Origin: Deltaproteobacteria bacterium
GTDB lineage: Bacteria; Bdellovibrionota_B; Oligoflexia; Oligoflexales; Bog-1112
DNA: 64,000 bases
Assembly (NCBI GenBank): GCA_016186945.1
Contig: JACPKR010000041.1
Coordinates: 10,115 to 74,114 of the forward strand
Direction: 5' to 3'
Within the stretch, counting starts at the first letter, position 1; each line of letters starts with the position of its first letter. Positions 1 to 64,000 of the stretch are shown here, one piece after another. A program made the translations under genes and the position numbers. The notes beneath the pieces were generated by a model, which was given only the letters and a program-made list of their open reading frames with translations, was not told the DNA's origin and did not search any database.

Positions 1-1228
1 TAGCAGCGAGGAATTCGTTAGGATCCTTGACGTCGTGTTGCAGCTCCATGATTTGACGTAGCCACGCGAATTTTTCGAGGTCGGTGCTCCCGTTCCCTGG
101 TGTTGCCTTCTCTTTATAGGCCCAGTGGGCGGCTATCCCGTATTCGCAAACTTTATGCATGTCGTGGGTGCGGATTTGAATTTCTGCAGGAGATCCGTTA
201 GGTCTGATGACTGTTGTATGCAGAGACTGGTAGAAGTTTGGCTTCGGCATCGCGATATAGTCTTTGAACCGGCCGGGCATGGGTTTCCACATGGCATGGA
301 CGATACCTACAACTTCGTAGCAGTCGCGGACGTTATCGACAAGGATGCGGAATGCGAAAAGGTCGTGGATATCCTTAAACGCAAGTTGGCGATCTAGCAT
401 TTTTTTATATATGGAGAAGAAATGTTTGGGTCGACCGTAGACTTTTGCATTTTTGAATCCGTATTTTCTAAGTTCGTTTTCCAGGATTTCCTTAACTTCT
501 TTGATGTAGGTTTCGCGTTCTTTTTTCTTCGCAGCGATATTGCGAGCGATCTCTTTATATACTTCGTTCTTAGTTTCCTTAAGGCAGAGGTCTTCCAATT
601 CACTGCGCATGTGGTAGATCCCCAAACGTCCGGCGAGGGGGGCATAGATGTCGAGTGTTTCCTGGGCGATGCGCCGACGTTTTAATGAGGGAAGGGATTC
701 CAAGGTTCTCATATTGTGGAGTCGGTCGGCGAGTTTGATAATAATGACGCGCAAATCTCTAGCCATAGCCAGGATCATTTTACGGAAATTCTCCGCCATT
801 CTTTCCTGGCTTGAGCGGAACTCGATTTTTGCGAGTTTAGTGAGTCCGTCCACAAGGTCTGCGATCGTTTCTCCGAACTCTGCTTTGATTTCTTCTATGC
901 CGGTACCCGTGTCTTCAACGACGTCGTGAAGCAGTGCAGCGATGAGTGACGCGACATCGACATGGAGTTCTGAAAGCACTTCTGCAACGGCGATGGGGTG
1001 GATTATGTAGGGTGCGCCACTGGCACGTTTTTGATCCCCGTGTTTGGTGTGGGCGTAGTTGTAAGCTTTTTCGATATTAGCTAGAGCTTCTTCGTTTTTG
1101 ATGTAGGATTTGACCTTGCTGAGGAATTTCTGAAATAGTTCATTAGGGTCGAGCGACTTTATATCGTTCCCTTGATTTTTTTCTTCATTTTGCTTGATTG
1201 GGGTAGGCATGGCCCTTTTTTTCCCATC
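1..1228 (-). CDS. relA/spoT: RelA/SpoT-family (p)ppGpp synthetase/hydrolase, 3' end outside the window
   Basis: Makes and/or degrades the stringent-response alarmone (p)ppGpp in the cytoplasm. Reading down from ATG at 1228, the frame gives an HD hydrolase domain with the box LLHDVVEDT (His about residue 101) and then the synthetase domain, seen as RFKDYIAMPKPN, YQSLHTTVI, EIQIRT and YGIAAHWAYKE near positions 330-50. The retained HD box suggests a bifunctional Rel/SpoT enzyme. The TGS and ACT domains lie beyond position 1. The ATG at 1211 is out of frame. The only in-frame ATG is at 1228, two bases from a family A repeat, and I see no good ribosome binding site before it, so the start is uncertain. 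It follows gmk, as in many proteobacteria. Confidence 0.9.
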
Positions 1229-1229
1229 T

Positions 1230-1332
1230 ATAGTCTTTGAGAAATAGAATTTGTGGAGAGGACCTTTTTTGAAAAAAAGTTCCCCTCCACGCCTCCCCCC
1301 AAAAAACTTTAAATATTGAAGTTTTTACTATA
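1230..1332 (+). repeat. Family A repeat, internally deleted copy
   Basis: This copy keeps the left end (TATAGT), the first hairpin GTGGAG...CTCCAC and the right terminal ACTATA, but lacks the second hairpin, giving 103 bp instead of 167. It fills almost the whole gap between gmk and relA, so it sits where the relA leader should be. Confidence 0.85.
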
Positions 1333-1339
1333 ATTTTGA

Positions 1340-2050
1340 TCAAGAGCGGCTCCTTCGTTGATGTTCCGTGGCGTCTTCTTCCTTAAATTTCTTTCTGAGT
1401 TCCACGAGCCAGTCAGCGGTTTCAAATTCTTCGTTTAGTTTCATACAGTGCCTAACACCCTCGGAATGGCTTAGCTTAACTGCTTGGTTGTTCAAAACAA
1501 GGTTTTTTAATTCCGCATATGCGTTCTCCAGGTTGTCGTTGATAATGAAGTGCTGGAAGTTTTTTCCCTGTAGGAGTTCTTCTTTTGCGGTGTTCAGCCT
1601 TCTCCATTTTGAGGGGAGTGTGTCGGTCCCTCGTTGTGAGAGTCGCGTCCAGAGGGAGAGGATAGTGGGAGGAAGGATAAAGATAGTGCAGCTTTCCGGG
1701 TAGATATTTTGAACATGGTGGGCGCCTTCCACATCAATTTCGAGGAGGACCCGCTGACCTGCTTGTATGATTCGCTGGATTTCGTCCTTGGTAGTGCCGT
1801 AGTAGTGGCCGAAAAGCTTGACCCATTCAACGAGGCGATTGGCTTCAACGTGTTGTTTAAATTCTTCTTCGTTCACGAACCAGTAGTGGATCCCGTTCTC
1901 CTCACCGGGCCGTTTTGCCCGGGTAGTGACGCTTACGGAAACTTTGATGTTTGGAACTTCACCGACAAGGCGTCTGGTAAGGGTCGTCTTGCCCGTTCCT
2001 GAAGGGGCCGTGATTATGAGTATGTTCGCGTTTCCGTTTATTTTTTTCAT
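1340..2050 (-). CDS. gmk: Guanylate kinase
   Basis: Phosphorylates GMP to GDP with ATP in purine nucleotide metabolism. The P-loop APSGTGKTTL is at residues 15-24, followed by family motifs SVTTRAKRPGE and GIHYWFVNEEEF (GMP binding) and LLEIDVEGAHHV. At 236 residues it is somewhat longer than the usual 205-210, with a charged C-terminal extension. It is the upstream neighbour of relA, and a repeat separates the two. The start ATG at 2050 precedes the P-loop by the normal distance. Confidence 0.95.
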   Translation of the reverse strand: MKKINGNANILIITAPSGTGKTTLTRRLVGEVPNIKVSVSVTTRAKRPGEENGIHYWFVNEEEFKQHVEANRLVEWVKLFGHYYGTTKDEIQRIIQAGQRVLLEIDVEGAHHVQNIYPESCTIFILPPTILSLWTRLSQRGTDTLPSKWRRLNTAKEELLQGKNFQHFIINDNLENAYAELKNLVLNNQAVKLSHSEGVRHCMKLNEEFETADWLVELRKKFKEEDATEHQRRSRS

Positions 2051-2210
2051 GAGATCGTCCGGGTTCTTGCTAATAGTATGATCGGCTAATTTTCGATGTT
2101 TTTAAAGCCCCTTGCAGTTAAGTAACGGAAAAATTGGTGGAATGGTTTTATCAAGCTGGCTATTTTTCTCTATAGGAAAGTGAGATCCCCTGTAATGGAG
2201 GGAGTTAAAA

Positions 2211-3941
2211 ATGCCCTATTGGTTTTGGTTATTGTCTGGGTGGCTGGCAGCGTGTGGGTCTATTGAAACGAGAAAAGATGGGAAGGAGGGTGAAGCTCGG
2301 AAAGGAAGTTATCTGCTTGCCTTTGACCGCACTCCATGGATGGGGCGGGGGTGGGGCCATGGGGATTCTCAGTCTTTGGGTTTTGCTTTGGCTAGAAAGT
2401 TTGGGGACGATTTTCGGATCCGATCGTTTGAATTGCTGTCTGTACTAGACGCCGGAGATGGGGCAGTTATGCAGCCGCTTGCTATTGTGCAGGTGGATGT
2501 CTGGAAGGAGGAGGATGCGGAGCTTCTCCTTACTCAGTGGGAGGGGGCTAGGGCGCTTGTGTTTTGGGAACCGAACTGGTTGAGTCGGCTGAGTGGGCCT
2601 CCCGTGTTTCGATTGGATCGTTATGTTGAGGCAGATAGTCGTTGGTGGGCGGACGGAATTAAGTTAGTTCCCGCGCTACATGAACTTGAGGTATTTTCCC
2701 TTGCAGGATTGCCATTGGTTTCCCCGGTGGTTGCGGTGTTAGACAGTGGGATTGACTATGAGCACCCTGCTTTAGTGGGGCGTGTGTGGGAGCATCCCCA
2801 TCCGGAGTCTTCGCTTTGTAAGGGGGGGCGTTATGGTTGCAATACCGCAAGTCCCCGTGAGGGAACTTTGGGGGATGGGACGGTTTTCCCACTTGGTGCG
2901 CCTGGTCCTGGTCGGCCTTGTACGGGCCGGCGAGGAGATTTGGGGGAAGGAGACTGCGCGCATGGTACCCACGTTGCGGGAGTCATTGCTGGGAATCCAG
3001 CGGAAGGAGTGATGGGGGTTTGTCCGACTTGTCGGGTTATGAACTTGCGGGTTGTGGAAAGTATAGAAGGAGAAGCACGCATTTCTGACGGAGCGATTCT
3101 CAGAGCGTTGGCATATCTCAGCAGCTTCCAAACAGCCGAGGGGAAAAACCTGGTCCGTGTTGTGAATTTGTCATTTGGCAAATATCAGAAGGGACAGGCG
3201 GTATCGCTTTATATAAAATATATTTCTCAATTGCGGGATGGTATTCTAGTGATAGGTGCAGCAGGAAACGAAGATAGTCAACGTCGCGTCTATCCAGCCG
3301 CTCACCCGCTAGCCCTGGGAGTAGCGGGTTTGGGGGCATCAGGCCGGAAGGCGTCCTATTCCAATTTCGGACCGTGGGTGGATATTGCCGCACCAGCGGG
3401 AGAGAGCCAAGAGGGCTTTGAATTTTTGATTGATTCCAGTTTTCCTGGCGGTGGAATTTCTTACAGTCAAGGGACTTCTATGGCCGTGCCCATCGTGTCA
3501 GGGGTTGCTGGATTAGTTCTGTCTGCTTATCCGGGCCTTTCCCTCGCCGCATTGAAAAATTTGCTAATAAGCACGGCCGATACGCGGATTTATGGAGAAG
3601 GATATGCAGGGGGCTATAATTTCAGGAATTACCTGGTCCAGGTAGATCACAAGAATGTTCCCCTGTTGGGCAAGGGAATGGTCGACGCCTGGACAGCTTT
3701 GCGTAAAGCGGCACAAAGTAATGATCGTCCTCTAAGGCTTAGCGGAGAGGAGAGGCGCGTCGAATTAAAATGTGGAAGTATCGGGGGGGCTGACGTTTTT
3801 GACTCTTTGAAGGAAGTGCTCTTCTATTTTATGCTTCCCCTTCTTTGGGCCTTTGTCTCTTGGGTTTCAGACAAAGGAAGATGGCATTCCCTTAGAAGCA
3901 AATGCGGTCGCCTCCTCCAACGGAGAACTGTAACTGAATGA
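2211..3941 (+). CDS. Subtilisin-like (S8) serine protease, lipoprotein
   Basis: Exported protease of the subtilase family. The N-terminus is a lipoprotein signal with lipobox LAAC (Cys about residue 15). The catalytic triad is visible: Asp178 in VAVLDSGID, His251 in HGTHVAG and Ser423 in QGTSMAVP, with the oxyanion Asn in AAGNED. Near the C-terminus (about residues 535-555) is a hydrophobic stretch, FYFMLPLLWAFVSWV, followed by a basic tail, which looks like a membrane segment. A strong ribosome binding site (GGAGG) precedes the ATG. Its stop overlaps the next gene in an ATGA arrangement, so the two are co-translated. Substrate unknown. Confidence 0.9.
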   Translation: MPYWFWLLSGWLAACGSIETRKDGKEGEARKGSYLLAFDRTPWMGRGWGHGDSQSLGFALARKFGDDFRIRSFELLSVLDAGDGAVMQPLAIVQVDVWKEEDAELLLTQWEGARALVFWEPNWLSRLSGPPVFRLDRYVEADSRWWADGIKLVPALHELEVFSLAGLPLVSPVVAVLDSGIDYEHPALVGRVWEHPHPESSLCKGGRYGCNTASPREGTLGDGTVFPLGAPGPGRPCTGRRGDLGEGDCAHGTHVAGVIAGNPAEGVMGVCPTCRVMNLRVVESIEGEARISDGAILRALAYLSSFQTAEGKNLVRVVNLSFGKYQKGQAVSLYIKYISQLRDGILVIGAAGNEDSQRRVYPAAHPLALGVAGLGASGRKASYSNFGPWVDIAAPAGESQEGFEFLIDSSFPGGGISYSQGTSMAVPIVSGVAGLVLSAYPGLSLAALKNLLISTADTRIYGEGYAGGYNFRNYLVQVDHKNVPLLGKGMVDAWTALRKAAQSNDRPLRLSGEERRVELKCGSIGGADVFDSLKEVLFYFMLPLLWAFVSWVSDKGRWHSLRSKCGRLLQRRTVTE

Positions 3942-4438
3942 ACCTTGCCATTCACCTGTTTGCGGCACTTGCATTTACAATCATGGTTTTTCTCTACATT
4001 CAGAAAACAAGGGAGAAGAAGCTTTTGAAAGCCTACCTTGCCGGTGAATTGAGGAGGAAGGTGAGTGTCGATTGGCCACTTTCTTTCCTTGTCTCTTTCG
4101 CGAGAGCGATGGAAATTCCTCTTGCTGGCAGATGGAAAAAAGGTGATGGACCGCATAGGCTTCAGAAGCATGTATTGTTCGATACTCTTCTGCTTTACGG
4201 GATAGATGGGATAAAATATGAAGAGAATTATGAAAAGAATGGGGAAACATGTGTTGTTTTTCGTCTAGCTAGGCGTATTCCTAGCGTGGATGCTCTGGAA
4301 AGTGAACTGTCTGACGCTTTACAAATAAAGGTGCGGGTAATTTCAACTATAGTATTTGAGAAAAAGAATTTGTGGAGAGGACCTTTTTTGAAAAAAAGTT
4401 CCCCTCCACGCCTCCCCCCAAAAAACTTTAGATATTGA
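3938..4438 (+). CDS. Small membrane-anchored protein of unknown function, tail encoded by a repeat
   Basis: A 166-residue protein with one N-terminal hydrophobic segment (about residues 4-20) and a charged cytoplasmic or periplasmic part. Its ATG overlaps the stop of the subtilase gene, which suggests a linked role, but I do not recognise a family. The last 30 or so residues, from about residue 138, are encoded by the family A repeat starting at 4348, so the original C-terminus was probably replaced or extended when the repeat arrived. Confidence 0.7.
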   Translation: MNLAIHLFAALAFTIMVFLYIQKTREKKLLKAYLAGELRRKVSVDWPLSFLVSFARAMEIPLAGRWKKGDGPHRLQKHVLFDTLLLYGIDGIKYEENYEKNGETCVVFRLARRIPSVDALESELSDALQIKVRVISTIVFEKKNLWRGPFLKKSSPPRLPPKNFRY

Positions 4439-4514
4439 AGTTTTTGAAAAGGGGCTTGGGGAAAGAACTTTTTTCAAAAAGTTTTTCCCAAAATTGATTA
4501 TCCTGAATACTATA
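4348..4514 (+). repeat. Family A repeat, full-length reference copy (167 bp)
   Basis: It begins TATAGTATTTG and ends GAATACTATA, with imperfect terminal inverted repeats and TA at both outer edges, as for elements that insert at TA. Inside are two hairpins: GTGGAG...CTCCAC with T-run/A-run arms, and TTGGGGAAA...TTTTCCCAA with an inner AACTTTTT/AAAAAGTT stem. The net insertion (167 minus one TA) is 165 bp, a multiple of three. No coding capacity for a transposase. Confidence 0.9.
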
Positions 4515-4530
4515 GCAACGAGGAGGATAA

Positions 4531-5523
4531 ATGAGGATCATATTACTTATTGGCAGTATTGCCTTCTCAGGCTGTGTGAGCCTGACGAAGGAAGAAAGAA
4601 AAGCTCCGAAGGTCACAGAGACTATGCCCCTTCCTGAGGCTATTGCTGTGGGCATTGAATTTGGTGGTCGAACCTTGGATGATGTGAAGAAGTTGATAAA
4701 AAAAACGAAGCAGTGGGACAAAGCTGAGGAGCTAACGTTTCGTCTGATAAAAAACCACAAGTCGGACTGGCCCACGGTTTCCCTTGTCAATGCGATGAAT
4801 CTTTATCAACTCAGTCCGTCGCGGCGTTCTTTCGTGGTTTTCAAGGATCTTGTTCGGTCCGACAGGATTATCGAACGCCAGTTAGCTTGGCAATTGGCAG
4901 CTTCACAGCCGAGTGAAAAAATGGCGATTGAAATTGATGAGATTTTAACCGATGCGGTTTTACAAAACGAACTGAGCGAGCATCTGCTCCCTCGCATGGC
5001 TGATGCGGTGGCAAATAACGGCTTGAAGGATAGCTATACAATTGTAAGGGAGGGCTTATTCACAAACGGAGACAGTGCGTTTGCGAAAGCAATGCTCACC
5101 CTAGCGCCCCAGAAAGCATCTGAGGATTTTATGGGCTATCTGGCAAAGGCTCCCATAGAGGAGTTGCGACAGATGAATGTCCAGTCAGTCGATGTGTTTA
5201 CATGCACACTGATCCTCCAGCATTTCCTTGCAAACCCGCCCCCTATGTCTGATCCGAGACTGGAAGTCTTATTCCTTTATTCCATTTCTCGCAACAACGG
5301 TTTAGCAGAAATGGCCAGGGATGTGCTTGAAGCACTTATGCCTCGGCATGGTGAGCATCTTGCCTACGTCTTAGCTCAACTTCCGACATGGATGCAGTTG
5401 GCATTCATTGAAAAGGCAAACATGCGTTTAACCCCTGTGGTCTCTCTTTTTCTTGATGAGCTGAAACGTGCAAGCCCGCATCCTGACGTAAGTGATGAGA
5501 TTCAGAGTGTCAAAAGTCGCTGA
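4531..5523 (+). CDS. Lipoprotein of unknown function
   Basis: A 330-residue protein with a lipoprotein signal ending in lipobox FSGC (Cys15), so it is probably anchored in the outer or inner membrane facing the periplasm. The rest is mostly helical in appearance, with repeated Leu/Ala-rich stretches and segments such as ERQLAWQLAASQPSEK and GLAEMARDVLEALMP that recall HEAT-like or TPR-like alpha-alpha repeats, but I cannot assign a family. The ribosome binding site GAGGAGG lies just outside the preceding family A repeat. Confidence 0.75.
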   Translation: MRIILLIGSIAFSGCVSLTKEERKAPKVTETMPLPEAIAVGIEFGGRTLDDVKKLIKKTKQWDKAEELTFRLIKNHKSDWPTVSLVNAMNLYQLSPSRRSFVVFKDLVRSDRIIERQLAWQLAASQPSEKMAIEIDEILTDAVLQNELSEHLLPRMADAVANNGLKDSYTIVREGLFTNGDSAFAKAMLTLAPQKASEDFMGYLAKAPIEELRQMNVQSVDVFTCTLILQHFLANPPPMSDPRLEVLFLYSISRNNGLAEMARDVLEALMPRHGEHLAYVLAQLPTWMQLAFIEKANMRLTPVVSLFLDELKRASPHPDVSDEIQSVKSR

Positions 5524-5526
5524 GTA

Positions 5527-5572
5527 TCTTGGAGGAACCAGCTGCGCAGTTTCCTCCAAACCACCTCCTTGC
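5527..5572 (-). repeat. Family B repeat fragment
   Basis: Core hairpin of family B: GGAGGAA (5531-5537) and TTCCTCC (5551-5557) flank the CTGCGCAG palindrome, followed by AAACCACCTCCTTGC. Only the inner part of the element is present. It lies in the gap after the lipoprotein gene and before the YbjN-like gene. Confidence 0.8.
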
Positions 5573-5598
5573 TAGAGGGGATTCTTGTTGGAGAGAAG

Positions 5599-6045
5599 AT
5601 GGCTAATTGTAGCTACGAACGACTCAAACAATACTTGGACGCGTATGGATGGGTCTATCGTTTCGATGGAAGCAATGTGTTTTATTCCGGCTGGCGCTCA
5701 GTGAATAGAACGTATTCGCTCCGAGTGGAAGTTAAGGAATCCTTTATCTTGTTTGAAGTCAAGCTTTTGGGTCTTTCCGAACTTCTTGAGAAGAAGCACA
5801 GGAAGAATATGATGGAATATCTTGTCCAACTTAACCAGAAAATTTCGGTAGCAAAACTGGGTATGAGTGATGATGGGATGGTTCTCTTACTTGTGGAAGT
5901 TTTCAACGACAATTTCAGTTATGACCATCTTAGTAAGGTCTTGGGCTTGATTGGTTACTATAGCGAAATGATTCACTCAGACATTTTGGAAATAGTGGGG
6001 ACGCTCACAGGTCAGGCGAGTTATTTACCTCGTTATCTTATCTAG
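5599..6045 (+). CDS. YbjN-like protein
   Basis: A 148-residue cytoplasmic-looking protein. The pattern of a FEVKLLGL strand, a helix with YLVQLNQKISVAKLGM, the strand DGMVLLLVEVF and a final helix with GLIGYYSEMIHSDI resembles the YbjN / type III secretion chaperone-like fold, whose members often influence signalling or act as chaperones. The ATG at 5599 is chosen because GGAGAG sits just before it; an upstream in-frame ATG lies in the family B repeat. Its 3' end overlaps the convergent receiver gene by 21 bases. Confidence 0.6.
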   Translation: MANCSYERLKQYLDAYGWVYRFDGSNVFYSGWRSVNRTYSLRVEVKESFILFEVKLLGLSELLEKKHRKNMMEYLVQLNQKISVAKLGMSDDGMVLLLVEVFNDNFSYDHLSKVLGLIGYYSEMIHSDILEIVGTLTGQASYLPRYLI

Positions 6046-6456
6046 TATACGACTGGTGAGGTGGCTGGGGGAGAAGGGTTTCAGAATGATGTCGTCGAAC
6101 GGATTATCGGCTCCCGTGTTGAGCATCTTATTAGAGTTGATATCAGCAGTTATGGCAAAGATGATGGTTTCAGAAGGGAGTTTCTTAAGTTTCAAGGCTG
6201 TGTCAACACCGTTAAGGCCTGGCATATGAAGGTCCATAATGATGAGATCGAAGCGCTCGTTATGCACTTTCGAGATGGCTTCTGCTCCGTCCATCGCAAT
6301 ATCCACCAGGGCTCCTTTCTCTTGCAAAAAATACTGCAAAACCTCTCTCACATCCTGACTGTCATCTACGACGAGAATATGAAGGGGAGCTAAAGTCTGT
6401 GATACTGCTCTACTTTCGTTTAGTTCCTTCAATTTCTTCCCTCTGTGATTGCGCAT
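6025..6456 (-). CDS. Single-domain response regulator (receiver)
   Basis: CheY-like receiver of 143 residues. The acidic pair is in HILVVDD (Asp31, Asp32), the phospho-acceptor Asp75 in IIMDLHMPG, the conserved Thr in AITAD and Lys126 in IILKPF, so it should be phosphorylatable. There is no output domain. It overlaps the 3' end of the upstream hybrid kinase gene by 47 bases, so the two are translationally coupled and the kinase is its likely phosphodonor. It is the last gene of the 12.2-6.0 kb operon. Confidence 0.9.
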   Translation of the reverse strand: MRNHRGKKLKELNESRAVSQTLAPLHILVVDDSQDVREVLQYFLQEKGALVDIAMDGAEAISKVHNERFDLIIMDLHMPGLNGVDTALKLKKLPSETIIFAITADINSNKMLNTGADNPFDDIILKPFSPSHLTSRILDKITR

Positions 6457-8296
6457 CTTTTAGGAGATCCTTTACTCTATTAAGGAACTCGCCAAATTCG
6501 CAAGGGTATTTCAAATAGGATAGCTTCAATTTTTCTATTCCTTTTGCATCGGGGCCAGAACGAAGTTTTTGCGCGCCTTGCATAAGACAGATGGAGCCTT
6601 CAAACAATTCTCGAGCGCTTTTTACGAAACCATATCCGGAGACTGGATACATTCTTTCAGAACAGAGGATGGCATCAACACGGTTGTTGGAAAGAATGTC
6701 CAGCCCTTCCTTGACTGAGTATGCTTTTATGACAGTAATTTTTAGTTTCTCAAGAGATTCTTCAAAGGAAGGAAAGAGTGTGTCTTCATCGTCGACGTAG
6801 AGGAGGATGTTCTGCTGAGGTAACTTGACAGCCTCGGGCTTCTTCTCCTCCTCGGGTACGATGAAGGTAAGTATAAATTCGGTCCCCTTTTCGATTTCAC
6901 TTTCGAATTCGATCGTGATGTTATTTGCCTCGCATAGTTTTTTTGCAACAGAAAGGCCTAAGCCTAGACCCACTCCAATGGGCTTTGTGGTGACAAGGGC
7001 GTCGAAGACTCTGTCTTTGATTTCATCTGGGATTCCGCTGCCTGAATCTTTAATACGTAGGATCACCTTTTTGTCATCGTTTTCAGCCGTGAGGAACAGT
7101 TCCTTTTTAAGGCTGTTAGTCATAGCCTGTATAGCATTTTTGAAAAGGATTAGAAGGATCTGCTGAACCTGATTAGGGTTTACATGAACAGGAGGAAGGT
7201 TCTTTGGGATCATTTGGGAAGTTTGAACCTGTCTGCTTTCAACATAACCTTCAAGAAGTTGAAGAGCGCCCTCTACCAGGGTGGAAATGAATACATTCGT
7301 TTTTCCAGCTCTCGATATATTTGTATAGTTTTGAATGTTGCGAACCACTGTTCCTATGTGCGTGACGCTGTTTTCAATGCTCTTCAAGCGTTTGATCAGT
7401 GTCTCAGGAAGTTGTTCCCTTGCTTCCCTGACAATATAGAGGTTGAATTGAATCGACTGAAGGGAGTTGTTGATTTCATGAGCGAGGGTTGCGCTAGCCT
7501 CTCCGAGGGCAGCAAGACGAGTTTCTTTCAGCAATCGTCTTTCCTTCTCTTTTTCTTCAGTAATGTCAATCGTGTGGACCAGGCATAGAGTTTCCGGTTC
7601 ATATTGGATGACGAAAGCTCTGCTCCATATATCCCGCAACTTACCCTGCTTGTCGTAGATTTTGAGTTTTTCTTCGGCCACACCGGCTTCGCCCAGGCGT
7701 TGGAAAGTGGCGCCTAGCTTGAGAAGCTCTTCCGGGGGATAGATCTTTTCAATGGGAGTCTTTTCAAGATCATCACGAGAATATCCAAGAACTTCGCTTG
7801 CGTGCGGGTTGAGTCTGAGGATTTTCTGGTGAGTGAGTGAAAAAAGGTTAAGTATGTCTTTGCTATTTGCGAAAAGGTGTTCGAAGTAGCGAATCCATTT
7901 TTTCTGCGACTCTTCTTCTTTTTTCTTTGCTTCCCAGGAAATATCGACGAAGTGCAGGAGAACGTCGGTTTCAGTTATACAAAAAGCTCGTATGAACACG
8001 TCGAATGACGTGCCGTGGGGAGGTGTAAGTCTGGATGAAAGCATTGCTTGTTGGTTCGTTTTGAGTTCTTCAAGGAAAACGTTGAAAGCCAGCTGCTCTT
8101 CGTCCCGGAAAAGCTGTTCCAGGTTTCCCGGTTTGTATTTGAGGTTGTTGAGGAGCTGCTCAAATTTGATATTTGCCAGGCTAATGTCAAGACTTCTGAT
8201 GTCGACAATCCCCACCGGATCCGGGGCGGTATTGAAGAGACTCATGAAGCAGTGGACGAGTTGTTCTCTACTATTGATGGTTCTATTTGTTGCCAT
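6410..8296 (-). CDS. PAS-domain hybrid sensor histidine kinase with a degenerate C-terminal receiver
   Basis: A 628-residue cytoplasmic sensor kinase without obvious membrane segments. In order: PAS-like segments (about 15-120 and 130-250, the second ending HTIDITEEKEKERR), HisKA with the H-box ATLAHEINNSLQ (His273), and HATPase_c with N-box FKNAIQAM, G1 KDSGSGIPDE and G2 GVGLGLGLS. The C-terminal part (about 495-615) is receiver-like with YVDDED, but the phospho-acceptor position reads AILCSERM, with Ser546 in place of Asp. It could therefore be a pseudo-receiver, and the separate receiver encoded next may take the phosphate. It sits downstream of the adenylation/ALDH genes and is probably co-transcribed with them. 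Confidence 0.88.
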   Translation of the reverse strand: MATNRTINSREQLVHCFMSLFNTAPDPVGIVDIRSLDISLANIKFEQLLNNLKYKPGNLEQLFRDEEQLAFNVFLEELKTNQQAMLSSRLTPPHGTSFDVFIRAFCITETDVLLHFVDISWEAKKKEEESQKKWIRYFEHLFANSKDILNLFSLTHQKILRLNPHASEVLGYSRDDLEKTPIEKIYPPEELLKLGATFQRLGEAGVAEEKLKIYDKQGKLRDIWSRAFVIQYEPETLCLVHTIDITEEKEKERRLLKETRLAALGEASATLAHEINNSLQSIQFNLYIVREAREQLPETLIKRLKSIENSVTHIGTVVRNIQNYTNISRAGKTNVFISTLVEGALQLLEGYVESRQVQTSQMIPKNLPPVHVNPNQVQQILLILFKNAIQAMTNSLKKELFLTAENDDKKVILRIKDSGSGIPDEIKDRVFDALVTTKPIGVGLGLGLSVAKKLCEANNITIEFESEIEKGTEFILTFIVPEEEKKPEAVKLPQQNILLYVDDEDTLFPSFEESLEKLKITVIKAYSVKEGLDILSNNRVDAILCSERMYPVSGYGFVKSARELFEGSICLMQGAQKLRSGPDAKGIEKLKLSYLKYPCEFGEFLNRVKDLLKDAQSQREEIEGTKRK

Positions 8297-8327
8297 ATGT
8301 TTTATTCCACCTGATAATTCGCCGAAA

Positions 8328-8675
8328 TTACCAGGTTAATTGATCGGTTTGTCGGAGGATTTCTGTAATTGTGGAGAAAATAATTTGGGGAGGGCAATTT
8401 TCCCTTAGAAAACAACAGCGTCCAGCGAGGACATGTTCCTCAGCGTGGGGGAAAAAATTGAAGTCACCGACAACGAGGGTGCGACGGCCGTCTATCAGGA
8501 TACCGAGATGCTCTCGCCATCCATTCCAGGGCAGCAGAATCATGGGGGTTCTGCTTTGCAGCGCGTTTCCGTTAAGTTCGTTGGGAGCGAGACAGAGCGG
8601 TTTCAGTTTCCCATTAAGAACTTGCTTAATGGAATTATGCTTTTGGGGTTCCCCGATGATATAGATGTCCCGCAT
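8328..8675 (-). CDS. Small protein of unknown function, possibly receiver-like
   Basis: About 115 residues. The ATG at 8675 is preferred over 8696 because GGAGGG lies four bases upstream; the earlier ATG lacks a well-placed site. The pattern of short hydrophobic strands (RDIYIIGE, PMILLPW, RTLVVGDFN, GRCCFLRE) followed by a final helix faintly recalls a CheY-type fold, but the conserved Asp is not evident. It overlaps the upstream ALDH gene by 41 bases and is 31 bases from the kinase gene, so it belongs to the same operon. Function not assigned. Confidence 0.6.
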   Translation of the reverse strand: MRDIYIIGEPQKHNSIKQVLNGKLKPLCLAPNELNGNALQSRTPMILLPWNGWREHLGILIDGRRTLVVGDFNFFPHAEEHVLAGRCCFLRENCPPQIIFSTITEILRQTDQLTW

Positions 8676-10113
8676 GAACCCTCCATTCTTTTTCATTGTC
8701 GTTAATGACCCTTCTCATGAGATCAATGGCAAAATAGCTGCCTTGATGGGGAAGTATAAATTTAGGCAGCGCTGTGATTCCGCCGTTGAGAAAATGATAG
8801 GAATCGATACGTGACGATAACTTTGTGAAGTCTTCTTTGTTTGCAAAGATGTTGACGGCAGTCCACGCTTTGCGGTGGTTTTGTTTTAGACTTGTCCCGG
8901 CAATCTTAATCGCTTCGTCGATGGTGTCGAAGGGAATCAAGGCTAGGAGTGTTCCTGGAAATTCCGAGTAGAGGCAGGGTGAATTTTGCGGTACGCCTTT
9001 AAGGACCACAACGTCCATGCTGGTACCTTCGAAATTTCCACAGGCGATGCTTCCTCCCAACGTGGGCAGGTATTTTTCCAGTTGCTTGACTTCTGTTCCC
9101 TCCCATTGACCCAGGTCGGTTTCCATTGCGAGCGGATCGCCAGCCTTTAGTTGGGACGACAGCTCTTGCAAACGAGCCAGGAGTTCTTCATAGCAGGCTC
9201 TGTTGACAAGGACCGGGCAGTGGGAGAGGCAAAATTTACCGTTGCCGAGTCTAGCACCTTCCAGGAGAAGTCCTGCAGCATCATCAAGGTCAACGTCCGG
9301 TTGCACGATAGTGAGGGGGAGACCTTTTCCGTATTTGATCACTTTCTTGTCAAGGTGCCGCTGCTCTCCGAGTTCCACCTGCGCCATGAGTTCGACGAAT
9401 GTTTCATCGGAGCAGAACACGATGGTCTGGTCGACGTTTCGGATCAATTGTTTGTTGAGTGAGATTGTATCTTCGCCTTCAGACGGCCAACGCACCAGTT
9501 GGGCGTAGTCACCCAGGTTGTTTTCCACAAGAATGTCGAGGAGAAAATGTGTTGCGACGTCTCTCCAGCTCGGCCGTAGGATGACATGAGTTCCTGACAA
9601 TATAGTGTGGGCGAGCGCAGTTCCCGCTGGCGGGCCGTCCATTGTTGAGGAAAAGATCAGAGCACCCGTTCCATCTGACTTGTAACGGAGTTCGCTGAGA
9701 ACCTTGTCTCCGGCTTTTATATTTCGCTTAAAGGACGTATCCATGCCGAAAACAGCGTCGACGAACAATTCCAGTTCCTCTGTCGACTTTGCCAGGATAT
9801 CCATCATCCACGAGGCATCTTTTGCGACCAATCCCCTGAATTTTGCCAGCCCCCAGCAGACATGGGATCGGTAGTTTTTTGCATACTCCGAGAGCAAGAA
9901 TCTGGCGACTTCGATTCTTTCTTTAATAGGGGTCCGGCTCAGGCGCTCCTGTGCCTCGTCGGCAAAGCGCAGGGCTTTACGAAGTTGAGGAGCGCTTACA
10001 GAAGCGATAGGGATTTTGTCAATCTTGTCGATGGAGTCTATGGTTCTTGCTGAATTCTCAACATCGATTCGTTTCCCTGCAATATAGCAGGGTAGTTGTT
10101 CAATTAGTCCCAT
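8635..10113 (-). CDS. Aldehyde dehydrogenase superfamily protein, possibly acyl-CoA reductase
   Basis: A 492-residue ALDH-fold protein. An N-terminal NAD(P)-binding half is followed by the catalytic segment RLGNGKFCLSHC, with Cys about residue 295 in the place of the ALDH nucleophile. The usual Glu of ELGGK is not visible (region VIKYGKGLPL), which fits acyl-CoA or acyl-enzyme reductases better than hydrolytic ALDHs; this is an inference. The ATG at 10113 has GGGAGG nine bases before it, whereas the ATG at 10122 directly abuts that site. It overlaps the upstream methyltransferase-adenylase gene by ten bases, which suggests that it reduces a thioester or adenylate made by that enzyme. Confidence 0.75.
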   Translation of the reverse strand: MGLIEQLPCYIAGKRIDVENSARTIDSIDKIDKIPIASVSAPQLRKALRFADEAQERLSRTPIKERIEVARFLLSEYAKNYRSHVCWGLAKFRGLVAKDASWMMDILAKSTEELELFVDAVFGMDTSFKRNIKAGDKVLSELRYKSDGTGALIFSSTMDGPPAGTALAHTILSGTHVILRPSWRDVATHFLLDILVENNLGDYAQLVRWPSEGEDTISLNKQLIRNVDQTIVFCSDETFVELMAQVELGEQRHLDKKVIKYGKGLPLTIVQPDVDLDDAAGLLLEGARLGNGKFCLSHCPVLVNRACYEELLARLQELSSQLKAGDPLAMETDLGQWEGTEVKQLEKYLPTLGGSIACGNFEGTSMDVVVLKGVPQNSPCLYSEFPGTLLALIPFDTIDEAIKIAGTSLKQNHRKAWTAVNIFANKEDFTKLSSRIDSYHFLNGGITALPKFILPHQGSYFAIDLMRRVINDNEKEWRVHAGHLYHRGTPKA

Positions 10114-12248
10114 CGTTCGCATCCTCCCATGAGTTTGTCCAGATCGTTCGGTAAACGTGACGGGTTTAAAATTTTGGCCGTTTTAAGTCCGCACGGGCAT
10201 GGTTCTTCCGAGTACGTCGCTCTGTCTCCCACGATGTAGCGTAGGAGCTGTGTTCCTTCCGCAGGGCCGATGCCATCTTCCAGACTTGCTCCGATTCTCG
10301 ATGCGACCACCAGTCCCGATTCCCCCGAGCGGACGTGTTTACCAGAGTCATCCACGACTTCCAAAAAGATATGACCCTGGCAAAGGTGGAATCCAGCTGA
10401 ATCGTGTGAACACGAAATTCCTGTTGGTAAGGCTTCCGTCGAACCGTAGAGGTTGGCAATATATTCGACGCCTAATTCACGAAGTTCCTCAAGCAGGTCC
10501 TTGCCCAATGCTGTACTGGAGACAATCAGAGTTTTGATTCCGATACGGGGGATAAAGTCAGGGTCAACTGCCAGGAAGTCTTCCAGGCTTCCCCCCTTCC
10601 CGCTGCCACTGCGCGGAGTCAGGACCATAGCCTGAATCTTGAGCCGCTCCATTTCCGCGATGGATTCCTCTTCGTTGCTATTGAAATGCCGAGGAATGGG
10701 CGTAGCGCCCAGTAAGCGCATGATATCGTCGAAAGCGGGGCCGGAAACGTGACCTTGGTTGTAGCCGTTCCACACTCGCAAACCCTTCCAGCTTTTTCGC
10801 AGGGGCTTCATGTATCGGACCGCAGTTTCCATGGCAGCCGTCCAGTCTGGCTTTGTCCAAAACATCGGTGTGGGCACACCCGTTGTTCCCCCCGACCCAC
10901 GGACAAGATGGATCGGAGCGTCTTTCAGGCCGATCAAATCCTGCGGGTCGGTGAGGCGCAGTATCTGCTTGCCAATGGGAGGAAGGCTTTCAATGTCCTC
11001 CCTCGTGAGCCTGTCTCGTTTAAGAAGGCCCTCTGGTAGCCGTTTTTGCCAGAAATCACAATGTTCCGAGGCAAACAAGATCTGCTGTCGGTAAAGCTCG
11101 CAAAGCCATTTTTCCAAAATGTTGCGATCGTTTGTGTCCCAGTCGCGGGATAGGAAAGAAGTAGGCATCGAGTCTCCGGTTTTTTCAGTCGTTGGCATGA
11201 TGAACGGTTTCTTTTGGATCCCTGCACTCCGTGAAACCAATACCGTTGAAGGAGGAACAGGGGAATTTACAAGGAAGACCTCATGACCTATCGTTGCAAG
11301 AAGCTCCTCATACTCTCGAATGGAATAGACTCCGCCAGCCTCATTCTGAAGAAGCATGCTTAGACCAAAGATCAAACTGTAAGGGGGATAATTCCTTTTT
11401 TCATTCAAGCAATATTCATTGATCACAATGAGACTGGACGGATGGATATGCTTGCTTACTTTTTTAAGAAGGGTTTTAATTGTCTCCTTTGACTCTTGGT
11501 GGAGAAGATGGGACAGGATGACCACGTCAAAGGCTTCCTGCGGCCAGGGAGTGGTGAAAATATTCCCGTCAACCGTGTGGAAACGCTTTTCAACGTAGGC
11601 TTTCTGATTGAAAGTCCGAGCTTCCTCATTCACATGAGGCCAGTCTACCTGTACAACGCGAGCTTGCGGAAAGTATGCGAGAAAGGCTTCTCCAAAGACG
11701 CCAGAGCCGCCTCCCAAGTCAATCACGTTCCTGATCTCATTTTTGCCCCATGCGAGTGAACGGGCTACACTTTGAGCAACCTGCATACTAAACGGGCGAA
11801 TCGCGCGAACCAATTGCTTCCAGAACTCTGCTCCCGGTTCATCCGTGCGTTGACGGGCACGCGGGTGACCATCTTTTACTGTGTCAGTCAAAGTTAACCA
11901 GGTCTCTCTTCCCAGACGCCAGAGGATTTTAATGGCCTCTCCGACGTAAAGCGGGGAGCTGGGGACAAGGTACGTTTGAGCTGTTGGGGAATTTGAATAT
12001 TTTGATCCGTCAAAACTCACAAGATCGAGGGCGACCAGACCTCCTAGGATGCTTTCCATACTGCGTCGAGCAAGAGACAAGAGCTGCGAAATTTTTTCGA
12101 GATTCGCGTCCGGATGAGCAGCCAGTGTAGCAAAAATGCCCAAATCAATTGCTGACATGATGATGTGACTTTTTCGGTATCCTGCAGCGTTGAGAAGCAG
12201 GCTTGTAAGGTCGGCTTCCGCCTCTTGATTTTTTGAAGACGTGCTCAA
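10104..12248 (-). CDS. Fused O-methyltransferase and PaaK-like adenylate-forming ligase
   Basis: A 714-residue two-domain protein. Residues about 10-340 match the plant-type/antibiotic O-methyltransferase family: a helical dimerisation part, then SAM-binding VIDLGGGSGVFG (175-186) and VVQVDWP. Residues about 365-714 match phenylacetate-CoA ligase-like adenylating enzymes: RGSGGTTGVP (450-459), NLYGSTEALP, and a C-terminal PCPCGLKT like the ligase family's zinc/cap motif. It would activate a carboxylic acid with ATP, and the other domain would methylate a hydroxyl on the same or a related molecule. The start is a TTG with AAGGGA six bases upstream. It is the first gene of an operon with the ALDH-like gene and a two-component pair. 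The substrate cannot be read from sequence. Confidence 0.82.
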   Translation of the reverse strand: MSTSSKNQEAEADLTSLLLNAAGYRKSHIIMSAIDLGIFATLAAHPDANLEKISQLLSLARRSMESILGGLVALDLVSFDGSKYSNSPTAQTYLVPSSPLYVGEAIKILWRLGRETWLTLTDTVKDGHPRARQRTDEPGAEFWKQLVRAIRPFSMQVAQSVARSLAWGKNEIRNVIDLGGGSGVFGEAFLAYFPQARVVQVDWPHVNEEARTFNQKAYVEKRFHTVDGNIFTTPWPQEAFDVVILSHLLHQESKETIKTLLKKVSKHIHPSSLIVINEYCLNEKRNYPPYSLIFGLSMLLQNEAGGVYSIREYEELLATIGHEVFLVNSPVPPSTVLVSRSAGIQKKPFIMPTTEKTGDSMPTSFLSRDWDTNDRNILEKWLCELYRQQILFASEHCDFWQKRLPEGLLKRDRLTREDIESLPPIGKQILRLTDPQDLIGLKDAPIHLVRGSGGTTGVPTPMFWTKPDWTAAMETAVRYMKPLRKSWKGLRVWNGYNQGHVSGPAFDDIMRLLGATPIPRHFNSNEEESIAEMERLKIQAMVLTPRSGSGKGGSLEDFLAVDPDFIPRIGIKTLIVSSTALGKDLLEELRELGVEYIANLYGSTEALPTGISCSHDSAGFHLCQGHIFLEVVDDSGKHVRSGESGLVVASRIGASLEDGIGPAEGTQLLRYIVGDRATYSEEPCPCGLKTAKILNPSRLPNDLDKLMGGCERWD

Positions 12249-12364
12249 GGATAATCCCTTTTATGGGTAGTAGAGATTCGTCGGAAGAGTTTTTTTTAAG
12301 AACTTAGTCGGGAATATTGTACGCCTAGACTGCATACCTAGGCAAGGGGCTGTTTATGGCGTCG

Positions 12365-12470
12365 CTCTCCCAAGGAATTCTTGGAGGAACCAGCTGCGCA
12401 GTTTCCTCCAAACCACCTCCTTGCTGGAGGAAGGGGGAATGCCCTCCAAACCACCTCCTTGCCTCAAGTG
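12365..12470 (-). repeat. Family B repeat, rearranged copy
   Basis: It contains the core hairpin (TTGGAGGAACC...TTTCCTCC) followed by two AAACCACCTCCTTGC segments, and ends in CTCAAGTGG, a degenerate outer end. It lies in the gap between the glycosyltransferase stop and the start of the methyltransferase-ligase gene. The remaining bases of this gap (12249-12364) hold no gene that I can see. Confidence 0.7.
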
Positions 12471-14347
12471 GTGGGACGATACAGGGTCAGAAACCACCTG
12501 TGAACGGGGGTACAGGGAGTATCGGAGAGTGAAGAAACTCCGGTGGTGCTTGAAAAAAGAAAACCACCTTGCTTACAAGTTTGCAATCGCACCATACGAA
12601 CAGGAGTAAAGGAAGCGAAGTGAGGAGGAACTTCATTTGTGCTTATGAGCTGGAACTCACCTGCTTCTCGAATCTGGGCCAGGGATGATGCAAAGCTCAT
12701 GTTGAAGGTAAACTCAGAAGGTCGGGTGATTCCAGGCCACTGGTGAATGTTTGAGAACGGGTTGTAAACCCGTACCATGCTGGTGATCTGGTAGCTGTCA
12801 GCATACAAGGGAACATGTTCCTTGCGGCTCCATTCGGCAAGCTTGGTATAACCAGAACTTTCTTTCAGAATTCGGTCATTCGCAAGTGAAAGAAAGGGTT
12901 GGTGTGCATGAACGATCATTACCAGGAAGAGCACGAGGTTTGCCAGAAGCGCATAATAAATCGTCTTCTTGAAGTGTTCATAATAGAAAGCCAACAAGGG
13001 GGCGGCTGATAAAATGTACATTGCGGACCAGTTCGGCTCTACTCGAATAAAAAGGGACACAAGCGCAAAAAAGACAAGCGGGACCCAGCAAGCTGTTCTA
13101 AGCAAAGTCAAGGCTAGCGAAGGGGGTGGAGTGCTTTTCTTCTTTCTCCGAAACAGCCCCAGCAGCAGAGGGATCAGGAGAAAGCCTAGCATGGCCCCTT
13201 GACCGAGGATGAACTCACTGAGGCGTTGCACGATCTTAAAAATCCCAAGGTTTGAGAATGTCCGCCATTTATTAAGGACCGACGGTAAGTCTGGTTCCTT
13301 CTCCTTTTCACCTACATCTTGTTTCTTCACTTCATCTTGAAGAGCTTTCGCCAGGAGGTCTTCAGGACTCCCCTCCTCTGCAGTTTGGGGAAGAGGCAGC
13401 TTGCTGTTGTAATGCGGTAATTCAGAAGCCGTGAGACGTCCCATCTGAAAACGAAAGGTCTGCCAGTGGTTCTGTGCGTTCCAATAGAGGTTCGGGGAAA
13501 ATACAAGCAGGCAGACCAGCGCTCCCGCATAAGGCCACGGGGTTTTGAATGCCTCTCGATCTTTTTTCCACAGCATGATTGCGAATATCGGTCCAAGGAG
13601 AACCACGGTGTACTTGCTTAGAAGGCCTAAGCCGGTGACCAAACCTGCTGTTAGCCATCGGTAACGAGCAATCGTGAGTGCGACATAACATTCGTGTAAT
13701 GCAAGTAGCCAAAAGGTAATCACGAGCGCGTCCGGTGTTGCCAATGTGCCACCAATCAACCCTGCGATGTTGAACTTGAAGATAAGAAGGGCCAGAACCC
13801 ACTGAGCGATATTTAACTTCAGAATCCCGAAAAATCGCGAGGCTAGCAGCAGCGAGACAAGGCTTAGCAATAAGACCCCTGCCCGTGCGTTTAGAAATAT
13901 ATCTCCGTTTATCTGAGAAAGGCTCGTAAGAAGCGCCACACCCGGTGGATGGTCAAAGTAACCCCAGTCAAGAAACTGCCCCCATATCGCATAATAGGCT
14001 TCGTCAGTCGTGATAGGGACAAGCCATGACGCCATGAATCCAAGGCCGAGAGAGAAAATAAATAAGGTGCCTAGAAAAAAAAGTTTTGTTTGAGACTGAG
14101 GAAGCGAGCCTCCTTTTTGAAAGTTTCTATAGTATTTGAGAAAAAGAATTTGTGGAGAGTACCTTTTTTGAAAAATGGATCCCGCGGTCAAGCCGCGGGA
14201 TGACAAAGTTCCCCTCCACGCCTCCCTCCAAAAAACTTTAGATATTGAAGTTTTTGAAAAGGGGTTTGGGGAAATAACTTTTTTCAAAAAGTTTGTCCCC
14301 AAATTGATTATCTTGAATACTATAAAAGCGGATTTCGACCTTGCCAC
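12464..14347 (-). CDS. GT39/ArnT-like membrane glycosyltransferase with an in-frame family A repeat near its N-terminus
   Basis: Multi-pass GT-C glycosyltransferase that would transfer a sugar from a polyprenyl phosphate carrier at the periplasmic face of the inner membrane. After the first membrane segment comes the family signature VPITTDEAYYAIWG...GYFDHPPG, with the Asp-Glu pair expected to be catalytic, then about ten hydrophobic segments. The start is GTG at 14347 with AGAGGAG eight bases upstream, fourteen bases past the recD2 stop. Codons 9 to about 73 are a family A repeat that keeps the frame. The last 40 residues run into low-complexity sequence near a family B repeat. Protein or lipid acceptor unknown. 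Confidence 0.8.
   Translation of the reverse strand: MARSKSAFIVFKIINLGTNFLKKVISPNPFSKTSISKVFWREAWRGTLSSRGLTAGSIFQKRYSPQILFLKYYRNFQKGGSLPQSQTKLFFLGTLFIFSLGLGFMASWLVPITTDEAYYAIWGQFLDWGYFDHPPGVALLTSLSQINGDIFLNARAGVLLLSLVSLLLASRFFGILKLNIAQWVLALLIFKFNIAGLIGGTLATPDALVITFWLLALHECYVALTIARYRWLTAGLVTGLGLLSKYTVVLLGPIFAIMLWKKDREAFKTPWPYAGALVCLLVFSPNLYWNAQNHWQTFRFQMGRLTASELPHYNSKLPLPQTAEEGSPEDLLAKALQDEVKKQDVGEKEKEPDLPSVLNKWRTFSNLGIFKIVQRLSEFILGQGAMLGFLLIPLLLGLFRRKKKSTPPPSLALTLLRTACWVPLVFFALVSLFIRVEPNWSAMYILSAAPLLAFYYEHFKKTIYYALLANLVLFLVMIVHAHQPFLSLANDRILKESSGYTKLAEWSRKEHVPLYADSYQITSMVRVYNPFSNIHQWPGITRPSEFTFNMSFASSLAQIREAGEFQLISTNEVPPHFASFTPVRMVRLQTCKQGGFLFSSTTGVSSLSDTPCTPVHRWFLTLYRPTT
14128..14324 (+). 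repeat. Family A repeat (197 bp, with nested family D palindrome) inside a coding sequence
   Basis: A full family A copy, with a 30-bp GC-rich palindrome (14176-14205, TGGATCCCGCGG...) inserted in the loop of its first hairpin. Removing the element with one TA subtracts 195 bp, exactly 65 codons, which would restore a shorter N-terminus for the GT39 gene. It has no stop in the antisense reading frame used by that gene. Confidence 0.9.
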
Positions 14348-14360
14348 AAGCGGGTCTCCT

Positions 14361-16520
14361 CTAAGACGTTACCAGCAATTCCCTGAGCTTTGTCTGTCGT
14401 TGGTGGCTCCGTTGGTTTTGAACCGCCAGAGCAAAAGCTTTATAGGAGCCTACGAATATGGCTAGTTTCCTGGCCCTTGTCAGTGCGGTATAGACGAGGT
14501 TGCGTTCCAACATGACAAAGTGGGAGAGGGAAAGGGGGATCACGACGACGGGGAACTCACTTCCTTGCGATTTGTGGATGGTGATGGCGTAGGCAAGTTT
14601 TAAGTCACCACGTTGCTCACTATTGTATGTGACCAGGCGTTTGCCGAAGCGAACGATGAGTTTGCCTCCCTCGACGTTATTATGTTCTACATAGCCGATG
14701 TCACCGTTGAAGACAAAAAGTTCGTAGTTGTTGACTGTTTGGATAACTTTGTCATCTCTGCGGAACTCGGATTTGTTCCCCTGGCTTTCTCCATCACCCT
14801 TTGGTGGGTTGAGCAGATTCTGGAACAGCTCGTTGAGCTTGCCACAACCGAGGGGGCCTTTGTTCATGGGGGAGAGGATTTGCACGTCGGTCTTCGGGTT
14901 GTAGCCTGCATGGGGGAGACTGGTGCCGAGAAGTTCTTCAAGTGTGGCGAGTGTCTCTTCATCGCTCGCTGTTTTTATGAAATGGCAATCGCTCTGAGCC
15001 TCATTGGAAAAGGAGCAGGGTGCGCCATTATTGATTCTATGAGCTGTTTGGATGATCTGGGAACCGGCAGCTTGGCGAAAAATTTCTGTAAGCTTGGTGA
15101 AGGGGATGCGTTCCGAGTGGATCATATCTTTGAGCACATTTCCTGGGCCGACGGGGGGCAGTTGGTCCTGGTCTCCTATGAAGATGAGTTGGGATCTATC
15201 GCGTACAGCGCGTAGAAGGCTATTCGCAAGCCTGACGTCCAACATGGAGGCTTCGTCAACGATGATAACTTGCGCGGTAAGCGGGTTTGTCTCGTTTTTT
15301 TGAAAACCTGTCGGGGGAAGGGGTGACCATTCCAGTAGACGGTGGATCGTTTTCGCCTTCATGGAACTGACTTCCGAAAGGCGTTGCGCTGCTCGTCCCG
15401 TTGGTGCGGCAAGCAAAATGTCTCTCCCCATAGCGCGAAGCAGGTGGATGATGGCGTTAGCGGTTGTCGTCTTTCCGACTCCTGGTCCTCCGGTAAGGAT
15501 AAAGACTTTCGAACTTACTGCGTTAAGAACGGCATTCTGCTGAGATGGGGACAGTTCGATCTGACTTTTTTCACAGAAACGGTGCAGCCATGCTGTGATA
15601 CGTTGGCGCACGTCCGGTTCTTTGGGGTTGTGTCCCTGGAAAGGTGCGGAGGCAATTTGGCTCAAGTAACTTGCCGCTTCTTTTTCCGCCAGAAAAAGTT
15701 CTCTCGTGAAGAGTTCTTCCTGATCGTGATCGGTTATTAGGAGGTCTTGTCGCAGGAGAAAATCGAGGGCTTCGTCAATCTTTTCGTGATCGTCGATTTC
15801 CAGTTGGCCTGCCAGATTCTGAATGAGCTGGTGTTTTGTCTGAAAGCAGTGCCCGAAATCTTCCGCCTGCTGGAGAAGGAAAATAATGCCGTGTTCGATG
15901 CGCTGGGGTGCGTCTTTTGCAATGCCTAGCTCTCGCGCGATCTGGTCGGCGCGCACAAAACCGAAGCCTTTGATCTGGCGGATCAAACAGTAGGGATTGG
16001 CAGAAATAACGTCGACAGTATCGTTACCAAAGTTAGCGATCATTTTCTGGGCCGACCGGTATGTGATACCGTGATTAATGAGAAACATCATCGCTTCTGA
16101 ATGTTTTTTCTTCTCAGCCCAGGCATGGATCAGTTTGTTGGCGGTTCTTTTGCCAAGCTTGGGGACAGTCTTCAATTTCTGGGGGGTCTCATTCAAAATG
16201 CTCACGAGGTCCATACCCAGGTGTTTGACGACCCTTTCGGCTGTTTTTTGTCCTATCCCCTTGAATAGGCCGCAGGAAAGGTAATGTATGAGTGCATCTT
16301 CATCCGATGGAAGCACAGAAACTGCACGGCTTACGACTAAACGCTTTCCGAACTTTGGATGGTCCCCCCATTTTCCAAAGGCCATTATGGTCTCGCCAGG
16401 GTGCGTATCTCCCAAATAACCAGTAACGGTAACCGCATTGCCTTTTTCGCCTTGGCATTGCAGTACCGACCACCCGTTGTTTTCGTCCCTGTAAGTTGTG
16501 CGAGTGATTTGAAGCTTCAC
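14361..16520 (-). CDS. recD2: RecD-like DNA helicase RecD2
   Basis: 5'-3' superfamily 1 helicase in DNA repair that works without RecBC. The translation starts with the N-terminal OB-like segment and tandem helix-hairpin-helix region (SCGLFKGIGQKTAERVVK, TVPKLGKRTANKL, IKGFGFVRADQIA). Then come Walker A LTGGPGVGKTT, Walker B IIVDEASMLD, GDQDQLPPVGPG, AITIHKSQGSEFP and YTALTRARK. The frame is open further up to 16715, but that part is a family B repeat. GTG at 16520 with GAGGT four bases upstream gives 719 residues, the usual RecD2 length, so I prefer it. The GT39 gene starts 14 bases after its stop. Confidence 0.9.
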   Translation of the reverse strand: MKLQITRTTYRDENNGWSVLQCQGEKGNAVTVTGYLGDTHPGETIMAFGKWGDHPKFGKRLVVSRAVSVLPSDEDALIHYLSCGLFKGIGQKTAERVVKHLGMDLVSILNETPQKLKTVPKLGKRTANKLIHAWAEKKKHSEAMMFLINHGITYRSAQKMIANFGNDTVDVISANPYCLIRQIKGFGFVRADQIARELGIAKDAPQRIEHGIIFLLQQAEDFGHCFQTKHQLIQNLAGQLEIDDHEKIDEALDFLLRQDLLITDHDQEELFTRELFLAEKEAASYLSQIASAPFQGHNPKEPDVRQRITAWLHRFCEKSQIELSPSQQNAVLNAVSSKVFILTGGPGVGKTTTANAIIHLLRAMGRDILLAAPTGRAAQRLSEVSSMKAKTIHRLLEWSPLPPTGFQKNETNPLTAQVIIVDEASMLDVRLANSLLRAVRDRSQLIFIGDQDQLPPVGPGNVLKDMIHSERIPFTKLTEIFRQAAGSQIIQTAHRINNGAPCSFSNEAQSDCHFIKTASDEETLATLEELLGTSLPHAGYNPKTDVQILSPMNKGPLGCGKLNELFQNLLNPPKGDGESQGNKSEFRRDDKVIQTVNNYELFVFNGDIGYVEHNNVEGGKLIVRFGKRLVTYNSEQRGDLKLAYAITIHKSQGSEFPVVVIPLSLSHFVMLERNLVYTALTRARKLAIFVGSYKAFALAVQNQRSHQRQTKLRELLVTS

Positions 16521-16897
16521 CTGTACCTCATGCTGAGGCAAGGCGTCGTGTTGAGAGTGAGAGAAGCCACTTGGGGCAAGGAGGTGGTTTGGAGGAAACT
16601 GCGCAGCTGGTTCCTCCAAGAAATCCCTTGGGGGAGCGACGGTTCCCTCGCCCCCCCAACCCCCCCTCTCCCTATTTGCCCCAAGTGGAATATTATAATA
16701 AGCTGTAAAGATCATTGCTGATTACTCCGATAATCAAATTTGAGTCAAGGGAGGCGGGAAAAGAAGACGGAATGAGGAAAATTACCCCTCGACGCCTTGT
16801 CTTTCCCAAATTCGGTTTTACATTATTTCAGAGTCGGATAAAAGAAAGGAGGAATCATCGTCGACCGTTGTTGAACCAACCCAAGCAAGGAGATCGT
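16521..16897. other. 377-bp intergenic region between recD2 and hpf
   Basis: It holds a complete family B element (16567-16688) and about 200 bases of leader to hpf. Both neighbouring frames stay open into it, but its upper part codes only for repeat-derived peptides. I see no RNA gene. Confidence 0.6.
16567..16688 (-). repeat. Family B repeat with intact inner terminal repeats
   Basis: The ends are perfect 13-bp inverted repeats, CCACTTGGGGCAA and TTGCCCCAAGTGG. Inside are the GGAGGAA/TTCCTCC hairpin around CTGCGCAG and a second arm of C-runs (CCCTTGGGGGAGCGACGG...). The 12-bp outer extension GTAATGCGTAAG seen in other copies is missing. Confidence 0.85.
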
Positions 16898-17320
16898 ATG
16901 AACTGTAGGTTTTCCTTCAAGCATGTGAAGCGTTCCCAAACATTGATCGATTATTCAGAGCCGAAAATCCTCGCGAAAATTGAAAAGTATGCGACTAAGC
17001 CAATAGATGTACATGTTACTGTCACACAGCAGGGGATCAACTACGATGTGCGGTGTCATGTCAAAGGCGGAGACGGTTTTAGCTTCCAACTCGAAGCGGA
17101 AAATACCGATTTACACACCGCCATCGACATGATGCTCCACAAAATGGAGGGTCAGTTAAAAAAGCAAAAGGACAAAATCAAGCACCATAAAACCCCAGAA
17201 CGATCGAACTTCAAGCACCTTCGCGTTGTTGAAGAAGAAGAGGAAGATTGGGATGCGGTTCCCATCGACGCTGAGGAGCTTCTTAAGTTAGAAAGGGCGA
17301 AAGTTCGTTCCGGAAGCTAA
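16898..17320 (+). CDS. hpf: Ribosome hibernation-promoting factor (HPF/RaiA family)
   Basis: Binds the 30S decoding region in stationary phase and blocks or dimerises ribosomes. The 140-residue product has the beta-alpha fold pattern of the family: FSFKHVKRSQTLIDYSEPK, VHVTVTQQGINYDVRCHVKG, TDLHTAIDMMLHKMEGQLKKQKDK and then a charged tail with RVVEEEEEDWDAVPIDAEE. ATG at 16898 is chosen because AAGGAG lies just upstream; the frame is open further up. No long-form dimerisation domain. Its stop is one base from the end of the convergent permease gene. Confidence 0.88.
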   Translation: MNCRFSFKHVKRSQTLIDYSEPKILAKIEKYATKPIDVHVTVTQQGINYDVRCHVKGGDGFSFQLEAENTDLHTAIDMMLHKMEGQLKKQKDKIKHHKTPERSNFKHLRVVEEEEEDWDAVPIDAEELLKLERAKVRSGS

Positions 17321-17321
17321 A

Positions 17322-19034
17322 CTAGCTGCGAAACATTTCTCCAAGTTTTTTCCCTAAAATGGCGCTGGCTGCAAGAATGCAGCCGGCCAGGATCAGCATA
17401 GATATCATCCCCAAAGCGCTGGCTACAAATTCACCACTCCCCTGCTCGAGGTAAAGGGCATAGATCGCTTTTGTAATAGGGTAGAAACGATCTTTCATGG
17501 CGAGGATGAGAGAGTCAGAGACATCCAGAACCGCGTAGGAGAAACACAGAAGGCCCCCAGCAAGTAAATTGGCTGCAATAAGAGGAAGGGTAATTTTTCG
17601 TAAGGTGTGAAACTTAGAGGCGCCGAAGCATTCCGAGGCTTCCTCCAACGATGAGCTTATCTGCTGCAACCCCCCACTGGCAGAGCGAACCATGTAAGGT
17701 AAGCGCCTGATGCCGTAGGCGATAACCAGCAAGGGGACAGGGTTGTGTAGGGGGTCGAGAAAAGTGTCAGTGTAAGTAACCACATAACCAAACGCTAAAA
17801 CTATGCCTGGCAACGCTAGAGGGACCATGACAACGGCATCAAGCAGGCCACTCATGGGAATAAGTTTCCGAGTGACTACAAATGCAATCAAGATACCCAG
17901 CACGAGGTCAAGCAAGGTAGATAGGCTTGCGAAAAGAAGGCTGTTCTTGATGCCGATCTCCGAAACTTCCTGTTGGAACACCATGGCATAGTATTTCAAA
18001 GTGTACTGTTCAGGCAGGGCTGTCATAAACCACCCCTCGCCCAGACTTGTAATCAAGACTGTAAAATGAGGGATGAGGGCCACAAGAATAGTTCCTACAA
18101 GAAATGGGAAAATAAAAACTTGCGCAGCGCGGGAAGCCTGTTTAACCGAGCTGGTAACATGGCCACGGGCAAGCATCTGATATTTCTTGCCGCTGACGAA
18201 GAATCGAGACACGAGGAAAAAGGAAATCGTCATGACTATGACGAAAAAAACAAGGGCATAACCGACCGGATTTTCGTTTATGTCGGTCACAAGGTTGAAA
18301 ATATGCACCGGCATGGTGTTGTGAAAACCCACAAGAAGTGGAGTTCCCAAGTCGGTCAATGACCAAATAAAAACAATAATGGCCCCTGCAAAATAGCCAG
18401 GTCGTGCCAAAGGCCAAACGATATCCCAATACTGCCGTAGGCGGCTTACGCCAAGAGTCTGAGCCATCTCCTCCAGTGACGGGTCAATATTCGAAAGAGC
18501 AGACGTCAAGTTCAAATACAAGATGGGATAAAGGTGGAGAACCTCCAGGAAAATCACGGCCCAGATCATGTTCTCATCCGTAAGCCACGCGATAGGTGAC
18601 GAGATGATCCCCTTGTCCATGAGGAAAATATTCACGGCGCCGAAACGGGCAAAAAAACGCTGCATCCCAATGGCCCCAACGAAGGGAGGCATGACCATGG
18701 GAACCAGAAGAAGCCCGGTCAGTAGCCCCTTTCCCCGGAACTTAAACCTTGCGCTGATGATGGCGAGGGGAAGGCTCCAGAGTGTTGCAAAAAAGGTGGT
18801 GCCAAGACTGATAAGAATACTATTTCCGATGGCAGAAAGTTGGATATCGTTGGAAAACAAGAGGGAGAAATATTCCAGGGTAAACCCGGTCTTGGACGTG
18901 AATGCCTTCGCGACGATCGTAGCCACAGGCCAGATAAGGAAAAATATGAGCAGAAGGAGCGTGCCAATCACCGTAAGGTAACCAATCAAGCGAGAGAGAA
19001 CCTTACCTGATGACAGCTTACTTCTAAAAGGCAT
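17322..19034 (-). CDS. fbpB: ABC transporter permease, FbpB-like (two fused permease halves)
   Basis: Inner-membrane channel of an iron(III)-type ABC importer. The 570-residue protein carries two BPD_transp_1 permease units of about six membrane segments each, with EAA-loop-like segments LEEMAQTLGVSRLRQYWDIVWPL and LEEASECFGASKFHTLRKITLPL. This duplicated architecture is the normal one for FbpB/SfuB. It is the last gene of a three-gene operon and overlaps the ATPase gene by 11 bases. The substrate (ferric iron or phosphonate/polyamine) is inferred from the overall family match. Confidence 0.85.
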   Translation of the reverse strand: MPFRSKLSSGKVLSRLIGYLTVIGTLLLLIFFLIWPVATIVAKAFTSKTGFTLEYFSLLFSNDIQLSAIGNSILISLGTTFFATLWSLPLAIISARFKFRGKGLLTGLLLVPMVMPPFVGAIGMQRFFARFGAVNIFLMDKGIISSPIAWLTDENMIWAVIFLEVLHLYPILYLNLTSALSNIDPSLEEMAQTLGVSRLRQYWDIVWPLARPGYFAGAIIVFIWSLTDLGTPLLVGFHNTMPVHIFNLVTDINENPVGYALVFFVIVMTISFFLVSRFFVSGKKYQMLARGHVTSSVKQASRAAQVFIFPFLVGTILVALIPHFTVLITSLGEGWFMTALPEQYTLKYYAMVFQQEVSEIGIKNSLLFASLSTLLDLVLGILIAFVVTRKLIPMSGLLDAVVMVPLALPGIVLAFGYVVTYTDTFLDPLHNPVPLLVIAYGIRRLPYMVRSASGGLQQISSSLEEASECFGASKFHTLRKITLPLIAANLLAGGLLCFSYAVLDVSDSLILAMKDRFYPITKAIYALYLEQGSGEFVASALGMISMLILAGCILAASAILGKKLGEMFRS

Positions 19035-20118
19035 CGTAAATTCCGTGTTCGAAAGGAAGGACTTTCACATCCGCCGGATCTATGACTATGGTGATCGTCT
19101 CACCAAGCTGCCATTCATGCTTGGAATTGTAGAGATTCGCTTTTAACTTTTGATGGCTGTCGTAGGAAAAAATGAGCTGTTCAATTTCTCCCAGGTAGGT
19201 GTCATAGGAGAGGGGAAGCTTGAAAACGTTGTCGCCCGATGCTATCTCTTCTTTCTCCATGACTTGAATGCTGGCAGGGCGGACGGAAACTTGGATCGTT
19301 TCTCCAACTTTATAAGAGGAACTTGTTTTCGCAGCCAGAAGGTCCCCTAGCGCCGTTTCTATCACATACATCTCACCCTCTTCCCTTTTTAGGGACCCGC
19401 TGATCACGTTGGTTTCCCCAATAAATCCTGCAAGGAAAGTCGAGTGGGGGTCGCAATAAAGTTCGCGAGGTGTGCCGGTCTGGATGGAAACTCCGTTACG
19501 CATAACCGTCACGTGCGTGCCCATCGAAAGGGCCTCCTTCTGATCGTGCGTGACATAGAACGTCGTAATGCCGGTCTCTCGGTGGATGCGGGAAATGTTG
19601 TCGCGCATCTCCATCCGCAGTTTCGCGTCAAGATTGGAAAGCGGCTCATCAAGCAGAAGTACGTTGGGCCGTATCGCCAAAGCTCGGGCCAAGGCGACCC
19701 TCTGCTGTTGCCCACCGGAAAGTTGGCCAGGAAGCCTGTGTTCGTAGGAACTAAGGTGCGTGATCGACAAAGCTTCGTTCGTCCGCTCCCGCAAATCCTT
19801 CGTGGAAAGCTTGCGAAGTTTCAGACCATATTCAATATTTTGCCTCGCTGTCATGTGGGGCCAGAGGGCATAGTTTTGGAAAACCATGCCGATCCCGCGT
19901 TCTGAAGAAGGCAGCGACGTTACATCTTTTCCGTTAAAAAGGATGCGCCCGTCGCTAACTTTTTCCAAACCAGCGAGAAGACGCAAGGTTGTGGTTTTCC
20001 CACAGCCGGACGGCCCAAGGAGAAAATGGAATGAACCCGAAGCGATCGTAAGGTTCAGGTTATTTACAGCAGTGACGTTGCCGTAGCGTTTGTAGATGTT
20101 TTGAAACTCAACTTTCAT
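19024..20118 (-). CDS. fbpC: ABC transporter ATP-binding protein, FbpC-like
   Basis: Cytoplasmic ATPase of the importer. The motifs are in order: Walker A LLGPSGCGKTTTLR, Q-loop with GMVFQNYALWPHM, signature LSGGQQQRVALARALA and Walker B VLLLDEPLSNLDAKLRMEMR, followed by the switch His (TFYVTHDQKEAL). Residues about 240-350 form a TOBE/MOP-type C-terminal domain. At 364 residues it fits the FbpC/PotA class. It starts four bases before the stop of the substrate-binding protein gene (ATGA overlap). Confidence 0.9.
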   Translation of the reverse strand: MKVEFQNIYKRYGNVTAVNNLNLTIASGSFHFLLGPSGCGKTTTLRLLAGLEKVSDGRILFNGKDVTSLPSSERGIGMVFQNYALWPHMTARQNIEYGLKLRKLSTKDLRERTNEALSITHLSSYEHRLPGQLSGGQQQRVALARALAIRPNVLLLDEPLSNLDAKLRMEMRDNISRIHRETGITTFYVTHDQKEALSMGTHVTVMRNGVSIQTGTPRELYCDPHSTFLAGFIGETNVISGSLKREEGEMYVIETALGDLLAAKTSSSYKVGETIQVSVRPASIQVMEKEEIASGDNVFKLPLSYDTYLGEIEQLIFSYDSHQKLKANLYNSKHEWQLGETITIVIDPADVKVLPFEHGIYDAF

Positions 20119-21449
20119 TGCGGAGCCACGGCTCCTTTCATGTCAGCGTCTTTTACTATTTTCTGATAAGACAGATGTGCCTGCTCTAACCAATGATTGA
20201 TCATCTGGTTACGAAACCGTTGGTCCCCCCATTTTTTTACGGCTGAAGTCACCTCTTCTTTTTTCACAGGAAACAGACCTTTTTCTAGCTCTGCAAAACG
20301 CTTTGTCTTGATAAGTACTTCGGTGGCCTGTCTTAGTTCCTTGTGAGAGTCGATCAGAACGGCTCCTATTAAATCACTGAGCACAAATTGGATATCCGTT
20401 GCCTGGTCTCTATTTAACACAAATTTGGGGGGGGCCAGAGTGTACGGATTGAGTTGAGTAATGCGCCGATTTTCCGTGTCCGCGTAAGTTTTCTTGTTCA
20501 CCGCTAAGCGGCCCAGCGATGAGAAACGTGGGCCATCTTTGGCTCCCATGGGAAGGATAAAAAGCTTCTGCACTTCTGCATCGAGGAGGAACTCGATAAA
20601 ACGGCCGGCAGGAATGGGGTGCGGGGCTCCCTTGAGCATGGAAATGGGATCCGCATTAACGATGGAAACATCAATCGGCAAGTGAAAACCGAGATTCTGG
20701 ACACCAAGATCTCCAATTTTTGCCAAGGCAAAATAATCAATGCTCGGAGCAGCCGCAGCTTCTCCCGCAACGACCGCTTTTACCGGAGCGGAACTGGAGT
20801 GGCTGAACTTGTTCGTATTGGCCGCAATCCTGGTCAGCAAAGCCCAACCTTTGTCCCAGCCGGACGACTGCATCATCACAGTGTATATGGTGAGATAACT
20901 CGACGAGCGTCTGGGGTCAGCATTGCTTAAATGGCCAAAATAACGAGGGTCAGCAAGGTCGTTCCAGTTTTTAGGCTCCTCAAGCTGCAATAAACGCAGG
21001 AGCTTCTTGTTAAAGAACAGTCCGAAGGAAGAAAAATTGACGGCGTGCCAAGTCTCTTCCTTGTCGTAAAGGAGAAGGGGACCAAGTTTAGCGGGAACTT
21101 CTTTTTTAAGGTGGGAGGGAAGGAGGTGCGATTTCAATAGCTTCAGCTTTTTTAACTCTAGGTGCGGTTGCTCGCCTCCCCCCCAGAACAAGTCGATGCC
21201 TGATGTGGCAGATTGGGAAGCAAAGCGAGCCAAAATATAGCGCAGATCGTCTGAAGCACCGCCTTGGTCCAACCACTCGACCTCTACTTTTTTGCCGTAT
21301 TTTTTTTGGTAGTGTTCCTTGAAAAGGGGGATAATCTCTTGCTGAACTGAGTGGCGATGAGGAGAAATAATAACAATTTGATCGTCCGACGAGGCAATCG
21401 TCGGTGCCTGCATCGCTATCACAACGCACAAGAAGTTTAAAAAACGCAT
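20115..21449 (-). CDS. fbpA: Periplasmic substrate-binding protein of the iron-type ABC importer
   Basis: A 444-residue exported protein with a Sec signal (MRFLNFLCVVIAMQAPTIASS). The mature part starts IVIISPHRHSV and has the segments GGEQPHLELKK, NFSSFGLFFNKKLLR and NWNDLADPRYFGHL, typical of extracellular solute-binding proteins of the ferric/2-aminoethylphosphonate class. The protein is longer than FbpA (about 330), so the ligand may differ. It is the first gene of the operon; the gap upstream to 21690 is filled by family B sequence. Confidence 0.8.
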   Translation of the reverse strand: MRFLNFLCVVIAMQAPTIASSDDQIVIISPHRHSVQQEIIPLFKEHYQKKYGKKVEVEWLDQGGASDDLRYILARFASQSATSGIDLFWGGGEQPHLELKKLKLLKSHLLPSHLKKEVPAKLGPLLLYDKEETWHAVNFSSFGLFFNKKLLRLLQLEEPKNWNDLADPRYFGHLSNADPRRSSSYLTIYTVMMQSSGWDKGWALLTRIAANTNKFSHSSSAPVKAVVAGEAAAAPSIDYFALAKIGDLGVQNLGFHLPIDVSIVNADPISMLKGAPHPIPAGRFIEFLLDAEVQKLFILPMGAKDGPRFSSLGRLAVNKKTYADTENRRITQLNPYTLAPPKFVLNRDQATDIQFVLSDLIGAVLIDSHKELRQATEVLIKTKRFAELEKGLFPVKKEEVTSAVKKWGDQRFRNQMINHWLEQAHLSYQKIVKDADMKGAVAPQ

Positions 21450-21501
21450 TGTTTTTGAACCCTTAGGAGATCAGTCTTTTTGCATTGTACGTTAACAATC
21501 G

Positions 21502-21682
21502 GCTTGTGGCAAGGAGGTGGTTTGGATTGTGGTAATGCGTAAGCCACTTGGGGCAAATAGGGAGAGGGGGGTTTGGGGGGGCGAGGGAACCGTCGCTCCC
21601 CCAAGGGATTTCTTGGAGGAACCAGCTGCGCAGTTTCCTCCAAACCACCTCCTTGCCACAAGGCCTGCGCAGTTTCCTCCAA
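21502..21682 (+). repeat. Nested family B repeats
   Basis: A partial copy (GCTTGTGGCAAGGAGG..., 21502-21527) is followed by a nearly complete reversed copy (21532-21661). The latter begins GTAATGCGTAAGCCACTTGGGG and runs through the C-rich arm and the core hairpin. A stray AGTTTCCTCC segment ends at 21682. The isocitrate dehydrogenase stop codon lies eight bases further on. The arrangement suggests that one copy inserted into another. Confidence 0.75.
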
Positions 21683-21689
21683 GAGATGT

Positions 21690-22934
21690 CTAATATTGGT
21701 CCGGGGGGGCAAGTTTGGACCAGATGTCCTTGAAATTTTTCTCAACAGCTTCAAGGAAGCCGTCAGTCGACAGGTATGTGTGTTCACCTGGATTATTGGT
21801 GTCGTGGATCACGGAAGCAAGGTCTTTTGTAACCTGGCCTGCGTCTATAGTACGGATACAGGCTGCTTCGAGCGCTCCTGCCCACTTGATGAGAGCTTTA
21901 TTGTCATCCAGTTGCCCGCGATGCGCCATACCGTGGGCCCAGGCGAAGATGCTTGCGACTGGGTTGGTTGAAGTGGGAATACCTTTCTGGTGAAGGCGGT
22001 AGTGGCGTGTCACAGTCCCATGAGCGGCTTCTGTTTCGATTGTCTTGCCGTCCGGACACATAAGAACGGAAGTCATCAGCCCCAGACTTCCAAACCCCTG
22101 TGCGATGATATCGGACTGAACGTCTCCATCGTAATTCTTACAAGCCCACACAAAACCACCTGGCGATTTCAAAGCTTGTGCGACCATGTCGTCGATGAGG
22201 CGGTGCTCATAGGTTATGCTTTTTTCCTTAAACTTCAGAGCAAATTCCTTCTCATAAATTTGGGCAAAGATATCTCGAAAGCGCCCATCATATACTTTCA
22301 ATATGGTGTTTTTGGTGGAAAGATAGAGAGGAAGTCCCGTGCGTACAGCCATGGCCATACATGCACGTGCAAAACCTGTAATTGACTCGTCAGTATTGTA
22401 CATCCCCATGGCGATTCCAGGAGACTTGAAATCGACAATCTCCCATTCTTTTTTCCCCTTCTCTCCTTCGAAGACAAGTTTCAGTTTGCCTGGTCCTTCA
22501 ATCCGCTGGTCAACGGCTGTGTACTGATCGGCGTGAGCGTGGCGTCCGACGATGATGGGTTTCTTCCAAGTCCTGACGAGCCGGGGGACTCCTTTGCAAA
22601 TGATCGGAGCGCGGAACACCGTCCCACCGAGTATGTTGCGGATCGTCCCGTTCGGACTTTTCCACATTTTTTTCAGCTTGAACTCCTTCACGCGGTCTTC
22701 GTCCGGAGTGATGGTCGCGCATTTGATACCAACGCCATACGTTTTGATAGCATTCGCAGCTTCGACCGTAACGCGATCTTCCGTGGCATCGCGATTCTGA
22801 ATGCTCAAATCGAAGGTTTTTAGCTGGATATCAAGGTAAGGCATGACAAATCTTGCCTTAATTTTCTCCCAGATGACTTGCGCCATCTCATCCCCTGTAA
22901 TGTCTACGACTGGACTTGAAACTTTGACTTTCAT
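21690..22934 (-). CDS. icd: NADP-dependent isocitrate dehydrogenase, eukaryote-type
   Basis: Oxidatively decarboxylates isocitrate to 2-oxoglutarate in the TCA cycle. The 414-residue sequence aligns with the homodimeric, mitochondrial-like class: [55 protein letters not shown], and the later [20 protein letters not shown] and [12 protein letters not shown]. Ser in SPNGT and Arg in GRHAHADQY are the expected isocitrate contacts. It stands alone. Its last few codons, APPDQY, lie at the edge of a family B repeat. Confidence 0.93.
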
Positions 22935-22976
22935 TTATCATCCTTCCGTCTCAAAGTGATTCGCGAAGCCTCCAAC

Positions 22977-23918
22977 TTACACGGATGTGAGGAAGAAATG
23001 AATTGATTTTGCAGCTTTACGGTAGTCACGGACTTTGTAGTTTACGTCGATAAGGGCGATGACTTCTGTCGCCCGCTCAGGGTCCGAGTTGCAAACAAGG
23101 GCGTGACTATTGTAGAGAATTGAGTAAAGGCCAAGGCCAGCTCCCTCCTTTTTACTGTCAATAAGATCCTTGGGTCTTGTATTAGGTAGAGCTTTTTTCA
23201 AGTATTTGAAGATAGTTTCTTTTCTCAGGCTTCCGAAAGGGTCTCTAACTCCAATAGCCAACACTGAGCCGTCGAACCCGTAGCTGAGTTGTGACCGCTG
23301 GTTTTGAGGCAGCTCGACTTTGGGGTCGACACTCCCATTCGAGAGCGGGGGTGCATCATAGAGAGCGTTCATCACAAGCTCTTCCGTAATACTGGCTGCT
23401 CGGTTTGGGAGCTGAGTCCCAACTTTCTTGGATTGTACAAAAGCAATCACCCCCTGAGTTAGTTCTGTGCGTACAGTATCTGCAATTGGTTTTATGAAGA
23501 TTTCGGTGGAAGGCAAAAGGTACTTTTCAATGCCGAAGAGGTCTTGTCGAATCATTTTCTGCAAGGATATACGCAGCTCGTTGTAAGTCCAGGGAGAAGG
23601 TGCGCGATTCGCTATGATGTGATCTACATATTTCTCCTCGTGCGACCCCAATGATTCAGAATAACGAGCCATAGGCAGATCTGTAAGTAAACACGACTTT
23701 CCGTTGGGATGGTATCTAAAAAACTCAGCAAACAATTGCAAATCTGGAGCATTAGACAGTAGGATCATCAAATCGTTTCTGTTCTTTATGACTTTGAGAG
23801 CAGACATTGTGTTGGACACAGACAGCACTTCCAGACCCGATGCACATATTTTCAAAAAAGAAAGGGGGGGTATTTTTTTATAACCTGCTAAATCTACGAA
23901 TAGAATCGAGGGCTTCAT
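22977..23918 (-). CDS. Receiver-like plus GHKL ATPase-like protein, orphan
   Basis: A 313-residue protein. The N-terminal 110 residues have alternating hydrophobic strands like a receiver domain (SILFVDLAGYKK, LMILLSNAP, SCLLTDLPM), without a clear phospho-acceptor. The C-terminal half looks like an anti-sigma/GHKL ATPase: SITEELVMNALYDAP as N-box, AIGVRDPFGSL near the G1 position, and GAGLGLYSIL as G2-box. No H-box is visible, so it may bind ATP and signal without being a histidine kinase. It lies between icd and the Agl-Glt-like cluster, with a family A repeat upstream. Family not firmly identified. Confidence 0.55.
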   Translation of the reverse strand: MKPSILFVDLAGYKKIPPLSFLKICASGLEVLSVSNTMSALKVIKNRNDLMILLSNAPDLQLFAEFFRYHPNGKSCLLTDLPMARYSESLGSHEEKYVDHIIANRAPSPWTYNELRISLQKMIRQDLFGIEKYLLPSTEIFIKPIADTVRTELTQGVIAFVQSKKVGTQLPNRAASITEELVMNALYDAPPLSNGSVDPKVELPQNQRSQLSYGFDGSVLAIGVRDPFGSLRKETIFKYLKKALPNTRPKDLIDSKKEGAGLGLYSILYNSHALVCNSDPERATEVIALIDVNYKVRDYRKAAKSIHFFLTSV

Positions 23919-24255
23919 CTTTTTCGGCCTCTCACGTGAGTTGACAGTGGAAAACGAACGTTTCTAAAATATTATTATAGTATTTGGGAAAACGAATTTG
24001 TGGAGAGGACGTTTTTTGAAAAATGGATCCCGCGGTCAAGCCGCGGGATGACAAAGTTCCCCTCCACACCTCCCCCCAAAAAACTTCAAATACTGAAGTT
24101 TTTGAAAAGGGGCTTGGGGAAATAACTTTTTTCAAAAAGTTTGTCCCCAAATTGATTATCTTGAACACTATAATAACCATTGTATAGAAGTTTCGGGGTG
24201 ATTGAAATTACCCTCTGTCGGGACCATCTCTTAAAGTATTCAAGGAGGAAACGGA
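23919..24255. other. 337-bp divergent intergenic region
   Basis: Most of it is a family A repeat (23976-24172). The remaining 80 bases are the leader of the cluster starting at 24256, with a clear AAGGAGG before its ATG. No gene seen. Confidence 0.6.
23976..24172 (+). repeat. Family A repeat with nested family D palindrome (197 bp)
   Basis: TATAGTATTTGGG at the left and GAACACTATA at the right. The 30-bp GC-rich palindrome lies at 24024-24053, at the same point of the first hairpin as in the copy at 14128. It sits between divergent genes. Confidence 0.9.
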
Positions 24256-24915
24256 ATGTTTGACACGATTGCTCGCTTGTTTTATCAGGGTGGCCCGTTT
24301 GTGATGAGTGGAATTCTCTTCGTTCTGGTCATTTCCGTTGTTTTGATCGGGGAACGGGCTGTGCGCTACTGGTTTCAATATGACCTGGCGAATAGTTCCG
24401 GATTTATGGCTGCCGTCCAGAAAATGATTATGAACAATTCCATCGAGAATGCCATAAGGCTTTGCAAGAATGCTCGCCCGAAGCTTGTCCCCGTAGTCCT
24501 TACGGAAGGACTCATGCGTGCGAACGACTCCGAGGAAGAGATTGAAAACGCGATGGAACACGCCACCCTTTCCGTTTTGCCGAAAGTGACAAGAGGGGTT
24601 CCCTTTCTGGGAACCACAGCTAACGTTGCAACCCTCCTGGGCCTTTTGGGGACAATCTTCGGCCTGATCAAAGCGTTCGGCGCAGCAGCGACCGCAACAG
24701 GCGTGCAAAAGCAGACCATACTTGCGGAAGGGATTGCAGAAGCCCTTACCGCAACGTCCTTTGGCTTATCGACAGCACTGCTCTGTCTTTTGGCCCACGG
24801 GTTTCTTATGATGAAGCAGGGGACCATCATCAACGACATCAACCAGAATGCTTCCCGTCTTATTGACTTGCTGATCACCCGCAAGATCAAAATGAAGGGA
24901 TCTCCTGTAAAATAG
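24256..24915 (+). CDS. aglR: MotA/TolQ/ExbB-type proton channel protein (AglR-like)
   Basis: A 219-residue inner-membrane protein with an N-terminal membrane segment (about 15-37) and two more (about 115-140 and 155-185), plus the family core RGVPFLGTTANVATLLGLLGTI and EALTATSFGLSTALLCL. It would form the proton-conducting stator core with the two ExbD-like proteins encoded next. Order and downstream TPR/TonB-like genes match the AglR-AglQ-AglS motor of Myxococcus gliding rather than a simple Tol or Ton set. The gene symbol is by synteny only. Confidence 0.85.
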   Translation: MFDTIARLFYQGGPFVMSGILFVLVISVVLIGERAVRYWFQYDLANSSGFMAAVQKMIMNNSIENAIRLCKNARPKLVPVVLTEGLMRANDSEEEIENAMEHATLSVLPKVTRGVPFLGTTANVATLLGLLGTIFGLIKAFGAAATATGVQKQTILAEGIAEALTATSFGLSTALLCLLAHGFLMMKQGTIINDINQNASRLIDLLITRKIKMKGSPVK

Positions 24916-24922
24916 GTACACC

Positions 24923-25441
24923 ATGAGTCGACTTGGAAAAAAAAAAGTATTTGAAGCAGGCCAGTCGGTCGAACTCAACATCATGCCTTTTATTGATGTT
25001 TTCTCGCTGCTGTGTACCTTTCTCCTTTTTTCAGCAGTCTTTCTTTCGGTGGGTATTCACTTCGTTCAGATTCCCTTCATAAGCAATGCCGCCCCTTCAA
25101 AGGAAGAAGTTGAGCGTCAACTGAATGTAAGTGTGGACGTGGGCAAGGACAATATTGAGCTGGTGACGTCATGGTCCGAGCAGCCTCTCGAAAAAAAAGT
25201 TTTACAATTCCCTCATGCGGAGGCAGGCATCGCACAACTCCATAAGTCACTCATAGACCTAAAACAGGCGCACCCGAAAGTGGATAAGGTTGACCTGTTT
25301 TTAGATGACGAGATCACTTATGACCAAATCATCGGCTTGTTAGATCAGATCAAATTGCGCTTCCCGGAAGACCCTCGCACGTCAGATCTTGAAGGAGATG
25401 TCCTGTTTCCCAAAGTTGTTTTTGGTAGCGTTATGCTCTAG
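24923..25441 (+). CDS. ExbD/TolR-family protein (AglQ/AglS-like), first copy
   Basis: A 172-residue protein with a short cytoplasmic tail, one membrane segment (about residues 24-46, preceded by LNIMPFIDVFSLLCTFLLF, which carries the conserved Asp) and a periplasmic domain ending VVFGSVML. The Asp in the membrane segment is the usual proton-binding residue. Seven bases separate it from the channel gene. As in agl operons, a second ExbD paralogue follows. Confidence 0.85.
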   Translation: MSRLGKKKVFEAGQSVELNIMPFIDVFSLLCTFLLFSAVFLSVGIHFVQIPFISNAAPSKEEVERQLNVSVDVGKDNIELVTSWSEQPLEKKVLQFPHAEAGIAQLHKSLIDLKQAHPKVDKVDLFLDDEITYDQIIGLLDQIKLRFPEDPRTSDLEGDVLFPKVVFGSVML

Positions 25442-25457
25442 CCAAAAAGGAGGAATT

Positions 25458-25937
25458 ATGGCCTCTGTAAGCAGTGAACAAGGGGAGTCGATTCCCCTAA
25501 ACCTTATGCCTATGCTCGACATTTTCAGCATTCTGATTCTCTTCCTTCTGATGAGCTTTTCCACAGACCCGATCAGCCATGACCTGCATGCGGGGGTTGA
25601 GTTGCCAGAAACGGCGGTTCTTGACTCTTTGGACGAGACACCGACCCTTATCTTGTCGGAATCGGAAATCCTCGCTAACGATAAAAAAATCGTCACCCTG
25701 ATCAATCGAGATGTCGAAGCTAGGTACAAAAGTCAGGGAGCCATCTTCCCCCTATTCAAGGAGCTTGAAAAAATGGCCGAGGCAAACCGTCGTTTTTCCA
25801 AAGTAAAAACTACAACGGGGTCTCTTACCATGGAAGTCGACAAAGAGCACCGGTTTCGCTTGTTAAGAATGGTCATGCTGTCTGCACAGCAAGCGGATTT
25901 TGTGAAATTTAAACTCATGGCTTCGAAGAATATTTGA
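25458..25937 (+). CDS. ExbD/TolR-family protein (AglQ/AglS-like), second copy
   Basis: A 159-residue paralogue with the same design: IPLNLMPMLDIFSILILFLL (conserved Asp at the membrane entry) and a periplasmic domain with TMEVDKEHRFRLLRMVMLSAQ. ATG at 25458 follows AAAGGAGG; the frame is open further up but starts inside the previous gene. Having two different ExbD proteins per channel is typical of Agl-type motors. Confidence 0.85.
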   Translation: MASVSSEQGESIPLNLMPMLDIFSILILFLLMSFSTDPISHDLHAGVELPETAVLDSLDETPTLILSESEILANDKKIVTLINRDVEARYKSQGAIFPLFKELEKMAEANRRFSKVKTTTGSLTMEVDKEHRFRLLRMVMLSAQQADFVKFKLMASKNI

Positions 25938-25940
25938 CCC

Positions 25941-26627
25941 ATGCTTAAAAAGATCCTCATTCTTTTGTGCCTAACTCCCACTGTTCTTCACGGTGCGGAT
26001 GAGCTTTTTGAGGAATTCGAAATACGAGTCATCCGTCCTCGCTACTTCACAAAAAGACACCGTTTCGAGATCGGCGCACAGTTTGCAGCCATCACCAACC
26101 AGACATTCGTCTATACGTACCTGCTCGCTGCAAACGTCGGCTACCATTTCAGCGAACAATGGGGAGCTGAACTTGTCGGTGCTTACGGCTTATCCTTGGA
26201 AAAGACCGAGAAGCAAATCCTCGACAAAGACTTCGACATCAACACGCAGGTCGCGACGACGGAACGTTATTACGGTGGCAACGTTCGGTGGACTCCTATG
26301 TACGGCAAATATCAGCTTCGGAATGGACGTCTGATCTACTTCGACACATTCCTGTCAGCGGGAGGGGGGCTGCTGGGGATCAGACAACGTTACGACCATT
26401 GCGGGGAAGGAAGTACAAGGAGTCCTGGCGTTTTTGATTATCCCTTTTTTGAACTTGGCCTCGGTCAACGTTTCTTCGTGAGTCAATCGGACAGTCTGCG
26501 CTGGGACCTGAAAGGACAGGTCTATACTGTCAACTCCTCAGATTCCGCATGTGTGGAAGGGACAGAGGGCGAGAACTTCTTCGCCCCGAACATCACGCTG
26601 CAACTTGGGTACGGGAGGTTTCTCTAG
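25941..26627 (+). CDS. Outer-membrane beta-barrel protein (GltA/GltB/GltH-like)
   Basis: A 228-residue exported protein with a Sec signal (about 17 residues, ending VLHGAD). The mature protein is rich in alternating strands with aromatic residues: YTYLLAANVGYHFSEQWGAEL, GGNVRWTPMYGKYQLRN, FFVSQSDSLRWDLKGQVY and the terminal NITLQLGYGRFL, which has the aromatic end typical of barrel insertion. It resembles the myxobacterial/bdellovibrio outer-membrane beta-barrel family, members of which are part of Glt machinery. Its stop abuts the next gene. Confidence 0.75.
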   Translation: MLKKILILLCLTPTVLHGADELFEEFEIRVIRPRYFTKRHRFEIGAQFAAITNQTFVYTYLLAANVGYHFSEQWGAELVGAYGLSLEKTEKQILDKDFDINTQVATTERYYGGNVRWTPMYGKYQLRNGRLIYFDTFLSAGGGLLGIRQRYDHCGEGSTRSPGVFDYPFFELGLGQRFFVSQSDSLRWDLKGQVYTVNSSDSACVEGTEGENFFAPNITLQLGYGRFL

Positions 26628-28124
26628 GTGGGCGTTCGAACATACATGCTTAGCTCCCTACTCAGCTTGTCAGCTGGCTCAGCCTTTGCCGACTACACGT
26701 CTGGGCTGCGACTCTTTAACGCCAAGAATTACACATCATCTGCCCCTGAATTTTACAGCGCCTTTCAAAATGCGAAGGAGAAAAAATCAAGACTCCAGGC
26801 GGCACTGGGACTAGCGACTAGTCTCCAACGTCTAGGGTTTTCCTACGCCGCGACAGAGTACTTTGCGATGCTTGTAGAGTCAGGGCATGCTGCCCTATTT
26901 CGAGAAGGTCTGGAGGCTTATGCGGCCATAGACGAGCTGACCCCATTGAGTCGCGAGACGATTGCACGCCTTTTCAAGCAGGATGTCGAACTGAGTGGTG
27001 TAGGACCCGCTGCTCGGGGGTTTTTCTTCTATTATGCGGGGCGAGAATATTTTCAGAGAAAACTTTGGCGTCAAGCGGAGGAATTGTTCAAGCAGGTACC
27101 CCCGGTCAGTGCGCTCTTTCCCAAAGCGTTGTTTCACCTCGGCATCGTTAGCCATCTAAGCGGCAATGCTACAATGAGCGAGCGCTATTTCGACAAAGCA
27201 TTGGAAGTCGCCAGCACTCTTCGAAATTCGGACTGGTTTCGTGAACAGGTCTTTTTGAACCTAGCGCGTCTCCACTATGAAAAGCAAGACTTCGTGCGAG
27301 CTGTCGAATTCTACGCAAAAATCCCGAGAGACTCCGAGAATTGGCTTACGGCAGTCCTTGAATCCGCTTGGGCTTTCTTCCTCATGGAAAAGCCCAACAA
27401 CACGCTGGGGAATATCCACACCCTTCACTCACCCTTCTTCGAAAAGAGGTTCTTTCCAGAAAGTTTCATCCTCCAGGCGACAAGCTTTCTCCGCCTCTGT
27501 CGCTTCGATCGTGTGAAAACATCTGTCGACGAGTTTGACAGACGCTATGGGCCTGTCTTCAATCAACTTAGGGAAGTCATCGGCACAGCGGAAAAAAATC
27601 CGGAATTCATTTATGAAATTGTCCGCGACTACAAGATGCAAAAGCTAGAGCAATACCAAGAAATAGGGACGGTGCTTGACGCCCTGTCCCGCACCGATCT
27701 TTTCAAGCAGGGCCTTGCGACGATGGAAAAACTTGCGGATGAGGAAAAGCGTCTGGTCACAGCACCCAGCTCGTGGCCTCGTCCCTTTGCCGACAAACTT
27801 CGCTCCTTGCTTGAGCAAAAACAGTCACGACTTGTCCAAGACCTAGGACGTTCGTTGCAAGAACAGGGACAGTTTTACCTTCGTTATCTGAACGAATTGG
27901 GAGCGCAAGCCAAGCTGATTACAGCCGAGCGGCTGTTGGGAAGGATCGAAGCCCTTCGTCAGGAGTTACAGATTCACACAACTCCGAAGAAGGAGAACTT
28001 TATCGGAGGGCTACAACCGTTGGTGTTAGGTCAAGATTTGGAATATTGGCCCTTTGAAGGGGAATACTGGGAAGATGAGCTGGGAGGCTATGTTTACAAC
28101 ATCGCAAGCAAGTGTAGGGGATAA
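26628..28124 (+). CDS. Periplasmic TPR-repeat protein (GltC-like by position)
   Basis: A 498-residue protein beginning at GTG right after the previous stop, with GGGAGG nine bases upstream. The N-terminus is a signal sequence (LSSLLSLSAGSAFADY), so the protein is periplasmic. Successive helix pairs such as YFAMLVESGHAALFREGL, LFHLGIVSHLSGNATMSERY and LARLHYEKQDFVRAVEFYA are TPR-like. The last third is a coiled, Gln/Leu-rich helix (about residues 370-440). In Myxococcus the periplasmic TPR protein of this type is GltC; assignment by order and kind, not by alignment. Confidence 0.7.
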   Translation: MGVRTYMLSSLLSLSAGSAFADYTSGLRLFNAKNYTSSAPEFYSAFQNAKEKKSRLQAALGLATSLQRLGFSYAATEYFAMLVESGHAALFREGLEAYAAIDELTPLSRETIARLFKQDVELSGVGPAARGFFFYYAGREYFQRKLWRQAEELFKQVPPVSALFPKALFHLGIVSHLSGNATMSERYFDKALEVASTLRNSDWFREQVFLNLARLHYEKQDFVRAVEFYAKIPRDSENWLTAVLESAWAFFLMEKPNNTLGNIHTLHSPFFEKRFFPESFILQATSFLRLCRFDRVKTSVDEFDRRYGPVFNQLREVIGTAEKNPEFIYEIVRDYKMQKLEQYQEIGTVLDALSRTDLFKQGLATMEKLADEEKRLVTAPSSWPRPFADKLRSLLEQKQSRLVQDLGRSLQEQGQFYLRYLNELGAQAKLITAERLLGRIEALRQELQIHTTPKKENFIGGLQPLVLGQDLEYWPFEGEYWEDELGGYVYNIASKCRG

Positions 28125-28125
28125 G

Positions 28126-31100
28126 ATGCAAGCTTCGTCACGCCAGATTCTTCTTCTCCTTGCTTGCGGATCAGTGTGTGCCCTGACCGCGTCAGCGCAG
28201 GAGCATCAACGCCCACCGCTAAGCATTGAGACACCCTCGAAAAAAGAGATTCTCCCAAGGAAAGAAGCTCCCCAGGACAGAAAGCAGCTATACCACAGGG
28301 AACTGCGCAAGGAACTTATAGAAAAAATCGATGAGACGATCGCCTATCTAAGCAAACTTGCTGGACAGTATCCCCGCAAGTCACCCCAACGCTTGAAGTT
28401 TCTGGATAAAATCCTAGGTTTGCACTTCGAGCAAGCCGTATTCATCGCCTCCGAAGAAAGCGAGCGCTACGATCGTGATTGGAACGTATGGAACGAGGGA
28501 GGACAAAAGGGCCGAGAGCCACAGGTCAACAATCGAGTTTCAAAGGCGCATTGGCAACGGGTGGAAACTCTCGCCAATGACGTGTTGAAGGAATATCCTC
28601 AAGCCCCCCAAGCGGACAAAATAAAATTCCACCAGGCCATCGCCCAGCAATACCTTGAAAAAAAGGATCTAGCAGCCCGCTCTCTTCAGGACTTAGTTAA
28701 GCAATATCCTCGCTCCAGGATGCTCGATGATGCGCATTTTGCTCTTGGCGAATATGAATTCGGACGTGCGCAATTCAATCGGTCGCTCTTTCATTTCGAA
28801 AAATCAATCGACAGAGACAACCCAGATCGCTTGGGATGGGCACTTTTCAAGATGGGATGGTGCTATTACAACTTGGGTAATTTTCAAGCTGCCCTGAAAT
28901 TTTGGAAGCAAACGATTGCCGTCACTCAGAACTTTCAGAACGAGAAAAAAGCGTTGATCCTGAGGGAAGAAGTTCTTAGGGACATCGTTTTGGCTTTCGT
29001 TGAATTGGGACAAACTGACGAAGCAATAGCGTATTTTCGACAAAACAAGGGGGATGAGTTTATCGCAAGCTTTCTCGACTCACTCGCGAGAAACTACCAG
29101 AAGAAGGGAGCGAAACAGCGATCCCTCGATGTCTGGAATCGACTCCTTGCTACAACACCAGATTCACAGGAAGCCTTTGATGCCCAGGTGGAAGCGATCG
29201 CGCTTCTCAACGAACGGGGAGCCTATGACCAGGTTTGGACTAGGCTAGAAAGTATGCACGCTCGCATTTCACCGCAAGGTTCCTGGGCCACGGCAAATCC
29301 GAACCAAGTTAAAGATGCAACTCGGAAAACAGCGGAGTTAATGATTTACTATCCGAAAGTGATCCATAAGAAAGCTCAGAAAAGTGACTCCTCCAAACTT
29401 TATTCTGAAGCGCGAAAAGGTTACGTCCAGTATTTGAAACACTATCCTGAGTCAAGGGACCAGACAGAAATTTGGGAATTGCTCGGGGATGTTACTTACG
29501 CGCAAAATCAATATGAACAGGCCGGAGACGTCTACCTCAACATCGTTAAGCTAGGCAAAGACAAGGCGGTGATCTATGACGAGAAAGGCAAGGTCACTCT
29601 CAATATTCATGCCCGGTCTGCGAAGAACATGCTCGATTCTTACAATAAAACAATGGCGGATGAACTTAAGGGACTCCTCCAGAAACGCCCGAATTTTGAG
29701 AAGACCCCAGAAACCCTTAGCGAGCAAGCGCGGAAGTTCATCTCTTCCTGCCAATTGTTCACGGAGCAATACCCCCAAGAAAAGGCCCTGATAAGAAATT
29801 GTGACTCCTTTGTTGCTGAAATTTACTACCGAACCGGGCATCGTGAAGAAGCTAAAAAAGCACTGTTCACAGTCGCGTTCAAATACGCAGACGCCAAAGA
29901 GGGGCCTGAAGCTGTGGAAAACCTCATTCCCCTCGTCAAAGATGATGAAGCGTTTCTTGTGTCCACCGTAAGAAGACTGCTCGCTCTCTCGGCTTACCAG
30001 AAGGGAAAAATAGGGGCCAAGCTGCAGGGGGTCATGCGCGGGCTAGAACTGAAGACCTTGACCCAGGAGACATCGGAAAAAAAACGAGCCAGTCTTTACG
30101 AAGAGCGGGCCTTGAAATTCCCCAACGATCCCGAGGCAGACAAATTTTGGTACAACGCTGCTCATGACTATATGAAGTCGGGGGACATGGCACGTGCGGT
30201 TAACGCTTTTCAAATGATAGCCACAAAATACCCACAGTCGAGAGCTTATGGCGAGTCGCTTCTCACCTTGGGAAAGCTCTACGATAAGCTGTTTGAGTAC
30301 AAAAGAGCGTCTCAGTTCTACAGTCTCTATGCACAACGTAATCCTACAGAGAAGGAAGCGGCAGGGGCCGGGCAACGAGCCTGTGACCTGGCTATTGTAG
30401 AAAACCTTGATCGTGCCTGGGACATCTGCCAAGCCTTCGCCACGCAACATAAAACGATCGGTGCCCGGCAAGTCGAGCGTATGATTCAAATCGCCTTCCT
30501 TAGAAAAGATGGGGATCGTGTCGCTCATCTGGTACAGAACGTCTATTTGCCGAATTTCCCCCTAGACCCTTCACAGAAAATCATGGCGTACCACAAATTG
30601 TTTCAAGTGGGATCAGACTCTCATCGGGTCGCGGCTCGGAAGATTATTTTGGAACAGGGAAAGAAGGGTGTTGCCGGAGAGGCTCTACGTTACTACGCAG
30701 AAATGCTCTTTCTCGGGCATGATGGTCGTTTTGAGCAGCATATGGCCTTGAGTCTTCGAAGCGGGTCAGTGGAGAACTTGCAAGCTTCCATCCAAAAAAT
30801 ATCCGCGAGTCTGACTCAGCTTGAGAACGCCTACGGTCAAGTGACTGCAACGAAGGACTCCTACTGGGGAACAGTCGTATTCTACCGACTCGGTCTGGCT
30901 AACGAACAATTCGCTGAGCAACTTGCTAAGCCACCGGCAATCGCTGGTGTGAAGGAAGACGAGTTGAAGGCCCAGTTGAAAGCATCGGTTGACCAGGTGA
31001 TGGAAAAAGCTAGGGAATTCTATAAGGTCGGACTGGATACCGCACGCAAGTTTTCCGTCTATAATGAATCTGTGCCAAAGCTTGTCGATGCCCAGCTACG

Positions 31101-31164
31101 GATGAGTCATCGTAAGGAGCGTTTCCTTGACTGGGTTCTGATACCGGACATGCTCGGGCAATAG
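28126..31164 (+). CDS. gltD: Large periplasmic TPR-repeat protein (GltD/AgnA-like)
   Basis: About 1012 residues. ATG at 28126 is chosen because it is followed by a signal sequence (QILLLLACGSVCALTASAQ) and preceded by AGGGG; the frame is open upstream inside the previous gene. It has many TPR-like repeats along its length, for example HFALGEYEFGRAQFNRSLFHF, WALFKMGWCYYNLGNFQAALKFW, LLGDVTYAQNQYEQAGDVY and FWYNAAHDYMKSGDMARAVN. A giant TPR protein next to a TPR lipoprotein and an FHA/TonB-like protein matches gltD-gltE-gltG. It ends just before a family A repeat. Confidence 0.75.
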   Translation: MQASSRQILLLLACGSVCALTASAQEHQRPPLSIETPSKKEILPRKEAPQDRKQLYHRELRKELIEKIDETIAYLSKLAGQYPRKSPQRLKFLDKILGLHFEQAVFIASEESERYDRDWNVWNEGGQKGREPQVNNRVSKAHWQRVETLANDVLKEYPQAPQADKIKFHQAIAQQYLEKKDLAARSLQDLVKQYPRSRMLDDAHFALGEYEFGRAQFNRSLFHFEKSIDRDNPDRLGWALFKMGWCYYNLGNFQAALKFWKQTIAVTQNFQNEKKALILREEVLRDIVLAFVELGQTDEAIAYFRQNKGDEFIASFLDSLARNYQKKGAKQRSLDVWNRLLATTPDSQEAFDAQVEAIALLNERGAYDQVWTRLESMHARISPQGSWATANPNQVKDATRKTAELMIYYPKVIHKKAQKSDSSKLYSEARKGYVQYLKHYPESRDQTEIWELLGDVTYAQNQYEQAGDVYLNIVKLGKDKAVIYDEKGKVTLNIHARSAKNMLDSYNKTMADELKGLLQKRPNFEKTPETLSEQARKFISSCQLFTEQYPQEKALIRNCDSFVAEIYYRTGHREEAKKALFTVAFKYADAKEGPEAVENLIPLVKDDEAFLVSTVRRLLALSAYQKGKIGAKLQGVMRGLELKTLTQETSEKKRASLYEERALKFPNDPEADKFWYNAAHDYMKSGDMARAVNAFQMIATKYPQSRAYGESLLTLGKLYDKLFEYKRASQFYSLYAQRNPTEKEAAGAGQRACDLAIVENLDRAWDICQAFATQHKTIGARQVERMIQIAFLRKDGDRVAHLVQNVYLPNFPLDPSQKIMAYHKLFQVGSDSHRVAARKIILEQGKKGVAGEALRYYAEMLFLGHDGRFEQHMALSLRSGSVENLQASIQKISASLTQLENAYGQVTATKDSYWGTVVFYRLGLANEQFAEQLAKPPAIAGVKEDELKAQLKASVDQVMEKAREFYKVGLDTARKFSVYNESVPKLVDAQLRMSHRKERFLDWVLIPDMLGQ

Positions 31165-31165
31165 A

Positions 31166-31380
31166 TATAGTATTTGGGAAAAAGAATTTGTGGAGAGGAC
31201 CTTTTTTGCGCTGTCATCCCGCGGCTTGACCGCGGGATCCAAAGGAGCAGCCTTTTTTGCGCTGTCATCCCGCGGCTTGACCGCGGGATCCAAAGGAGCA
31301 GCCTTTTTTGCGCTGTCATCCCGCGGCTTGACCGCGGGATCCAAAGGAGCAGCCTTCCTCGAACAAGTTGGATCCCGGCC
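31166..31380 (+). repeat. Composite repeat: family A left end plus three 51-bp tandem units with family D palindromes
   Basis: It starts TATAGTATTTGGG like family A, then breaks off after GAGGACCTTTTTT. There follow three direct 51-bp units (period measured from GCTGTC at 31210, 31261 and 31312), each with a GC-rich palindrome (TCATCCCGCGG...GGGATCC). A tail CTTCCTCGAACAAGTTGGATCC follows that also occurs at 60374-60396. The unit length is a multiple of three and the array is open in several frames. Confidence 0.85.
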
Positions 31381-31383
31381 GTG

Positions 31384-32172
31384 GTGAGAGTTTTACTGGT
31401 TCTGTTCTGCATTGTGACGGCATGTACTGCGCCCTCTCCCGAAGGTGAGGTGCAGGAGGCTGTCGAACGTTCCCCCAAGGAAGACGCGCCAGCTCGACAG
31501 GGAGAAGCTCAGATTTTCAGCGTATCGAACAATCCCTTGATCTCCCATCCGGTTGATCCGCGTAAGTTGATCCAGAAAAAACAGGCAGTCGCAATGCAGG
31601 GGACTGACAAAAACATTCCTGACGCGGCTAAACTCAGCCTTGCTATGGGCGCTTTTTATTCACAAAATTGGGGGGAATTGCTTCTGTTCTTGGATGATTT
31701 GACGGCCTCTCGCGATGTCAGAGTGCGATCGCAAGCTCACAATATTCAAGGTGTCCTCGCTCTCAGGGAAGGACGTCTGTCCGAAGCCGTAGTCTCCTTT
31801 CAAGAAGCTCTAAGGAGTGATAACTCCAACCAAGCAGCACTTCTGAACCTTGGGTTTTTAAACCTGCGTTTTGGGTACTTCGACAAAGCTCTGCCCCTTC
31901 TCTTGCAGGGGGGTGATGACTGGTTTGCAAAGAGTGGGCTGATTGTGATCAAACGATTGAGCGGTGATCTCAAGGGAGCGGACGAGCTATGTGACGAGGT
32001 GCTTGACAAACATGGTAAGCACAAGATGACGCTTTTCAACTGCGGACTCTTGGAATTTCAAAGCAAGGGTGATATCCGGCAAGCGCGGAGCCTGATTGAA
32101 AAGGCGATGGCCGTCCCTGGGGGCGAGCGTGAGTGGAACGCGGAAGCTGTACGGCTTCTACGATCTATGTGA
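31384..32172 (+). CDS. gltE: TPR-repeat lipoprotein (GltE/AglT-like)
   Basis: About 262 residues. From GTG at 31384 the product is VRVLLVLFCIVTAC, a lipoprotein signal with Cys14, followed by a linker and TPR-like helices (FLDDLTASRDVRVRSQAHN, ALREGRLSEAVVSFQEAL, ALLNLGFLNLRFGYFDKAL). The frame continues upstream through the tandem repeat to 31174, but that part codes only for repeat peptide and would hide the signal. The GTG one codon earlier is equally possible, and no strong ribosome binding site is visible, so the start is uncertain. Size and kind match GltE of the gliding machinery, a lipoprotein that localises to the outer membrane. Confidence 0.7.
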   Translation: MRVLLVLFCIVTACTAPSPEGEVQEAVERSPKEDAPARQGEAQIFSVSNNPLISHPVDPRKLIQKKQAVAMQGTDKNIPDAAKLSLAMGAFYSQNWGELLLFLDDLTASRDVRVRSQAHNIQGVLALREGRLSEAVVSFQEALRSDNSNQAALLNLGFLNLRFGYFDKALPLLLQGGDDWFAKSGLIVIKRLSGDLKGADELCDEVLDKHGKHKMTLFNCGLLEFQSKGDIRQARSLIEKAMAVPGGEREWNAEAVRLLRSM

Positions 32173-32189
32173 CAACAAGGAGAGGTCTC

Positions 32190-34061
32190 TTGGAAATCTT
32201 TTTTAACATGCCCGATACCGGTGACCAACACATAGAACTAAGTGGTCAGTCGATGAAAATCGGGAGCCTCCTATCTAACGAAATCGTCGTTGAATCCGAG
32301 GGAGTCGATCCGATACATGCTCTTCTTGAAAAACAAGAGGGAGCATGGCTCCTCACAAACCTTTCTGATGCTGGTGTGCTGGTTAACGGTAAAGCTGTGT
32401 CGATCGAGGCGACACTGCGGGAAGGCGATACGCTCACCATAGGTCGTGTCGTGCTCAAGTTGCAAAAGGCTGTTCCCTTGCCTCCTCCCCTTCCCCGCAT
32501 GGATAAGGCTTCCCAGCCTCTTGAAAAGGAAACGCCTGCCGAACGTGGGGAACGCAGAAGCTTAGGGTCTCTTTTTGCCCCGCGAAAAACGTTACCAAGT
32601 GGGGACATGCTGGAAGTCGTTGCGTATTGGGAAGGTCATGTTCTTGATGTCGAGCACTTTCATCCGACCTTGAAAGGCTTCGACAAGGTAAGCATTGGAG
32701 ATCCGACTAAGACCCACTTTCTTGCCGCGGGGGACGAGGATATTGCCCACCATGTTCTCGCGGAAGTAGATGACGGCAGCTACACGCTCCATTTGTTGGA
32801 CGGAATGACTGCCAGAGTTCGCAGTGCCGGAGAGGTGAAGGAGCTAGGACCAGGAACTCACGAATTGGGACGACGGGATCTTACCCACGTGCGTTTTGGC
32901 CCGATCCACTACTTCTTCCTTTTTATGAGGTTGCCAGAACTCATTCTGCCTCCCCAGGGGTGGAAAGACCCACTGTTTGCGGGGATGATGGCTGTCGGCC
33001 TCTTGCTATGGGCTTTAGTCACAGGTAGTTTTTTGGTGACGGACCCTAAGCTTCTCGAAGAACGTGAGCCGGACCTATGGTCGATTGTTCAGTTGCCTGA
33101 CAGACTTCCTGAGAAGAAGCGGCCTCAAGCCAAGCCACCTGTCGAAGTTGCAGAGCTAAAAACTCCTCCCCCTCCTCGGGAAACACCTCCTCCTCCAAAA
33201 CCACAGCCTGTCAAAGCTGTGACCCCTGAGGAGCAGGAGAAGCCAAAACCTAAACCCCAAGCGGCACCTCCTTCACCTCCTCCTCGTGGTTCGGAAACGC
33301 TGACGAAAGCACGTACGCAAGAACCCACACGGAAAGCTTCCGAGAAACCAGGGCAGCCGAAACCCCAGCAGTTCGGAAACGATAAACCAGGGGGACAAAG
33401 AAAAGGTAACGATAGCTCGAATGTTATGGGTGTGGAGGGAGTCAATAACAAGAAATCGTCAGGCATCAATTTAAACCAACTCGGTTTAGGTGTCGGCAAA
33501 GTGTCCTCGCAGTCGGGAACGGGTGCCATATACACAAAGTTCAAGGATTCCTCAGGAGGAGCGGGAGGAGGAACAGGGTCGGGAGGAGCGAAAGGATTCG
33601 GGCTTGGCGGCCTGGGTACAGGAAAGTCTTTGGGGATCGCCGGTGCGGAACAAGCTGTAGGAAGCTTCGGAGGGGGCGGCTTGCTGAAAGATTCCGAGGT
33701 GGGAGGAGGATTTGCCAGAGAAGGAGTCGACGTAAATGTGCGGGGTACAGATCCTCTGATCTCAGGAGGACTTACCGACGATCAGGTAAAAGCGGTGATC
33801 AATGCAAATCTGAATCAGATACGTCACTGCTATCAACAACTCCTTCAAAAGGACCCCGAGGCGCTTGGCCGCGTTAGGATCAAATTTATCATAGGGCTGA
33901 CGGGAAGGGTTCGGACCTCCGACGTCGCTGATTCGACCTTCTCCGATCTCAACATTCAAAACTGTGTAAGTACAACAATCAAGCGGTGGCAATTCCCCAC
34001 ACCTCGAGGAGACGCCGACGTTATCGTTACCTACCCCTTTATTTTTCAACCCGTGACTTAA
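32190..34061 (+). CDS. gltG: FHA-domain, TonB-like protein with AgmX/PglI C-terminal domain (GltG-like)
   Basis: A 623-residue inner-membrane protein, expected to link the motor to periplasmic and outer-membrane parts. TTG at 32190 has AAGGAGAGG four bases before it and puts the FHA domain at residues 1-90 (KIGSLLSNEIVVES, GVLVNGKAVS, REGDTLTIGRVVLKL). A second cytoplasmic domain follows, then a single membrane segment (about 260-283, MMAVGLLLWALVTGSFLV), a Pro/Lys-rich TonB-like stretch (about 310-370), a Gly/Ser-rich part and the C-terminal domain with QIRHCYQQLLQ and TIKRWQFPTPRGDADV. This architecture is that of GltG/PglI. Start sites further upstream lie in the previous gene. Confidence 0.85.
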   Translation: MEIFFNMPDTGDQHIELSGQSMKIGSLLSNEIVVESEGVDPIHALLEKQEGAWLLTNLSDAGVLVNGKAVSIEATLREGDTLTIGRVVLKLQKAVPLPPPLPRMDKASQPLEKETPAERGERRSLGSLFAPRKTLPSGDMLEVVAYWEGHVLDVEHFHPTLKGFDKVSIGDPTKTHFLAAGDEDIAHHVLAEVDDGSYTLHLLDGMTARVRSAGEVKELGPGTHELGRRDLTHVRFGPIHYFFLFMRLPELILPPQGWKDPLFAGMMAVGLLLWALVTGSFLVTDPKLLEEREPDLWSIVQLPDRLPEKKRPQAKPPVEVAELKTPPPPRETPPPPKPQPVKAVTPEEQEKPKPKPQAAPPSPPPRGSETLTKARTQEPTRKASEKPGQPKPQQFGNDKPGGQRKGNDSSNVMGVEGVNNKKSSGINLNQLGLGVGKVSSQSGTGAIYTKFKDSSGGAGGGTGSGGAKGFGLGGLGTGKSLGIAGAEQAVGSFGGGGLLKDSEVGGGFAREGVDVNVRGTDPLISGGLTDDQVKAVINANLNQIRHCYQQLLQKDPEALGRVRIKFIIGLTGRVRTSDVADSTFSDLNIQNCVSTTIKRWQFPTPRGDADVIVTYPFIFQPVT

Positions 34062-34067
34062 AAGGAA

Positions 34068-34117
34068 GCAAGGAAGGGAGTTTGAGGGAAAACTGCGCAG
34101 CTGGTTTCCCTCAAGTG
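34068..34117 (+). repeat. Family B-like hairpin between convergent genes
   Basis: A variant core with a longer stem: TTGAGGGAAA (34082-34091) and TTTCCCTCAA (34105-34114) around CTGCGCAG. Lying in the 49-bp gap between two convergent genes, the hairpin could also help end transcription, though no T-run follows it. Confidence 0.7.
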
Positions 34118-34554
34118 AGATGACGAGTCTCAGGGAAAGTGATGCGTGACGTCTTACCGCGCAGGAATTGATCGACGGAAAGCACAACCATCTCAGACGG
34201 AACATGAAAAGAGACAGACGATTGATTGTAGACATCGAGTTGCATCTGTTGACCTGCCGTCAGGTGTTCGAGTATAGGAAGAAAACCGTAGCGGGACCGC
34301 TCGATGTTTTTACGTAGCCGCTTGAGTTCCTCCACTTGGGCTTCGAGCCTTTCAACAAAAAAACGAGCGCGCGCATGCAATTCCCTTATCTCGGACGGAC
34401 TCAGCTCCCCAGACGTGGGAAGGATCGAGTGCTGAAACTCCCCGTCAACCTGAGAGTCGTTGTCATCCTGAGCGTAGCGAAGAACCTTCGACGTTCCCGA
34501 TGTCGTTGGCGTTTCCGTAATTGTAGGCGAATTTTGTATTCCTTCCACTGCCAT
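34111..34554 (-). CDS. Small protein of unknown function with a repeat-encoded segment
   Basis: A 147-residue cytoplasmic-looking protein. The middle (about residues 50-90) is a charged helix, SEIRELHARARFFVERLEAQ, likely a coiled coil. The end has VVLSVDQFLRGK. Residues about 20-32 (TSKVLRYAQDDND) are encoded by a short palindromic repeat (34461-34490, TGTCATCCTGAGCGTAGCG) that is widespread in bacterial genomes. It lies 73 bases downstream of luxEC and may be in the same transcript. No family recognised. Confidence 0.5.
   Translation of the reverse strand: MAVEGIQNSPTITETPTTSGTSKVLRYAQDDNDSQVDGEFQHSILPTSGELSPSEIRELHARARFFVERLEAQVEELKRLRKNIERSRYGFLPILEHLTAGQQMQLDVYNQSSVSFHVPSEMVVLSVDQFLRGKTSRITFPETRHLT
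34461..34490 (-). repeat. Short dispersed palindromic repeat (family C)
   Basis: The sequence TGTCATCCTGAGCGTAGCG... resembles a common intergenic palindrome of proteobacteria. In this window it occurs inside a reading frame and codes for SKVLRYAQDD. A single copy was seen here. Confidence 0.5.
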
Positions 34555-34627
34555 GCCAAATCCCCCGGGTGAACATCGGACTTATTGCTGAAAAACTTGA
34601 ACGAACCGATTTCCAGGCGGTGAAAGG

Positions 34628-36796
34628 TTAAAAAAGAGGGACTCCGTTGTGGAGGCCATCCCAGACGGGGGCGTTCGCAGATCCTAGGGGGACGACAGGG
34701 AACGTTTTCAGAAGGTCCTTCCCAATTTCCTGTTCAAGCGTTTCGTTAGAAACACTTAGACAAATCAGGTTGGGAAATTTAGTTAAGTCACTTAGCAATT
34801 TGTTCTCGTCCCTGTAGTAAAACACAGGGAGCACGAAAGGATGAGGGGATAGAAGTTCCCACACCTTTCTGGTTTCCGTAATCTCGATAATAGGGAGAAA
34901 ACAGTCATCGTTGGAGTCACGTGGTACGACGAACGATGTTCCCAAGTTGCGAAAACGTACAGCCTCCAGGTCAACAGCGATCCGCTCGAAAGTGGAGAGG
35001 GGGGCATTCCAGAACCGTCTGCACTCATCTCTTAGTACCTGCAGGAAATCAAGGAGACCTTTACCTGACGCAAAACAAAAGAGGGCACGGGAAGAAAAAC
35101 AACCGCGCTGTCCTAAGCTGAGCATATCCTTGGCGAGAAGGTCTGCGTCAGATGGCGAGCAGGAAGTCAAAAGACTAGCTGTAATTCCGGTGCCAAATCC
35201 CTTGATGGGTATCTGACTTTTCTTTTCCAAATCTTGGATCGTCTGGTTATCCCCAAACACCAAGATGTGAGAAATCTTCTCAGGGAAGGGGCCTTCTGGA
35301 ACACGTACAGAGGAAGGTAAAATAGAGATGGGGCTTAGTTTTCCAAGCCCTTGCAGAAAAAGGTTAAGGCAAGAATCTGGACGTTCAAAATTCCTCGGCA
35401 GACGTACACTAAGCTCTAGTCCTGCCATGGAACCTATGACAACTGGATAGATGCTTGCAAGACTATGATTGTTGGGAGCGATAATAAGCCAAGAATCTCC
35501 GGCGTTGGCGCTTGAGTTCGTGCTTGCTTGTTTCCAAGCTTCGTCATTTTGTGGAATAGACAGACTCAGATCTTTGAGGGCAGAGCGTGCAGCGGATGTA
35601 GATTTGAATTCATCTTCAAGACTTTTCAGTGTGGAGGCATCATTCAGAAACTTACTTAGAAATTCATTCATAAGTTTAGGGTTCATTTTGAGAGTAAGAG
35701 ATGGGGAAGACGCAGGTGCAAGAGGGCGGGGAGGGAATAGAGTTTTCTTTTCTCGGTGGCCTTCTTCCGCATCGAGCGAGCAACCCTTCAACGGTGCCTG
35801 CGGGACTCTTCCCATGTAGGTGAACGTGCTATCAGCTTTCATGTCGACGATATCTTGAGTACGGATGGGCCATGGGAAATCGATCCTTAGGGGGTCGTAG
35901 GTGACCAGTGCACCTTCACCTTTTCCACTTGCAGTTTGAGGCCCCTGATGTACAAGGCGATTCACCCATGCTGGGAAGCGAAAGGTGCGTGGTCGATCGG
36001 GGGAAAAGGAAAAATCATAGGCCTGACACGCGAACTCACACATCCCATATTCGCTGACAATTTTCTCTGTCGGAAGGAAAAAGAGGTCTGAGATCAGTTT
36101 GAAAAGAGCATCGCGAGTGAGTTCGCGACTTTTCCCTTTATACCCTCCGGTTTCAAAAACAACGGATCCTTCGGGCAGTTTTCTCCGCACCCCCCTGTCG
36201 AAAACATTTATAAAATCAAAGGCCGTTCCAAAAACCCATAGCGCCTGATCTACCTTCGATGATTCCAGGAACTCGGAAAGTTTTTCCGGTCTTACAAAGT
36301 CCACATGCCAAAAATCACCAATCCATGAGATCATTTGGGACAGGCTGCTGTCTGGTCGGTCTGAGATATGGGGTACAAGGCTGATGCCCGGTATGGCTGT
36401 ACTATGCCTTTGGTAGAATCGCTTCAGGACATCGTTGAAAACTTTGAGGCTTTGCCCCATATAGAGCAGCAGGCCATCTGTGCTAAAAAGTGATTGAGCA
36501 GCGGTGGCACTGGTGGTCCCGCTCGATTTAAAAACTTTCGCAGGTTTCTTGTTTGAATTTTGCAAGAAGAGTTGATGAATTTGACGTTCTCTAAAATATT
36601 CGATAGGCAAATAAGGAATTCCTTGTTTACCCAGCGTCGGTAGTTCGAGGCCCTTCGCTTGTTTGACGCGCGCGACAAGGTCAAAATCAGAATCGAAGCT
36701 GTCGGGGAGCACCTTCATCAAGTCCCAAAGTTCCTGCCCTTGAAGTGTGCTAAACCTGAGATTCTGGAAAAAGCTCTTTAAAGTCTTTTCCGACAT
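34628..36796 (-). CDS. Fused LuxE-like acyl-protein synthetase and LuxC-like acyl-CoA reductase
   Basis: A 722-residue protein that joins two subunits of the bioluminescence-type fatty acid reductase. Residues about 1-360 are LuxE-like: SSGTTS in the adenylation loop, VVFETGGYKGKSRELTRDAL, IVSEYGMCEFACQAYDF and FPWPIRTQDIVDM. Residues about 370-722 are LuxC-like, with GQRGCFSSRALFCF as the likely acyl-Cys segment, APNNHSLASIYPVVIGSMAG near the N-terminus and SVRLPRNFERP. Together they would activate a fatty acid, transfer it to enzyme and reduce it to the aldehyde with NADPH. No luxAB gene is nearby, so light production is not implied. A 63-residue gene ends nine bases upstream, and cmoAB lie before that. 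Confidence 0.83.
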   Translation of the reverse strand: MSEKTLKSFFQNLRFSTLQGQELWDLMKVLPDSFDSDFDLVARVKQAKGLELPTLGKQGIPYLPIEYFRERQIHQLFLQNSNKKPAKVFKSSGTTSATAAQSLFSTDGLLLYMGQSLKVFNDVLKRFYQRHSTAIPGISLVPHISDRPDSSLSQMISWIGDFWHVDFVRPEKLSEFLESSKVDQALWVFGTAFDFINVFDRGVRRKLPEGSVVFETGGYKGKSRELTRDALFKLISDLFFLPTEKIVSEYGMCEFACQAYDFSFSPDRPRTFRFPAWVNRLVHQGPQTASGKGEGALVTYDPLRIDFPWPIRTQDIVDMKADSTFTYMGRVPQAPLKGCSLDAEEGHREKKTLFPPRPLAPASSPSLTLKMNPKLMNEFLSKFLNDASTLKSLEDEFKSTSAARSALKDLSLSIPQNDEAWKQASTNSSANAGDSWLIIAPNNHSLASIYPVVIGSMAGLELSVRLPRNFERPDSCLNLFLQGLGKLSPISILPSSVRVPEGPFPEKISHILVFGDNQTIQDLEKKSQIPIKGFGTGITASLLTSCSPSDADLLAKDMLSLGQRGCFSSRALFCFASGKGLLDFLQVLRDECRRFWNAPLSTFERIAVDLEAVRFRNLGTSFVVPRDSNDDCFLPIIEITETRKVWELLSPHPFVLPVFYYRDENKLLSDLTKFPNLICLSVSNETLEQEIGKDLLKTFPVVPLGSANAPVWDGLHNGVPLF

Positions 36797-36805
36797 AGTA
36801 TCACG

Positions 36806-36997
36806 CTATCCTTTTTTTTCTTTCTCACGAGTATTCTTCTTTACCTCGGCTGAGCGTTTCAAATTGATTTCCTTTTTCATCTCTCTTAATTTCTGAAGGA
36901 CACGTGACTTAAGGGAAGGATTTTGATCGAGGATAATTTTAATAACTTCCCAGTCATCGAACCCTTTGCGTTCATTGGTGCTGGCATTGTTTGCCAT
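36806..36997 (-). CDS. Small basic protein of unknown function
   Basis: A 63-residue charged protein with an acidic/hydrophobic start (GFDDWEVIKIILDQNP) and a lysine-rich tail. It has a strong ribosome binding site (AGGAGG, six bases before the ATG) and ends nine bases before luxEC, which supports a real gene co-translated with it. The binding site lies immediately outside a reversed family A repeat. No family recognised; an accessory of the reductase is a guess from position. Confidence 0.6.
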   Translation of the reverse strand: MANNASTNERKGFDDWEVIKIILDQNPSLKSRVLQKLREMKKEINLKRSAEVKKNTREKEKKG

Positions 36998-37008
36998 TCC
37001 TGGCCTCC

Positions 37009-37205
37009 TATAGTGTTCAAGATAATCAATTTGGGGACAAACTTTTTGAAAAAAGTTATTTCCCCAAGCCCCTTTTCAAAAACTTCAATATCTAAAGTTT
37101 TTTGGGGGGAGGCGTGGAGGGGAACTTTGTCATCCCGCGGCTTGACCGCGGGATCCATTTTTCAAAAAAGGTCCTCTCCACAAATTCTTTTTCCCAAATA
37201 CTATT
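37009..37205 (-). repeat. Family A repeat, reversed, with nested family D palindrome
   Basis: Reverse orientation: it begins TATAGTGTTCAAGATAATC and ends CAAATACTAT, 197 bp, with the palindrome at 37128-37157. The far end reads ACTATT instead of ACTATA, a single change. It separates cmoB from the small gene before luxEC. Confidence 0.9.
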
Positions 37206-37236
37206 ATATTTGCCTTTATTGTATCATGAACTCCTG

Positions 37237-38133
37237 TCATTTTCGGGCGCTGACGTAAAATCTCCAAGGTCTAGGGTAGCCTTCCACGGTAAATTTCTTA
37301 TCGGCAGGTGAGAGGAATTCCTCCAGGCTTTTCACCGGAGCGTACCGAGTCGTCCGCTGTTCCTGAGTGGAGAGCGGGCCTTTGTAAAAACAGTGGGGAT
37401 CCTTGAACCCGCTCCTCATTATCCAGTTCATAAGTGCCGGCAAAGTGGGGAGGAACCACATTCCACCTGCTCCTGCATATCTGCCAGCAGGGACCAGGGC
37501 ACTTGGGGTGTCGCCCGAGATTCCTTGGCAGTCAATGATTACGGTGCCACCTGTTTTAAGCGCCTTGTTTAGCTTTCGCAATATGCCCAAAGGGTCGGTG
37601 TGGTGATAGAGTATTCCCAGGCAGAAGATAACGTCAAAAGTCTTGGGGAAGGAGTCGATCGCTTCCACTCCCTGGGTTTCGAAATACAGGCGAGGAACCT
37701 GCGCGAAACTCTGCAGAAATTCAAAACATAGCTTATGCTGAAGCACTGGCTCGAAGCCGATCACTTCCGCGGGTCGTAGGGCACTCATCCTGAACATGTA
37801 GTATCCATTATGACAACCGATATCGGCAACCGTCTTGGCTTCGAGCGAAACATGGGGGAGTATACGCGCCCACTTCCAGTCAGATCGCCACTCGGCGTCA
37901 ATGTGTTCTCCAAAAATACGAAAAGGTCCCTTTTTCCAAGGCATGAATGCTTTGAGAATCTTGAGAATCTCTAGGCGTTCCTTTGCGCTTAGCTCTGAAG
38001 GATCTCCGATCACCACTTCAGGGCCGCTTGCGTCGAAACATTGGGTGCGAAAGGTGGGGACCTTGCCCATGATCTGTTGGAATCTGTGGGCCTCGTTCAT
38101 TTCAATGCCACAATGGAAACGAAGGAGTGCCAT
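37237..38133 (-). CDS. cmoB: tRNA 5-carboxymethoxyuridine(34) methyltransferase-like, CmoB
   Basis: Uses carboxy-SAM to turn 5-hydroxyuridine at the tRNA wobble position into 5-carboxymethoxyuridine. The 298-residue sequence has KERLEILKILKAFMPWKKGP, WKWARILPHVSLEAK, VADIGCHNGYYMFRMS (SAM-type motif), VIGFEPVLQHKLCFEFLQ and the family segment FCLGILYHHTDPLGILRKL. It overlaps the 3' end of cmoA by 37 bases, so the two are translationally coupled, as the two enzymes act in series. Confidence 0.92.
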   Translation of the reverse strand: MALLRFHCGIEMNEAHRFQQIMGKVPTFRTQCFDASGPEVVIGDPSELSAKERLEILKILKAFMPWKKGPFRIFGEHIDAEWRSDWKWARILPHVSLEAKTVADIGCHNGYYMFRMSALRPAEVIGFEPVLQHKLCFEFLQSFAQVPRLYFETQGVEAIDSFPKTFDVIFCLGILYHHTDPLGILRKLNKALKTGGTVIIDCQGISGDTPSALVPAGRYAGAGGMWFLPTLPALMNWIMRSGFKDPHCFYKGPLSTQEQRTTRYAPVKSLEEFLSPADKKFTVEGYPRPWRFYVSARK

Positions 38134-38813
38134 TTCAGAACAATGTCCACTGTAGAGAATCCTGCGCGTTCCAAAAGATCATACTGCTCGGTCAGAGTCA
38201 GTGGGACCAGCACATTGTCAAGGGATTCTTTCTTGCGTTCGATTTCGTTTTGACTGTAGCCGTTTTTTCTCTTGAAGGACTCGTAGATATAGGTCTGTGT
38301 TTCCTGAAACGCAGGGACTGCAGACCGTATCTTCTCACTGAGGAACAAAAGTCCACCGGACTTAAGACCCGAGAAAATCTTTTGCAATAGTGTGAATCGC
38401 TCTCGCACCGGGATAAATTGCAGCGTAAAGTTGCAGATGATCATGGAAGCATCCTGGAACTTCATGTCAAGCGCGTTTTGACATTGGAGGGAGACCCTGT
38501 TTTTAATCCTGAACGGAGCTAACTTCGCCTCTGCGTTGTCCAACATGGCTTGTGAGCTGTCGACACCGATCAAGTCGAGGTGCCAGGGGATATCTTGGCA
38601 AAGTAAAGCGAGTGTGGTTCCTGTCGAGCAGCCTATGTCGTAGATCGTACTTTCTTCTTTGCTGTAAGCCTCCGCCCATGCGGTAATGCACGATTGCACT
38701 TCCTGGTAGAAGGGAATAGACCGCACTGCCATGTCGTCGAAAACGTTTGCAACATCCCGGTTGAAAGAGAAAGGACGGGGGTAATTCTCGGTCTGGAAAA
38801 CTCTGTCGAGCAC
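38097..38813 (-). CDS. cmoA: Carboxy-SAM synthase CmoA
   Basis: Makes carboxy-S-adenosyl-L-methionine from SAM and prephenate for CmoB. The 238-residue protein starts NYPRPFSFNRDVANVFDDM after a short leader. It has IPFYQEVQSCITAWAEAY, TIYDIGCSTGTTLALL (SAM motif), GVDSSQAMLDNAEAK, MIICNFTLQFIPVRER and LFLSEKIR, all as in CmoA. The start is GTG with GGAG nine bases upstream. It is the promoter-proximal gene of the cmoA-cmoB-small-luxEC set and is divergent from the peptide-binding gene, with only 41 bases between. Confidence 0.93.
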   Translation of the reverse strand: MLDRVFQTENYPRPFSFNRDVANVFDDMAVRSIPFYQEVQSCITAWAEAYSKEESTIYDIGCSTGTTLALLCQDIPWHLDLIGVDSSQAMLDNAEAKLAPFRIKNRVSLQCQNALDMKFQDASMIICNFTLQFIPVRERFTLLQKIFSGLKSGGLLFLSEKIRSAVPAFQETQTYIYESFKRKNGYSQNEIERKKESLDNVLVPLTLTEQYDLLERAGFSTVDIVLKWHSFVSIVALK

Positions 38814-38854
38814 TGTAGTATACTCCCTATAAATCTGAGAGAAAGAGATAGCCT

Positions 38855-40507
38855 ATGCCCATTGGATTCTCAACAGCCTTGATTCTTTTGTTCTTAGGAG
38901 CGGCGAAACTTTTCGCACAGCCCTCACCTTCCGAAAAACCCTTAACCATTGGAGTAAGCGATGAATTTTTTGATATGCACCCCATTGGTCCGACGAGAAA
39001 GGGGAAGGATAGCTTGCTGGCGCTTTGCCTGAGAGCGCTTCTGGGAGTGGACGAAGCGGGGCATTTGAGGCCAGTCCTTGCGAAGGGTCTGCCCGTCCTC
39101 AAGTCCCACATAATCGGGGGAGAGGCCCGCACCATGCTTGAATTTGACCTTAGCCCGCAAGCAATTTTCGGGGACGGGTCCCCCGTCACTGGATTGGATG
39201 TGCGGTTTTCATGGACAGTGGGAAAAGCTCAAGGGGTCGAACCCTATTCATTGATCGAGGACGTCTGGATTTTAGAAACCCAGCCCGAGCGGGTTCGTTT
39301 CCTCTTGGCGCGGGGAACAAGTGCGAACATTTTGTGGCAATTAGCAGGATTTAGGGTCGTGCGTGCGAAGAACGAGGCCCCCCTGCTGGGGAAAGACTAC
39401 GGGAACAAGACACTTTATCGCACCCTGCCCACTCTTCCTGATTTGTACAATGGTCCCTATGTGGTGAAGGAATTTGAAGTGGGGCGGCACATTCTTTTTT
39501 CCCGCAATCCTTACTTTGGGGGAAAGGTTCCCGAGTTTGCGGAAATAAAGGTCATCCTGGAGCCAGACCCTCTCCTCTTGGAAAAAATGTTGAAGCAGGG
39601 AGACATGCAGGTCGCGCTTTCCGATTCATTTTCTTCAGAACAACTGAGCAATTGGGAAGAAAAGGCGCTTAAGGAATCACCGCCATTGCGGGTTTATCAG
39701 AGACCTACGGCAGTATCGGAGCGGGTTGATTTCAATCACACGCATCCCTTGTTGGGAGACGTGCGCATTCGTAGGGCGCTTTCTTTGAGTCTGGATCGTA
39801 CCCAGCTTCGTGATGAAATCTACCCAGACCGTCGACTGCCCGCATTTTCCTTTCTTCCAGGTGTCTCGATGACTGTGCAGCCATCCGGTTTGAAGTTGGA
39901 GAAAGCAAAGCTCATTATGAAGAATCTCGGATGGAAACAGGGAAAAGATGGTTTCTTGATTAGAAAGGGGAAACCGCTGAGCTTGCCACTCGCCGTTGAT
40001 ACTCAGGACAAATTCAGAAATAAGCTTGCTGAACGTCTCAAGCAACAATGGGCAAAACTAGGCGTCGATATTCAGATCAAAAAGTTGCCAGCTCAGGAGT
40101 TTTTCGATCTGGTTAAGAAAGCACGCTTCAGTGCGCTGGCGCTTTATGCTCAACTAAGCCCAGACCTTTCCCGCCTGAGTACGCAGCTCGCCAGTTCTTC
40201 CATTCCTAGCCGAGATAACTTTTATGTCGGAGAGAATTACGGGCGTTTCGCTAATAAGGGAATTGACCAGCTTCTCACGCAATATGATCAGGAGTGGAAT
40301 CTGACCAGGAGAGAGTACTTGTTGGGGGAACTGGAGGAAAAATTTCAGGAGGCGTTACCATTTCTTCCCATCTTTTTTAGGTATGAAACGGCTGTTGTAA
40401 CAAGCACCGCTTGTGGCAAGGAGGTGGTTTGGAGGAAACTGCGCAGCTGGTTCCCCCAAGAAACACTAGAGATCGATTGGCTCCGCGCTATTTTCCTCTG
40501 CCCTTGA
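38855..40507 (+). CDS. Periplasmic oligopeptide-type (family 5) substrate-binding protein, repeat-encoded tail
   Basis: Extracellular solute-binding protein of the Opp/Dpp class, with a Sec signal (FSTALILLFLGAAKLFAQ). Typical segments: IFGDGSPVTGLDVRFSW, YNGPYVVKEFEVGRHILFSR, DVRIRRALSLSLDRTQLRDE, LKQQWAKLGVDIQIKKL. No permease or ATPase gene is adjacent, so it must share a transporter or serve another role. The C-terminal 30 residues (after about TACGKEVV) come from a family B repeat at 40409-40464 and sequence beyond it, so the original end lies near residue 520. It overlaps the convergent next gene by 42 bases. Confidence 0.8.
   Translation: MPIGFSTALILLFLGAAKLFAQPSPSEKPLTIGVSDEFFDMHPIGPTRKGKDSLLALCLRALLGVDEAGHLRPVLAKGLPVLKSHIIGGEARTMLEFDLSPQAIFGDGSPVTGLDVRFSWTVGKAQGVEPYSLIEDVWILETQPERVRFLLARGTSANILWQLAGFRVVRAKNEAPLLGKDYGNKTLYRTLPTLPDLYNGPYVVKEFEVGRHILFSRNPYFGGKVPEFAEIKVILEPDPLLLEKMLKQGDMQVALSDSFSSEQLSNWEEKALKESPPLRVYQRPTAVSERVDFNHTHPLLGDVRIRRALSLSLDRTQLRDEIYPDRRLPAFSFLPGVSMTVQPSGLKLEKAKLIMKNLGWKQGKDGFLIRKGKPLSLPLAVDTQDKFRNKLAERLKQQWAKLGVDIQIKKLPAQEFFDLVKKARFSALALYAQLSPDLSRLSTQLASSSIPSRDNFYVGENYGRFANKGIDQLLTQYDQEWNLTRREYLLGELEEKFQEALPFLPIFFRYETAVVTSTACGKEVVWRKLRSWFPQETLEIDWLRAIFLCP
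40409..40464 (+). repeat. Family B repeat fragment inside the 3' end of a gene
   Basis: It starts GCTTGTGGCAAGGAGGTGG, then the core GGAGGAAACTGCGCAGCTGG, and ends in TTCCCCCAAG. It carries the reading frame on, adding codons to the peptide-binding protein. Confidence 0.8.
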
Positions 40508-41449
40508 TTTCCACCACTTCATAACAACAGGGTAAACATAATCGTCAGTTAACACACTCATGCTATCCTGAGCAACGCGTGCCGCGGGTGCGAGCATGTA
40601 GGTGACTACCCAGGTGGAGGCAAATGTCGCCATTGTTGCATAGGCTAATCGGCGGACAGGACTTGCTCCCGTGGGAGGGATGAAAATTGTCAGGCCTTTG
40701 ATCCGACGAGTAACCCCGAGATATTTGATAAGTTCGCCAAGGTTATTGACGATTAAAACTTTCGGGCCAACTTCCATAGCAACGCTCATCATACCGCGTA
40801 CTGCCTGGAATTTCGTTAAAAGGTAACGCGGAAAGGAAAGATCGCTTTTCTCTGTTTGCCTATCTTTTCCTGCTTTGATGAAGAGTTTTGCCAGGGGGTC
40901 ACCCAAATAGTTTGCGGTCGTTCCCGCAGCCTCTGGATTCATTCCCAGGTGTGTGAAGACTAGGATTCCACCTACTTTCATCGCGACCTTTGAGACTTGG
41001 CTGTAAACATTACTGACATCGAATACGAGGCCGGTGCTGCCGATATTGACACTTTTCCATGCTTTCAAAAGGGTGGGAGGCAACTTCAAAAGATCTCTCA
41101 AGAAAGATTTCGCCGAGGGATTGTCACCAAGCTGACTTGTGAAACTTCCCAGGGCAACATCAAGGGGGGCTTGAATAACGATATCTATGAACATTTCTTG
41201 AGTATTGGGAATTCGTTTCCATACAAACACGAGGGCATCTTTTGCATTCTTTTTCCAGACTCCGATGTAAGTATCGGTTTCTACTTCATCCCCGCCAACA
41301 AGCTCACAAATTCCTTCCTTGCATCGTAGTGGTGCGTCAGTCAGCTTGTCTTTCTCCACGATGGAGTCTGATTTCGTGGAACTAGCTGTCGCCGTTAAAG
41401 GCAGGAAGCATGAAACCAAGCAATTGAAAATAATGGATTTTGTTCTCAT
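40466..41449 (-). CDS. Exported protein of unknown function
   Basis: A 327-residue protein with a Sec signal (IIFNCLVSCFLPLTATAS). Two Cys follow in RCKEGICELVG, perhaps a disulfide. A hydrophobic or amphipathic middle (KVAMKVGGILVFTHLGM, GMMSVAMEVGPKVLIVNNLG) and a possible membrane segment (YATMATFASTWVVTYML, about 270-290) follow. No known domain. It is convergent with the peptide-binding gene and divergent from the small exported gene at 41729. Confidence 0.6.
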   Translation of the reverse strand: MRTKSIIFNCLVSCFLPLTATASSTKSDSIVEKDKLTDAPLRCKEGICELVGGDEVETDTYIGVWKKNAKDALVFVWKRIPNTQEMFIDIVIQAPLDVALGSFTSQLGDNPSAKSFLRDLLKLPPTLLKAWKSVNIGSTGLVFDVSNVYSQVSKVAMKVGGILVFTHLGMNPEAAGTTANYLGDPLAKLFIKAGKDRQTEKSDLSFPRYLLTKFQAVRGMMSVAMEVGPKVLIVNNLGELIKYLGVTRRIKGLTIFIPPTGASPVRRLAYATMATFASTWVVTYMLAPAARVAQDSMSVLTDDYVYPVVMKWWKSRAEENSAEPIDL

Positions 41450-41561
41450 TCTCTTGATCCGGTGAAAGTTGTGGGTTGAATTCGAGCAGTATTTGGTTGA
41501 AATACTGCCTCTACATAGCCCTTTGAAATCAGGGCGTCAAATGCTTTCTATCATAAATAAT

Positions 41562-41705
41562 GTAATGCGTAAGCCACTTGGGGCAAGGAGGTGGTTTGGA
41601 GGAAACTGCGCAGCTGGTTCCTCCAAGAAATCCGGGGGAGGCGACGCTTCACTCGCCCCCCCAAACCCCCCTCTCCCTATTTGCCCCATGTGGCTTACGC
41701 ATTAC
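41562..41705 (+). repeat. Family B element, complete copy with 25-bp terminal inverted repeats
   Basis: 144 bp bounded by GTAATGCGTAAGCCACTTGG... and its mirror ...GTGGCTTACGCATTAC (one mismatch in the 25). Inside are the GGAGGAA/TTCCTCC core hairpin and the C-rich arm. It lies alone in a 279-bp gap between divergent genes, so the ends can be read cleanly. There is no coding capacity; it is a non-autonomous, MITE-like element. Confidence 0.88.
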
Positions 41706-41728
41706 CATAAAAAGAGTTGGAGTTCTCA

Positions 41729-42232
41729 ATGAAGCGTGTTTTATCTTTCATTCTTGCTATCTTGTTTTTCCCGACAGCTTGGGCACAAGTGGCGGAAAAT
41801 CCCATCTCGATTGAAAGTTTTTTTCCACATAAGAAACATGTGTCAGTGGGCGAAGATGTGTACCTTTATTGGGTCGCAAAGGGGGCGGACGCTTGCATGA
41901 TTCACGGGAACAGTCATTCGACTCAAGAGCTACCTACGCAAGGCTTTCTTCCGGTTGAGGTTAATGAAGACACTCACTTCACACTTACATGTTCCGGCGA
42001 GGGTAGGGACGACCAGGAGCGGAGAATCTTAGTTTCGGTTGCGGAGGGCGGAGAAAATGAGGGCAAGGAGAGTTTGTTGCGCGAAACGTTTGATCTTGGC
42101 CATTTACTGAACCATCTGGTATATGATGGTTTTGTTCAACCGATTGTTTGGCGAGTTGCTGCTTGGGCGGCTCCTGCGGTGCTTGTAGCTTACTATCAGC
42201 ATCTCGTGGGACGACGCGCACATCAGCACTAA
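41729..42232 (+). CDS. Small exported protein of unknown function
   Basis: A 167-residue protein with a Sec signal ending FFPTAWAQ. ATG at 41729 has GGAG six bases before it. The mature part has a beta-rich segment (HKKHVSVGEDVYLYWVAKG, DTHFTLTCSGEG) like an immunoglobulin-type or PKD-like strand pattern, with Cys residues, and a hydrophobic helix near the end (PIVWRVAAWAAPAVLVAYY), possibly a membrane anchor. It lies directly before tRNA-Ser. Function unknown. Confidence 0.6.
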   Translation: MKRVLSFILAILFFPTAWAQVAENPISIESFFPHKKHVSVGEDVYLYWVAKGADACMIHGNSHSTQELPTQGFLPVEVNEDTHFTLTCSGEGRDDQERRILVSVAEGGENEGKESLLRETFDLGHLLNHLVYDGFVQPIVWRVAAWAAPAVLVAYYQHLVGRRAHQH

Positions 42233-42253
42233 GACTAAGAATAAACAGAGCTA

Positions 42254-42345
42254 GGAGAGATGGCTGAGTGGTCGAAAGCGCTCGCTTGGAAAGCGGGTAG
42301 ATGGGTAAAACTGTCTCGGGGGTTCGAATCCCCCTCTCTCCGCCA
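42254..42345 (+). tRNA. serT: tRNA-Ser(GGA)
   Basis: The 7-bp acceptor GGAGAGA/TCTCTCC, the D-arm GGCTGAGTGGTC, the anticodon stem CTCGC/GCGGG with anticodon GGA at 42288-42290, the long variable arm typical of serine tRNAs, the T-arm GGGGGTTCGAATCCCCC, discriminator G and encoded CCA are all visible. It decodes UCC/UCU. Its 3' end is the left boundary of an integrated element. Confidence 0.95.
42336..42345 (+). other. Left attachment site candidate (attL) at the tRNA-Ser 3' end
   Basis: The last ten bases, CTCTCCGCCA, recur at 50002-50011 just after the integrase gene. Tyrosine integrases commonly use tRNA 3' ends, so these two copies are the likely ends of the element. Ten bases is short for a core, so the exact ends are not certain. 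Confidence 0.5.
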
Positions 42346-42468
42346 CCTGACACACTGCTTACGCAGCAAATCACTTAAAATCCGTATCAGTAATAACAAA
42401 GACTTAGAAGATAGACTTCTCAGCTACAAACGTCTAAATCACCGCACATCATCCGAAATAACAGCCAT

Positions 42469-42517
42469 TGTAGTTAGTTTGTAGTTACCTTCTGTAGTGA
42501 TTGAGGGAGTAACTACA
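42469..42517. promoter_or_regulatory. Repeated TGTAGTTA motifs near attL, possible integrase or Xis arm sites
   Basis: TGTAGTTA occurs at 42469 and 42480 as direct repeats. TGTAGTTAC (42480-42488) has an exact inverted mate, GTAACTACA, at 42509-42517. They lie about 125-170 bases inside the left end of the element, the usual place for recombinase arm or excisionase sites. The rest of the 42346-42555 gap shows no gene. Confidence 0.4.
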
Positions 42518-42555
42518 TATTTTTTAAAAATTAAAATCATAACAATGCCTTACAG

Positions 42556-43425
42556 TCAGAATTTCGATCGACCTGTGATAGAATTTTTTAGGCGAACAAT
42601 TTGATCCAACCCCCTCCTGAAGAGGTATCTTTTGGGCACGATAATGCCCTGAAACGCAAGAAGCTGAGCCTGCCAAAAATCGCGTTGAGTTGAAGTCTGA
42701 ATCCTCCGACGGATGTGCCAAAGACAATAGGCCAGAAGCCAAGAATACTTTTCATTTTGTTCAGTTTGTTGGAAACCACGTTCTATCGTGCGTCGAATAT
42801 TTCTCAGGAATGTGTTGGCGTTTTCTCGCGGAGGAGTGCCGACCGAATTAGTGGGCCTGGTTAACTCATCGCTTAAGTCAAAAACGTTTAGGAAATTAAT
42901 AATAAAACTAGAATCTCTTCTCACGGAAGGGACACCATGTGCTTCTGGAGCGACAACGATCTCCTGTTCGTTACTGATCAAATCGATCACTTTCTGGTTC
43001 ACTACAATTCGCGGAACGTTGGCATTTTTACATTCCAGTTCAAAGGCGTCGATAAATGCAGGACCAGTTATTATTCTTTCTTCGAGGTTTACGTAGAGAG
43101 CTCCAACGGAAATCCCTCCTCTCACGGGATGATTCGTGTCCATTAAATGAAACTGAATTGAACAGATATTTCGCAGAAAATCCTGAGTCATCCTATCATT
43201 TTCAAGTGCGCTGCATCCCAACTTTCGATACGCAATGATTGAGTCGCTAATTAATTCTATTCCATCAAATCCGGATCGAAAGTTTGTCATGAACTCTTTA
43301 AGAACGCGACCATTGTTAAAAAACCTCGAAGTTTCTTGTTCCGAATTTTCACCTTGGATAATTTTTTTGAATCCTAAGACATCAAGAAAAGCAACTATGT
43401 ATTCTTTGTATTTCACTTCAATCAT
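42556..43425 (-). CDS. Class III nucleotide cyclase-like protein
   Basis: A 289-residue cytoplasmic protein. Its first 135 residues follow the class III cyclase homology pattern: YIVAFLDVLGFK (Asp15), ISDSIIAY (Asp61) and RGGISVGALYV...GPAFIDAFELE. The two Asp residues, 46 apart, match the metal-binding pair of cyclases. However, the positions of the transition-state Asn and Arg in VNxAxRLE read Ile and Glu, so activity is uncertain. The rest is a helical region with no known domain. It follows the methyltransferase-nuclease gene with eleven bases between and is probably co-transcribed. Relation to cyclase-based phage defence is inferred only. Confidence 0.6.
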   Translation of the reverse strand: MIEVKYKEYIVAFLDVLGFKKIIQGENSEQETSRFFNNGRVLKEFMTNFRSGFDGIELISDSIIAYRKLGCSALENDRMTQDFLRNICSIQFHLMDTNHPVRGGISVGALYVNLEERIITGPAFIDAFELECKNANVPRIVVNQKVIDLISNEQEIVVAPEAHGVPSVRRDSSFIINFLNVFDLSDELTRPTNSVGTPPRENANTFLRNIRRTIERGFQQTEQNEKYSWLLAYCLWHIRRRIQTSTQRDFWQAQLLAFQGIIVPKRYLFRRGLDQIVRLKNSITGRSKF

Positions 43426-43436
43426 AGTTGGGCCAG

Positions 43437-44870
43437 TTACGCAGATTGGGGAAGAGTTTTGTCGCTATAATCATATTTTTCAAACAAGCGATCGATTTCT
43501 TCTTTCTTTGCATGAGGGATCAGTATGTCCTTGAAAATATCAAACGCTGACTTTGCAATGATTTCGATATCTTCATTTTGTTTTAAAGTGGCAATGTATT
43601 CGAGGGCATTTTTTGAAAATTCCCAGGCTACAAAAACACCAATCCTCTTCTTTTCCGATGTTATCGCTGAATGAAATTTTTGTATGTCAGGTCGTCCGAC
43701 AGGTGTTGAATGGTTTTTCACTTGAATTGGATTGCGATTTCCATCCCAACCATCGATCCCTCGATCACCTGTCTTTTTGTCATTAACTTTCCAGCCCATA
43801 TATTCACAAACGATTCTTGCAAAATCGTGCCCATCAATTTCCTTCAACTCCTTCTCAGTTTTGGGAACATTTTTGATCTCGAAACTAACTTTCGAAGATT
43901 TGCTGTTGAGCCTTTGTGCCGACACTTTGATAGCTACGGGAGATACGTCCCCTATGATAAATCTTCGATCTGTCATCGAGCAAACTTTTGCCGTGGTTCC
44001 GCCTCCGGAGAAGCAATCCAAAACGAGATCACCGGGATTTGATGAACACTTTATTAGTCTTTGAAGTAAGGCTTCTGGTTTTTGAGTTGGGTACCCCAAA
44101 CGTTCAGTGGCTTGTCCTTGGATTGCCAAGATATCGTCCCATACTGTATCAACCGGCCTTCCCTTGTTTTCATCTAAGTACCGTTTCAAGCGTGGAACCC
44201 CATTTCCTTTCTGGTAAATAAGCCCTTGTCGATCCGCGTCGTTCATTTTTTCTTTTGTCCAACGCCATACCTTTAGATGTCCTCTGAACTCATAAGTCAA
44301 ATTTGGCCTATTAGGGTTTGGATTTGCAAGGTTGTCTAGCTGATATCGTCGTCCCGTCCCTTCTTCGACATGCTTATAGAACTTTCGAATATACTCAGGG
44401 TCCTGACTGCTGAACGGCCGATTCCAAGTAAATTTTTCAGATTTTGTGTAATAGAGAATTGTATCGTGATTATTGGGTAATCTGGTTGAAGCAAGTCCTT
44501 TGGCTCCCTGTCTTTTCCAAATAATCTCAGACCTGAAATTTTTTCCTCCAAATGTATCGTCAAGTAAGCACCTGAGGCGATGTGAGGCGTGCCAGTCACA
44601 ATGAAGAAATAGTGTTCCCGTATTTTTTATTTTCTTATGGATCAATTCGATTCTTGGCCTCATCCATTCGATATAGTGTGAAATTCCGCCAGAAAATCTA
44701 TCCCCGAATGATCTTAGTTCATACCCGTTTCCCCAAATAATTTCATAGTCTCGATTGCTAAAGAAGGGGGGGTCAATATAGCAAAGGTCAACGGATTCAT
44801 CAGGAATCCAATTGAGCCAGTCAATATTGTCACCGCAAACAATGGTGTTTTTATTTGGATCAATTTTCAC
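43437..44870 (-). CDS. DNA methyltransferase (DPPF, beta type) fused to an Mrr-like nuclease domain
   Basis: A 477-residue single-chain restriction-modification-like protein. Catalytic DPPF is at residues 33-36, followed by HYIEWMRPRIELIHKKIK and GTLFLHCDWHASHRLR; the target recognition part lies about 120-250. Then come YPTQKPEALLQRLI and the SAM-binding LDCFSGGGTTAK near residue 290, the order of the beta class (N6-adenine or N4-cytosine). The C-terminal 130 residues contain FARIVCEYMGWKV and GDRGIDGWDG...IQVKN, the D-(Q)xK pattern of Mrr/PD-(D/E)xK endonucleases. The start is GTG with GAGGT upstream. First gene of a two-gene operon. Confidence 0.85.
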   Translation of the reverse strand: MKIDPNKNTIVCGDNIDWLNWIPDESVDLCYIDPPFFSNRDYEIIWGNGYELRSFGDRFSGGISHYIEWMRPRIELIHKKIKNTGTLFLHCDWHASHRLRCLLDDTFGGKNFRSEIIWKRQGAKGLASTRLPNNHDTILYYTKSEKFTWNRPFSSQDPEYIRKFYKHVEEGTGRRYQLDNLANPNPNRPNLTYEFRGHLKVWRWTKEKMNDADRQGLIYQKGNGVPRLKRYLDENKGRPVDTVWDDILAIQGQATERLGYPTQKPEALLQRLIKCSSNPGDLVLDCFSGGGTTAKVCSMTDRRFIIGDVSPVAIKVSAQRLNSKSSKVSFEIKNVPKTEKELKEIDGHDFARIVCEYMGWKVNDKKTGDRGIDGWDGNRNPIQVKNHSTPVGRPDIQKFHSAITSEKKRIGVFVAWEFSKNALEYIATLKQNEDIEIIAKSAFDIFKDILIPHAKKEEIDRLFEKYDYSDKTLPQSA

Positions 44871-44952
44871 CGAAGGTACCTCGAGTTTTTTCTTTCTCTT
44901 CGGCAGCTTTCTGGGTTCGATAGATAGGCAGGCATTGCCGGTTTTTTATGCG

Positions 44953-45285
44953 CTAGTCAGTGGGGTAGTTCAGGGTAGTAACTTGCTCAAAAGAGCCCAT
45001 ACTTTCGTTCAGTAGTATCTTCTGTCGGTCGTTCTCGATATCAGCAGGAGAGCCGATGACATAGCTGATCACGAAGCGAGCAGCCGCGATATTTCCATTT
45101 TTGGCGGATTTCACAAGAGCCGCAACGATCTCATTCACGTCACCTTCACTTACCGAGGATAGGAGTGTTCTTCTAAAGCTCGCGACTCGCCTAATATGAG
45201 GGTTTCCAGGGCCGCCAGAGTTTCCCTTTGCAAATCTTCCCTGCGCATCGCGACCGATATCACCGTTTGTTGACGGGTTGCTCAT
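44953..45285 (-). CDS. DUF5681-like small protein
   Basis: About 110 residues. The N-terminus GRDAQGRFAKGNSGGPGNPH is the hallmark of DUF5681-type proteins common in prophages and integrative elements. A helical part follows (VNEIVAALVKSAKNGNIAAA). ATG at 45285 is preferred because GGGAGG precedes it; the ATG at 45303 overlaps that site. Role unknown. It lies upstream of the methyltransferase gene on the same strand, 82 bases away. Confidence 0.7.
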   Translation of the reverse strand: MSNPSTNGDIGRDAQGRFAKGNSGGPGNPHIRRVASFRRTLLSSVSEGDVNEIVAALVKSAKNGNIAAARFVISYVIGSPADIENDRQKILLNESMGSFEQVTTLNYPTD

Positions 45286-45409
45286 GTTTAAGTGCCCTCC
45301 CATTAATTTTTACCACTATCTTAACAGGGTTTGAAGAAAGTCCTCCGGTCTCCTAGAATCCTGTTTCAGCTCGTTTCAATCGATTTCTGTACTCTCAGGA
45401 GAGACCAAT

Positions 45410-46153
45410 ATGCTCGACAACCCACGAGATTTTTTTTCCGTCAAAGAAGCAGTGAAGCAGCTTGGAAAAGATAAGGACTATATCTTTACTCTCGGAAGCC
45501 ATGGCGACGTTTCTACCTTTTTTTATGAAGAATTGTTTCAGTACGAAAGAAACGAAAAAAACGATATCAGGACTAAAACTAAAAAGCGTGTTTTAGGGTA
45601 TTTTCAGCTAACGACGAACATCGTCGCAAATTTTCTTCTATCTCAGAGAAGACCACAGGAAAAGGACTTAATGCCTTCTTTTAGTGAAGTTGTTATTGCA
45701 GGAGATTTGTGGGTCAAGCTTGATTCAGACCTGAAAGAAGACCCAAAGTATGTTTACCGTTTTGGCGGAAGCGCGGAAGACAGTCTGGAAATCAACACTG
45801 ATCGTTCAATCTATTTTCTAAAGTCGGAAATAAAAGCGATTAAGGATGGAAAAGGTTTGCGTAGCCGTGACAAAAAGCGAGCTACTAGAATTGACAAGGT
45901 AGAGAACGAACGCTCCTTTTTTGAATTTGTTGTGTTAGCCATGGACAGGGCCCATCGAGCTGGTGTCTTGGATAAGTTTTATCGAAATGGAAAGCTTAGT
46001 GTGAGTGCGTTGTTAACGTTCGCTGAGACCAATCCTTATCAATCTGCTTCAGTTTATAACTACGACCTCTCGGAATTCAAGAAGGGGCATGACCGAGATG
46101 CCTTTACTCGGAGAGTGAGGGAACTTAATACAAAGATCGAGGCCCATATATAA
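45410..46153 (+). CDS. Protein of unknown function in the integrated element
   Basis: A 247-residue basic, soluble protein with AGGAGAG before its ATG. Segments: FFSVKEAVKQLGKDKDYIF, FQLTTNIVANFLLSQRRP, ENERSFFEFVVLAMDRAH. No recognised domain. It lies between the cargo operon, which is divergent, and the replication/integration genes. It could be a regulator or a second cargo gene. Confidence 0.6.
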   Translation: MLDNPRDFFSVKEAVKQLGKDKDYIFTLGSHGDVSTFFYEELFQYERNEKNDIRTKTKKRVLGYFQLTTNIVANFLLSQRRPQEKDLMPSFSEVVIAGDLWVKLDSDLKEDPKYVYRFGGSAEDSLEINTDRSIYFLKSEIKAIKDGKGLRSRDKKRATRIDKVENERSFFEFVVLAMDRAHRAGVLDKFYRNGKLSVSALLTFAETNPYQSASVYNYDLSEFKKGHDRDAFTRRVRELNTKIEAHI

Positions 46154-46316
46154 TTTACGGATTTAAATAATTTATTAACAATATAAATACATTATTTAAT
46201 AGTTAAAATTATTTAGTGGCCCATAAAGATCCCGCCTATCTCGTGCGACACTCCTAAAAATTTCTTCTAAGTTCAATTCCAGACATCGAAGTTCAACAAA
46301 TTTCTGCGGAGGTCGC
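46154..46316. other. AT-rich gap before the AlpA-like gene
   Basis: It has long A/T runs around 46160-46212 (TTTATTAACAATATAAAT and ATTATTTAATAG) with no gene. A replication start or promoter region would fit this place, directly before the regulator and primase genes, but no defined motif was found. Confidence 0.3.
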
Positions 46317-46544
46317 ATGAAGGATCGCATTCTTCGTGAGCCTGAGGTTCTCAACCTTACAGGTCTCAGTCGAACAACGATTTGGCGTTTAGAGAAAGAA
46401 GGAAGTTTTCCACGAAGGGTCAAAATTTCAAGGCAAGCGGTGGGTTGGTTGTTTCAGCAGATTCAAAAGTGGATGGAGCAGAAACATGAGATTTCGTTAA
46501 ACATAGAGGAGGGCAGAGATGGAAGACCTCGAAGCAATACTTAA
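46317..46544 (+). CDS. AlpA-family DNA-binding regulator
   Basis: A 75-residue winged-helix/MerR-type protein: ILREPEVLNLTGLSRTTIWRLEKEGSFPRRVKISRQAVGW is the classic AlpA pattern, with the recognition helix in SRTTIWRLE. AlpA proteins commonly control integrase or excision in P4-like and other islands. GGAGG precedes its ATG. It overlaps the start of the prim-pol gene by 26 bases. Confidence 0.85.
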   Translation: MKDRILREPEVLNLTGLSRTTIWRLEKEGSFPRRVKISRQAVGWLFQQIQKWMEQKHEISLNIEEGRDGRPRSNT

Positions 46545-47328
46545 GCAAGGAGCTATGGTCTTTCCTGTTCATGGAATAACGGAGGCTCGGTTATGCACAT
46601 GCAGAAAAAAGGATTGTGGCTCTCCAGGGAAGCATCCGATCTATCCCAATTGGCAGCGGCAAGCGTGTACATCCCTGGACCAATTTGATTCTGTCAAGAG
46701 AGCCTTTGGTCCTATCAACTACGGTTTGATCACGGGTGGGGCAAGCCAGATTATTGTAGTCGATGTTGATAAGCGAGATGATCATGACGGAGCTGAATCT
46801 TTAAAAATCGTTGAATCCAAGTATTCCGAATTGCCTCGGACCGTAGAAAGTTTGACCGGTGCAGGTCGCCATATTTTTCTACGCATTCCTGAAAGGGTTT
46901 CTATCAATAATCGAGTGGGAATTTTTCAGGGAATTGATATTCGAGGTGAGGGTGGCTTCGTCGTCATTCCACCAAGCAGGCACCACTCAGGGAAAGAGTA
47001 TGCTTGGGATTGTGAACGGCACCCTGAGGATATTTCCATTGCCTTTGCTCCTCCCTGGCTGACTACACTCATAGCCTCACGGAATGAAAAGCAGAAGTCT
47101 GACTGGCAAGGGATACTTAAGGCAGGATTTTCGTCGGGGACGAGAAACTGCTCACTCACCAAGATTGCTGGGCATCTTTTAGGCAAGGGGGTCTCATTTG
47201 AAGTTGCGTTGGTTGCGGCGTTAGGCATTAACGAGAAGAGATGTTTCCCTCCCCTCCCTAGCTCTGAAGTATTTCACATTGTCCGAAGCATCGCAAAAAG
47301 AGAAAGGGGGAAACACGATGGAATATAG
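46519..47328 (+). CDS. Bifunctional DNA primase/polymerase (prim-pol) protein
   Basis: A 269-residue protein. An N-terminal prim-pol domain has VFPVHGITEARLCTC, GLITGGASQIIVVDVDKRDD (the catalytic DxD), TGAGRHIFLRIP (active His) and IDIRGEGGFVVIPPSRH. The end, about 200-260, has a primase C-terminal (PriCT) look: GTRNCSLTKIAGHLL. It would start replication of the element. GGAGGG is upstream of its ATG. It overlaps the next gene by 11 bases. Confidence 0.85.
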   Translation: MEDLEAILKQGAMVFPVHGITEARLCTCRKKDCGSPGKHPIYPNWQRQACTSLDQFDSVKRAFGPINYGLITGGASQIIVVDVDKRDDHDGAESLKIVESKYSELPRTVESLTGAGRHIFLRIPERVSINNRVGIFQGIDIRGEGGFVVIPPSRHHSGKEYAWDCERHPEDISIAFAPPWLTTLIASRNEKQKSDWQGILKAGFSSGTRNCSLTKIAGHLLGKGVSFEVALVAALGINEKRCFPPLPSSEVFHIVRSIAKRERGKHDGI

Positions 47329-48562
47329 CACAAACACCAAAAATGAGCCATCGCCAAATCCTCGCATGTACTATGGTCCCCTCGGAGAAATCGTTACACG
47401 AGTTTCCCCACAAACGGAGGCTGATCCCGTTGCAGTTTTCGCGCAGCTTTTGTCGATGTTTGGGAACTGTTGTGGGAGAAATTCCTATTACCTCGTCGGT
47501 GCAACAAAACACTATCCAGTCTTGTTCTCACTGATAGTCGGGCGTTCGTCAAAAGCTCGGAAGGGCACAGCTGCCGACCTAGCTAAAATGATTTTCAGAG
47601 ATGCTGAACCAGAGTGGGCCAAGAACTGTTGTGATTCGGGGCTTTCATCCGGTGAAGGAATCATCAATCGCATTCGAGATCAACAAGGTGAGGACGCTGG
47701 GGTATCGGACAAGCGTTTGTTTCTTCTTGAAACTGAGTTTGGCGGAGCTTTGAGAGTCTTGCAGCGGGACGGAAACAAACTTTCATCTGTCGTGAGAGAT
47801 GCGTGGGACGGAAATATTTTAACTTCCCTCATTAAACACAACCGAATCACTGCAACTGACCCGCATATGTCTATCGTAGGACAAATCGTTCAGCAAGAAT
47901 TGCAAAGATACTTGACCAACACAGAAATTTTCAACGGGTTTGGGAATCGCTTTCTGTTCATTTATTCAAAACGTTCTAAGTTGCTTCCACACGGTGGAGA
48001 TATTGATGCTTCAAAGTTCTTCCTTGAAATTGATGCAATCAAACGTGCGATTGAATTCGGCAGGAAGCAACAACGTCTCACAATGGATGATGAAGGGAGA
48101 AAGGCGTGGGAAGAGATATATGAAGAACTCTCCGTTGAAAAAGATGGTTTGGTCGGTGTGCTCACAAGTCGTGGGGAAGCTCAAATCCTTCGGCTATCGA
48201 TGATCCTTACTTTGTCGGTTTGCAGTTCCGTTATTACTGCTGACCATCTGTTTGCAGCATACTGTCTTTGGCAATACTGCGTTCAGTCGTGCGAGTACAT
48301 CTTTGCTGACTTCCGAGAAGATCCTGACCTTCTAAAGTTCCTTACGGCTCTCGAGCAGGCTGGAAAAGATGGACTGACTCGAACCGATATTTCAAATCTC
48401 TATGGCCGCAATAGGGGTCGGGGTGCTCTGGAGAAGATTCTCGGGTCAGCCTTGGTAGCCGGAAAGGCGACCTATGAGGTCATTCATGCCCCTCCAGGAC
48501 GTCCTAAGGAGGTTTGGTACTTCAAACAGCCCATCGTTCAAGCAACTGAGAATACGAACTAA
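47318..48562 (+). CDS. DUF3987-like replication-associated protein
   Basis: A 414-residue protein from ATG 47318, which overlaps the prim-pol stop. Its pattern (FAQLLSMFGNCCGRNSYYLV, LFSLIVGRSSKARKGT as a P-loop-like segment, LFLLETEFGGALRVLQRDGN, NGFGNRFLFIYSKRSKLLP) is that of DUF3987 proteins, which accompany prim-pol proteins in mobile elements and are helicase-like. No proven activity. Confidence 0.75.
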   Translation: MEYSTNTKNEPSPNPRMYYGPLGEIVTRVSPQTEADPVAVFAQLLSMFGNCCGRNSYYLVGATKHYPVLFSLIVGRSSKARKGTAADLAKMIFRDAEPEWAKNCCDSGLSSGEGIINRIRDQQGEDAGVSDKRLFLLETEFGGALRVLQRDGNKLSSVVRDAWDGNILTSLIKHNRITATDPHMSIVGQIVQQELQRYLTNTEIFNGFGNRFLFIYSKRSKLLPHGGDIDASKFFLEIDAIKRAIEFGRKQQRLTMDDEGRKAWEEIYEELSVEKDGLVGVLTSRGEAQILRLSMILTLSVCSSVITADHLFAAYCLWQYCVQSCEYIFADFREDPDLLKFLTALEQAGKDGLTRTDISNLYGRNRGRGALEKILGSALVAGKATYEVIHAPPGRPKEVWYFKQPIVQATENTN

Positions 48563-48628
48563 AAAACGGCGGTGAATTATTTCGTTTTTTCGTGATTGCT
48601 AGCCCATTATTTAGTGAGGTAACTATTT

Positions 48629-48868
48629 ATGGAAAATACTCGCGGCAATAAACGCGAAGAGGTCTTTGAAAATTCGGATGAAATACTAACTACAAAAGAA
48701 GCTGCAACGTTACTCAAAGTAAGTGAGAAATCGCTCCTGAACATGTGTTGTAATGGGATGGTTCCTTACTATAAGTTGGGTCGTCGCAATAGGTTTAGAC
48801 TTTGTGACCTGAGAAGTCTCCTTCTTGCAAACAAGAAAGGGGCCACTAATGGGCACAAAATACGATGA
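48629..48868 (+). CDS. Excisionase/helix-turn-helix DNA-binding protein
   Basis: A 79-residue protein with the MerR-like Xis pattern: ILTTKEAATLLKVSEKSLLNMCCNGMVPYYKLGRRNRFRLCD. It would direct excision with the integrase, which overlaps it by 20 bases. GAGG lies before the ATG. Confidence 0.8.
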   Translation: MENTRGNKREEVFENSDEILTTKEAATLLKVSEKSLLNMCCNGMVPYYKLGRRNRFRLCDLRSLLLANKKGATNGHKIR

Positions 48869-49943
48869 AAAGACTGGCTACTATATTGTTTCATTTTGCA
48901 AAAGAAATCCAAGAACAGGAATGCCTGTCTCTCTTAAACGAAAAACAAAACAGAAAACTAAGGTAAAGCAAATTGAGCGAGAACTTATCGCTGCTGTAGA
49001 GCGTAAGATTGCGGAAAAGGTAACTCCCAGGTGGAAAGATGTCGTCTCTAGCTACGTCGAAGATGCAAGAGCACGAGGTCTAGCAGAAGTCACGATCTAC
49101 AACACTCAGAAGTGTGTAGAGGCTGCAACGTTCGAAAAATGGGGGTCGCGTCTTGTAACGGAGATCACGACCCAGGATATTCGAAACTTGATTCAAGTGG
49201 AATTCAAAGATAATGCGCCAAGCCATCAGAGGGCAATGCTTAAGTATCTGCGTCAGGTTTTCACTTACGCGCTTGAGAATGGATACCTTCAAAGAGATCC
49301 GGTACCCAAACTTGCCTTCAGAGTTGGAGACAAAATCAAGAAGGTACTCACAGAAGATCAGGTGAAAACTCTCTTGAGGACGGCCAAGTCCATGAACTGG
49401 GAGTGGTACCCTCACGTTACTATGTGCCTCTACACAGGCCTTCGTAATGGCGAACTCTACGCCTTAACTTGGGACAGGGTGAGCCTAGACCAAAGGCAGA
49501 TCATTATTGATCGATCTTGGTGCAGCAAGGGAGGTTTCAAGAGTACGAAATCTGGCGATGATAGGGTTATAGAAATAGCGCCAAATTTGGTTCCACTTTT
49601 GAAAGAGCTGAAGCTTAAAAGCTATGGCGAATCCTTTGTCCTACCTCACATGAGAGAATGGGAGATAGGAGAGCAGGCTAGGCAGCTCAGACGCTTTCTA
49701 GTGGGCATTGGTTTACCAGAGATTCGATTCCATGACTTGAGAGCAACTTGGGCAACACTGTTGCTATCCAAAGGAGTAGCACCTGCAAAGGTCATGATGA
49801 TGGGGGGATGGAAGGACATGAAGACCATGATGATCTATATGCGGAAGACCGGTATCGACATCAAAGGAATGACTGACTGTCTGAACCTACATGATCCAAA
49901 CTTTTCAGGAGCGAAGGTTCTCAATTTTTCGTCGCCGTCGTAA
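48849..49943 (+). CDS. int: Tyrosine-type site-specific integrase
   Basis: A 364-residue phage-type integrase. The N-terminal arm/core-binding SAM-like region includes WKDVVSSYVEDARARGLAEV. The catalytic domain has Arg in TGLRNGELYALTW, HDLRATWATLLL (His-x-x-Arg), GGWKDMKTMMIYMRK (Trp in place of the second His, and the nucleophilic Tyr). ATG at 48849 with AAAGGGG upstream is chosen over 48825. It integrates and excises the 7.7-kb element; the right attachment site is about 58 bases after its stop. Confidence 0.9.
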   Translation: MGTKYDEKTGYYIVSFCKRNPRTGMPVSLKRKTKQKTKVKQIERELIAAVERKIAEKVTPRWKDVVSSYVEDARARGLAEVTIYNTQKCVEAATFEKWGSRLVTEITTQDIRNLIQVEFKDNAPSHQRAMLKYLRQVFTYALENGYLQRDPVPKLAFRVGDKIKKVLTEDQVKTLLRTAKSMNWEWYPHVTMCLYTGLRNGELYALTWDRVSLDQRQIIIDRSWCSKGGFKSTKSGDDRVIEIAPNLVPLLKELKLKSYGESFVLPHMREWEIGEQARQLRRFLVGIGLPEIRFHDLRATWATLLLSKGVAPAKVMMMGGWKDMKTMMIYMRKTGIDIKGMTDCLNLHDPNFSGAKVLNFSSPS

Positions 49944-49964
49944 TCGGTCGTAAGTGGGGTGAGA

Positions 49965-50011
49965 GAGTGGTGGAATTGCAGTAGCTTGCAAGTGCTCCGC
50001 ACTCTCCGCCA
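49965..50011 (+). other. tRNA-like remnant and right attachment site (attR)
   Basis: GTGGTGGAATTGCAGTAG looks like a tRNA-Leu 5' half, and GCACTCTCCGCCA like a tRNA 3' end with CCA. The two are separated by only about 17 bases, so no functional tRNA can form. CTCTCCGCCA at 50002-50011 repeats the tRNA-Ser end at 42336-42345. A deleted tRNA or a repeated attachment remnant are both possible. Confidence 0.4.
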
Positions 50012-50020
50012 TATGCGATC

Positions 50021-50060
50021 TTGACAAATTTAAGGTTATACTTTAACTTATTTAAAGTAT
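50021..50060 (+). promoter_or_regulatory. Promoter-like region with operator-like palindrome
   Basis: TTGACA at 50021-50026 is a good -35 box; a weak -10 (TAACTT at 50044) stands 17 bases away. Overlapping it is a 9-bp palindrome ATACTTTAA/TTAAAGTAT (50038-50046 and 50052-50060). A repressor site over the promoter of the ATPase gene is plausible but not proven. Confidence 0.4.
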
Positions 50061-50086
50061 AGTCATTCTTTTTAGACTTATCTCCA

Positions 50087-51271
50087 ATGGCCTTTATTGA
50101 CAGAAAAATCACGGATCAGCTTCAGGAAGCTGTTCGGCATTTCCCGGCGTTAGTACTGACGGGTGCGCGCCAGACGGGAAAGACGACCCTTCTTCGAAAG
50201 CTGTATCCTCATTTTCAATATGTAAGCCTCGATCGGCCGCTTGTCGCTGAACAGGCAGAACGTGATCCCGAGTCGTTTCTACGGGCAAACCCTCCTCCTT
50301 TGATTGTAGACGAGGTGCAGTATGCTCCTTCCCTGTTTCGATTTCTCAAGATCCAGATAGATGAGAAGCGGGAGTCGAAAGGTCAGTTCATTCTCACGGG
50401 GTCGCAGAAGTTTACCCTCATGAAAGGGGTGACCGAGTCCTTAGCGGGTCGGGTAGCGGTCATGGAATTGGAGGGTCTCAGTGTTCTTGAGCTGCCGGGA
50501 AAAAACCTGGAGAGGGACTATCCTTCCTTGATGACGCGGGGTGGGTTTCCTGAGCTTTGGGTGGAACCTGCGCCTCCTCCCCCTCTTTTTTTCGATTCCT
50601 ACATTGCGACCTACCTTGAACGAGATGTGAAACAAATCCTGGCTGTGGGTGATTTGCGAGACTTTGAACGATTCCTAAGAGCCTGTGCCCTACGAACTGC
50701 TCAGCAACTCAACAAGTCGGATCTTGCAAGAGAGGTCGGTGTAAGTGTTCCCACAATCGGGTCCTGGCTAAGTGTGCTGGAAGCTTTGGGACAGATCGTT
50801 TTGCTCGAACCTTGGTTCGGCAATGTGAGCAAAAGGCTTGTCAAAGCTCCCAAGCTTTACATGAGCGAGACATCCTTGGCTTGCAGACTTTGTGGCGTCG
50901 ATGCTTCTAACCTGGAGACGTCTCCACTCGTAGGTCCCCTATGGGAAACCTTCGTCTTTGCGGAACTGAGAAAGCAACTTGCGTTTAAAGGTCATCGTCC
51001 GAAGCTCTGGTATTACCGTGACCAAGCTCAGTGGGAACTAGACTTCATATGGGAGCAGGGCCATCTTCTCTCTTTTTTTGAGTGCAAGTGGACCAGCTCT
51101 CCTCGGCAGTCGGACGCGAAGAATATGGACAGAATTCAAACACTCTTTGAGAACAAAGGAAAGATTCCCTATGCGATCAAAGAAAAGGTGCTCGTTAGTC
51201 GGGCGAGGGAACACTTTTCTGCCGATGGGTTATCATTCCGTTCTCCCATCTCCGGCCTGTTCGATGATTAA
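50087..51271 (+). CDS. AAA-family ATPase with DUF4143 domain
   Basis: A 394-residue protein. The P-loop TGARQTGKTTLLRK is near residue 25, then the Walker B-like PPLIVDEVQYAP and sensor-like FILTGSQKFTLM. The C-terminal half is DUF4143 (YLERDVKQILAVGDLRDFERFLRAC, LWYYRDQAQWELDFIWEQG, which resembles a nuclease-like fold with D-x-E...ECKW). Such proteins are widespread and sometimes linked to toxin-antitoxin or defence loci. It sits just outside the integrated element. Confidence 0.85.
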   Translation: MAFIDRKITDQLQEAVRHFPALVLTGARQTGKTTLLRKLYPHFQYVSLDRPLVAEQAERDPESFLRANPPPLIVDEVQYAPSLFRFLKIQIDEKRESKGQFILTGSQKFTLMKGVTESLAGRVAVMELEGLSVLELPGKNLERDYPSLMTRGGFPELWVEPAPPPPLFFDSYIATYLERDVKQILAVGDLRDFERFLRACALRTAQQLNKSDLAREVGVSVPTIGSWLSVLEALGQIVLLEPWFGNVSKRLVKAPKLYMSETSLACRLCGVDASNLETSPLVGPLWETFVFAELRKQLAFKGHRPKLWYYRDQAQWELDFIWEQGHLLSFFECKWTSSPRQSDAKNMDRIQTLFENKGKIPYAIKEKVLVSRAREHFSADGLSFRSPISGLFDD

Positions 51272-51272
51272 C

Positions 51273-51439
51273 TATAGTATTTGGGAAAAAGAATTTGTGG
51301 AGAGGACCTTTTTTGAAAAAAAGTTCCCCTCCACACCTCCCCCCAAAAAACTTTAAATACTGAAGTTTTTGAAAAGGGGGTTGGGGAAATAACTTTTTTC
51401 AAAAAGTTTGTCCCCAAATTAATTATCTTGAACACTATA
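51273..51439 (+). repeat. Family A repeat (167 bp) overlapping the gmhA stop
   Basis: Canonical copy without the nested palindrome: TATAGTATTTGGG to GAACACTATA. Its right end, read on the minus strand, supplies the last codons (SVQDN and stop) of gmhA. Confidence 0.9.
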
Positions 51440-52015
51440 GTTCTTGAACATGGCAGTTTCAATGAGTTCACAGATGATATGGCCGAGCAGGATGTGGCCT
51501 TCCTGAATACGCGGAGTATCGCTGGAGGGAACTTTAAGCATCATATCTGCTTTCTTCCCAAGCAGGCCGCCACCCATCCCTGTCATCCCGATGCTAATCA
51601 TGTCGAGGCGTTTTGCGGTCTCAACGGCATTGAGAATGTTCTGTGAATTCCCGGAAGTCGAGATGGCAAAGAGGATGTCACCAGGTCGCCCCATGGCTTC
51701 CACAAGACGGGAGTAGACTTCGTTATACGAATAATCGTTAGCTACCGCTGTGAGATAGGAAGTGTTGACATGGAGGGCTTCTCCAAAGAGCGGCTTGCGA
51801 TCAAAATAGTAGCGCCCTGACAATTCCGCTGCCAAGTGCTGGGCATCAGCGGCGCTGCCTCCATTCCCTGCGAAGAGAACCTTGCCTCCTTCGCTCAAAG
51901 ATTTCACACAAGCTTGCGCAGATTTTTCCACGAGGGAGATAAGTTCCCGATCGTTAGCGATCGCCTGCTTGACGCTCACCGCTTCCTTCAGTCTGCGTTC
52001 AATTGTATCCTTCAT
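51419..52015 (-). CDS. gmhA: Phosphoheptose isomerase (sedoheptulose 7-phosphate isomerase)
   Basis: First step of ADP-heptose synthesis for the lipopolysaccharide inner core. The 198-residue SIS-fold protein has LFAGNGGSAADAQHLAAELSG, FGEALHVNTSYLTAVANDY, AISTSGNSQNILNAV and TPRIQEGHILLGHIICELIE (the family's Gln-Glu-His catalytic stretch). The last five codons and stop lie in a family A repeat. It implies that the organism makes heptose-containing LPS. Confidence 0.93.
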   Translation of the reverse strand: MKDTIERRLKEAVSVKQAIANDRELISLVEKSAQACVKSLSEGGKVLFAGNGGSAADAQHLAAELSGRYYFDRKPLFGEALHVNTSYLTAVANDYSYNEVYSRLVEAMGRPGDILFAISTSGNSQNILNAVETAKRLDMISIGMTGMGGGLLGKKADMMLKVPSSDTPRIQEGHILLGHIICELIETAMFKNYSVQDN

Positions 52016-52056
52016 TATGATAACCTTCCCCTTCTTATCCTTATGGGAGACGATCC

Positions 52057-53661
52057 TTGCAAAAGCGAAAAGTTTTAGCCGTTGTCATGGACGGCGTTGG
52101 CGTGCGCAAAGAAACATTTGGCAACGCGGTGGCTTGGGCAGCCACGCCAGCCCTTGATTATCTTCGCAAACACGGCCTCTATACAACACTAAAAGCGCAT
52201 GGCCCGTGGGTGGGCCTTCCCTCGGAAGATGATATGGGAAATTCCGAAGTAGGCCATAATGCAATGGGAGCAGGGAGAATCTTCGGGCAAGGAGCCAAGC
52301 TTGTAAATGAAAGTCTGCAACACGGCACTTTGTTTGCGGGAGAGGTGTGGGGGAAGGCAATTAAGCAAGGGAAACATCATTCCCTACATTTTATCGGCCT
52401 GCTCTCGGACGGCAATGTTCACAGCCATGAGAAACATCTCTTTGCCCTCATCCGACAAGCCGTTCGGGAGGGGGTGACGCGTATCCGCCTTCATACGCTA
52501 TTGGATGGACGTGATGTTGGCGAACGGTCGGGGGAAATCTACGCAGAGCGTTTGCGCGCGGTCATCGAGCCGCTGAATAAGGCAGGTGCTGACATACGGG
52601 TTGCGTCCGGCGGTGGGCGTATGCTGGTGACGATGGACCGTTACAAGGCGGATTGGACAATTGTGGAGCGCGGATGGAAAGCTCATGTGTTGGGGGAGGC
52701 TGAGCATCAATGCCCCAGTTTGGAAGCTGCCCTGCAGGAATTTCGCAAAGATCCCTTGCTTAGCGACCAATTTCTTCCCGCTTTCGTGATCACGGAAAAC
52801 GGGAAGCCGGTGGGACCGATACGAGATGGGGACGCAGTGATTTTGTTTAACTTCCGGGGGGATCGAGCGCTGGAAATTTCCCAGGCGTTTGAGGAGGAAC
52901 ATTTTACCCCCTTCGATCGTAAGCACCGACCGGATGTATTTTTTGCAGGAATCTTGCAATATGATGGGGACTTGCAGATACCTAAGCATTACCTCGTCCC
53001 TCCTCCTGCGATAGATCATACGCTTTCCGAATACCTGGTATCCCTTAATGTCCGTCAATTTGCGTGCAGTGAAACGCAGAAATTCGGGCATGTGACCTAC
53101 TTCTGGAACGGTAACCGCTCCGGTTACTTCGACCGCTCTCTGGAAGAGTACCTGGAAATTCCGTCCGATAATATTCCCTTTGAAAAGAAGCCTTGGATGA
53201 AGGCACACGAAATTACGGAAGAAACCATAAAACGCATGGGCAAAGACACCTTCGACTTCGGACGCCTCAACTATGCCAACGCTGATATGGTAGGTCACAC
53301 GGGGGATTTCGAAGCCACAATTGTAGCGGTTGCCACTGTTGACCTCATGGTAAAACGCCTCATTCGGGCGGCTGGAGAGACGGGCACCATCCTCCTTGTT
53401 AGCGCAGATCATGGGAACGCCGATGACATGTTTGAAAGTGGCAAAGGACACTCGCGCCCGCCTCTCGATCAACGCCCTCGCGCCAAGACCTCGCATACTT
53501 TAGCTCCTGTGCCTTGCTACATTTTCGACCCGCTCGGCATGCAGGGCCGCTCAATTGCGGCTGAAGGAGAGGGAAGCCTGGCTAATATTGCAAACACGGT
53601 GCTTGACCTTCTGGGCTTGGAGCAGAGGGCGCTGTATGAACCAAGTCTTCTGCGGTCGTAG
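52057..53661 (+). CDS. gpmI: 2,3-bisphosphoglycerate-independent phosphoglycerate mutase
   Basis: Interconverts 3- and 2-phosphoglycerate in glycolysis. Alkaline-phosphatase superfamily: VLAVVMDGVGVRKETFGNA (metal Asp), DDMGNSEVGHNAMGAG (phospho-Ser in NSEVGHN), LLSDGNVHSHEKHL, LLDGRDVGERSGE, RFDRALEI-type NFRGDRALEI, NYANADMVGHTGDF and LLVSADHGNADDM (metal His/Asp). The start is TTG with GGGAGA seven bases before it. At 534 residues it is slightly longer than usual. Confidence 0.93.
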   Translation: MQKRKVLAVVMDGVGVRKETFGNAVAWAATPALDYLRKHGLYTTLKAHGPWVGLPSEDDMGNSEVGHNAMGAGRIFGQGAKLVNESLQHGTLFAGEVWGKAIKQGKHHSLHFIGLLSDGNVHSHEKHLFALIRQAVREGVTRIRLHTLLDGRDVGERSGEIYAERLRAVIEPLNKAGADIRVASGGGRMLVTMDRYKADWTIVERGWKAHVLGEAEHQCPSLEAALQEFRKDPLLSDQFLPAFVITENGKPVGPIRDGDAVILFNFRGDRALEISQAFEEEHFTPFDRKHRPDVFFAGILQYDGDLQIPKHYLVPPPAIDHTLSEYLVSLNVRQFACSETQKFGHVTYFWNGNRSGYFDRSLEEYLEIPSDNIPFEKKPWMKAHEITEETIKRMGKDTFDFGRLNYANADMVGHTGDFEATIVAVATVDLMVKRLIRAAGETGTILLVSADHGNADDMFESGKGHSRPPLDQRPRAKTSHTLAPVPCYIFDPLGMQGRSIAAEGEGSLANIANTVLDLLGLEQRALYEPSLLRS

Positions 53662-53669
53662 GCATTGGT

Positions 53670-54758
53670 TCAGGTCTCGGGGGTTTTTGTTTCGAGTAAC
53701 TTTCCGACATAGGTCAAAAGCCCTACAACCAAAACTACGAGGATAGATTTTGTCCACGATAGGTCCTTAAGCAGAAGGACAAGAATGGCTAGAAACAGCC
53801 CCATTAAGAAGAGATTTTGGGCCCAGCGTTTTTCGTTCGCCGAAATCGGAGGATCAAACTTCTTTTCACAGATATGTTTCACCACAGATTCCAAACCACG
53901 GGGACGGAATCCAGGTCGCGCCCACCAGACTTTGAACTTGTCGAAGACATACGGCGCCCGCCAAGTGTCGGCCAACAGATCGGCAAAATAGTGGAACTGG
54001 GTGCGCAGCGGGTTCCACGAATTTAGCGGAACGGTGACACCATAAATCGGCTCTTCTTCCTCTTTTTGAAACGTGCCAAAAAGGCGATCCCAGATGATCA
54101 AGGTTCCCGCATAATTTTTGTCGAGGTACTTAGGATTTCTGCCATGGTGGACGCGGTGGTGCGACGGAGTGTTAAAGACAAATTCGAAGTAGGGATGAAA
54201 ACGCCCCAGCAACCGAGTGTGAACCCAGAACTGATAGGTGGTATTGAGCGAACTTAATGCTAAAAACCAAAGCGGGGGAAAACCGATCAAGGCAAGGGGC
54301 AGGTAGAATACGAATGAAAATGTTTCCTGCAACATCCCCTGACGGAGCGCTGTCGAAAGATTGTACTCCTCACTGGAATGATGCACGATATGAGTCGCCC
54401 AACCAAAGTTAATCTCATGTGCCATGCGATGAAACCAGTAATAACAACAGTCCACTGCCAAAAACAACCCAAGCGCCGACACCAACTTCTCCCCCGGAGA
54501 GATACCAGAAAAATTCAAAACGCCATGCTGAGTTTGAATATAACCGTAGGCTAGCAGAAAGAACGATTTCATGAAGAGAAGAAAGAACTGCTGAAAAATA
54601 CCACAAGTAAGGCTGCTTATGGAATCGTTAAGCCGATACAGTTCACGCCCCTTCTTCCAGCTAATCCAGGCCTCCACGACGACAGCAAGTAAAAAAAACG
54701 GTATGGAAATTTTCACGTAGTTTATGGTTAGGATTGTATCCAAGAATTCGTTGAGCAT
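53670..54758 (-). CDS. Sterol desaturase/fatty acid hydroxylase family membrane enzyme
   Basis: Di-iron oxygenase in the membrane. It has three to five membrane segments at the N-terminal half and the His boxes HRMAH, HHSSEEYN and HHRVHHG. ATG at 54758 with AAAGGAG upstream gives 362 residues. Together with the SDR gene that precedes it on the strand (37 bases apart) it may modify a lipid. Substrate unknown. Confidence 0.87.
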   Translation of the reverse strand: MLNEFLDTILTINYVKISIPFFLLAVVVEAWISWKKGRELYRLNDSISSLTCGIFQQFFLLFMKSFFLLAYGYIQTQHGVLNFSGISPGEKLVSALGLFLAVDCCYYWFHRMAHEINFGWATHIVHHSSEEYNLSTALRQGMLQETFSFVFYLPLALIGFPPLWFLALSSLNTTYQFWVHTRLLGRFHPYFEFVFNTPSHHRVHHGRNPKYLDKNYAGTLIIWDRLFGTFQKEEEEPIYGVTVPLNSWNPLRTQFHYFADLLADTWRAPYVFDKFKVWWARPGFRPRGLESVVKHICEKKFDPPISANEKRWAQNLFLMGLFLAILVLLLKDLSWTKSILVVLVVGLLTYVGKLLETKTPET

Positions 54759-54795
54759 TGAGTCTCCTTTCCGTAGAAAGTCCGGTGCGTTCAAT

Positions 54796-55518
54796 TCATA
54801 TCCGCCCTGGTACCGAAATCAGCGATCCGGTGACTCCCCCCATCTCATCACTTAACAGCGAAACGATGGCCCCGCCAAGGCTAGAGAGCGGGACCCAACG
54901 ACTAAAGTCTTCTTGCGGCATTGCATCGCGATTTGCCGGAGTGTCAATAACAGTCGGAAGGACGGCATTTACGGTGATGTTGCAGATGCTAAGTTCCTTA
55001 GCCAAACACGTTGTTAAAAAATTGATCGCGCCCTTGCTGGCCAGGTAGAGACTCACTCCCTGATCCCCGACTCCTTTGGTTGCGTGCGAGGACACGAAGA
55101 TAATGCGGCCGAAACTAGCCCTTTTCATGATCCCGATCACCGATCGACTGAGTAACCAGCAACTCTTTAAATTGCTGTCGAAAAGCGTTCGGTAGTCGTC
55201 TTCCGTACTGTCTTCGATCAGCCTGTAGCGAAACGTTCCGGCGGCATTGATCAACGCGTCGATCGAGCCAAGGGACTCGCCGGCTTGTTTCGTCATCGCC
55301 GCAACGTCGTGAGCATTCGCGAGATCTCCCGTTAGAACAAGGTGGTGGGAAGGGGCGAAGGATAGATTCGCTAGATGATCATCGAGGCTTCGTTTCTCCA
55401 GCTCGGTGCGACATAACGAAACGACGTGGCGTCGCTGTTTGAGCAGCTCCTTTACCAAATGCTGACCAAGACTTCCCGCAGCCCCTGCGACAACTACGGT
55501 TTTAACACGATTAAGCAT
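54796..55518 (-). CDS. Short-chain dehydrogenase/reductase (SDR)
   Basis: A 240-residue NAD(P)-dependent oxidoreductase. Cofactor-binding VVVAGAAGSLGQHL is at the N-terminus, then DALINAAGTF (NAG-like), IIFVSSHATKG (catalytic Ser) and SLYLASKGAINF (Tyr-x3-Lys). FabG-like, so a keto-acyl or keto-lipid reduction is possible. It is followed on the strand by the hydroxylase, with which it probably forms an operon. Confidence 0.87.
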   Translation of the reverse strand: MLNRVKTVVVAGAAGSLGQHLVKELLKQRRHVVSLCRTELEKRSLDDHLANLSFAPSHHLVLTGDLANAHDVAAMTKQAGESLGSIDALINAAGTFRYRLIEDSTEDDYRTLFDSNLKSCWLLSRSVIGIMKRASFGRIIFVSSHATKGVGDQGVSLYLASKGAINFLTTCLAKELSICNITVNAVLPTVIDTPANRDAMPQEDFSRWVPLSSLGGAIVSLLSDEMGGVTGSLISVPGRI

Positions 55519-55604
55519 AAGTTCTCCCGTTCGGTAGCAAACATTCCCGCGAAAATTATCAGTAATCTTCGCAGTTCACTTCGTTTGATTCAAGCGTCTC
55601 TTGT

Positions 55605-55704
55605 AGCAAGGAGGGGAGTTTGAGGGTAAACTTCGCAGATGCTTTCCCTCAAGGGAGTTCCTGGAGGAAGCAGCTGCGCAGTTTCTTCCAAACCACCTCC
55701 TTGC
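55605..55704 (+). repeat. Two family B hairpins in tandem
   Basis: The first variant hairpin is TTTGAGGGTAAAC...GCTTTCCCTCAA, followed directly by a second, GGAGGAAGCAGCTGCGCAGTTTCTTCC, and AAACCACCTCCTTGC. It fills the space between the SDR start and mazG. Confidence 0.75.
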
Positions 55705-55730
55705 TCCCAGTAAATCCATCGAGGTTTTCC

Positions 55731-56543
55731 ATGATTTCAAACGATAAGACGATACAACACGAATTTTCTGCGTTCTGCTCTCTCATCGCCCGGCTTCGCG
55801 ATCCGGAAAAAGGTTGCCCTTGGGATTTGAAACAGACGCACGAAACCTTAGCTAAACATATGATTGAAGAAGCCTACGAGGCATGCACAGCCTTGGAAGG
55901 AGGCAAGCCCAAGGAAATCTGCGATGAATTGGGGGATGTCCTCCTGCAAGTTGTTCTCAACGCTCAACTCGGGGTCGATGCAGGCACCTTTTCTATCAGA
56001 GATGTCATTAGCGCCATTCATAATAAAATCGTGCGGCGCCATCCTCACGTCTTTGGAAGTGAGGAGGAGCAAAAACGGCGCGAACTTTCCCAGATCATGA
56101 GTCGCTGGCAGGAAATCAAGGAAGAGGAAAACGGGGCGAAAGCCGAGGACTCCGTCATGAAGGCCCGGGGAGTGTACAAAACGTATCCCGCTAGTGTGCA
56201 AGCTTACAAAGTAGGAAAAGTGGCTCATTCCGTGGGCTTCGATTGGGACGAGCCAGGGGAGGTATGGGAGCAAGTGTCTCGCGAGTTTCGTGAACTTCAA
56301 GACGAGTGGGAACAAGCGGAGAAAGATCTACAGAAGGTACACGAGGAAATCGGAGACCTCTACTTCACCCTCGCCCAACTTTGTCGTCACTTAGGTTGGG
56401 AGCCTGAACTCGTTGCCTTCAAAGCCAACCAGAAGTTTCTCTCTCGGTTTGAAAAGATGGAAGCCCTATCAAAGGGAAAACCCCTAGCCCAACTGACTAA
56501 GGATGAATGGGAAGAACTTTGGAAGAGCGTCAAGACAAGCTGA
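55731..56543 (+). CDS. mazG: Nucleoside triphosphate pyrophosphohydrolase MazG
   Basis: Hydrolyses NTPs to NMP and pyrophosphate and so can clear damaged nucleotides or lower (p)ppGpp precursor levels. The 270-residue product has two MazG-type units: LRDPEKGCPWDLKQTHETL, IEEAYEACTALE and DELGDVLLQVVLNAQL, then IGDLYFTLAQLCRHLGW. ATG at 55731 is used; upstream the frame runs through family B repeats. GAGG lies before it. Confidence 0.92.
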   Translation: MISNDKTIQHEFSAFCSLIARLRDPEKGCPWDLKQTHETLAKHMIEEAYEACTALEGGKPKEICDELGDVLLQVVLNAQLGVDAGTFSIRDVISAIHNKIVRRHPHVFGSEEEQKRRELSQIMSRWQEIKEEENGAKAEDSVMKARGVYKTYPASVQAYKVGKVAHSVGFDWDEPGEVWEQVSREFRELQDEWEQAEKDLQKVHEEIGDLYFTLAQLCRHLGWEPELVAFKANQKFLSRFEKMEALSKGKPLAQLTKDEWEELWKSVKTS

Positions 56544-56547
56544 CCAC

Positions 56548-56672
56548 GTAATGCGTAAGCCACTTGGGGCAAATAGGGAGAGGGGGGTTTGGGGGGGCGA
56601 GGGAACCGTCGCTCCCCCAAGGGATTTCTTGGAGGAACCAGCTGCGCAGTTTCCTCCGAACCACCTCAGCCC
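56548..56672 (-). repeat. Family B repeat, nearly full length, reversed
   Basis: GTAATGCGTAAGCCACTTGG starts at 56548, then come the C/G-rich arm and the core hairpin ending TTCCTCCGAACCACC. The right terminal repeat is lost. It lies between the convergent mazG and rpsT genes. Confidence 0.85.
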
Positions 56673-56685
56673 CGTAGGGTAGTGC

Positions 56686-56964
56686 TTACCCGTTTGCTTT
56701 CATCAATTTTGCCATACGAGCAATCCTTCGGGAGGAGTTATTCGCGTGAAGGATGCCCTTAGTAACAGCGCCAGAAAGTAGGGATTGCGCTTTTACAAAA
56801 TGCTTCTGCAATTCATCCTGTGTAAGCTTCCCCTCTTTCAAGGCCGCAGCAGAGGTGCGGAAGGTTTTAATTGCAGATTTAATTTGTGACAGAAAACTAC
56901 GGTTTCGTATGTTTCTCTTCACGTTCTGACGTGCTCGTTTTTTTGCCGAATCATGTGTTGCCAC
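56686..56964 (-). CDS. rpsT: 30S ribosomal protein S20
   Basis: A 92-residue basic protein: THDSAKKRARQNVKRNIRNRS and FVKAQSLLSGAVTKGILH are S20 signatures. GTG start with GAGGAG nine to ten bases upstream. Last gene of the ribosomal cluster rpsR-rpmB-orf-rpsT on the minus strand. Confidence 0.95.
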   Translation of the reverse strand: MATHDSAKKRARQNVKRNIRNRSFLSQIKSAIKTFRTSAAALKEGKLTQDELQKHFVKAQSLLSGAVTKGILHANNSSRRIARMAKLMKANG

Positions 56965-56967
56965 TGC

Positions 56968-57108
56968 TTAAGTCTCCTCTTTAGTCTTCCTGATTTTTTT
57001 CGGTGCTTTTTTGGCTGCAGTTATTTTTGCCTTCAGGGCAGCCTTCTTTTTTCTTTGGTTATTGCGCTGCCGAACTTTCGGTGTCAGTCGGTTATCACCT
57101 TTTCCCAT
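56968..57108 (-). CDS. Very small basic protein within the ribosomal gene cluster
   Basis: 46 residues, MGKGDNRLTPKVRQRNNQRK followed by an Ala/Lys-rich stretch. The ATG at 57108 has AAGGAAG upstream, and the gene sits three bases from rpsT and 17 from rpmB. Its composition and position suggest a ribosome-associated or RNA-binding protein, but I cannot identify the family. A longer frame exists upstream but runs into rpmB. Confidence 0.6.
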   Translation of the reverse strand: MGKGDNRLTPKVRQRNNQRKKKAALKAKITAAKKAPKKIRKTKEET

Positions 57109-57125
57109 GAACACTTCCTTCCTCT

Positions 57126-57356
57126 CTATCTCAACTTGAGTCCGATTTTTTTCGCGAAACGGTCCAGCCCGACCTTGTCGATGGTACGCATTGCTGATGT
57201 TGAAATGCGAAGGCTTACAAAGCGCTTCAAGCTTTCCGACCACAGCCGTTTCTTTTGTAGGTTAGGCAGGAAACGATGCTTGCTCTTAATGTTTGAGTGG
57301 CTGACTCGATGCCCCACCTGTATTGTTTTTCCAGTTAATTCACAAACCCGTGACAT
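57126..57356 (-). CDS. rpmB: 50S ribosomal protein L28
   Basis: 76 residues: [38 protein letters not shown] and [20 protein letters not shown] match L28. The initial Met-Ser-Arg-Val-Cys has one of the zinc-ligand Cys, but the paired CxxC is not complete. Confidence 0.95.
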
Positions 57357-57370
57357 GTTCGTCCTCTAGT

Positions 57371-57817
57371 TTAGGTTGATTCTTCTTCTTGTTCTTGATC
57401 CGGTTTCTCTGATCGTTCCGGTCTATCGTCTCTCTCGCGACGAGGTCCATCTCCCCTCATGGGGCCGCGTGTCCTCATGCTGGCTGAAACGAAAGTTTGG
57501 ATGATGTTCTGTAATTCACCTGCATACCCACGCTCAGTATCGTGCGAGATGGAGTAAGGGAGAAGACTTAAAAACCTGGCGCGTTTTATCGCAACGGCCA
57601 ATTTTCTCTGTTGTTCTTGTGTCGCGCCTGAAATACGACGGGGAATTATTTTCCCACGATCCGTGACGAATCGTCTGAGAACGTCAGGGTTTTTGTAGTC
57701 AATGATCAGTGCGGGGTCGAGCGTCCTCTTCTTGCGAAGTAGATTTCTCTTCTTTTTCTTGCGAAAATTGTCTTTTCCGTTGGTGTTGCCGTTGCGATCG
57801 AAATTGTTGGGTCTCAC
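57371..57817 (-). CDS. rpsR: 30S ribosomal protein S18 with charged C-terminal extension
   Basis: 148 residues, about twice the usual 75-90. The S18 core is [40 protein letters not shown] and [14 protein letters not shown]. The last 60 residues are a charged Arg/Asp/Glu tail ([20 protein letters not shown]). GTG start with AGGAGGA upstream. First gene of the cluster. Confidence 0.93.
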
Positions 57818-58012
57818 AGATCCTCCTGGTAATTACCTTTCCCATCCAAAGGCCCCTTTTGGGTTCACCGCCGAAGCGGTAAGGGTTTCAGGAATTTCCC
57901 TCTAGTTTTATTAGCCTAGCATTGGAATTCTTTGGGGCTCTATCTTGAATTGAAGCTTTTACCTTATTTTGAACTCGCCTTCAACAATGGAAAAGAAGGG
58001 ATAGACGCACCG

Positions 58013-60241
58013 ATGTACAAAATAAAAGTCGCAGTTCCCGTTCCCACGGATAAGAGCTTTCTCTACCTGTGCTCCCAGCTGCCCCAGCCTGGAGTGAGAG
58101 TGAAGGTTCCGTTCGGAGAGCGTCTACTGATCGGCGTTGTTCTGGGAGAAGCAGAGGCGGCGGAAAACAAGGGTATGAAGCTCAAGGAAGTTGATGAAAT
58201 CATAGATGAAACACCTCTCCTTTCTCCTAGACTTCGCGCCCTCGCCGAGTGGATGAGCAGCTACTACCTCCACCCGCTGGGGGAAGTGTTTAAGGTTATG
58301 TTTCCCGCCAGTCGGACCAAGTCTCTGAGGGAGACCTACTCCCTAAAAGGTAACCCTCCGCTTTTATCCCAAGACTTTGTCACCCACATCTTTGCCCACA
58401 GGGCAAGCGTGACCAAGCAGACGCTTCGCAAAAAACTGCGGGGATGGCCTGGTCCTGACGGAGAAATTTTGTTCGGCGAGCTTTTGAAGATGGGGGTGGT
58501 GACTCTGAGTTCTGAGACCCTTCTTGCGGCAAAATCCGCGACATTGCCCGCCGAGCAGCTCGTGCCGGGAGTTTCTCAGATCCCCTCCTTGAACGAGGAG
58601 CAGGCAAAGCTTGTTGAAAGGATCGTGCTGGGGTTTTCCGATCTTCGTAAGCCTTTTCTGCTTCGCGGTGTCACAGGGTCAGGGAAAACCAGGGTCTATC
58701 TGTCACTCATTGAGAGGGTGAAGAAGCATTTCGGCGCCGATGTTCAGACCTTGCTCCTGGTGCCGGAGATTGCGTTAACACCGCAGGCCACACAGATTTT
58801 CGAGGAAAGTTTCCCTCGGCAGGTAGCGTTGGTTCACTCCGCTCTGACCGACTCGCAACGTTGGGCCGAGCTTATGCGCATTCATACGGGGAGCGCCCAG
58901 ATTCTGATCGGTCCCCGTTCGGCAGTCTTTGCTCCTTTCAGGCGCTTGAAGCTCGTCATAGTGGATGAAGAGCACGACGCCAGTTACAAGCAGAGCGCGG
59001 GTCTGTGTTACAGCGGACGTGACATCGCCGTTGTGAGAGCCAGGCTGGAAGATGCGGTCTGTCTGCTGGGGTCTGCGACTCCCTCGCTCGAATCGTTTCA
59101 CAACGCCAGGACCGGGAAGTACCAGCTGCTGGAACTTTCAGCCCGCGCTGTAGCCGTCCCGATGCCCAAGGTAACCCTGCTCCCGTGCCCTAAGATTAGC
59201 TCCAAGGAATCCCTGGAGGAGGAGCTTGATGACAACGTGTTTTTATCTGAGGAAGTCATTTCCGCTCTCCGTGAAAACCTCCAACGGGGGAAGCAGGCTA
59301 TAGTACTGGTCAACCGACGAGGCTACGCCTATTACCTTCTAGCCGGTGACCATCAGCCTGTGCAGTGCCCGCATTGCAGCGTTAGCCTTACCGTACACCG
59401 GAACAAAACCAAGCTGCTTTGCCATTATTGCGGATTTCAGACAGCAGTCAGGGAAGTTCTTAACGGCAACCCGGGGGCAAAGTTTACGGCAGTGGGAGTG
59501 GGAAGTCAGAAGGCTGAGCGTGTCCTCTGTAAAGCACTCCCTGAAGCCCGCATTGCACGCATGGACTCCGATGTTGTCGCGTCGAGAAGGAAGCTGCTGG
59601 CCATTCTGTCTGCCTTTCGCAAGCGCACACTCGACATCCTTGTCGGAACACAGATCCTTGCCAAGGGCCACGATTTTCCAAAAGTGGCGATAACTGTCGT
59701 AAGTGAATTTGACCGCACCATGGATTTTCCTGACTTTCGCGCAGGGGAACGTGCCTTCCAACTCATGGTGCAGGCTGCGGGGAGAGCGGGACGCTCCGGT
59801 GAGCAGGGAGAGGTCTTCCTCCAAAGCAACAAGGGCATGCACCCGCTGATTCGTGACGCCCTCCAGCACGACTTCACGAATTTTGCATCGCGCGAACTTG
59901 CCAAGCGCCAATCCTTCGGATTTCCGCCGTTCGTGCATATGATCCGCATAGAACTTTCCTGTGAAGACCTGGCAAAATTGGAGCAGGCCTGCCTGAGGAT
60001 TTTGGACTGGGAACGGAACTATTTCGCAGACAACCGCGGCCTTCTTCTGGATTTGAAGGTGCTCGGGCCGACCCCTCCGCCTATCGAACGCATCAATCAG
60101 AAGTCGAGGCGCGTCCTGCTGGCCTCCTCAAAGCGATTTGCTCGGGTACACGAGTTTGCCCGACAGTTTTTGGCTAATTTTGAGCATCGCCTTAAAGGAG
60201 TGAAGATACAGGTTGATGTTGACCCGCAAAGTTTGATGTAA
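58013..60241 (+). CDS. priA: Primosomal protein N' (PriA helicase), one zinc site missing
   Basis: Restarts stalled replication forks. The 742-residue product, using ATG at 58013, has a 3'-DNA-binding N-terminus (VAVPVPTDKSFLYLC), Walker A LRGVTGSGKTRVYLSL, LLVPEIALTPQ, IVDEEHDASYKQ, GSATPSLES, CPHCSVSLTVHRNKTKLLCHYC and VQAAGRAGRSGEQGEV. Only four of the eight usual zinc Cys are present: the CPHC and CHYC pairs. The outer pairs (before CPHC, and in the usual PxxCPxCGS) are replaced by GDHQPVQ and REVLNGNPGAKFTA. An upstream TTG at 57932 is open but less likely. Confidence 0.93.
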   Translation: MYKIKVAVPVPTDKSFLYLCSQLPQPGVRVKVPFGERLLIGVVLGEAEAAENKGMKLKEVDEIIDETPLLSPRLRALAEWMSSYYLHPLGEVFKVMFPASRTKSLRETYSLKGNPPLLSQDFVTHIFAHRASVTKQTLRKKLRGWPGPDGEILFGELLKMGVVTLSSETLLAAKSATLPAEQLVPGVSQIPSLNEEQAKLVERIVLGFSDLRKPFLLRGVTGSGKTRVYLSLIERVKKHFGADVQTLLLVPEIALTPQATQIFEESFPRQVALVHSALTDSQRWAELMRIHTGSAQILIGPRSAVFAPFRRLKLVIVDEEHDASYKQSAGLCYSGRDIAVVRARLEDAVCLLGSATPSLESFHNARTGKYQLLELSARAVAVPMPKVTLLPCPKISSKESLEEELDDNVFLSEEVISALRENLQRGKQAIVLVNRRGYAYYLLAGDHQPVQCPHCSVSLTVHRNKTKLLCHYCGFQTAVREVLNGNPGAKFTAVGVGSQKAERVLCKALPEARIARMDSDVVASRRKLLAILSAFRKRTLDILVGTQILAKGHDFPKVAITVVSEFDRTMDFPDFRAGERAFQLMVQAAGRAGRSGEQGEVFLQSNKGMHPLIRDALQHDFTNFASRELAKRQSFGFPPFVHMIRIELSCEDLAKLEQACLRILDWERNYFADNRGLLLDLKVLGPTPPPIERINQKSRRVLLASSKRFARVHEFARQFLANFEHRLKGVKIQVDVDPQSLM

Positions 60242-60271
60242 GATATACCTTTGATGCGTATTGGCTTTATA

Positions 60272-60463
60272 TATAGTATTTGGGAAAAAGAATTTGTGGA
60301 GAGGACCTTTTTTGAAAAAAAGTTCCCCTCCACCGTCATCCCGCGGCTTGACCGCGGGATCCAACGGAGCAGCCTTCCTCGAACAAGTTGGATCCCGCGG
60401 TCAAGCCGCGGGATGACAGACTCGTAAAAGTTTGTCCCCAAATTGATTATCTTGAACACCATA
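60272..60463 (+). repeat. Family A repeat, deleted middle, with two family D palindromes in opposite orientation
   Basis: Left end TATAGTATTTGGG and right end GAACACCATA (one change from ACTATA). Palindromes at 60335-60363 and 60389-60418 face each other with CAGCCTTCCTCGAACAAG between. That spacer is shared with the composite repeat at 31345-31370. The right hairpin of family A is absent. Confidence 0.85.
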
Positions 60464-60476
60464 GAAAGATGGAACA

Positions 60477-61076
60477 ATGGACATTAAGCTTTCAAAATCA
60501 GGCTCTGGTCTCGATACAGAACAATTCATGTACTTGAAAGACATGAAACTCTTTCAAGTGAGGGGCATCCTGATTTCAGAAGCAGTGGACTCCAGCACAG
60601 CGGAGCGAGTTGTCAGAGACCTTCTCATCCTTGACGAGGAAAACAAGGAGCCGATTAAAATTTATATCAACAGCCCCGGGGGAGAAGTTAATAGCGGCTT
60701 CGCTATTTTCGATACTATCCGTTTCATTGATTCCGAAGTGAAAGTCGTCAACATCGGCCTGTGTGCCAGCATTGCAACGATCATCAATATCGCAGCAAAA
60801 AAGGAAAACCGATTTGCAATGCCCAACTCAAAGTTTCTCATCCACCAGCCGCTGATCAGCGGACAGGTGATCGGTCCAGCGTCAGATATTGAAATCACAG
60901 CTAACCAGATTCTAAAAACACGAGAGCGCCTCAATCAGCTTCTCGCCGAAGAGTGTGGTCAGGATCTTAAGAAAGTGGAAGAAGACACCGTCCGTGACTA
61001 CTGGATGACCGCACCTGAAGCCTGCGACTACGGCCTTGTGACGAGGGTCGTAAGAAGCAAGAAAGAAATTCAATAG
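60477..61076 (+). CDS. clpP: ATP-dependent Clp protease proteolytic subunit
   Basis: Serine protease ring of the Clp system. The 199-residue product has YINSPGGEVNSGFAIFDTI, catalytic Ser in GLCASIATI, His in FLIHQPLISG and Asp in TVRDYWMTAPEACDYGLV. The start ATG is chosen so the mature core is complete. It lies just after a family A repeat and three bases before the ABC exporter gene. No clpX is seen in the window. Confidence 0.93.
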   Translation: MDIKLSKSGSGLDTEQFMYLKDMKLFQVRGILISEAVDSSTAERVVRDLLILDEENKEPIKIYINSPGGEVNSGFAIFDTIRFIDSEVKVVNIGLCASIATIINIAAKKENRFAMPNSKFLIHQPLISGQVIGPASDIEITANQILKTRERLNQLLAEECGQDLKKVEEDTVRDYWMTAPEACDYGLVTRVVRSKKEIQ

Positions 61077-61079
61077 TTC

Positions 61080-62894
61080 ATGCCCCCATTTCTTCGCACG
61101 AACCAGGCTTTTGTTTTTCATTTTCTGAAACCCTATCTGCCCAGCGCTTTGTTGGGAACGCTGTTATCAATTTTGCTAGGAGTGTGTTCCACCGGCCTTG
61201 CAACCCTTGTAGGGCCAAGCTTACGTCTCTTGGTTTCGTACGATGCGAAAACTGAGGTTTCCTTCGTAGAACTTTTCGGAGCGCGCATCGCTCCTTTTCT
61301 GGAAAAGCTCTCCACTCTCAACAGTATCAGCACGGAACGTATTCTGTCAGTGCTCCCTCTCTTGTTAGTGATTGTAGCAGGGGCTAAGTTCCTGGTGAGT
61401 ACATTTCAGTATTTTGTTTGGGAAAGCTTGTCAGAGCTTCTCGCCCGTGACATTCGTCTGTTTGTCACAAAACACTTTCTCTCTCTTCATGCGAGTTCTA
61501 GGAGAGGCAGGGAGCATAAAGAAAAAGAAACCATGCTTTCCAGTGCGGTGACGACGGATGTTAAACTGCTGCGTGAGTACCTTGTCCATTTCTACGGAAG
61601 CCTGGCAAGGGAACTTCTGCAGGTGCTCTTTCTGGGAATTACTTTGCTGCTCCTTTCCCCCAGACTTTTCGCTTGGTTTTTCCTGGGCGCTTTGCCCGCT
61701 GTTGCGATCGTGAGGCAGCTGGGGAGGAAGTTACAGAAACGAGCGGGTCATGCTCTTCAGGACTACTCCCAACTTACTGAATGGCTTCAGCAGCGGCTTC
61801 TTGGTATCGAAACGATCAAGCACTACAGCACAGAAGATCTGGAGAGCCAGAAATTCACAGCTCTGACATCTCAGATGCTTGACAAGTTCTACCGGGCCGT
61901 ACGCGTGAAGGCACGCACCAGCCCACTACTGGAATTTACAGGGATAGGCGCTATGGTACTGGTCCTTGTCATTGCCCTGGTCGATATAAAGAATGGGGTT
62001 ATGACCGGTGCGGTAGCCGTCTCGTTTTTCACAGGGCTTGCCATCCTGGCCCAGTCCGGGGGCAATATTGGACGCTACTTGAATTCCAATCGTGAAGGTG
62101 CGGCAGCGACCGATCGCATCCGCAAAGTTTTAGCAACGGAAGGCGCCGCGAAGCAAACCTTGATTGAGAGGGAAAGCTCCCTCATCTCCGGCAACACGCG
62201 ACTTGTGTTGGAAAACGTAAGGGCACGCTACCCCGGGGAGACTAATGATGCTCTACGAGGAATTTCCCTCAAATGCGAAAACGGGAAAATCTACTGTATC
62301 CAAGGCCCGTCGGGATCGGGAAAATCTACCCTTTTCAACGTCATCCTTGGCTCCCTTCTTCCTTACGAGGGGCAGGTGATCTTTCACCCCTCCGTGACAA
62401 AAAATAAGATCGGTTACCTTCCCCAAGACCCTCTACTTTTCCACGGGAGCGTTGCTGCCAATGTGACGTACCCAGACCGAGAGGTGGACGAAGATAAATT
62501 GAAACTGAGTTTAGAGGCTGTTGAACTGTGGGACTTTGTGGAAGGTTTGCCTCAAGGCTTCCATACCCTCGTAGGCGGAAAGGGTCGCGAAGTCTCCGGC
62601 GGACAAGTGCAACGCCTTCACCTTGCGCGTCTCTTGTATCACTCCTACCTCTTGATTCTCATAGATGAGGGGACCTCCGCATTAGACCCCGAAAATGAAC
62701 GCCTGGTTTGCAAAACTCTTAGCAGGCAAGCGAAGGCAGGAGCCGTCGTACTTATGATTTCTCATCGAGAGATGCCCGTTCAATTTGCTGACGAGGTGCT
62801 ACACCTTAGCTACTTGGGGCACTTGGGGCACTTGGGGCAAGGAGGTGGTTTGGAGGAAACTGCGCAGCTGGTTCCTCCAAGAGCAGACTCCTAG
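61080..62894 (+). CDS. ABC transporter, ATP-binding and permease fused (MsbA-like), repeat-encoded C-terminus
   Basis: A 604-residue lipid/drug-exporter-type half transporter. Six membrane segments occur in the first 330 residues. Then come Walker A IQGPSGSGKSTLFNVILGSL, the Q-loop region GYLPQDPLLFHGS, signature VSGGQVQRLHLARLL, Walker B LILIDEGTSALDPENE and the H-loop ISHRE. It is probably an exporter of lipid A or another lipid, but there is no direct evidence. The last 27 residues (YLGHLGHLGQGGGLEETAQ...) are a family B repeat with three 9-bp tandem units, so the native end lies near EVLHLSYL. Confidence 0.88.
   Translation: MPPFLRTNQAFVFHFLKPYLPSALLGTLLSILLGVCSTGLATLVGPSLRLLVSYDAKTEVSFVELFGARIAPFLEKLSTLNSISTERILSVLPLLLVIVAGAKFLVSTFQYFVWESLSELLARDIRLFVTKHFLSLHASSRRGREHKEKETMLSSAVTTDVKLLREYLVHFYGSLARELLQVLFLGITLLLLSPRLFAWFFLGALPAVAIVRQLGRKLQKRAGHALQDYSQLTEWLQQRLLGIETIKHYSTEDLESQKFTALTSQMLDKFYRAVRVKARTSPLLEFTGIGAMVLVLVIALVDIKNGVMTGAVAVSFFTGLAILAQSGGNIGRYLNSNREGAAATDRIRKVLATEGAAKQTLIERESSLISGNTRLVLENVRARYPGETNDALRGISLKCENGKIYCIQGPSGSGKSTLFNVILGSLLPYEGQVIFHPSVTKNKIGYLPQDPLLFHGSVAANVTYPDREVDEDKLKLSLEAVELWDFVEGLPQGFHTLVGGKGREVSGGQVQRLHLARLLYHSYLLILIDEGTSALDPENERLVCKTLSRQAKAGAVVLMISHREMPVQFADEVLHLSYLGHLGHLGQGGGLEETAQLVPPRADS
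62812..62884 (+). repeat. Family B repeat at the end of the ABC exporter gene
   Basis: Three 9-bp units ACTTGGGGC (62812, 62821, 62830), then AAGGAGGTGGTTTGGAGGAAACTGCG and the core hairpin to TTCCTCCAAGA. It is read through in frame by the exporter gene and ends just before the etfA stop on the other strand. Confidence 0.85.
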
Positions 62895-63856
62895 TCAAGA
62901 AGAGCTTTAAACTTCTTGGTCATCAAGGGAACCGCTTCAAACAAGTCTGCAACAATTCCATAAGTGGCAACAGAAAAGATGGGAGCCTCGGGGTCGGTGT
63001 TGACAGCAACGATGACCTTAGAAGTCCGCATGCCGGCCATGTGTTGAATGGACCCGCTGATTCCACATGCAATGTAGAGATTCGGGTTGACCGTTTTACC
63101 TGTCTGTCCCACCTGCATGTCATGTCGTGCATAACCGGAATCCACTGCCGCACGGGACGCTCCTACAGTTGCACCCAGGACTTCTGCGCATTCGTTCAGT
63201 ATCGCAAAATTATCTGCACTCCCCAGTGATCGACCACCTGAAACGATGCGGGCCGCCTCCGTAAGGTCAGGCTTTTCACTTTTCCCCTTGCGAACTTCGA
63301 GCGTCTTTAACAGTCTCTCGTCCGCAAGTGACACGGAGAGTGCTTCCGTCTGCGCGTCACCCTGGCTAGCTGTCGCTGCGAAGACATTGGGGCGAAGGGT
63401 GGCAAGCCGCAGCCCCTTATTCTTGTAACGCACTGAGGCAAGAACTTTACCCGCGTACATGGGCTTGGTCCCACCGCTCATGTCATCTTTAATTTCCACA
63501 AGATCGGTTAAGAGCGGAGCCTTCAAGCGTGCGGAAAGTCTAGCGAACAAATCTCGTCCCATAGGGGAAGCAATCCCCAGGACAAGCTGCGGTTGCCATT
63601 GTTTGACAGCCTGCTCCATAGCAGAAGTATAGTGAAGGGGATTATAATGCCCGAGCTGAGAAGCTTCGGCGAGATAGACTTTTCCAGCTCCCCATCCCTT
63701 TAACTCACCAGCGAGGGAAGCTACACCTGAACCGGCAAGAACAGCTGCTACATCTCCTGCTTGCTTGCCAGCAAGGCGATGCGCAACTGTCAACGCTTCG
63801 TGGCTATGTGATTTAAGTTTGCCGTCCCTTTGTTCGCAAAAAACTAGAACTTTCAT
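62891..63856 (-). CDS. etfA: Electron transfer flavoprotein alpha subunit
   Basis: Carries FAD and passes electrons from acyl-CoA and other dehydrogenases to the quinone pool. The 321-residue product has VLVFCEQRDGKLKSHSHEAL at the N-terminus and the FAD-binding C-terminal motif GASRAAVDSGYARHDMQVG, QTGKTVNPNLYIACGISGSIQHMAGM and VAVNTDPEAPIFSVATYGIV. Together with etfB, not in the window, it would form the heterodimer. It overlaps the convergent ABC gene end by four bases. Confidence 0.95.
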   Translation of the reverse strand: MKVLVFCEQRDGKLKSHSHEALTVAHRLAGKQAGDVAAVLAGSGVASLAGELKGWGAGKVYLAEASQLGHYNPLHYTSAMEQAVKQWQPQLVLGIASPMGRDLFARLSARLKAPLLTDLVEIKDDMSGGTKPMYAGKVLASVRYKNKGLRLATLRPNVFAATASQGDAQTEALSVSLADERLLKTLEVRKGKSEKPDLTEAARIVSGGRSLGSADNFAILNECAEVLGATVGASRAAVDSGYARHDMQVGQTGKTVNPNLYIACGISGSIQHMAGMRTSKVIVAVNTDPEAPIFSVATYGIVADLFEAVPLMTKKFKALLD

Positions 63857-63890
63857 CCTAAAAACCTTTCGGATTAGGTAGGCGCGGAAA

Positions 63891-63933
63891 CCCCGTCTTA
63901 GTCTGATTGCGAAGCTGTCAGACTAAGACGGGG
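63891..63933. other. Perfect 16-bp hairpin upstream of etfA
   Basis: CCCCGTCTTAGTCTGA (63891-63906) and TCAGACTAAGACGGGG (63918-63933) flank an 11-base loop. There is no T-run on either strand, so it is not a simple rho-independent terminator. It lies 34 bases before the etfA start, where a leader or processing site could be. Confidence 0.7.
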
Positions 63934-63953
63934 AGGAAGCGCCCATGCGTTTA

Positions 63954-64000
63954 AATCACATAACTGTATCCATCGGCACTATGAACTGTGCGGCAGTAAC
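63954..64000 (-). CDS. Possible 3' end of an upstream gene
   Basis: On the minus strand two frames stay open from 64000 to stops near 63956 and 63954 (ending in ...MDTVM or ...DGYSYVI). I cannot tell which is real or name a product; etfB would be expected in this place. Very short evidence. Confidence 0.2.

What the first reader, a model, noticed from the sequence alone, without database searches (positions are those of the whole stretch)
42556..44870. Class III cyclase-like protein coupled to a methyltransferase-nuclease fusion in a small island
Two tightly spaced genes form the cargo of a 7.7-kb integrated element. One is a single-chain DPPF methyltransferase with an Mrr-like nuclease domain; the other has the cyclase metal-binding Asp pair (Asp15, Asp61) but lacks the usual transition-state Asn/Arg. 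Restriction-modification plus a cyclase-like protein on a mobile element suggests a phage-defence module, possibly with a nucleotide signal or a nucleotide sensor. I know no system of exactly this make-up.
Basis: partly seen in the sequence, partly recalled or inferred. Interest (0 to 1): 0.75.

Follow-up and report, generated by a model that had tools for sequence, protein, structure and literature searches.

The report
Unnamed cyclase-fold family beside restriction genes
A small mobile DNA island carries a DNA-methylating-and-cutting enzyme next to a protein shaped like the enzymes that make cyclic AMP but missing the parts needed to make it; the protein belongs to a large unnamed bacterial family that turns up repeatedly inside restriction (anti-virus) operons, which makes it a testable new defence candidate.

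Summary
The two genes and the 7.7-kb tRNA-Ser element exist as described. The 289-aa protein has a class III cyclase fold (model pLDDT 82.7; Z 15.8 to mycobacterial Rv1625c). It belongs to a family that no Pfam, NCBIfam or PADLOC model matched: 79 analysed loci in many phyla, plus plasmids and phage contigs. Both metal Asp are invariant in 82/82 aligned members; the transition-state Asn/Arg and base-reading Lys/Asp are lost across the family, while R102, E131, R139, K226 and W229 are kept. It should hold metal-NTP but not make cNMPs in the canonical way.

The window's exact pairing is not conserved: none of the 92 related loci pairs it with this methyltransferase, and methyltransferase-Mrr relatives sit alone in phages and plasmids. 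The wider theme is real: five genome loci carry the gene in type I restriction operons with hsdM (once beside CD-NTase/Cap15, once as tandem paralogues) and a sixth beside an hsdR fragment, from several lineages; one clade forms a fixed operon with a ParA-like ATPase.

Best reading: a nucleotide-binding accessory of restriction and other defence loci, analogous in position to PrrC or TgvAB. Fold and residue pattern are computed; defence function, and coupling to this methyltransferase, are inferred.

The parts
42254..42345 (+). tRNA-Ser(GGA), integration target; its 3' end (42331-42345) is the left end repeat
   Evidence: ARAGORN; Rfam; repeat D11
42556..43425 (-). cyclase-like protein, 289 aa; class III cyclase fold in residues 1-183, family-specific helical C-terminus 200-284
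43437..44870 (-). single-chain N6/N4 DNA methyltransferase (DPPF) fused to an Mrr-type nuclease domain, 477 aa
44953..45303 (-). DUF5681-like small protein (below Pfam cut-off), 116 aa
45410..46153 (+). protein of unknown function, 247 aa
46317..46544 (+). AlpA-type regulator
46519..47328 (+). Prim-Pol/PriCT primase
47279..48562 (+). DUF3987 protein of the replication module
48629..48868 (+). excisionase-like HTH protein
48825..49943 (+). tyrosine integrase
49997..50011 (+). right end repeat of the tRNA 3' end (13/15 identical)

Best explanation
[quoted passage not shown] The family keeps the two-metal NTP site (shown by conservation) but lost the residues that read the base and stabilise cyclisation (shown), so it should bind metal-NTP without making cAMP or cGMP in the usual way (inferred). 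The gene travels on mobile DNA and is repeatedly built into restriction operons and other defence-like operons (shown). The most likely role is a nucleotide-binding accessory or second line of defence that works with, or guards, a restriction system, much as the embedded PrrC nuclease does (inferred). In the window it is the downstream gene of a self-contained methyltransferase-Mrr restriction enzyme and probably shares its transcript (inferred from the 11-nt gap): the first enzyme would methylate the host and cut unmodified invading DNA; the cyclase-like protein would respond to an altered nucleotide pool or failed restriction and act on its own, since no conserved effector gene lies beside the family.
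For: Fold: pLDDT 82.7, residues 1-183; VIA Z 15.8 (rmsd 3.6, 167 aligned) to Rv1625c; Foldseek E 1.2e-5 to CyaB. Profile search of the PDB puts adenylate cyclases on top, though weakly (E 0.035). Conservation in 82 sequences: D15, D61, R102, E131, K226 82/82, R139 81/82, W229 79/82; Asn column N in 3/82, Arg column R in 10/82, base Lys 6/82, base Asp not among the common residues. Specificity: the family profile finds one gene in a genome with five canonical class III cyclases. Patchy spread: 15/295, 9/295 and 7/293 genomes in three clades, each count including the genome the search was centred on. R-M operons: L031 HsdM-cyc-PIN-HsdS-HsdR with 4-bp overlaps; L042 HsdM-CD-NTase-Cap15-cyc-HsdS-HsdR; L047 HsdR-HsdS-cyc-HsdM; L048 HsdR-HsdS-cyc-cyc-HsdM; L049 cyc-HsdM; L063 next to an HsdR-like fragment. 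All hsd homologues found around 79 loci lie in the same gene run as the family gene. Rough expectation 0.16 loci with hsdM within 2 kb, 5 seen. The type I R-M label needs at least 4 changes on the tree. Other defence ATPases beside it: AriAB/PtuA-like in L015, OLD/GajA-like in L067. R-M-embedded genes with proven defence: TgvAB (PMC11411939), PrrC (PMC12707154).
Against: Most family loci show no restriction gene within 8 kb with the queries used, and no partner is shared by all. No phage experiment exists. The window pairing is a single case. The hsd queries came from these loci, so remote hsd genes elsewhere could be missed, and the expected rate was measured in one order only. An invariant metal site could also mean ordinary housekeeping catalysis.
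Confidence: 0.5

Rival explanations
1. The two genes are unrelated cargo that happen to lie side by side: a self-contained restriction-modification enzyme and a separate stand-alone cyclase-like gene.
For: No other locus pairs these two genes. The methyltransferase-Mrr fusion is alone in Mycobacterium phage Dori, Streptomyces phage Asten and plasmids, and its closest relative L096 (55% identical) lies among phage genes. Family members are mostly not beside R-M genes.
Against: 11-nt spacing on one strand, and independent insertion of the family into type I R-M operons, some with overlapping start/stop codons.
Confidence: 0.35
2. The protein is an active nucleotidyl transferase that makes a nucleotide signal by non-canonical chemistry, with other basic residues (R102, R139, K226) taking the place of the lost Asn/Arg, and signals to an effector, as in Pycsar or Panoptes.
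For: Both metal Asp and four further charged residues are invariant or nearly so; tandem paralogues in L048 suit the dimeric class III arrangement; L042 places it beside a CD-NTase and a Cap15 receptor. Some accepted or proposed class III cyclases lack the Asn (PMC4886424).
Against: No conserved effector gene beside the family; the Arg is lost as well as the Asn; base-specifying residues are not fixed, odd for a specific signal.
Confidence: 0.25
3. The protein is a catalytically dead nucleotide sensor that switches a partner (restriction complex, ParA-like ATPase, OLD/AriA ATPase) on or off.
For: Different partners in different clades: hsd operons, the ParA-like ATPase operon (one clade, SH-aLRT 99), OLD and AriAB-like ATPases. 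Loss of transition-state residues.
Against: Full invariance of both metal Asp is more than most pseudo-enzymes keep; many members have no evident partner.
Confidence: 0.3

Closest known systems
Class III nucleotidyl cyclases (Pfam PF00211 Guanylate_cyc)
   Same: Fold; both metal Asp; beta-4 Arg (R102) and the Glu after the helix (E131)
   Different: Not matched by PF00211; transition-state Asn/Arg and base-specifying Lys/Asp lost; extra C-terminal helices with invariant K226 and W229
DUF2652 cyclase-like proteins (PMC4886424)
   Same: Uncharacterised stand-alone cytosolic class III-like family with the metal Asp kept and Asn replaced (Ile in the mycobacterial set)
   Different: No Pfam match to it here; DUF2652 mostly keeps the Arg or another polar residue and a fixed Lys-Glu or Glu-Lys/Arg pair, this family does not
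Pycsar (PycC pyrimidine cyclases, PMC11224242)
   Same: Class III fold protein linked to defence; two catalytic Asp
   Different: No effector gene alongside; no PADLOC match
R-M-embedded defence genes: PrrC (PMC12707154) and TgvAB (PMC11411939)
   Same: Accessory gene inside a restriction operon; PrrC also responds to a nucleotide (dTTP)
   Different: No sequence relation found (no Pfam/PADLOC match to those families); cyclase fold instead of an anticodon nuclease or GmrSD
Panoptes mCpol (PMC12657218, PMC12657230)
   Same: Small palm-fold nucleotide enzyme in defence (recalled, not compared here)
   Different: mCpol is described as a miniature Cas10; the closest folds here are class III cyclases
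Methyltransferase-Mrr fusions of actinobacteriophages (Dori gp42, Asten gp48)
   Same: Same domain order, 37-38% identity over about 86% of the protein
   Different: The phage and several plasmid copies have SVK in place of the QVK of the nuclease site; no cyclase-like gene beside them

Membership tests
Class III nucleotidyl cyclase (as a fold) | Class III cyclase catalytic-domain fold | tested here: met
   AlphaFold model, VIA Z 15.8 to 7yz9, Foldseek E 1.2e-5
Class III nucleotidyl cyclase (as an enzyme) | Two metal-binding Asp | tested here: met
   D15 and D61 in 82/82
Class III nucleotidyl cyclase (as an enzyme) | Transition-state Asn and Arg | tested here: not met
   I125 and E129 in the window; N 3/82, R 10/82 in the family
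Class III nucleotidyl cyclase (as an enzyme) | Base-specifying residue pair | tested here: not met
   E57/I118 in the window; columns variable
Class III nucleotidyl cyclase (as an enzyme) | cNMP formation | not testable with these tools
   needs an assay
DUF2652 | Match to the Pfam model | tested here: not met
   Not among Pfam matches of 11 members at E 1
Pycsar | Cyclase paired with a TM or TIR effector gene | tested here: not met
   Window neighbour is the methyltransferase; no such recurrent neighbour in the family
Pycsar | PycC sequence family | tested here: inconclusive
   No PADLOC match at E 1, but whether that library holds a PycC model was not checked
CBASS | CD-NTase fold synthase with Cap effector | tested here: not met
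   Class III cyclase fold; a separate CD-NTase and Cap15 lie beside it only in L042
Single-chain methyltransferase-nuclease R-M enzyme | Methyltransferase motifs DPPF and SAM loop | tested here: met
   Pfam E 1e-44
Single-chain methyltransferase-nuclease R-M enzyme | Mrr nuclease site D...QxK | tested here: met
   GDRGIDG...PIQVK kept in L096 and L097
Single-chain methyltransferase-nuclease R-M enzyme | Restriction activity and target site | not testable with these tools
   needs expression and methylome sequencing
R-M-embedded accessory defence gene (PrrC/TgvAB kind) | Gene inside a restriction operon | tested here: met
   L031, L042, L047, L048 between hsd genes; L049 beside hsdM; for the window only adjacency to the fused enzyme
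R-M-embedded accessory defence gene (PrrC/TgvAB kind) | Protection against phage | not testable with these tools
   needs a phage challenge

The most novel reading that the evidence does not exclude
An unnamed, phylum-wide family of non-canonical class III cyclase-fold proteins forms a nucleotide-based second layer of restriction-modification: it converts or senses NTPs when restriction fails or phage alters the nucleotide pool, and has been recruited repeatedly into type I R-M operons, next to CBASS in one case, and into this methyltransferase-Mrr island.
Probability: 0.3. Interest if true: 0.82.

Novelty: new variant of a known kind. Interest (0 to 1): 0.6.

Why it matters
If the family is defensive, it adds a nucleotide-handling protein class to restriction operons and offers a test case for how a class III cyclase fold works without its catalytic Asn/Arg. 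The invariant residues give exact mutants to make, and L031, L042 and L048 give ready-made operons to test. It would also tell whether restriction and nucleotide signalling, usually seen as separate defence layers, are coupled.

Tried and rejected
Single-sequence scan of viral contigs with the cyclase-like protein: no relative. Phage GenBank tblastn: none. E. coli genomes with the ParA-cyclase operon DNA: none, so no common E. coli host was found. Conserved pairing with the methyltransferase, searched from both sides: rejected. Empty integration site in relatives: synteny lost, inconclusive. Viral structure library: distant cyclase-domain hits only. Paper searches for the motif text, for R-M with degenerate cyclases, and for a ParA/prophage cyclase-like system: nothing describing this family; the library lacks most subscription journals. 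DUF2652 considered and rejected.

Full report
What is there. Two minus-strand genes 11 nt apart lie at the tRNA end of a 7.67-kb element next to tRNA-Ser(GGA). The element carries AlpA, Prim-Pol/PriCT, DUF3987, an excisionase-like HTH protein and a tyrosine integrase, a short end repeat and lower GC than its flanks (43.7% against 49.7-50.6%). The upstream cargo gene is an N6/N4 methyltransferase with DPPF fused to an Mrr nuclease domain whose D...QxK site is intact. The downstream gene is the cyclase-like protein.

Fold. An alignment of 74 members gave a confident model (pLDDT 82.7). Residues 1-183 match class III cyclases (VIA Z 15.8 to Rv1625c, Foldseek E 1.2e-5 to CyaB). Sequence searches alone are weak (PDB profile E 0.035; Pfam, PADLOC and NCBIfam none).

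Residues. Profile alignment to six real cyclases from related genomes maps D15 and D61 to the metal Asp. In 82 family members these, with R102, E131 and K226, never vary; R139 is 81/82 and W229 79/82. The columns of the transition-state Asn (N 3/82) and Arg (R 10/82), and the base-reading Lys (6/82) and Asp (not among the common residues), are not conserved. So the whole family, not only this copy, departs from canonical cyclase chemistry. The same genome has five canonical class III cyclase matches, and the family profile picks out only this gene.

Distribution. Relatives at 21-29% identity occur on plasmids (43 records), in genomes of Pseudomonadota, Bacteroidota, Bacillota, Bdellovibrionota, Spirochaetota, Verrucomicrobiota and others (80 loci) and in viral contigs (44). 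Within clades they are sparse and nearly always single-copy: 15/295, 9/295 and 7/293 genomes, each including the centre genome.

Neighbours. No locus repeats the window pair. Three patterns recur. First, a conserved two-gene operon with a ParA/MinD-type ATPase, one clade (SH-aLRT 99) in Pseudomonadota and in viral contigs. Second, type I R-M operons: L031, L042, L047, L048 and L049 with hsdM, L063 beside an hsdR-like fragment; in L031 the gene overlaps both neighbours by 4 bp, in L042 it follows a CD-NTase and a Cap15 receptor, in L048 two family genes stand in tandem. The tree needs at least four changes for this label. N6_Mtase genes occur at 108 in 147 genomes of one order, which gives an expectation of about 0.16 loci with one within 2 kb; five were seen (P 9e-7, or 7e-4 if only three lineages are counted). 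This is a rough estimate: one order was used for the rate, and the hsd queries came from the loci themselves. In the independent PADLOC tally, four nearest neighbours matched a type I methyltransferase model, while none appeared among the families listed for genes more than 5.5 kb away. In a second sample of 28 loci with 1.5-kb flanks, one lies beside hsdS and two beside ParA. Third, single cases next to OLD/GajA-like and AriAB/PtuA-like ATPases. Most other members have no shared partner.

The methyltransferase-Mrr enzyme is itself ordinary: relatives stand alone in Mycobacterium phage Dori, Streptomyces phages, plasmids and viral contigs.

Interpretation. Genes embedded in type I R-M operons have proved to be defence genes: PrrC, activated when EcoprrI is inhibited and sensitive to dTTP (PMC12707154), and TgvAB (PMC11411939). 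By position the cyclase-like family belongs to that set. The invariant metal site argues for metal-NTP binding; loss of Asn, Arg and base readers argues against normal cyclisation; absence of a common effector argues against a simple cyclase-effector pair such as Pycsar. I therefore favour a nucleotide-binding accessory that acts on its own or on its neighbour. Fold, residue pattern and genomic context are computed results; defence function, the nucleotide trigger and cooperation with this methyltransferase are inference.

Novelty. A literature search found no description of the family; the nearest published case is DUF2652 (PMC4886424), which Pfam does not match here. The library lacks most subscription journals, so an earlier description cannot be excluded.

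Noticed in passing
L042:1304-9573: A CD-NTase and Cap15-type receptor gene pair (CBASS-like) sits inside a type I R-M operon between hsdM and hsdS, together with a cyclase-like gene.
   Followed up: partly
L048:5797-10320: Two cyclase-like paralogues in tandem between hsdS and hsdM, suggesting a heterodimer.
   Followed up: partly
L052:6934-8675 (also L029, L034, L050, L062, L070, L080, L081, L093, L103, L105, L108): Conserved two-gene operon of a ParA/MinD-like ATPase and a short (~225 aa) cyclase-like protein in genomes and viral contigs; PADLOC gives only weak partial hits.
   Followed up: partly
L196:1426-3249 (minus strand): Cyclase-like domain fused behind an N-terminal part of about 310 aa of unknown kind.
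   Followed up: no
window 49955-50011: The right end of the element is a strong hairpin ending in the tRNA 3' sequence CTCTCCGCCA (z-score -3.0); it looks like a tRNA remnant but is not called as one.
   Followed up: partly
window about 40416-40465 and 41585-41635: A near-identical stretch of about 45 bp (GGCAAGGAGGTGGTTTGGAGGAAACTGCGCAGCTGGTTCC) occurs twice, outside the element.
   Followed up: no
window 45410-46153: 247-aa protein between cargo and replication genes with no family match.
   Followed up: no
G036:C8:61458-62165 (L176, L178, L179): Broken copy of the cyclase-like gene (frame breaks and stops) in a genome of the same order.
   Followed up: no
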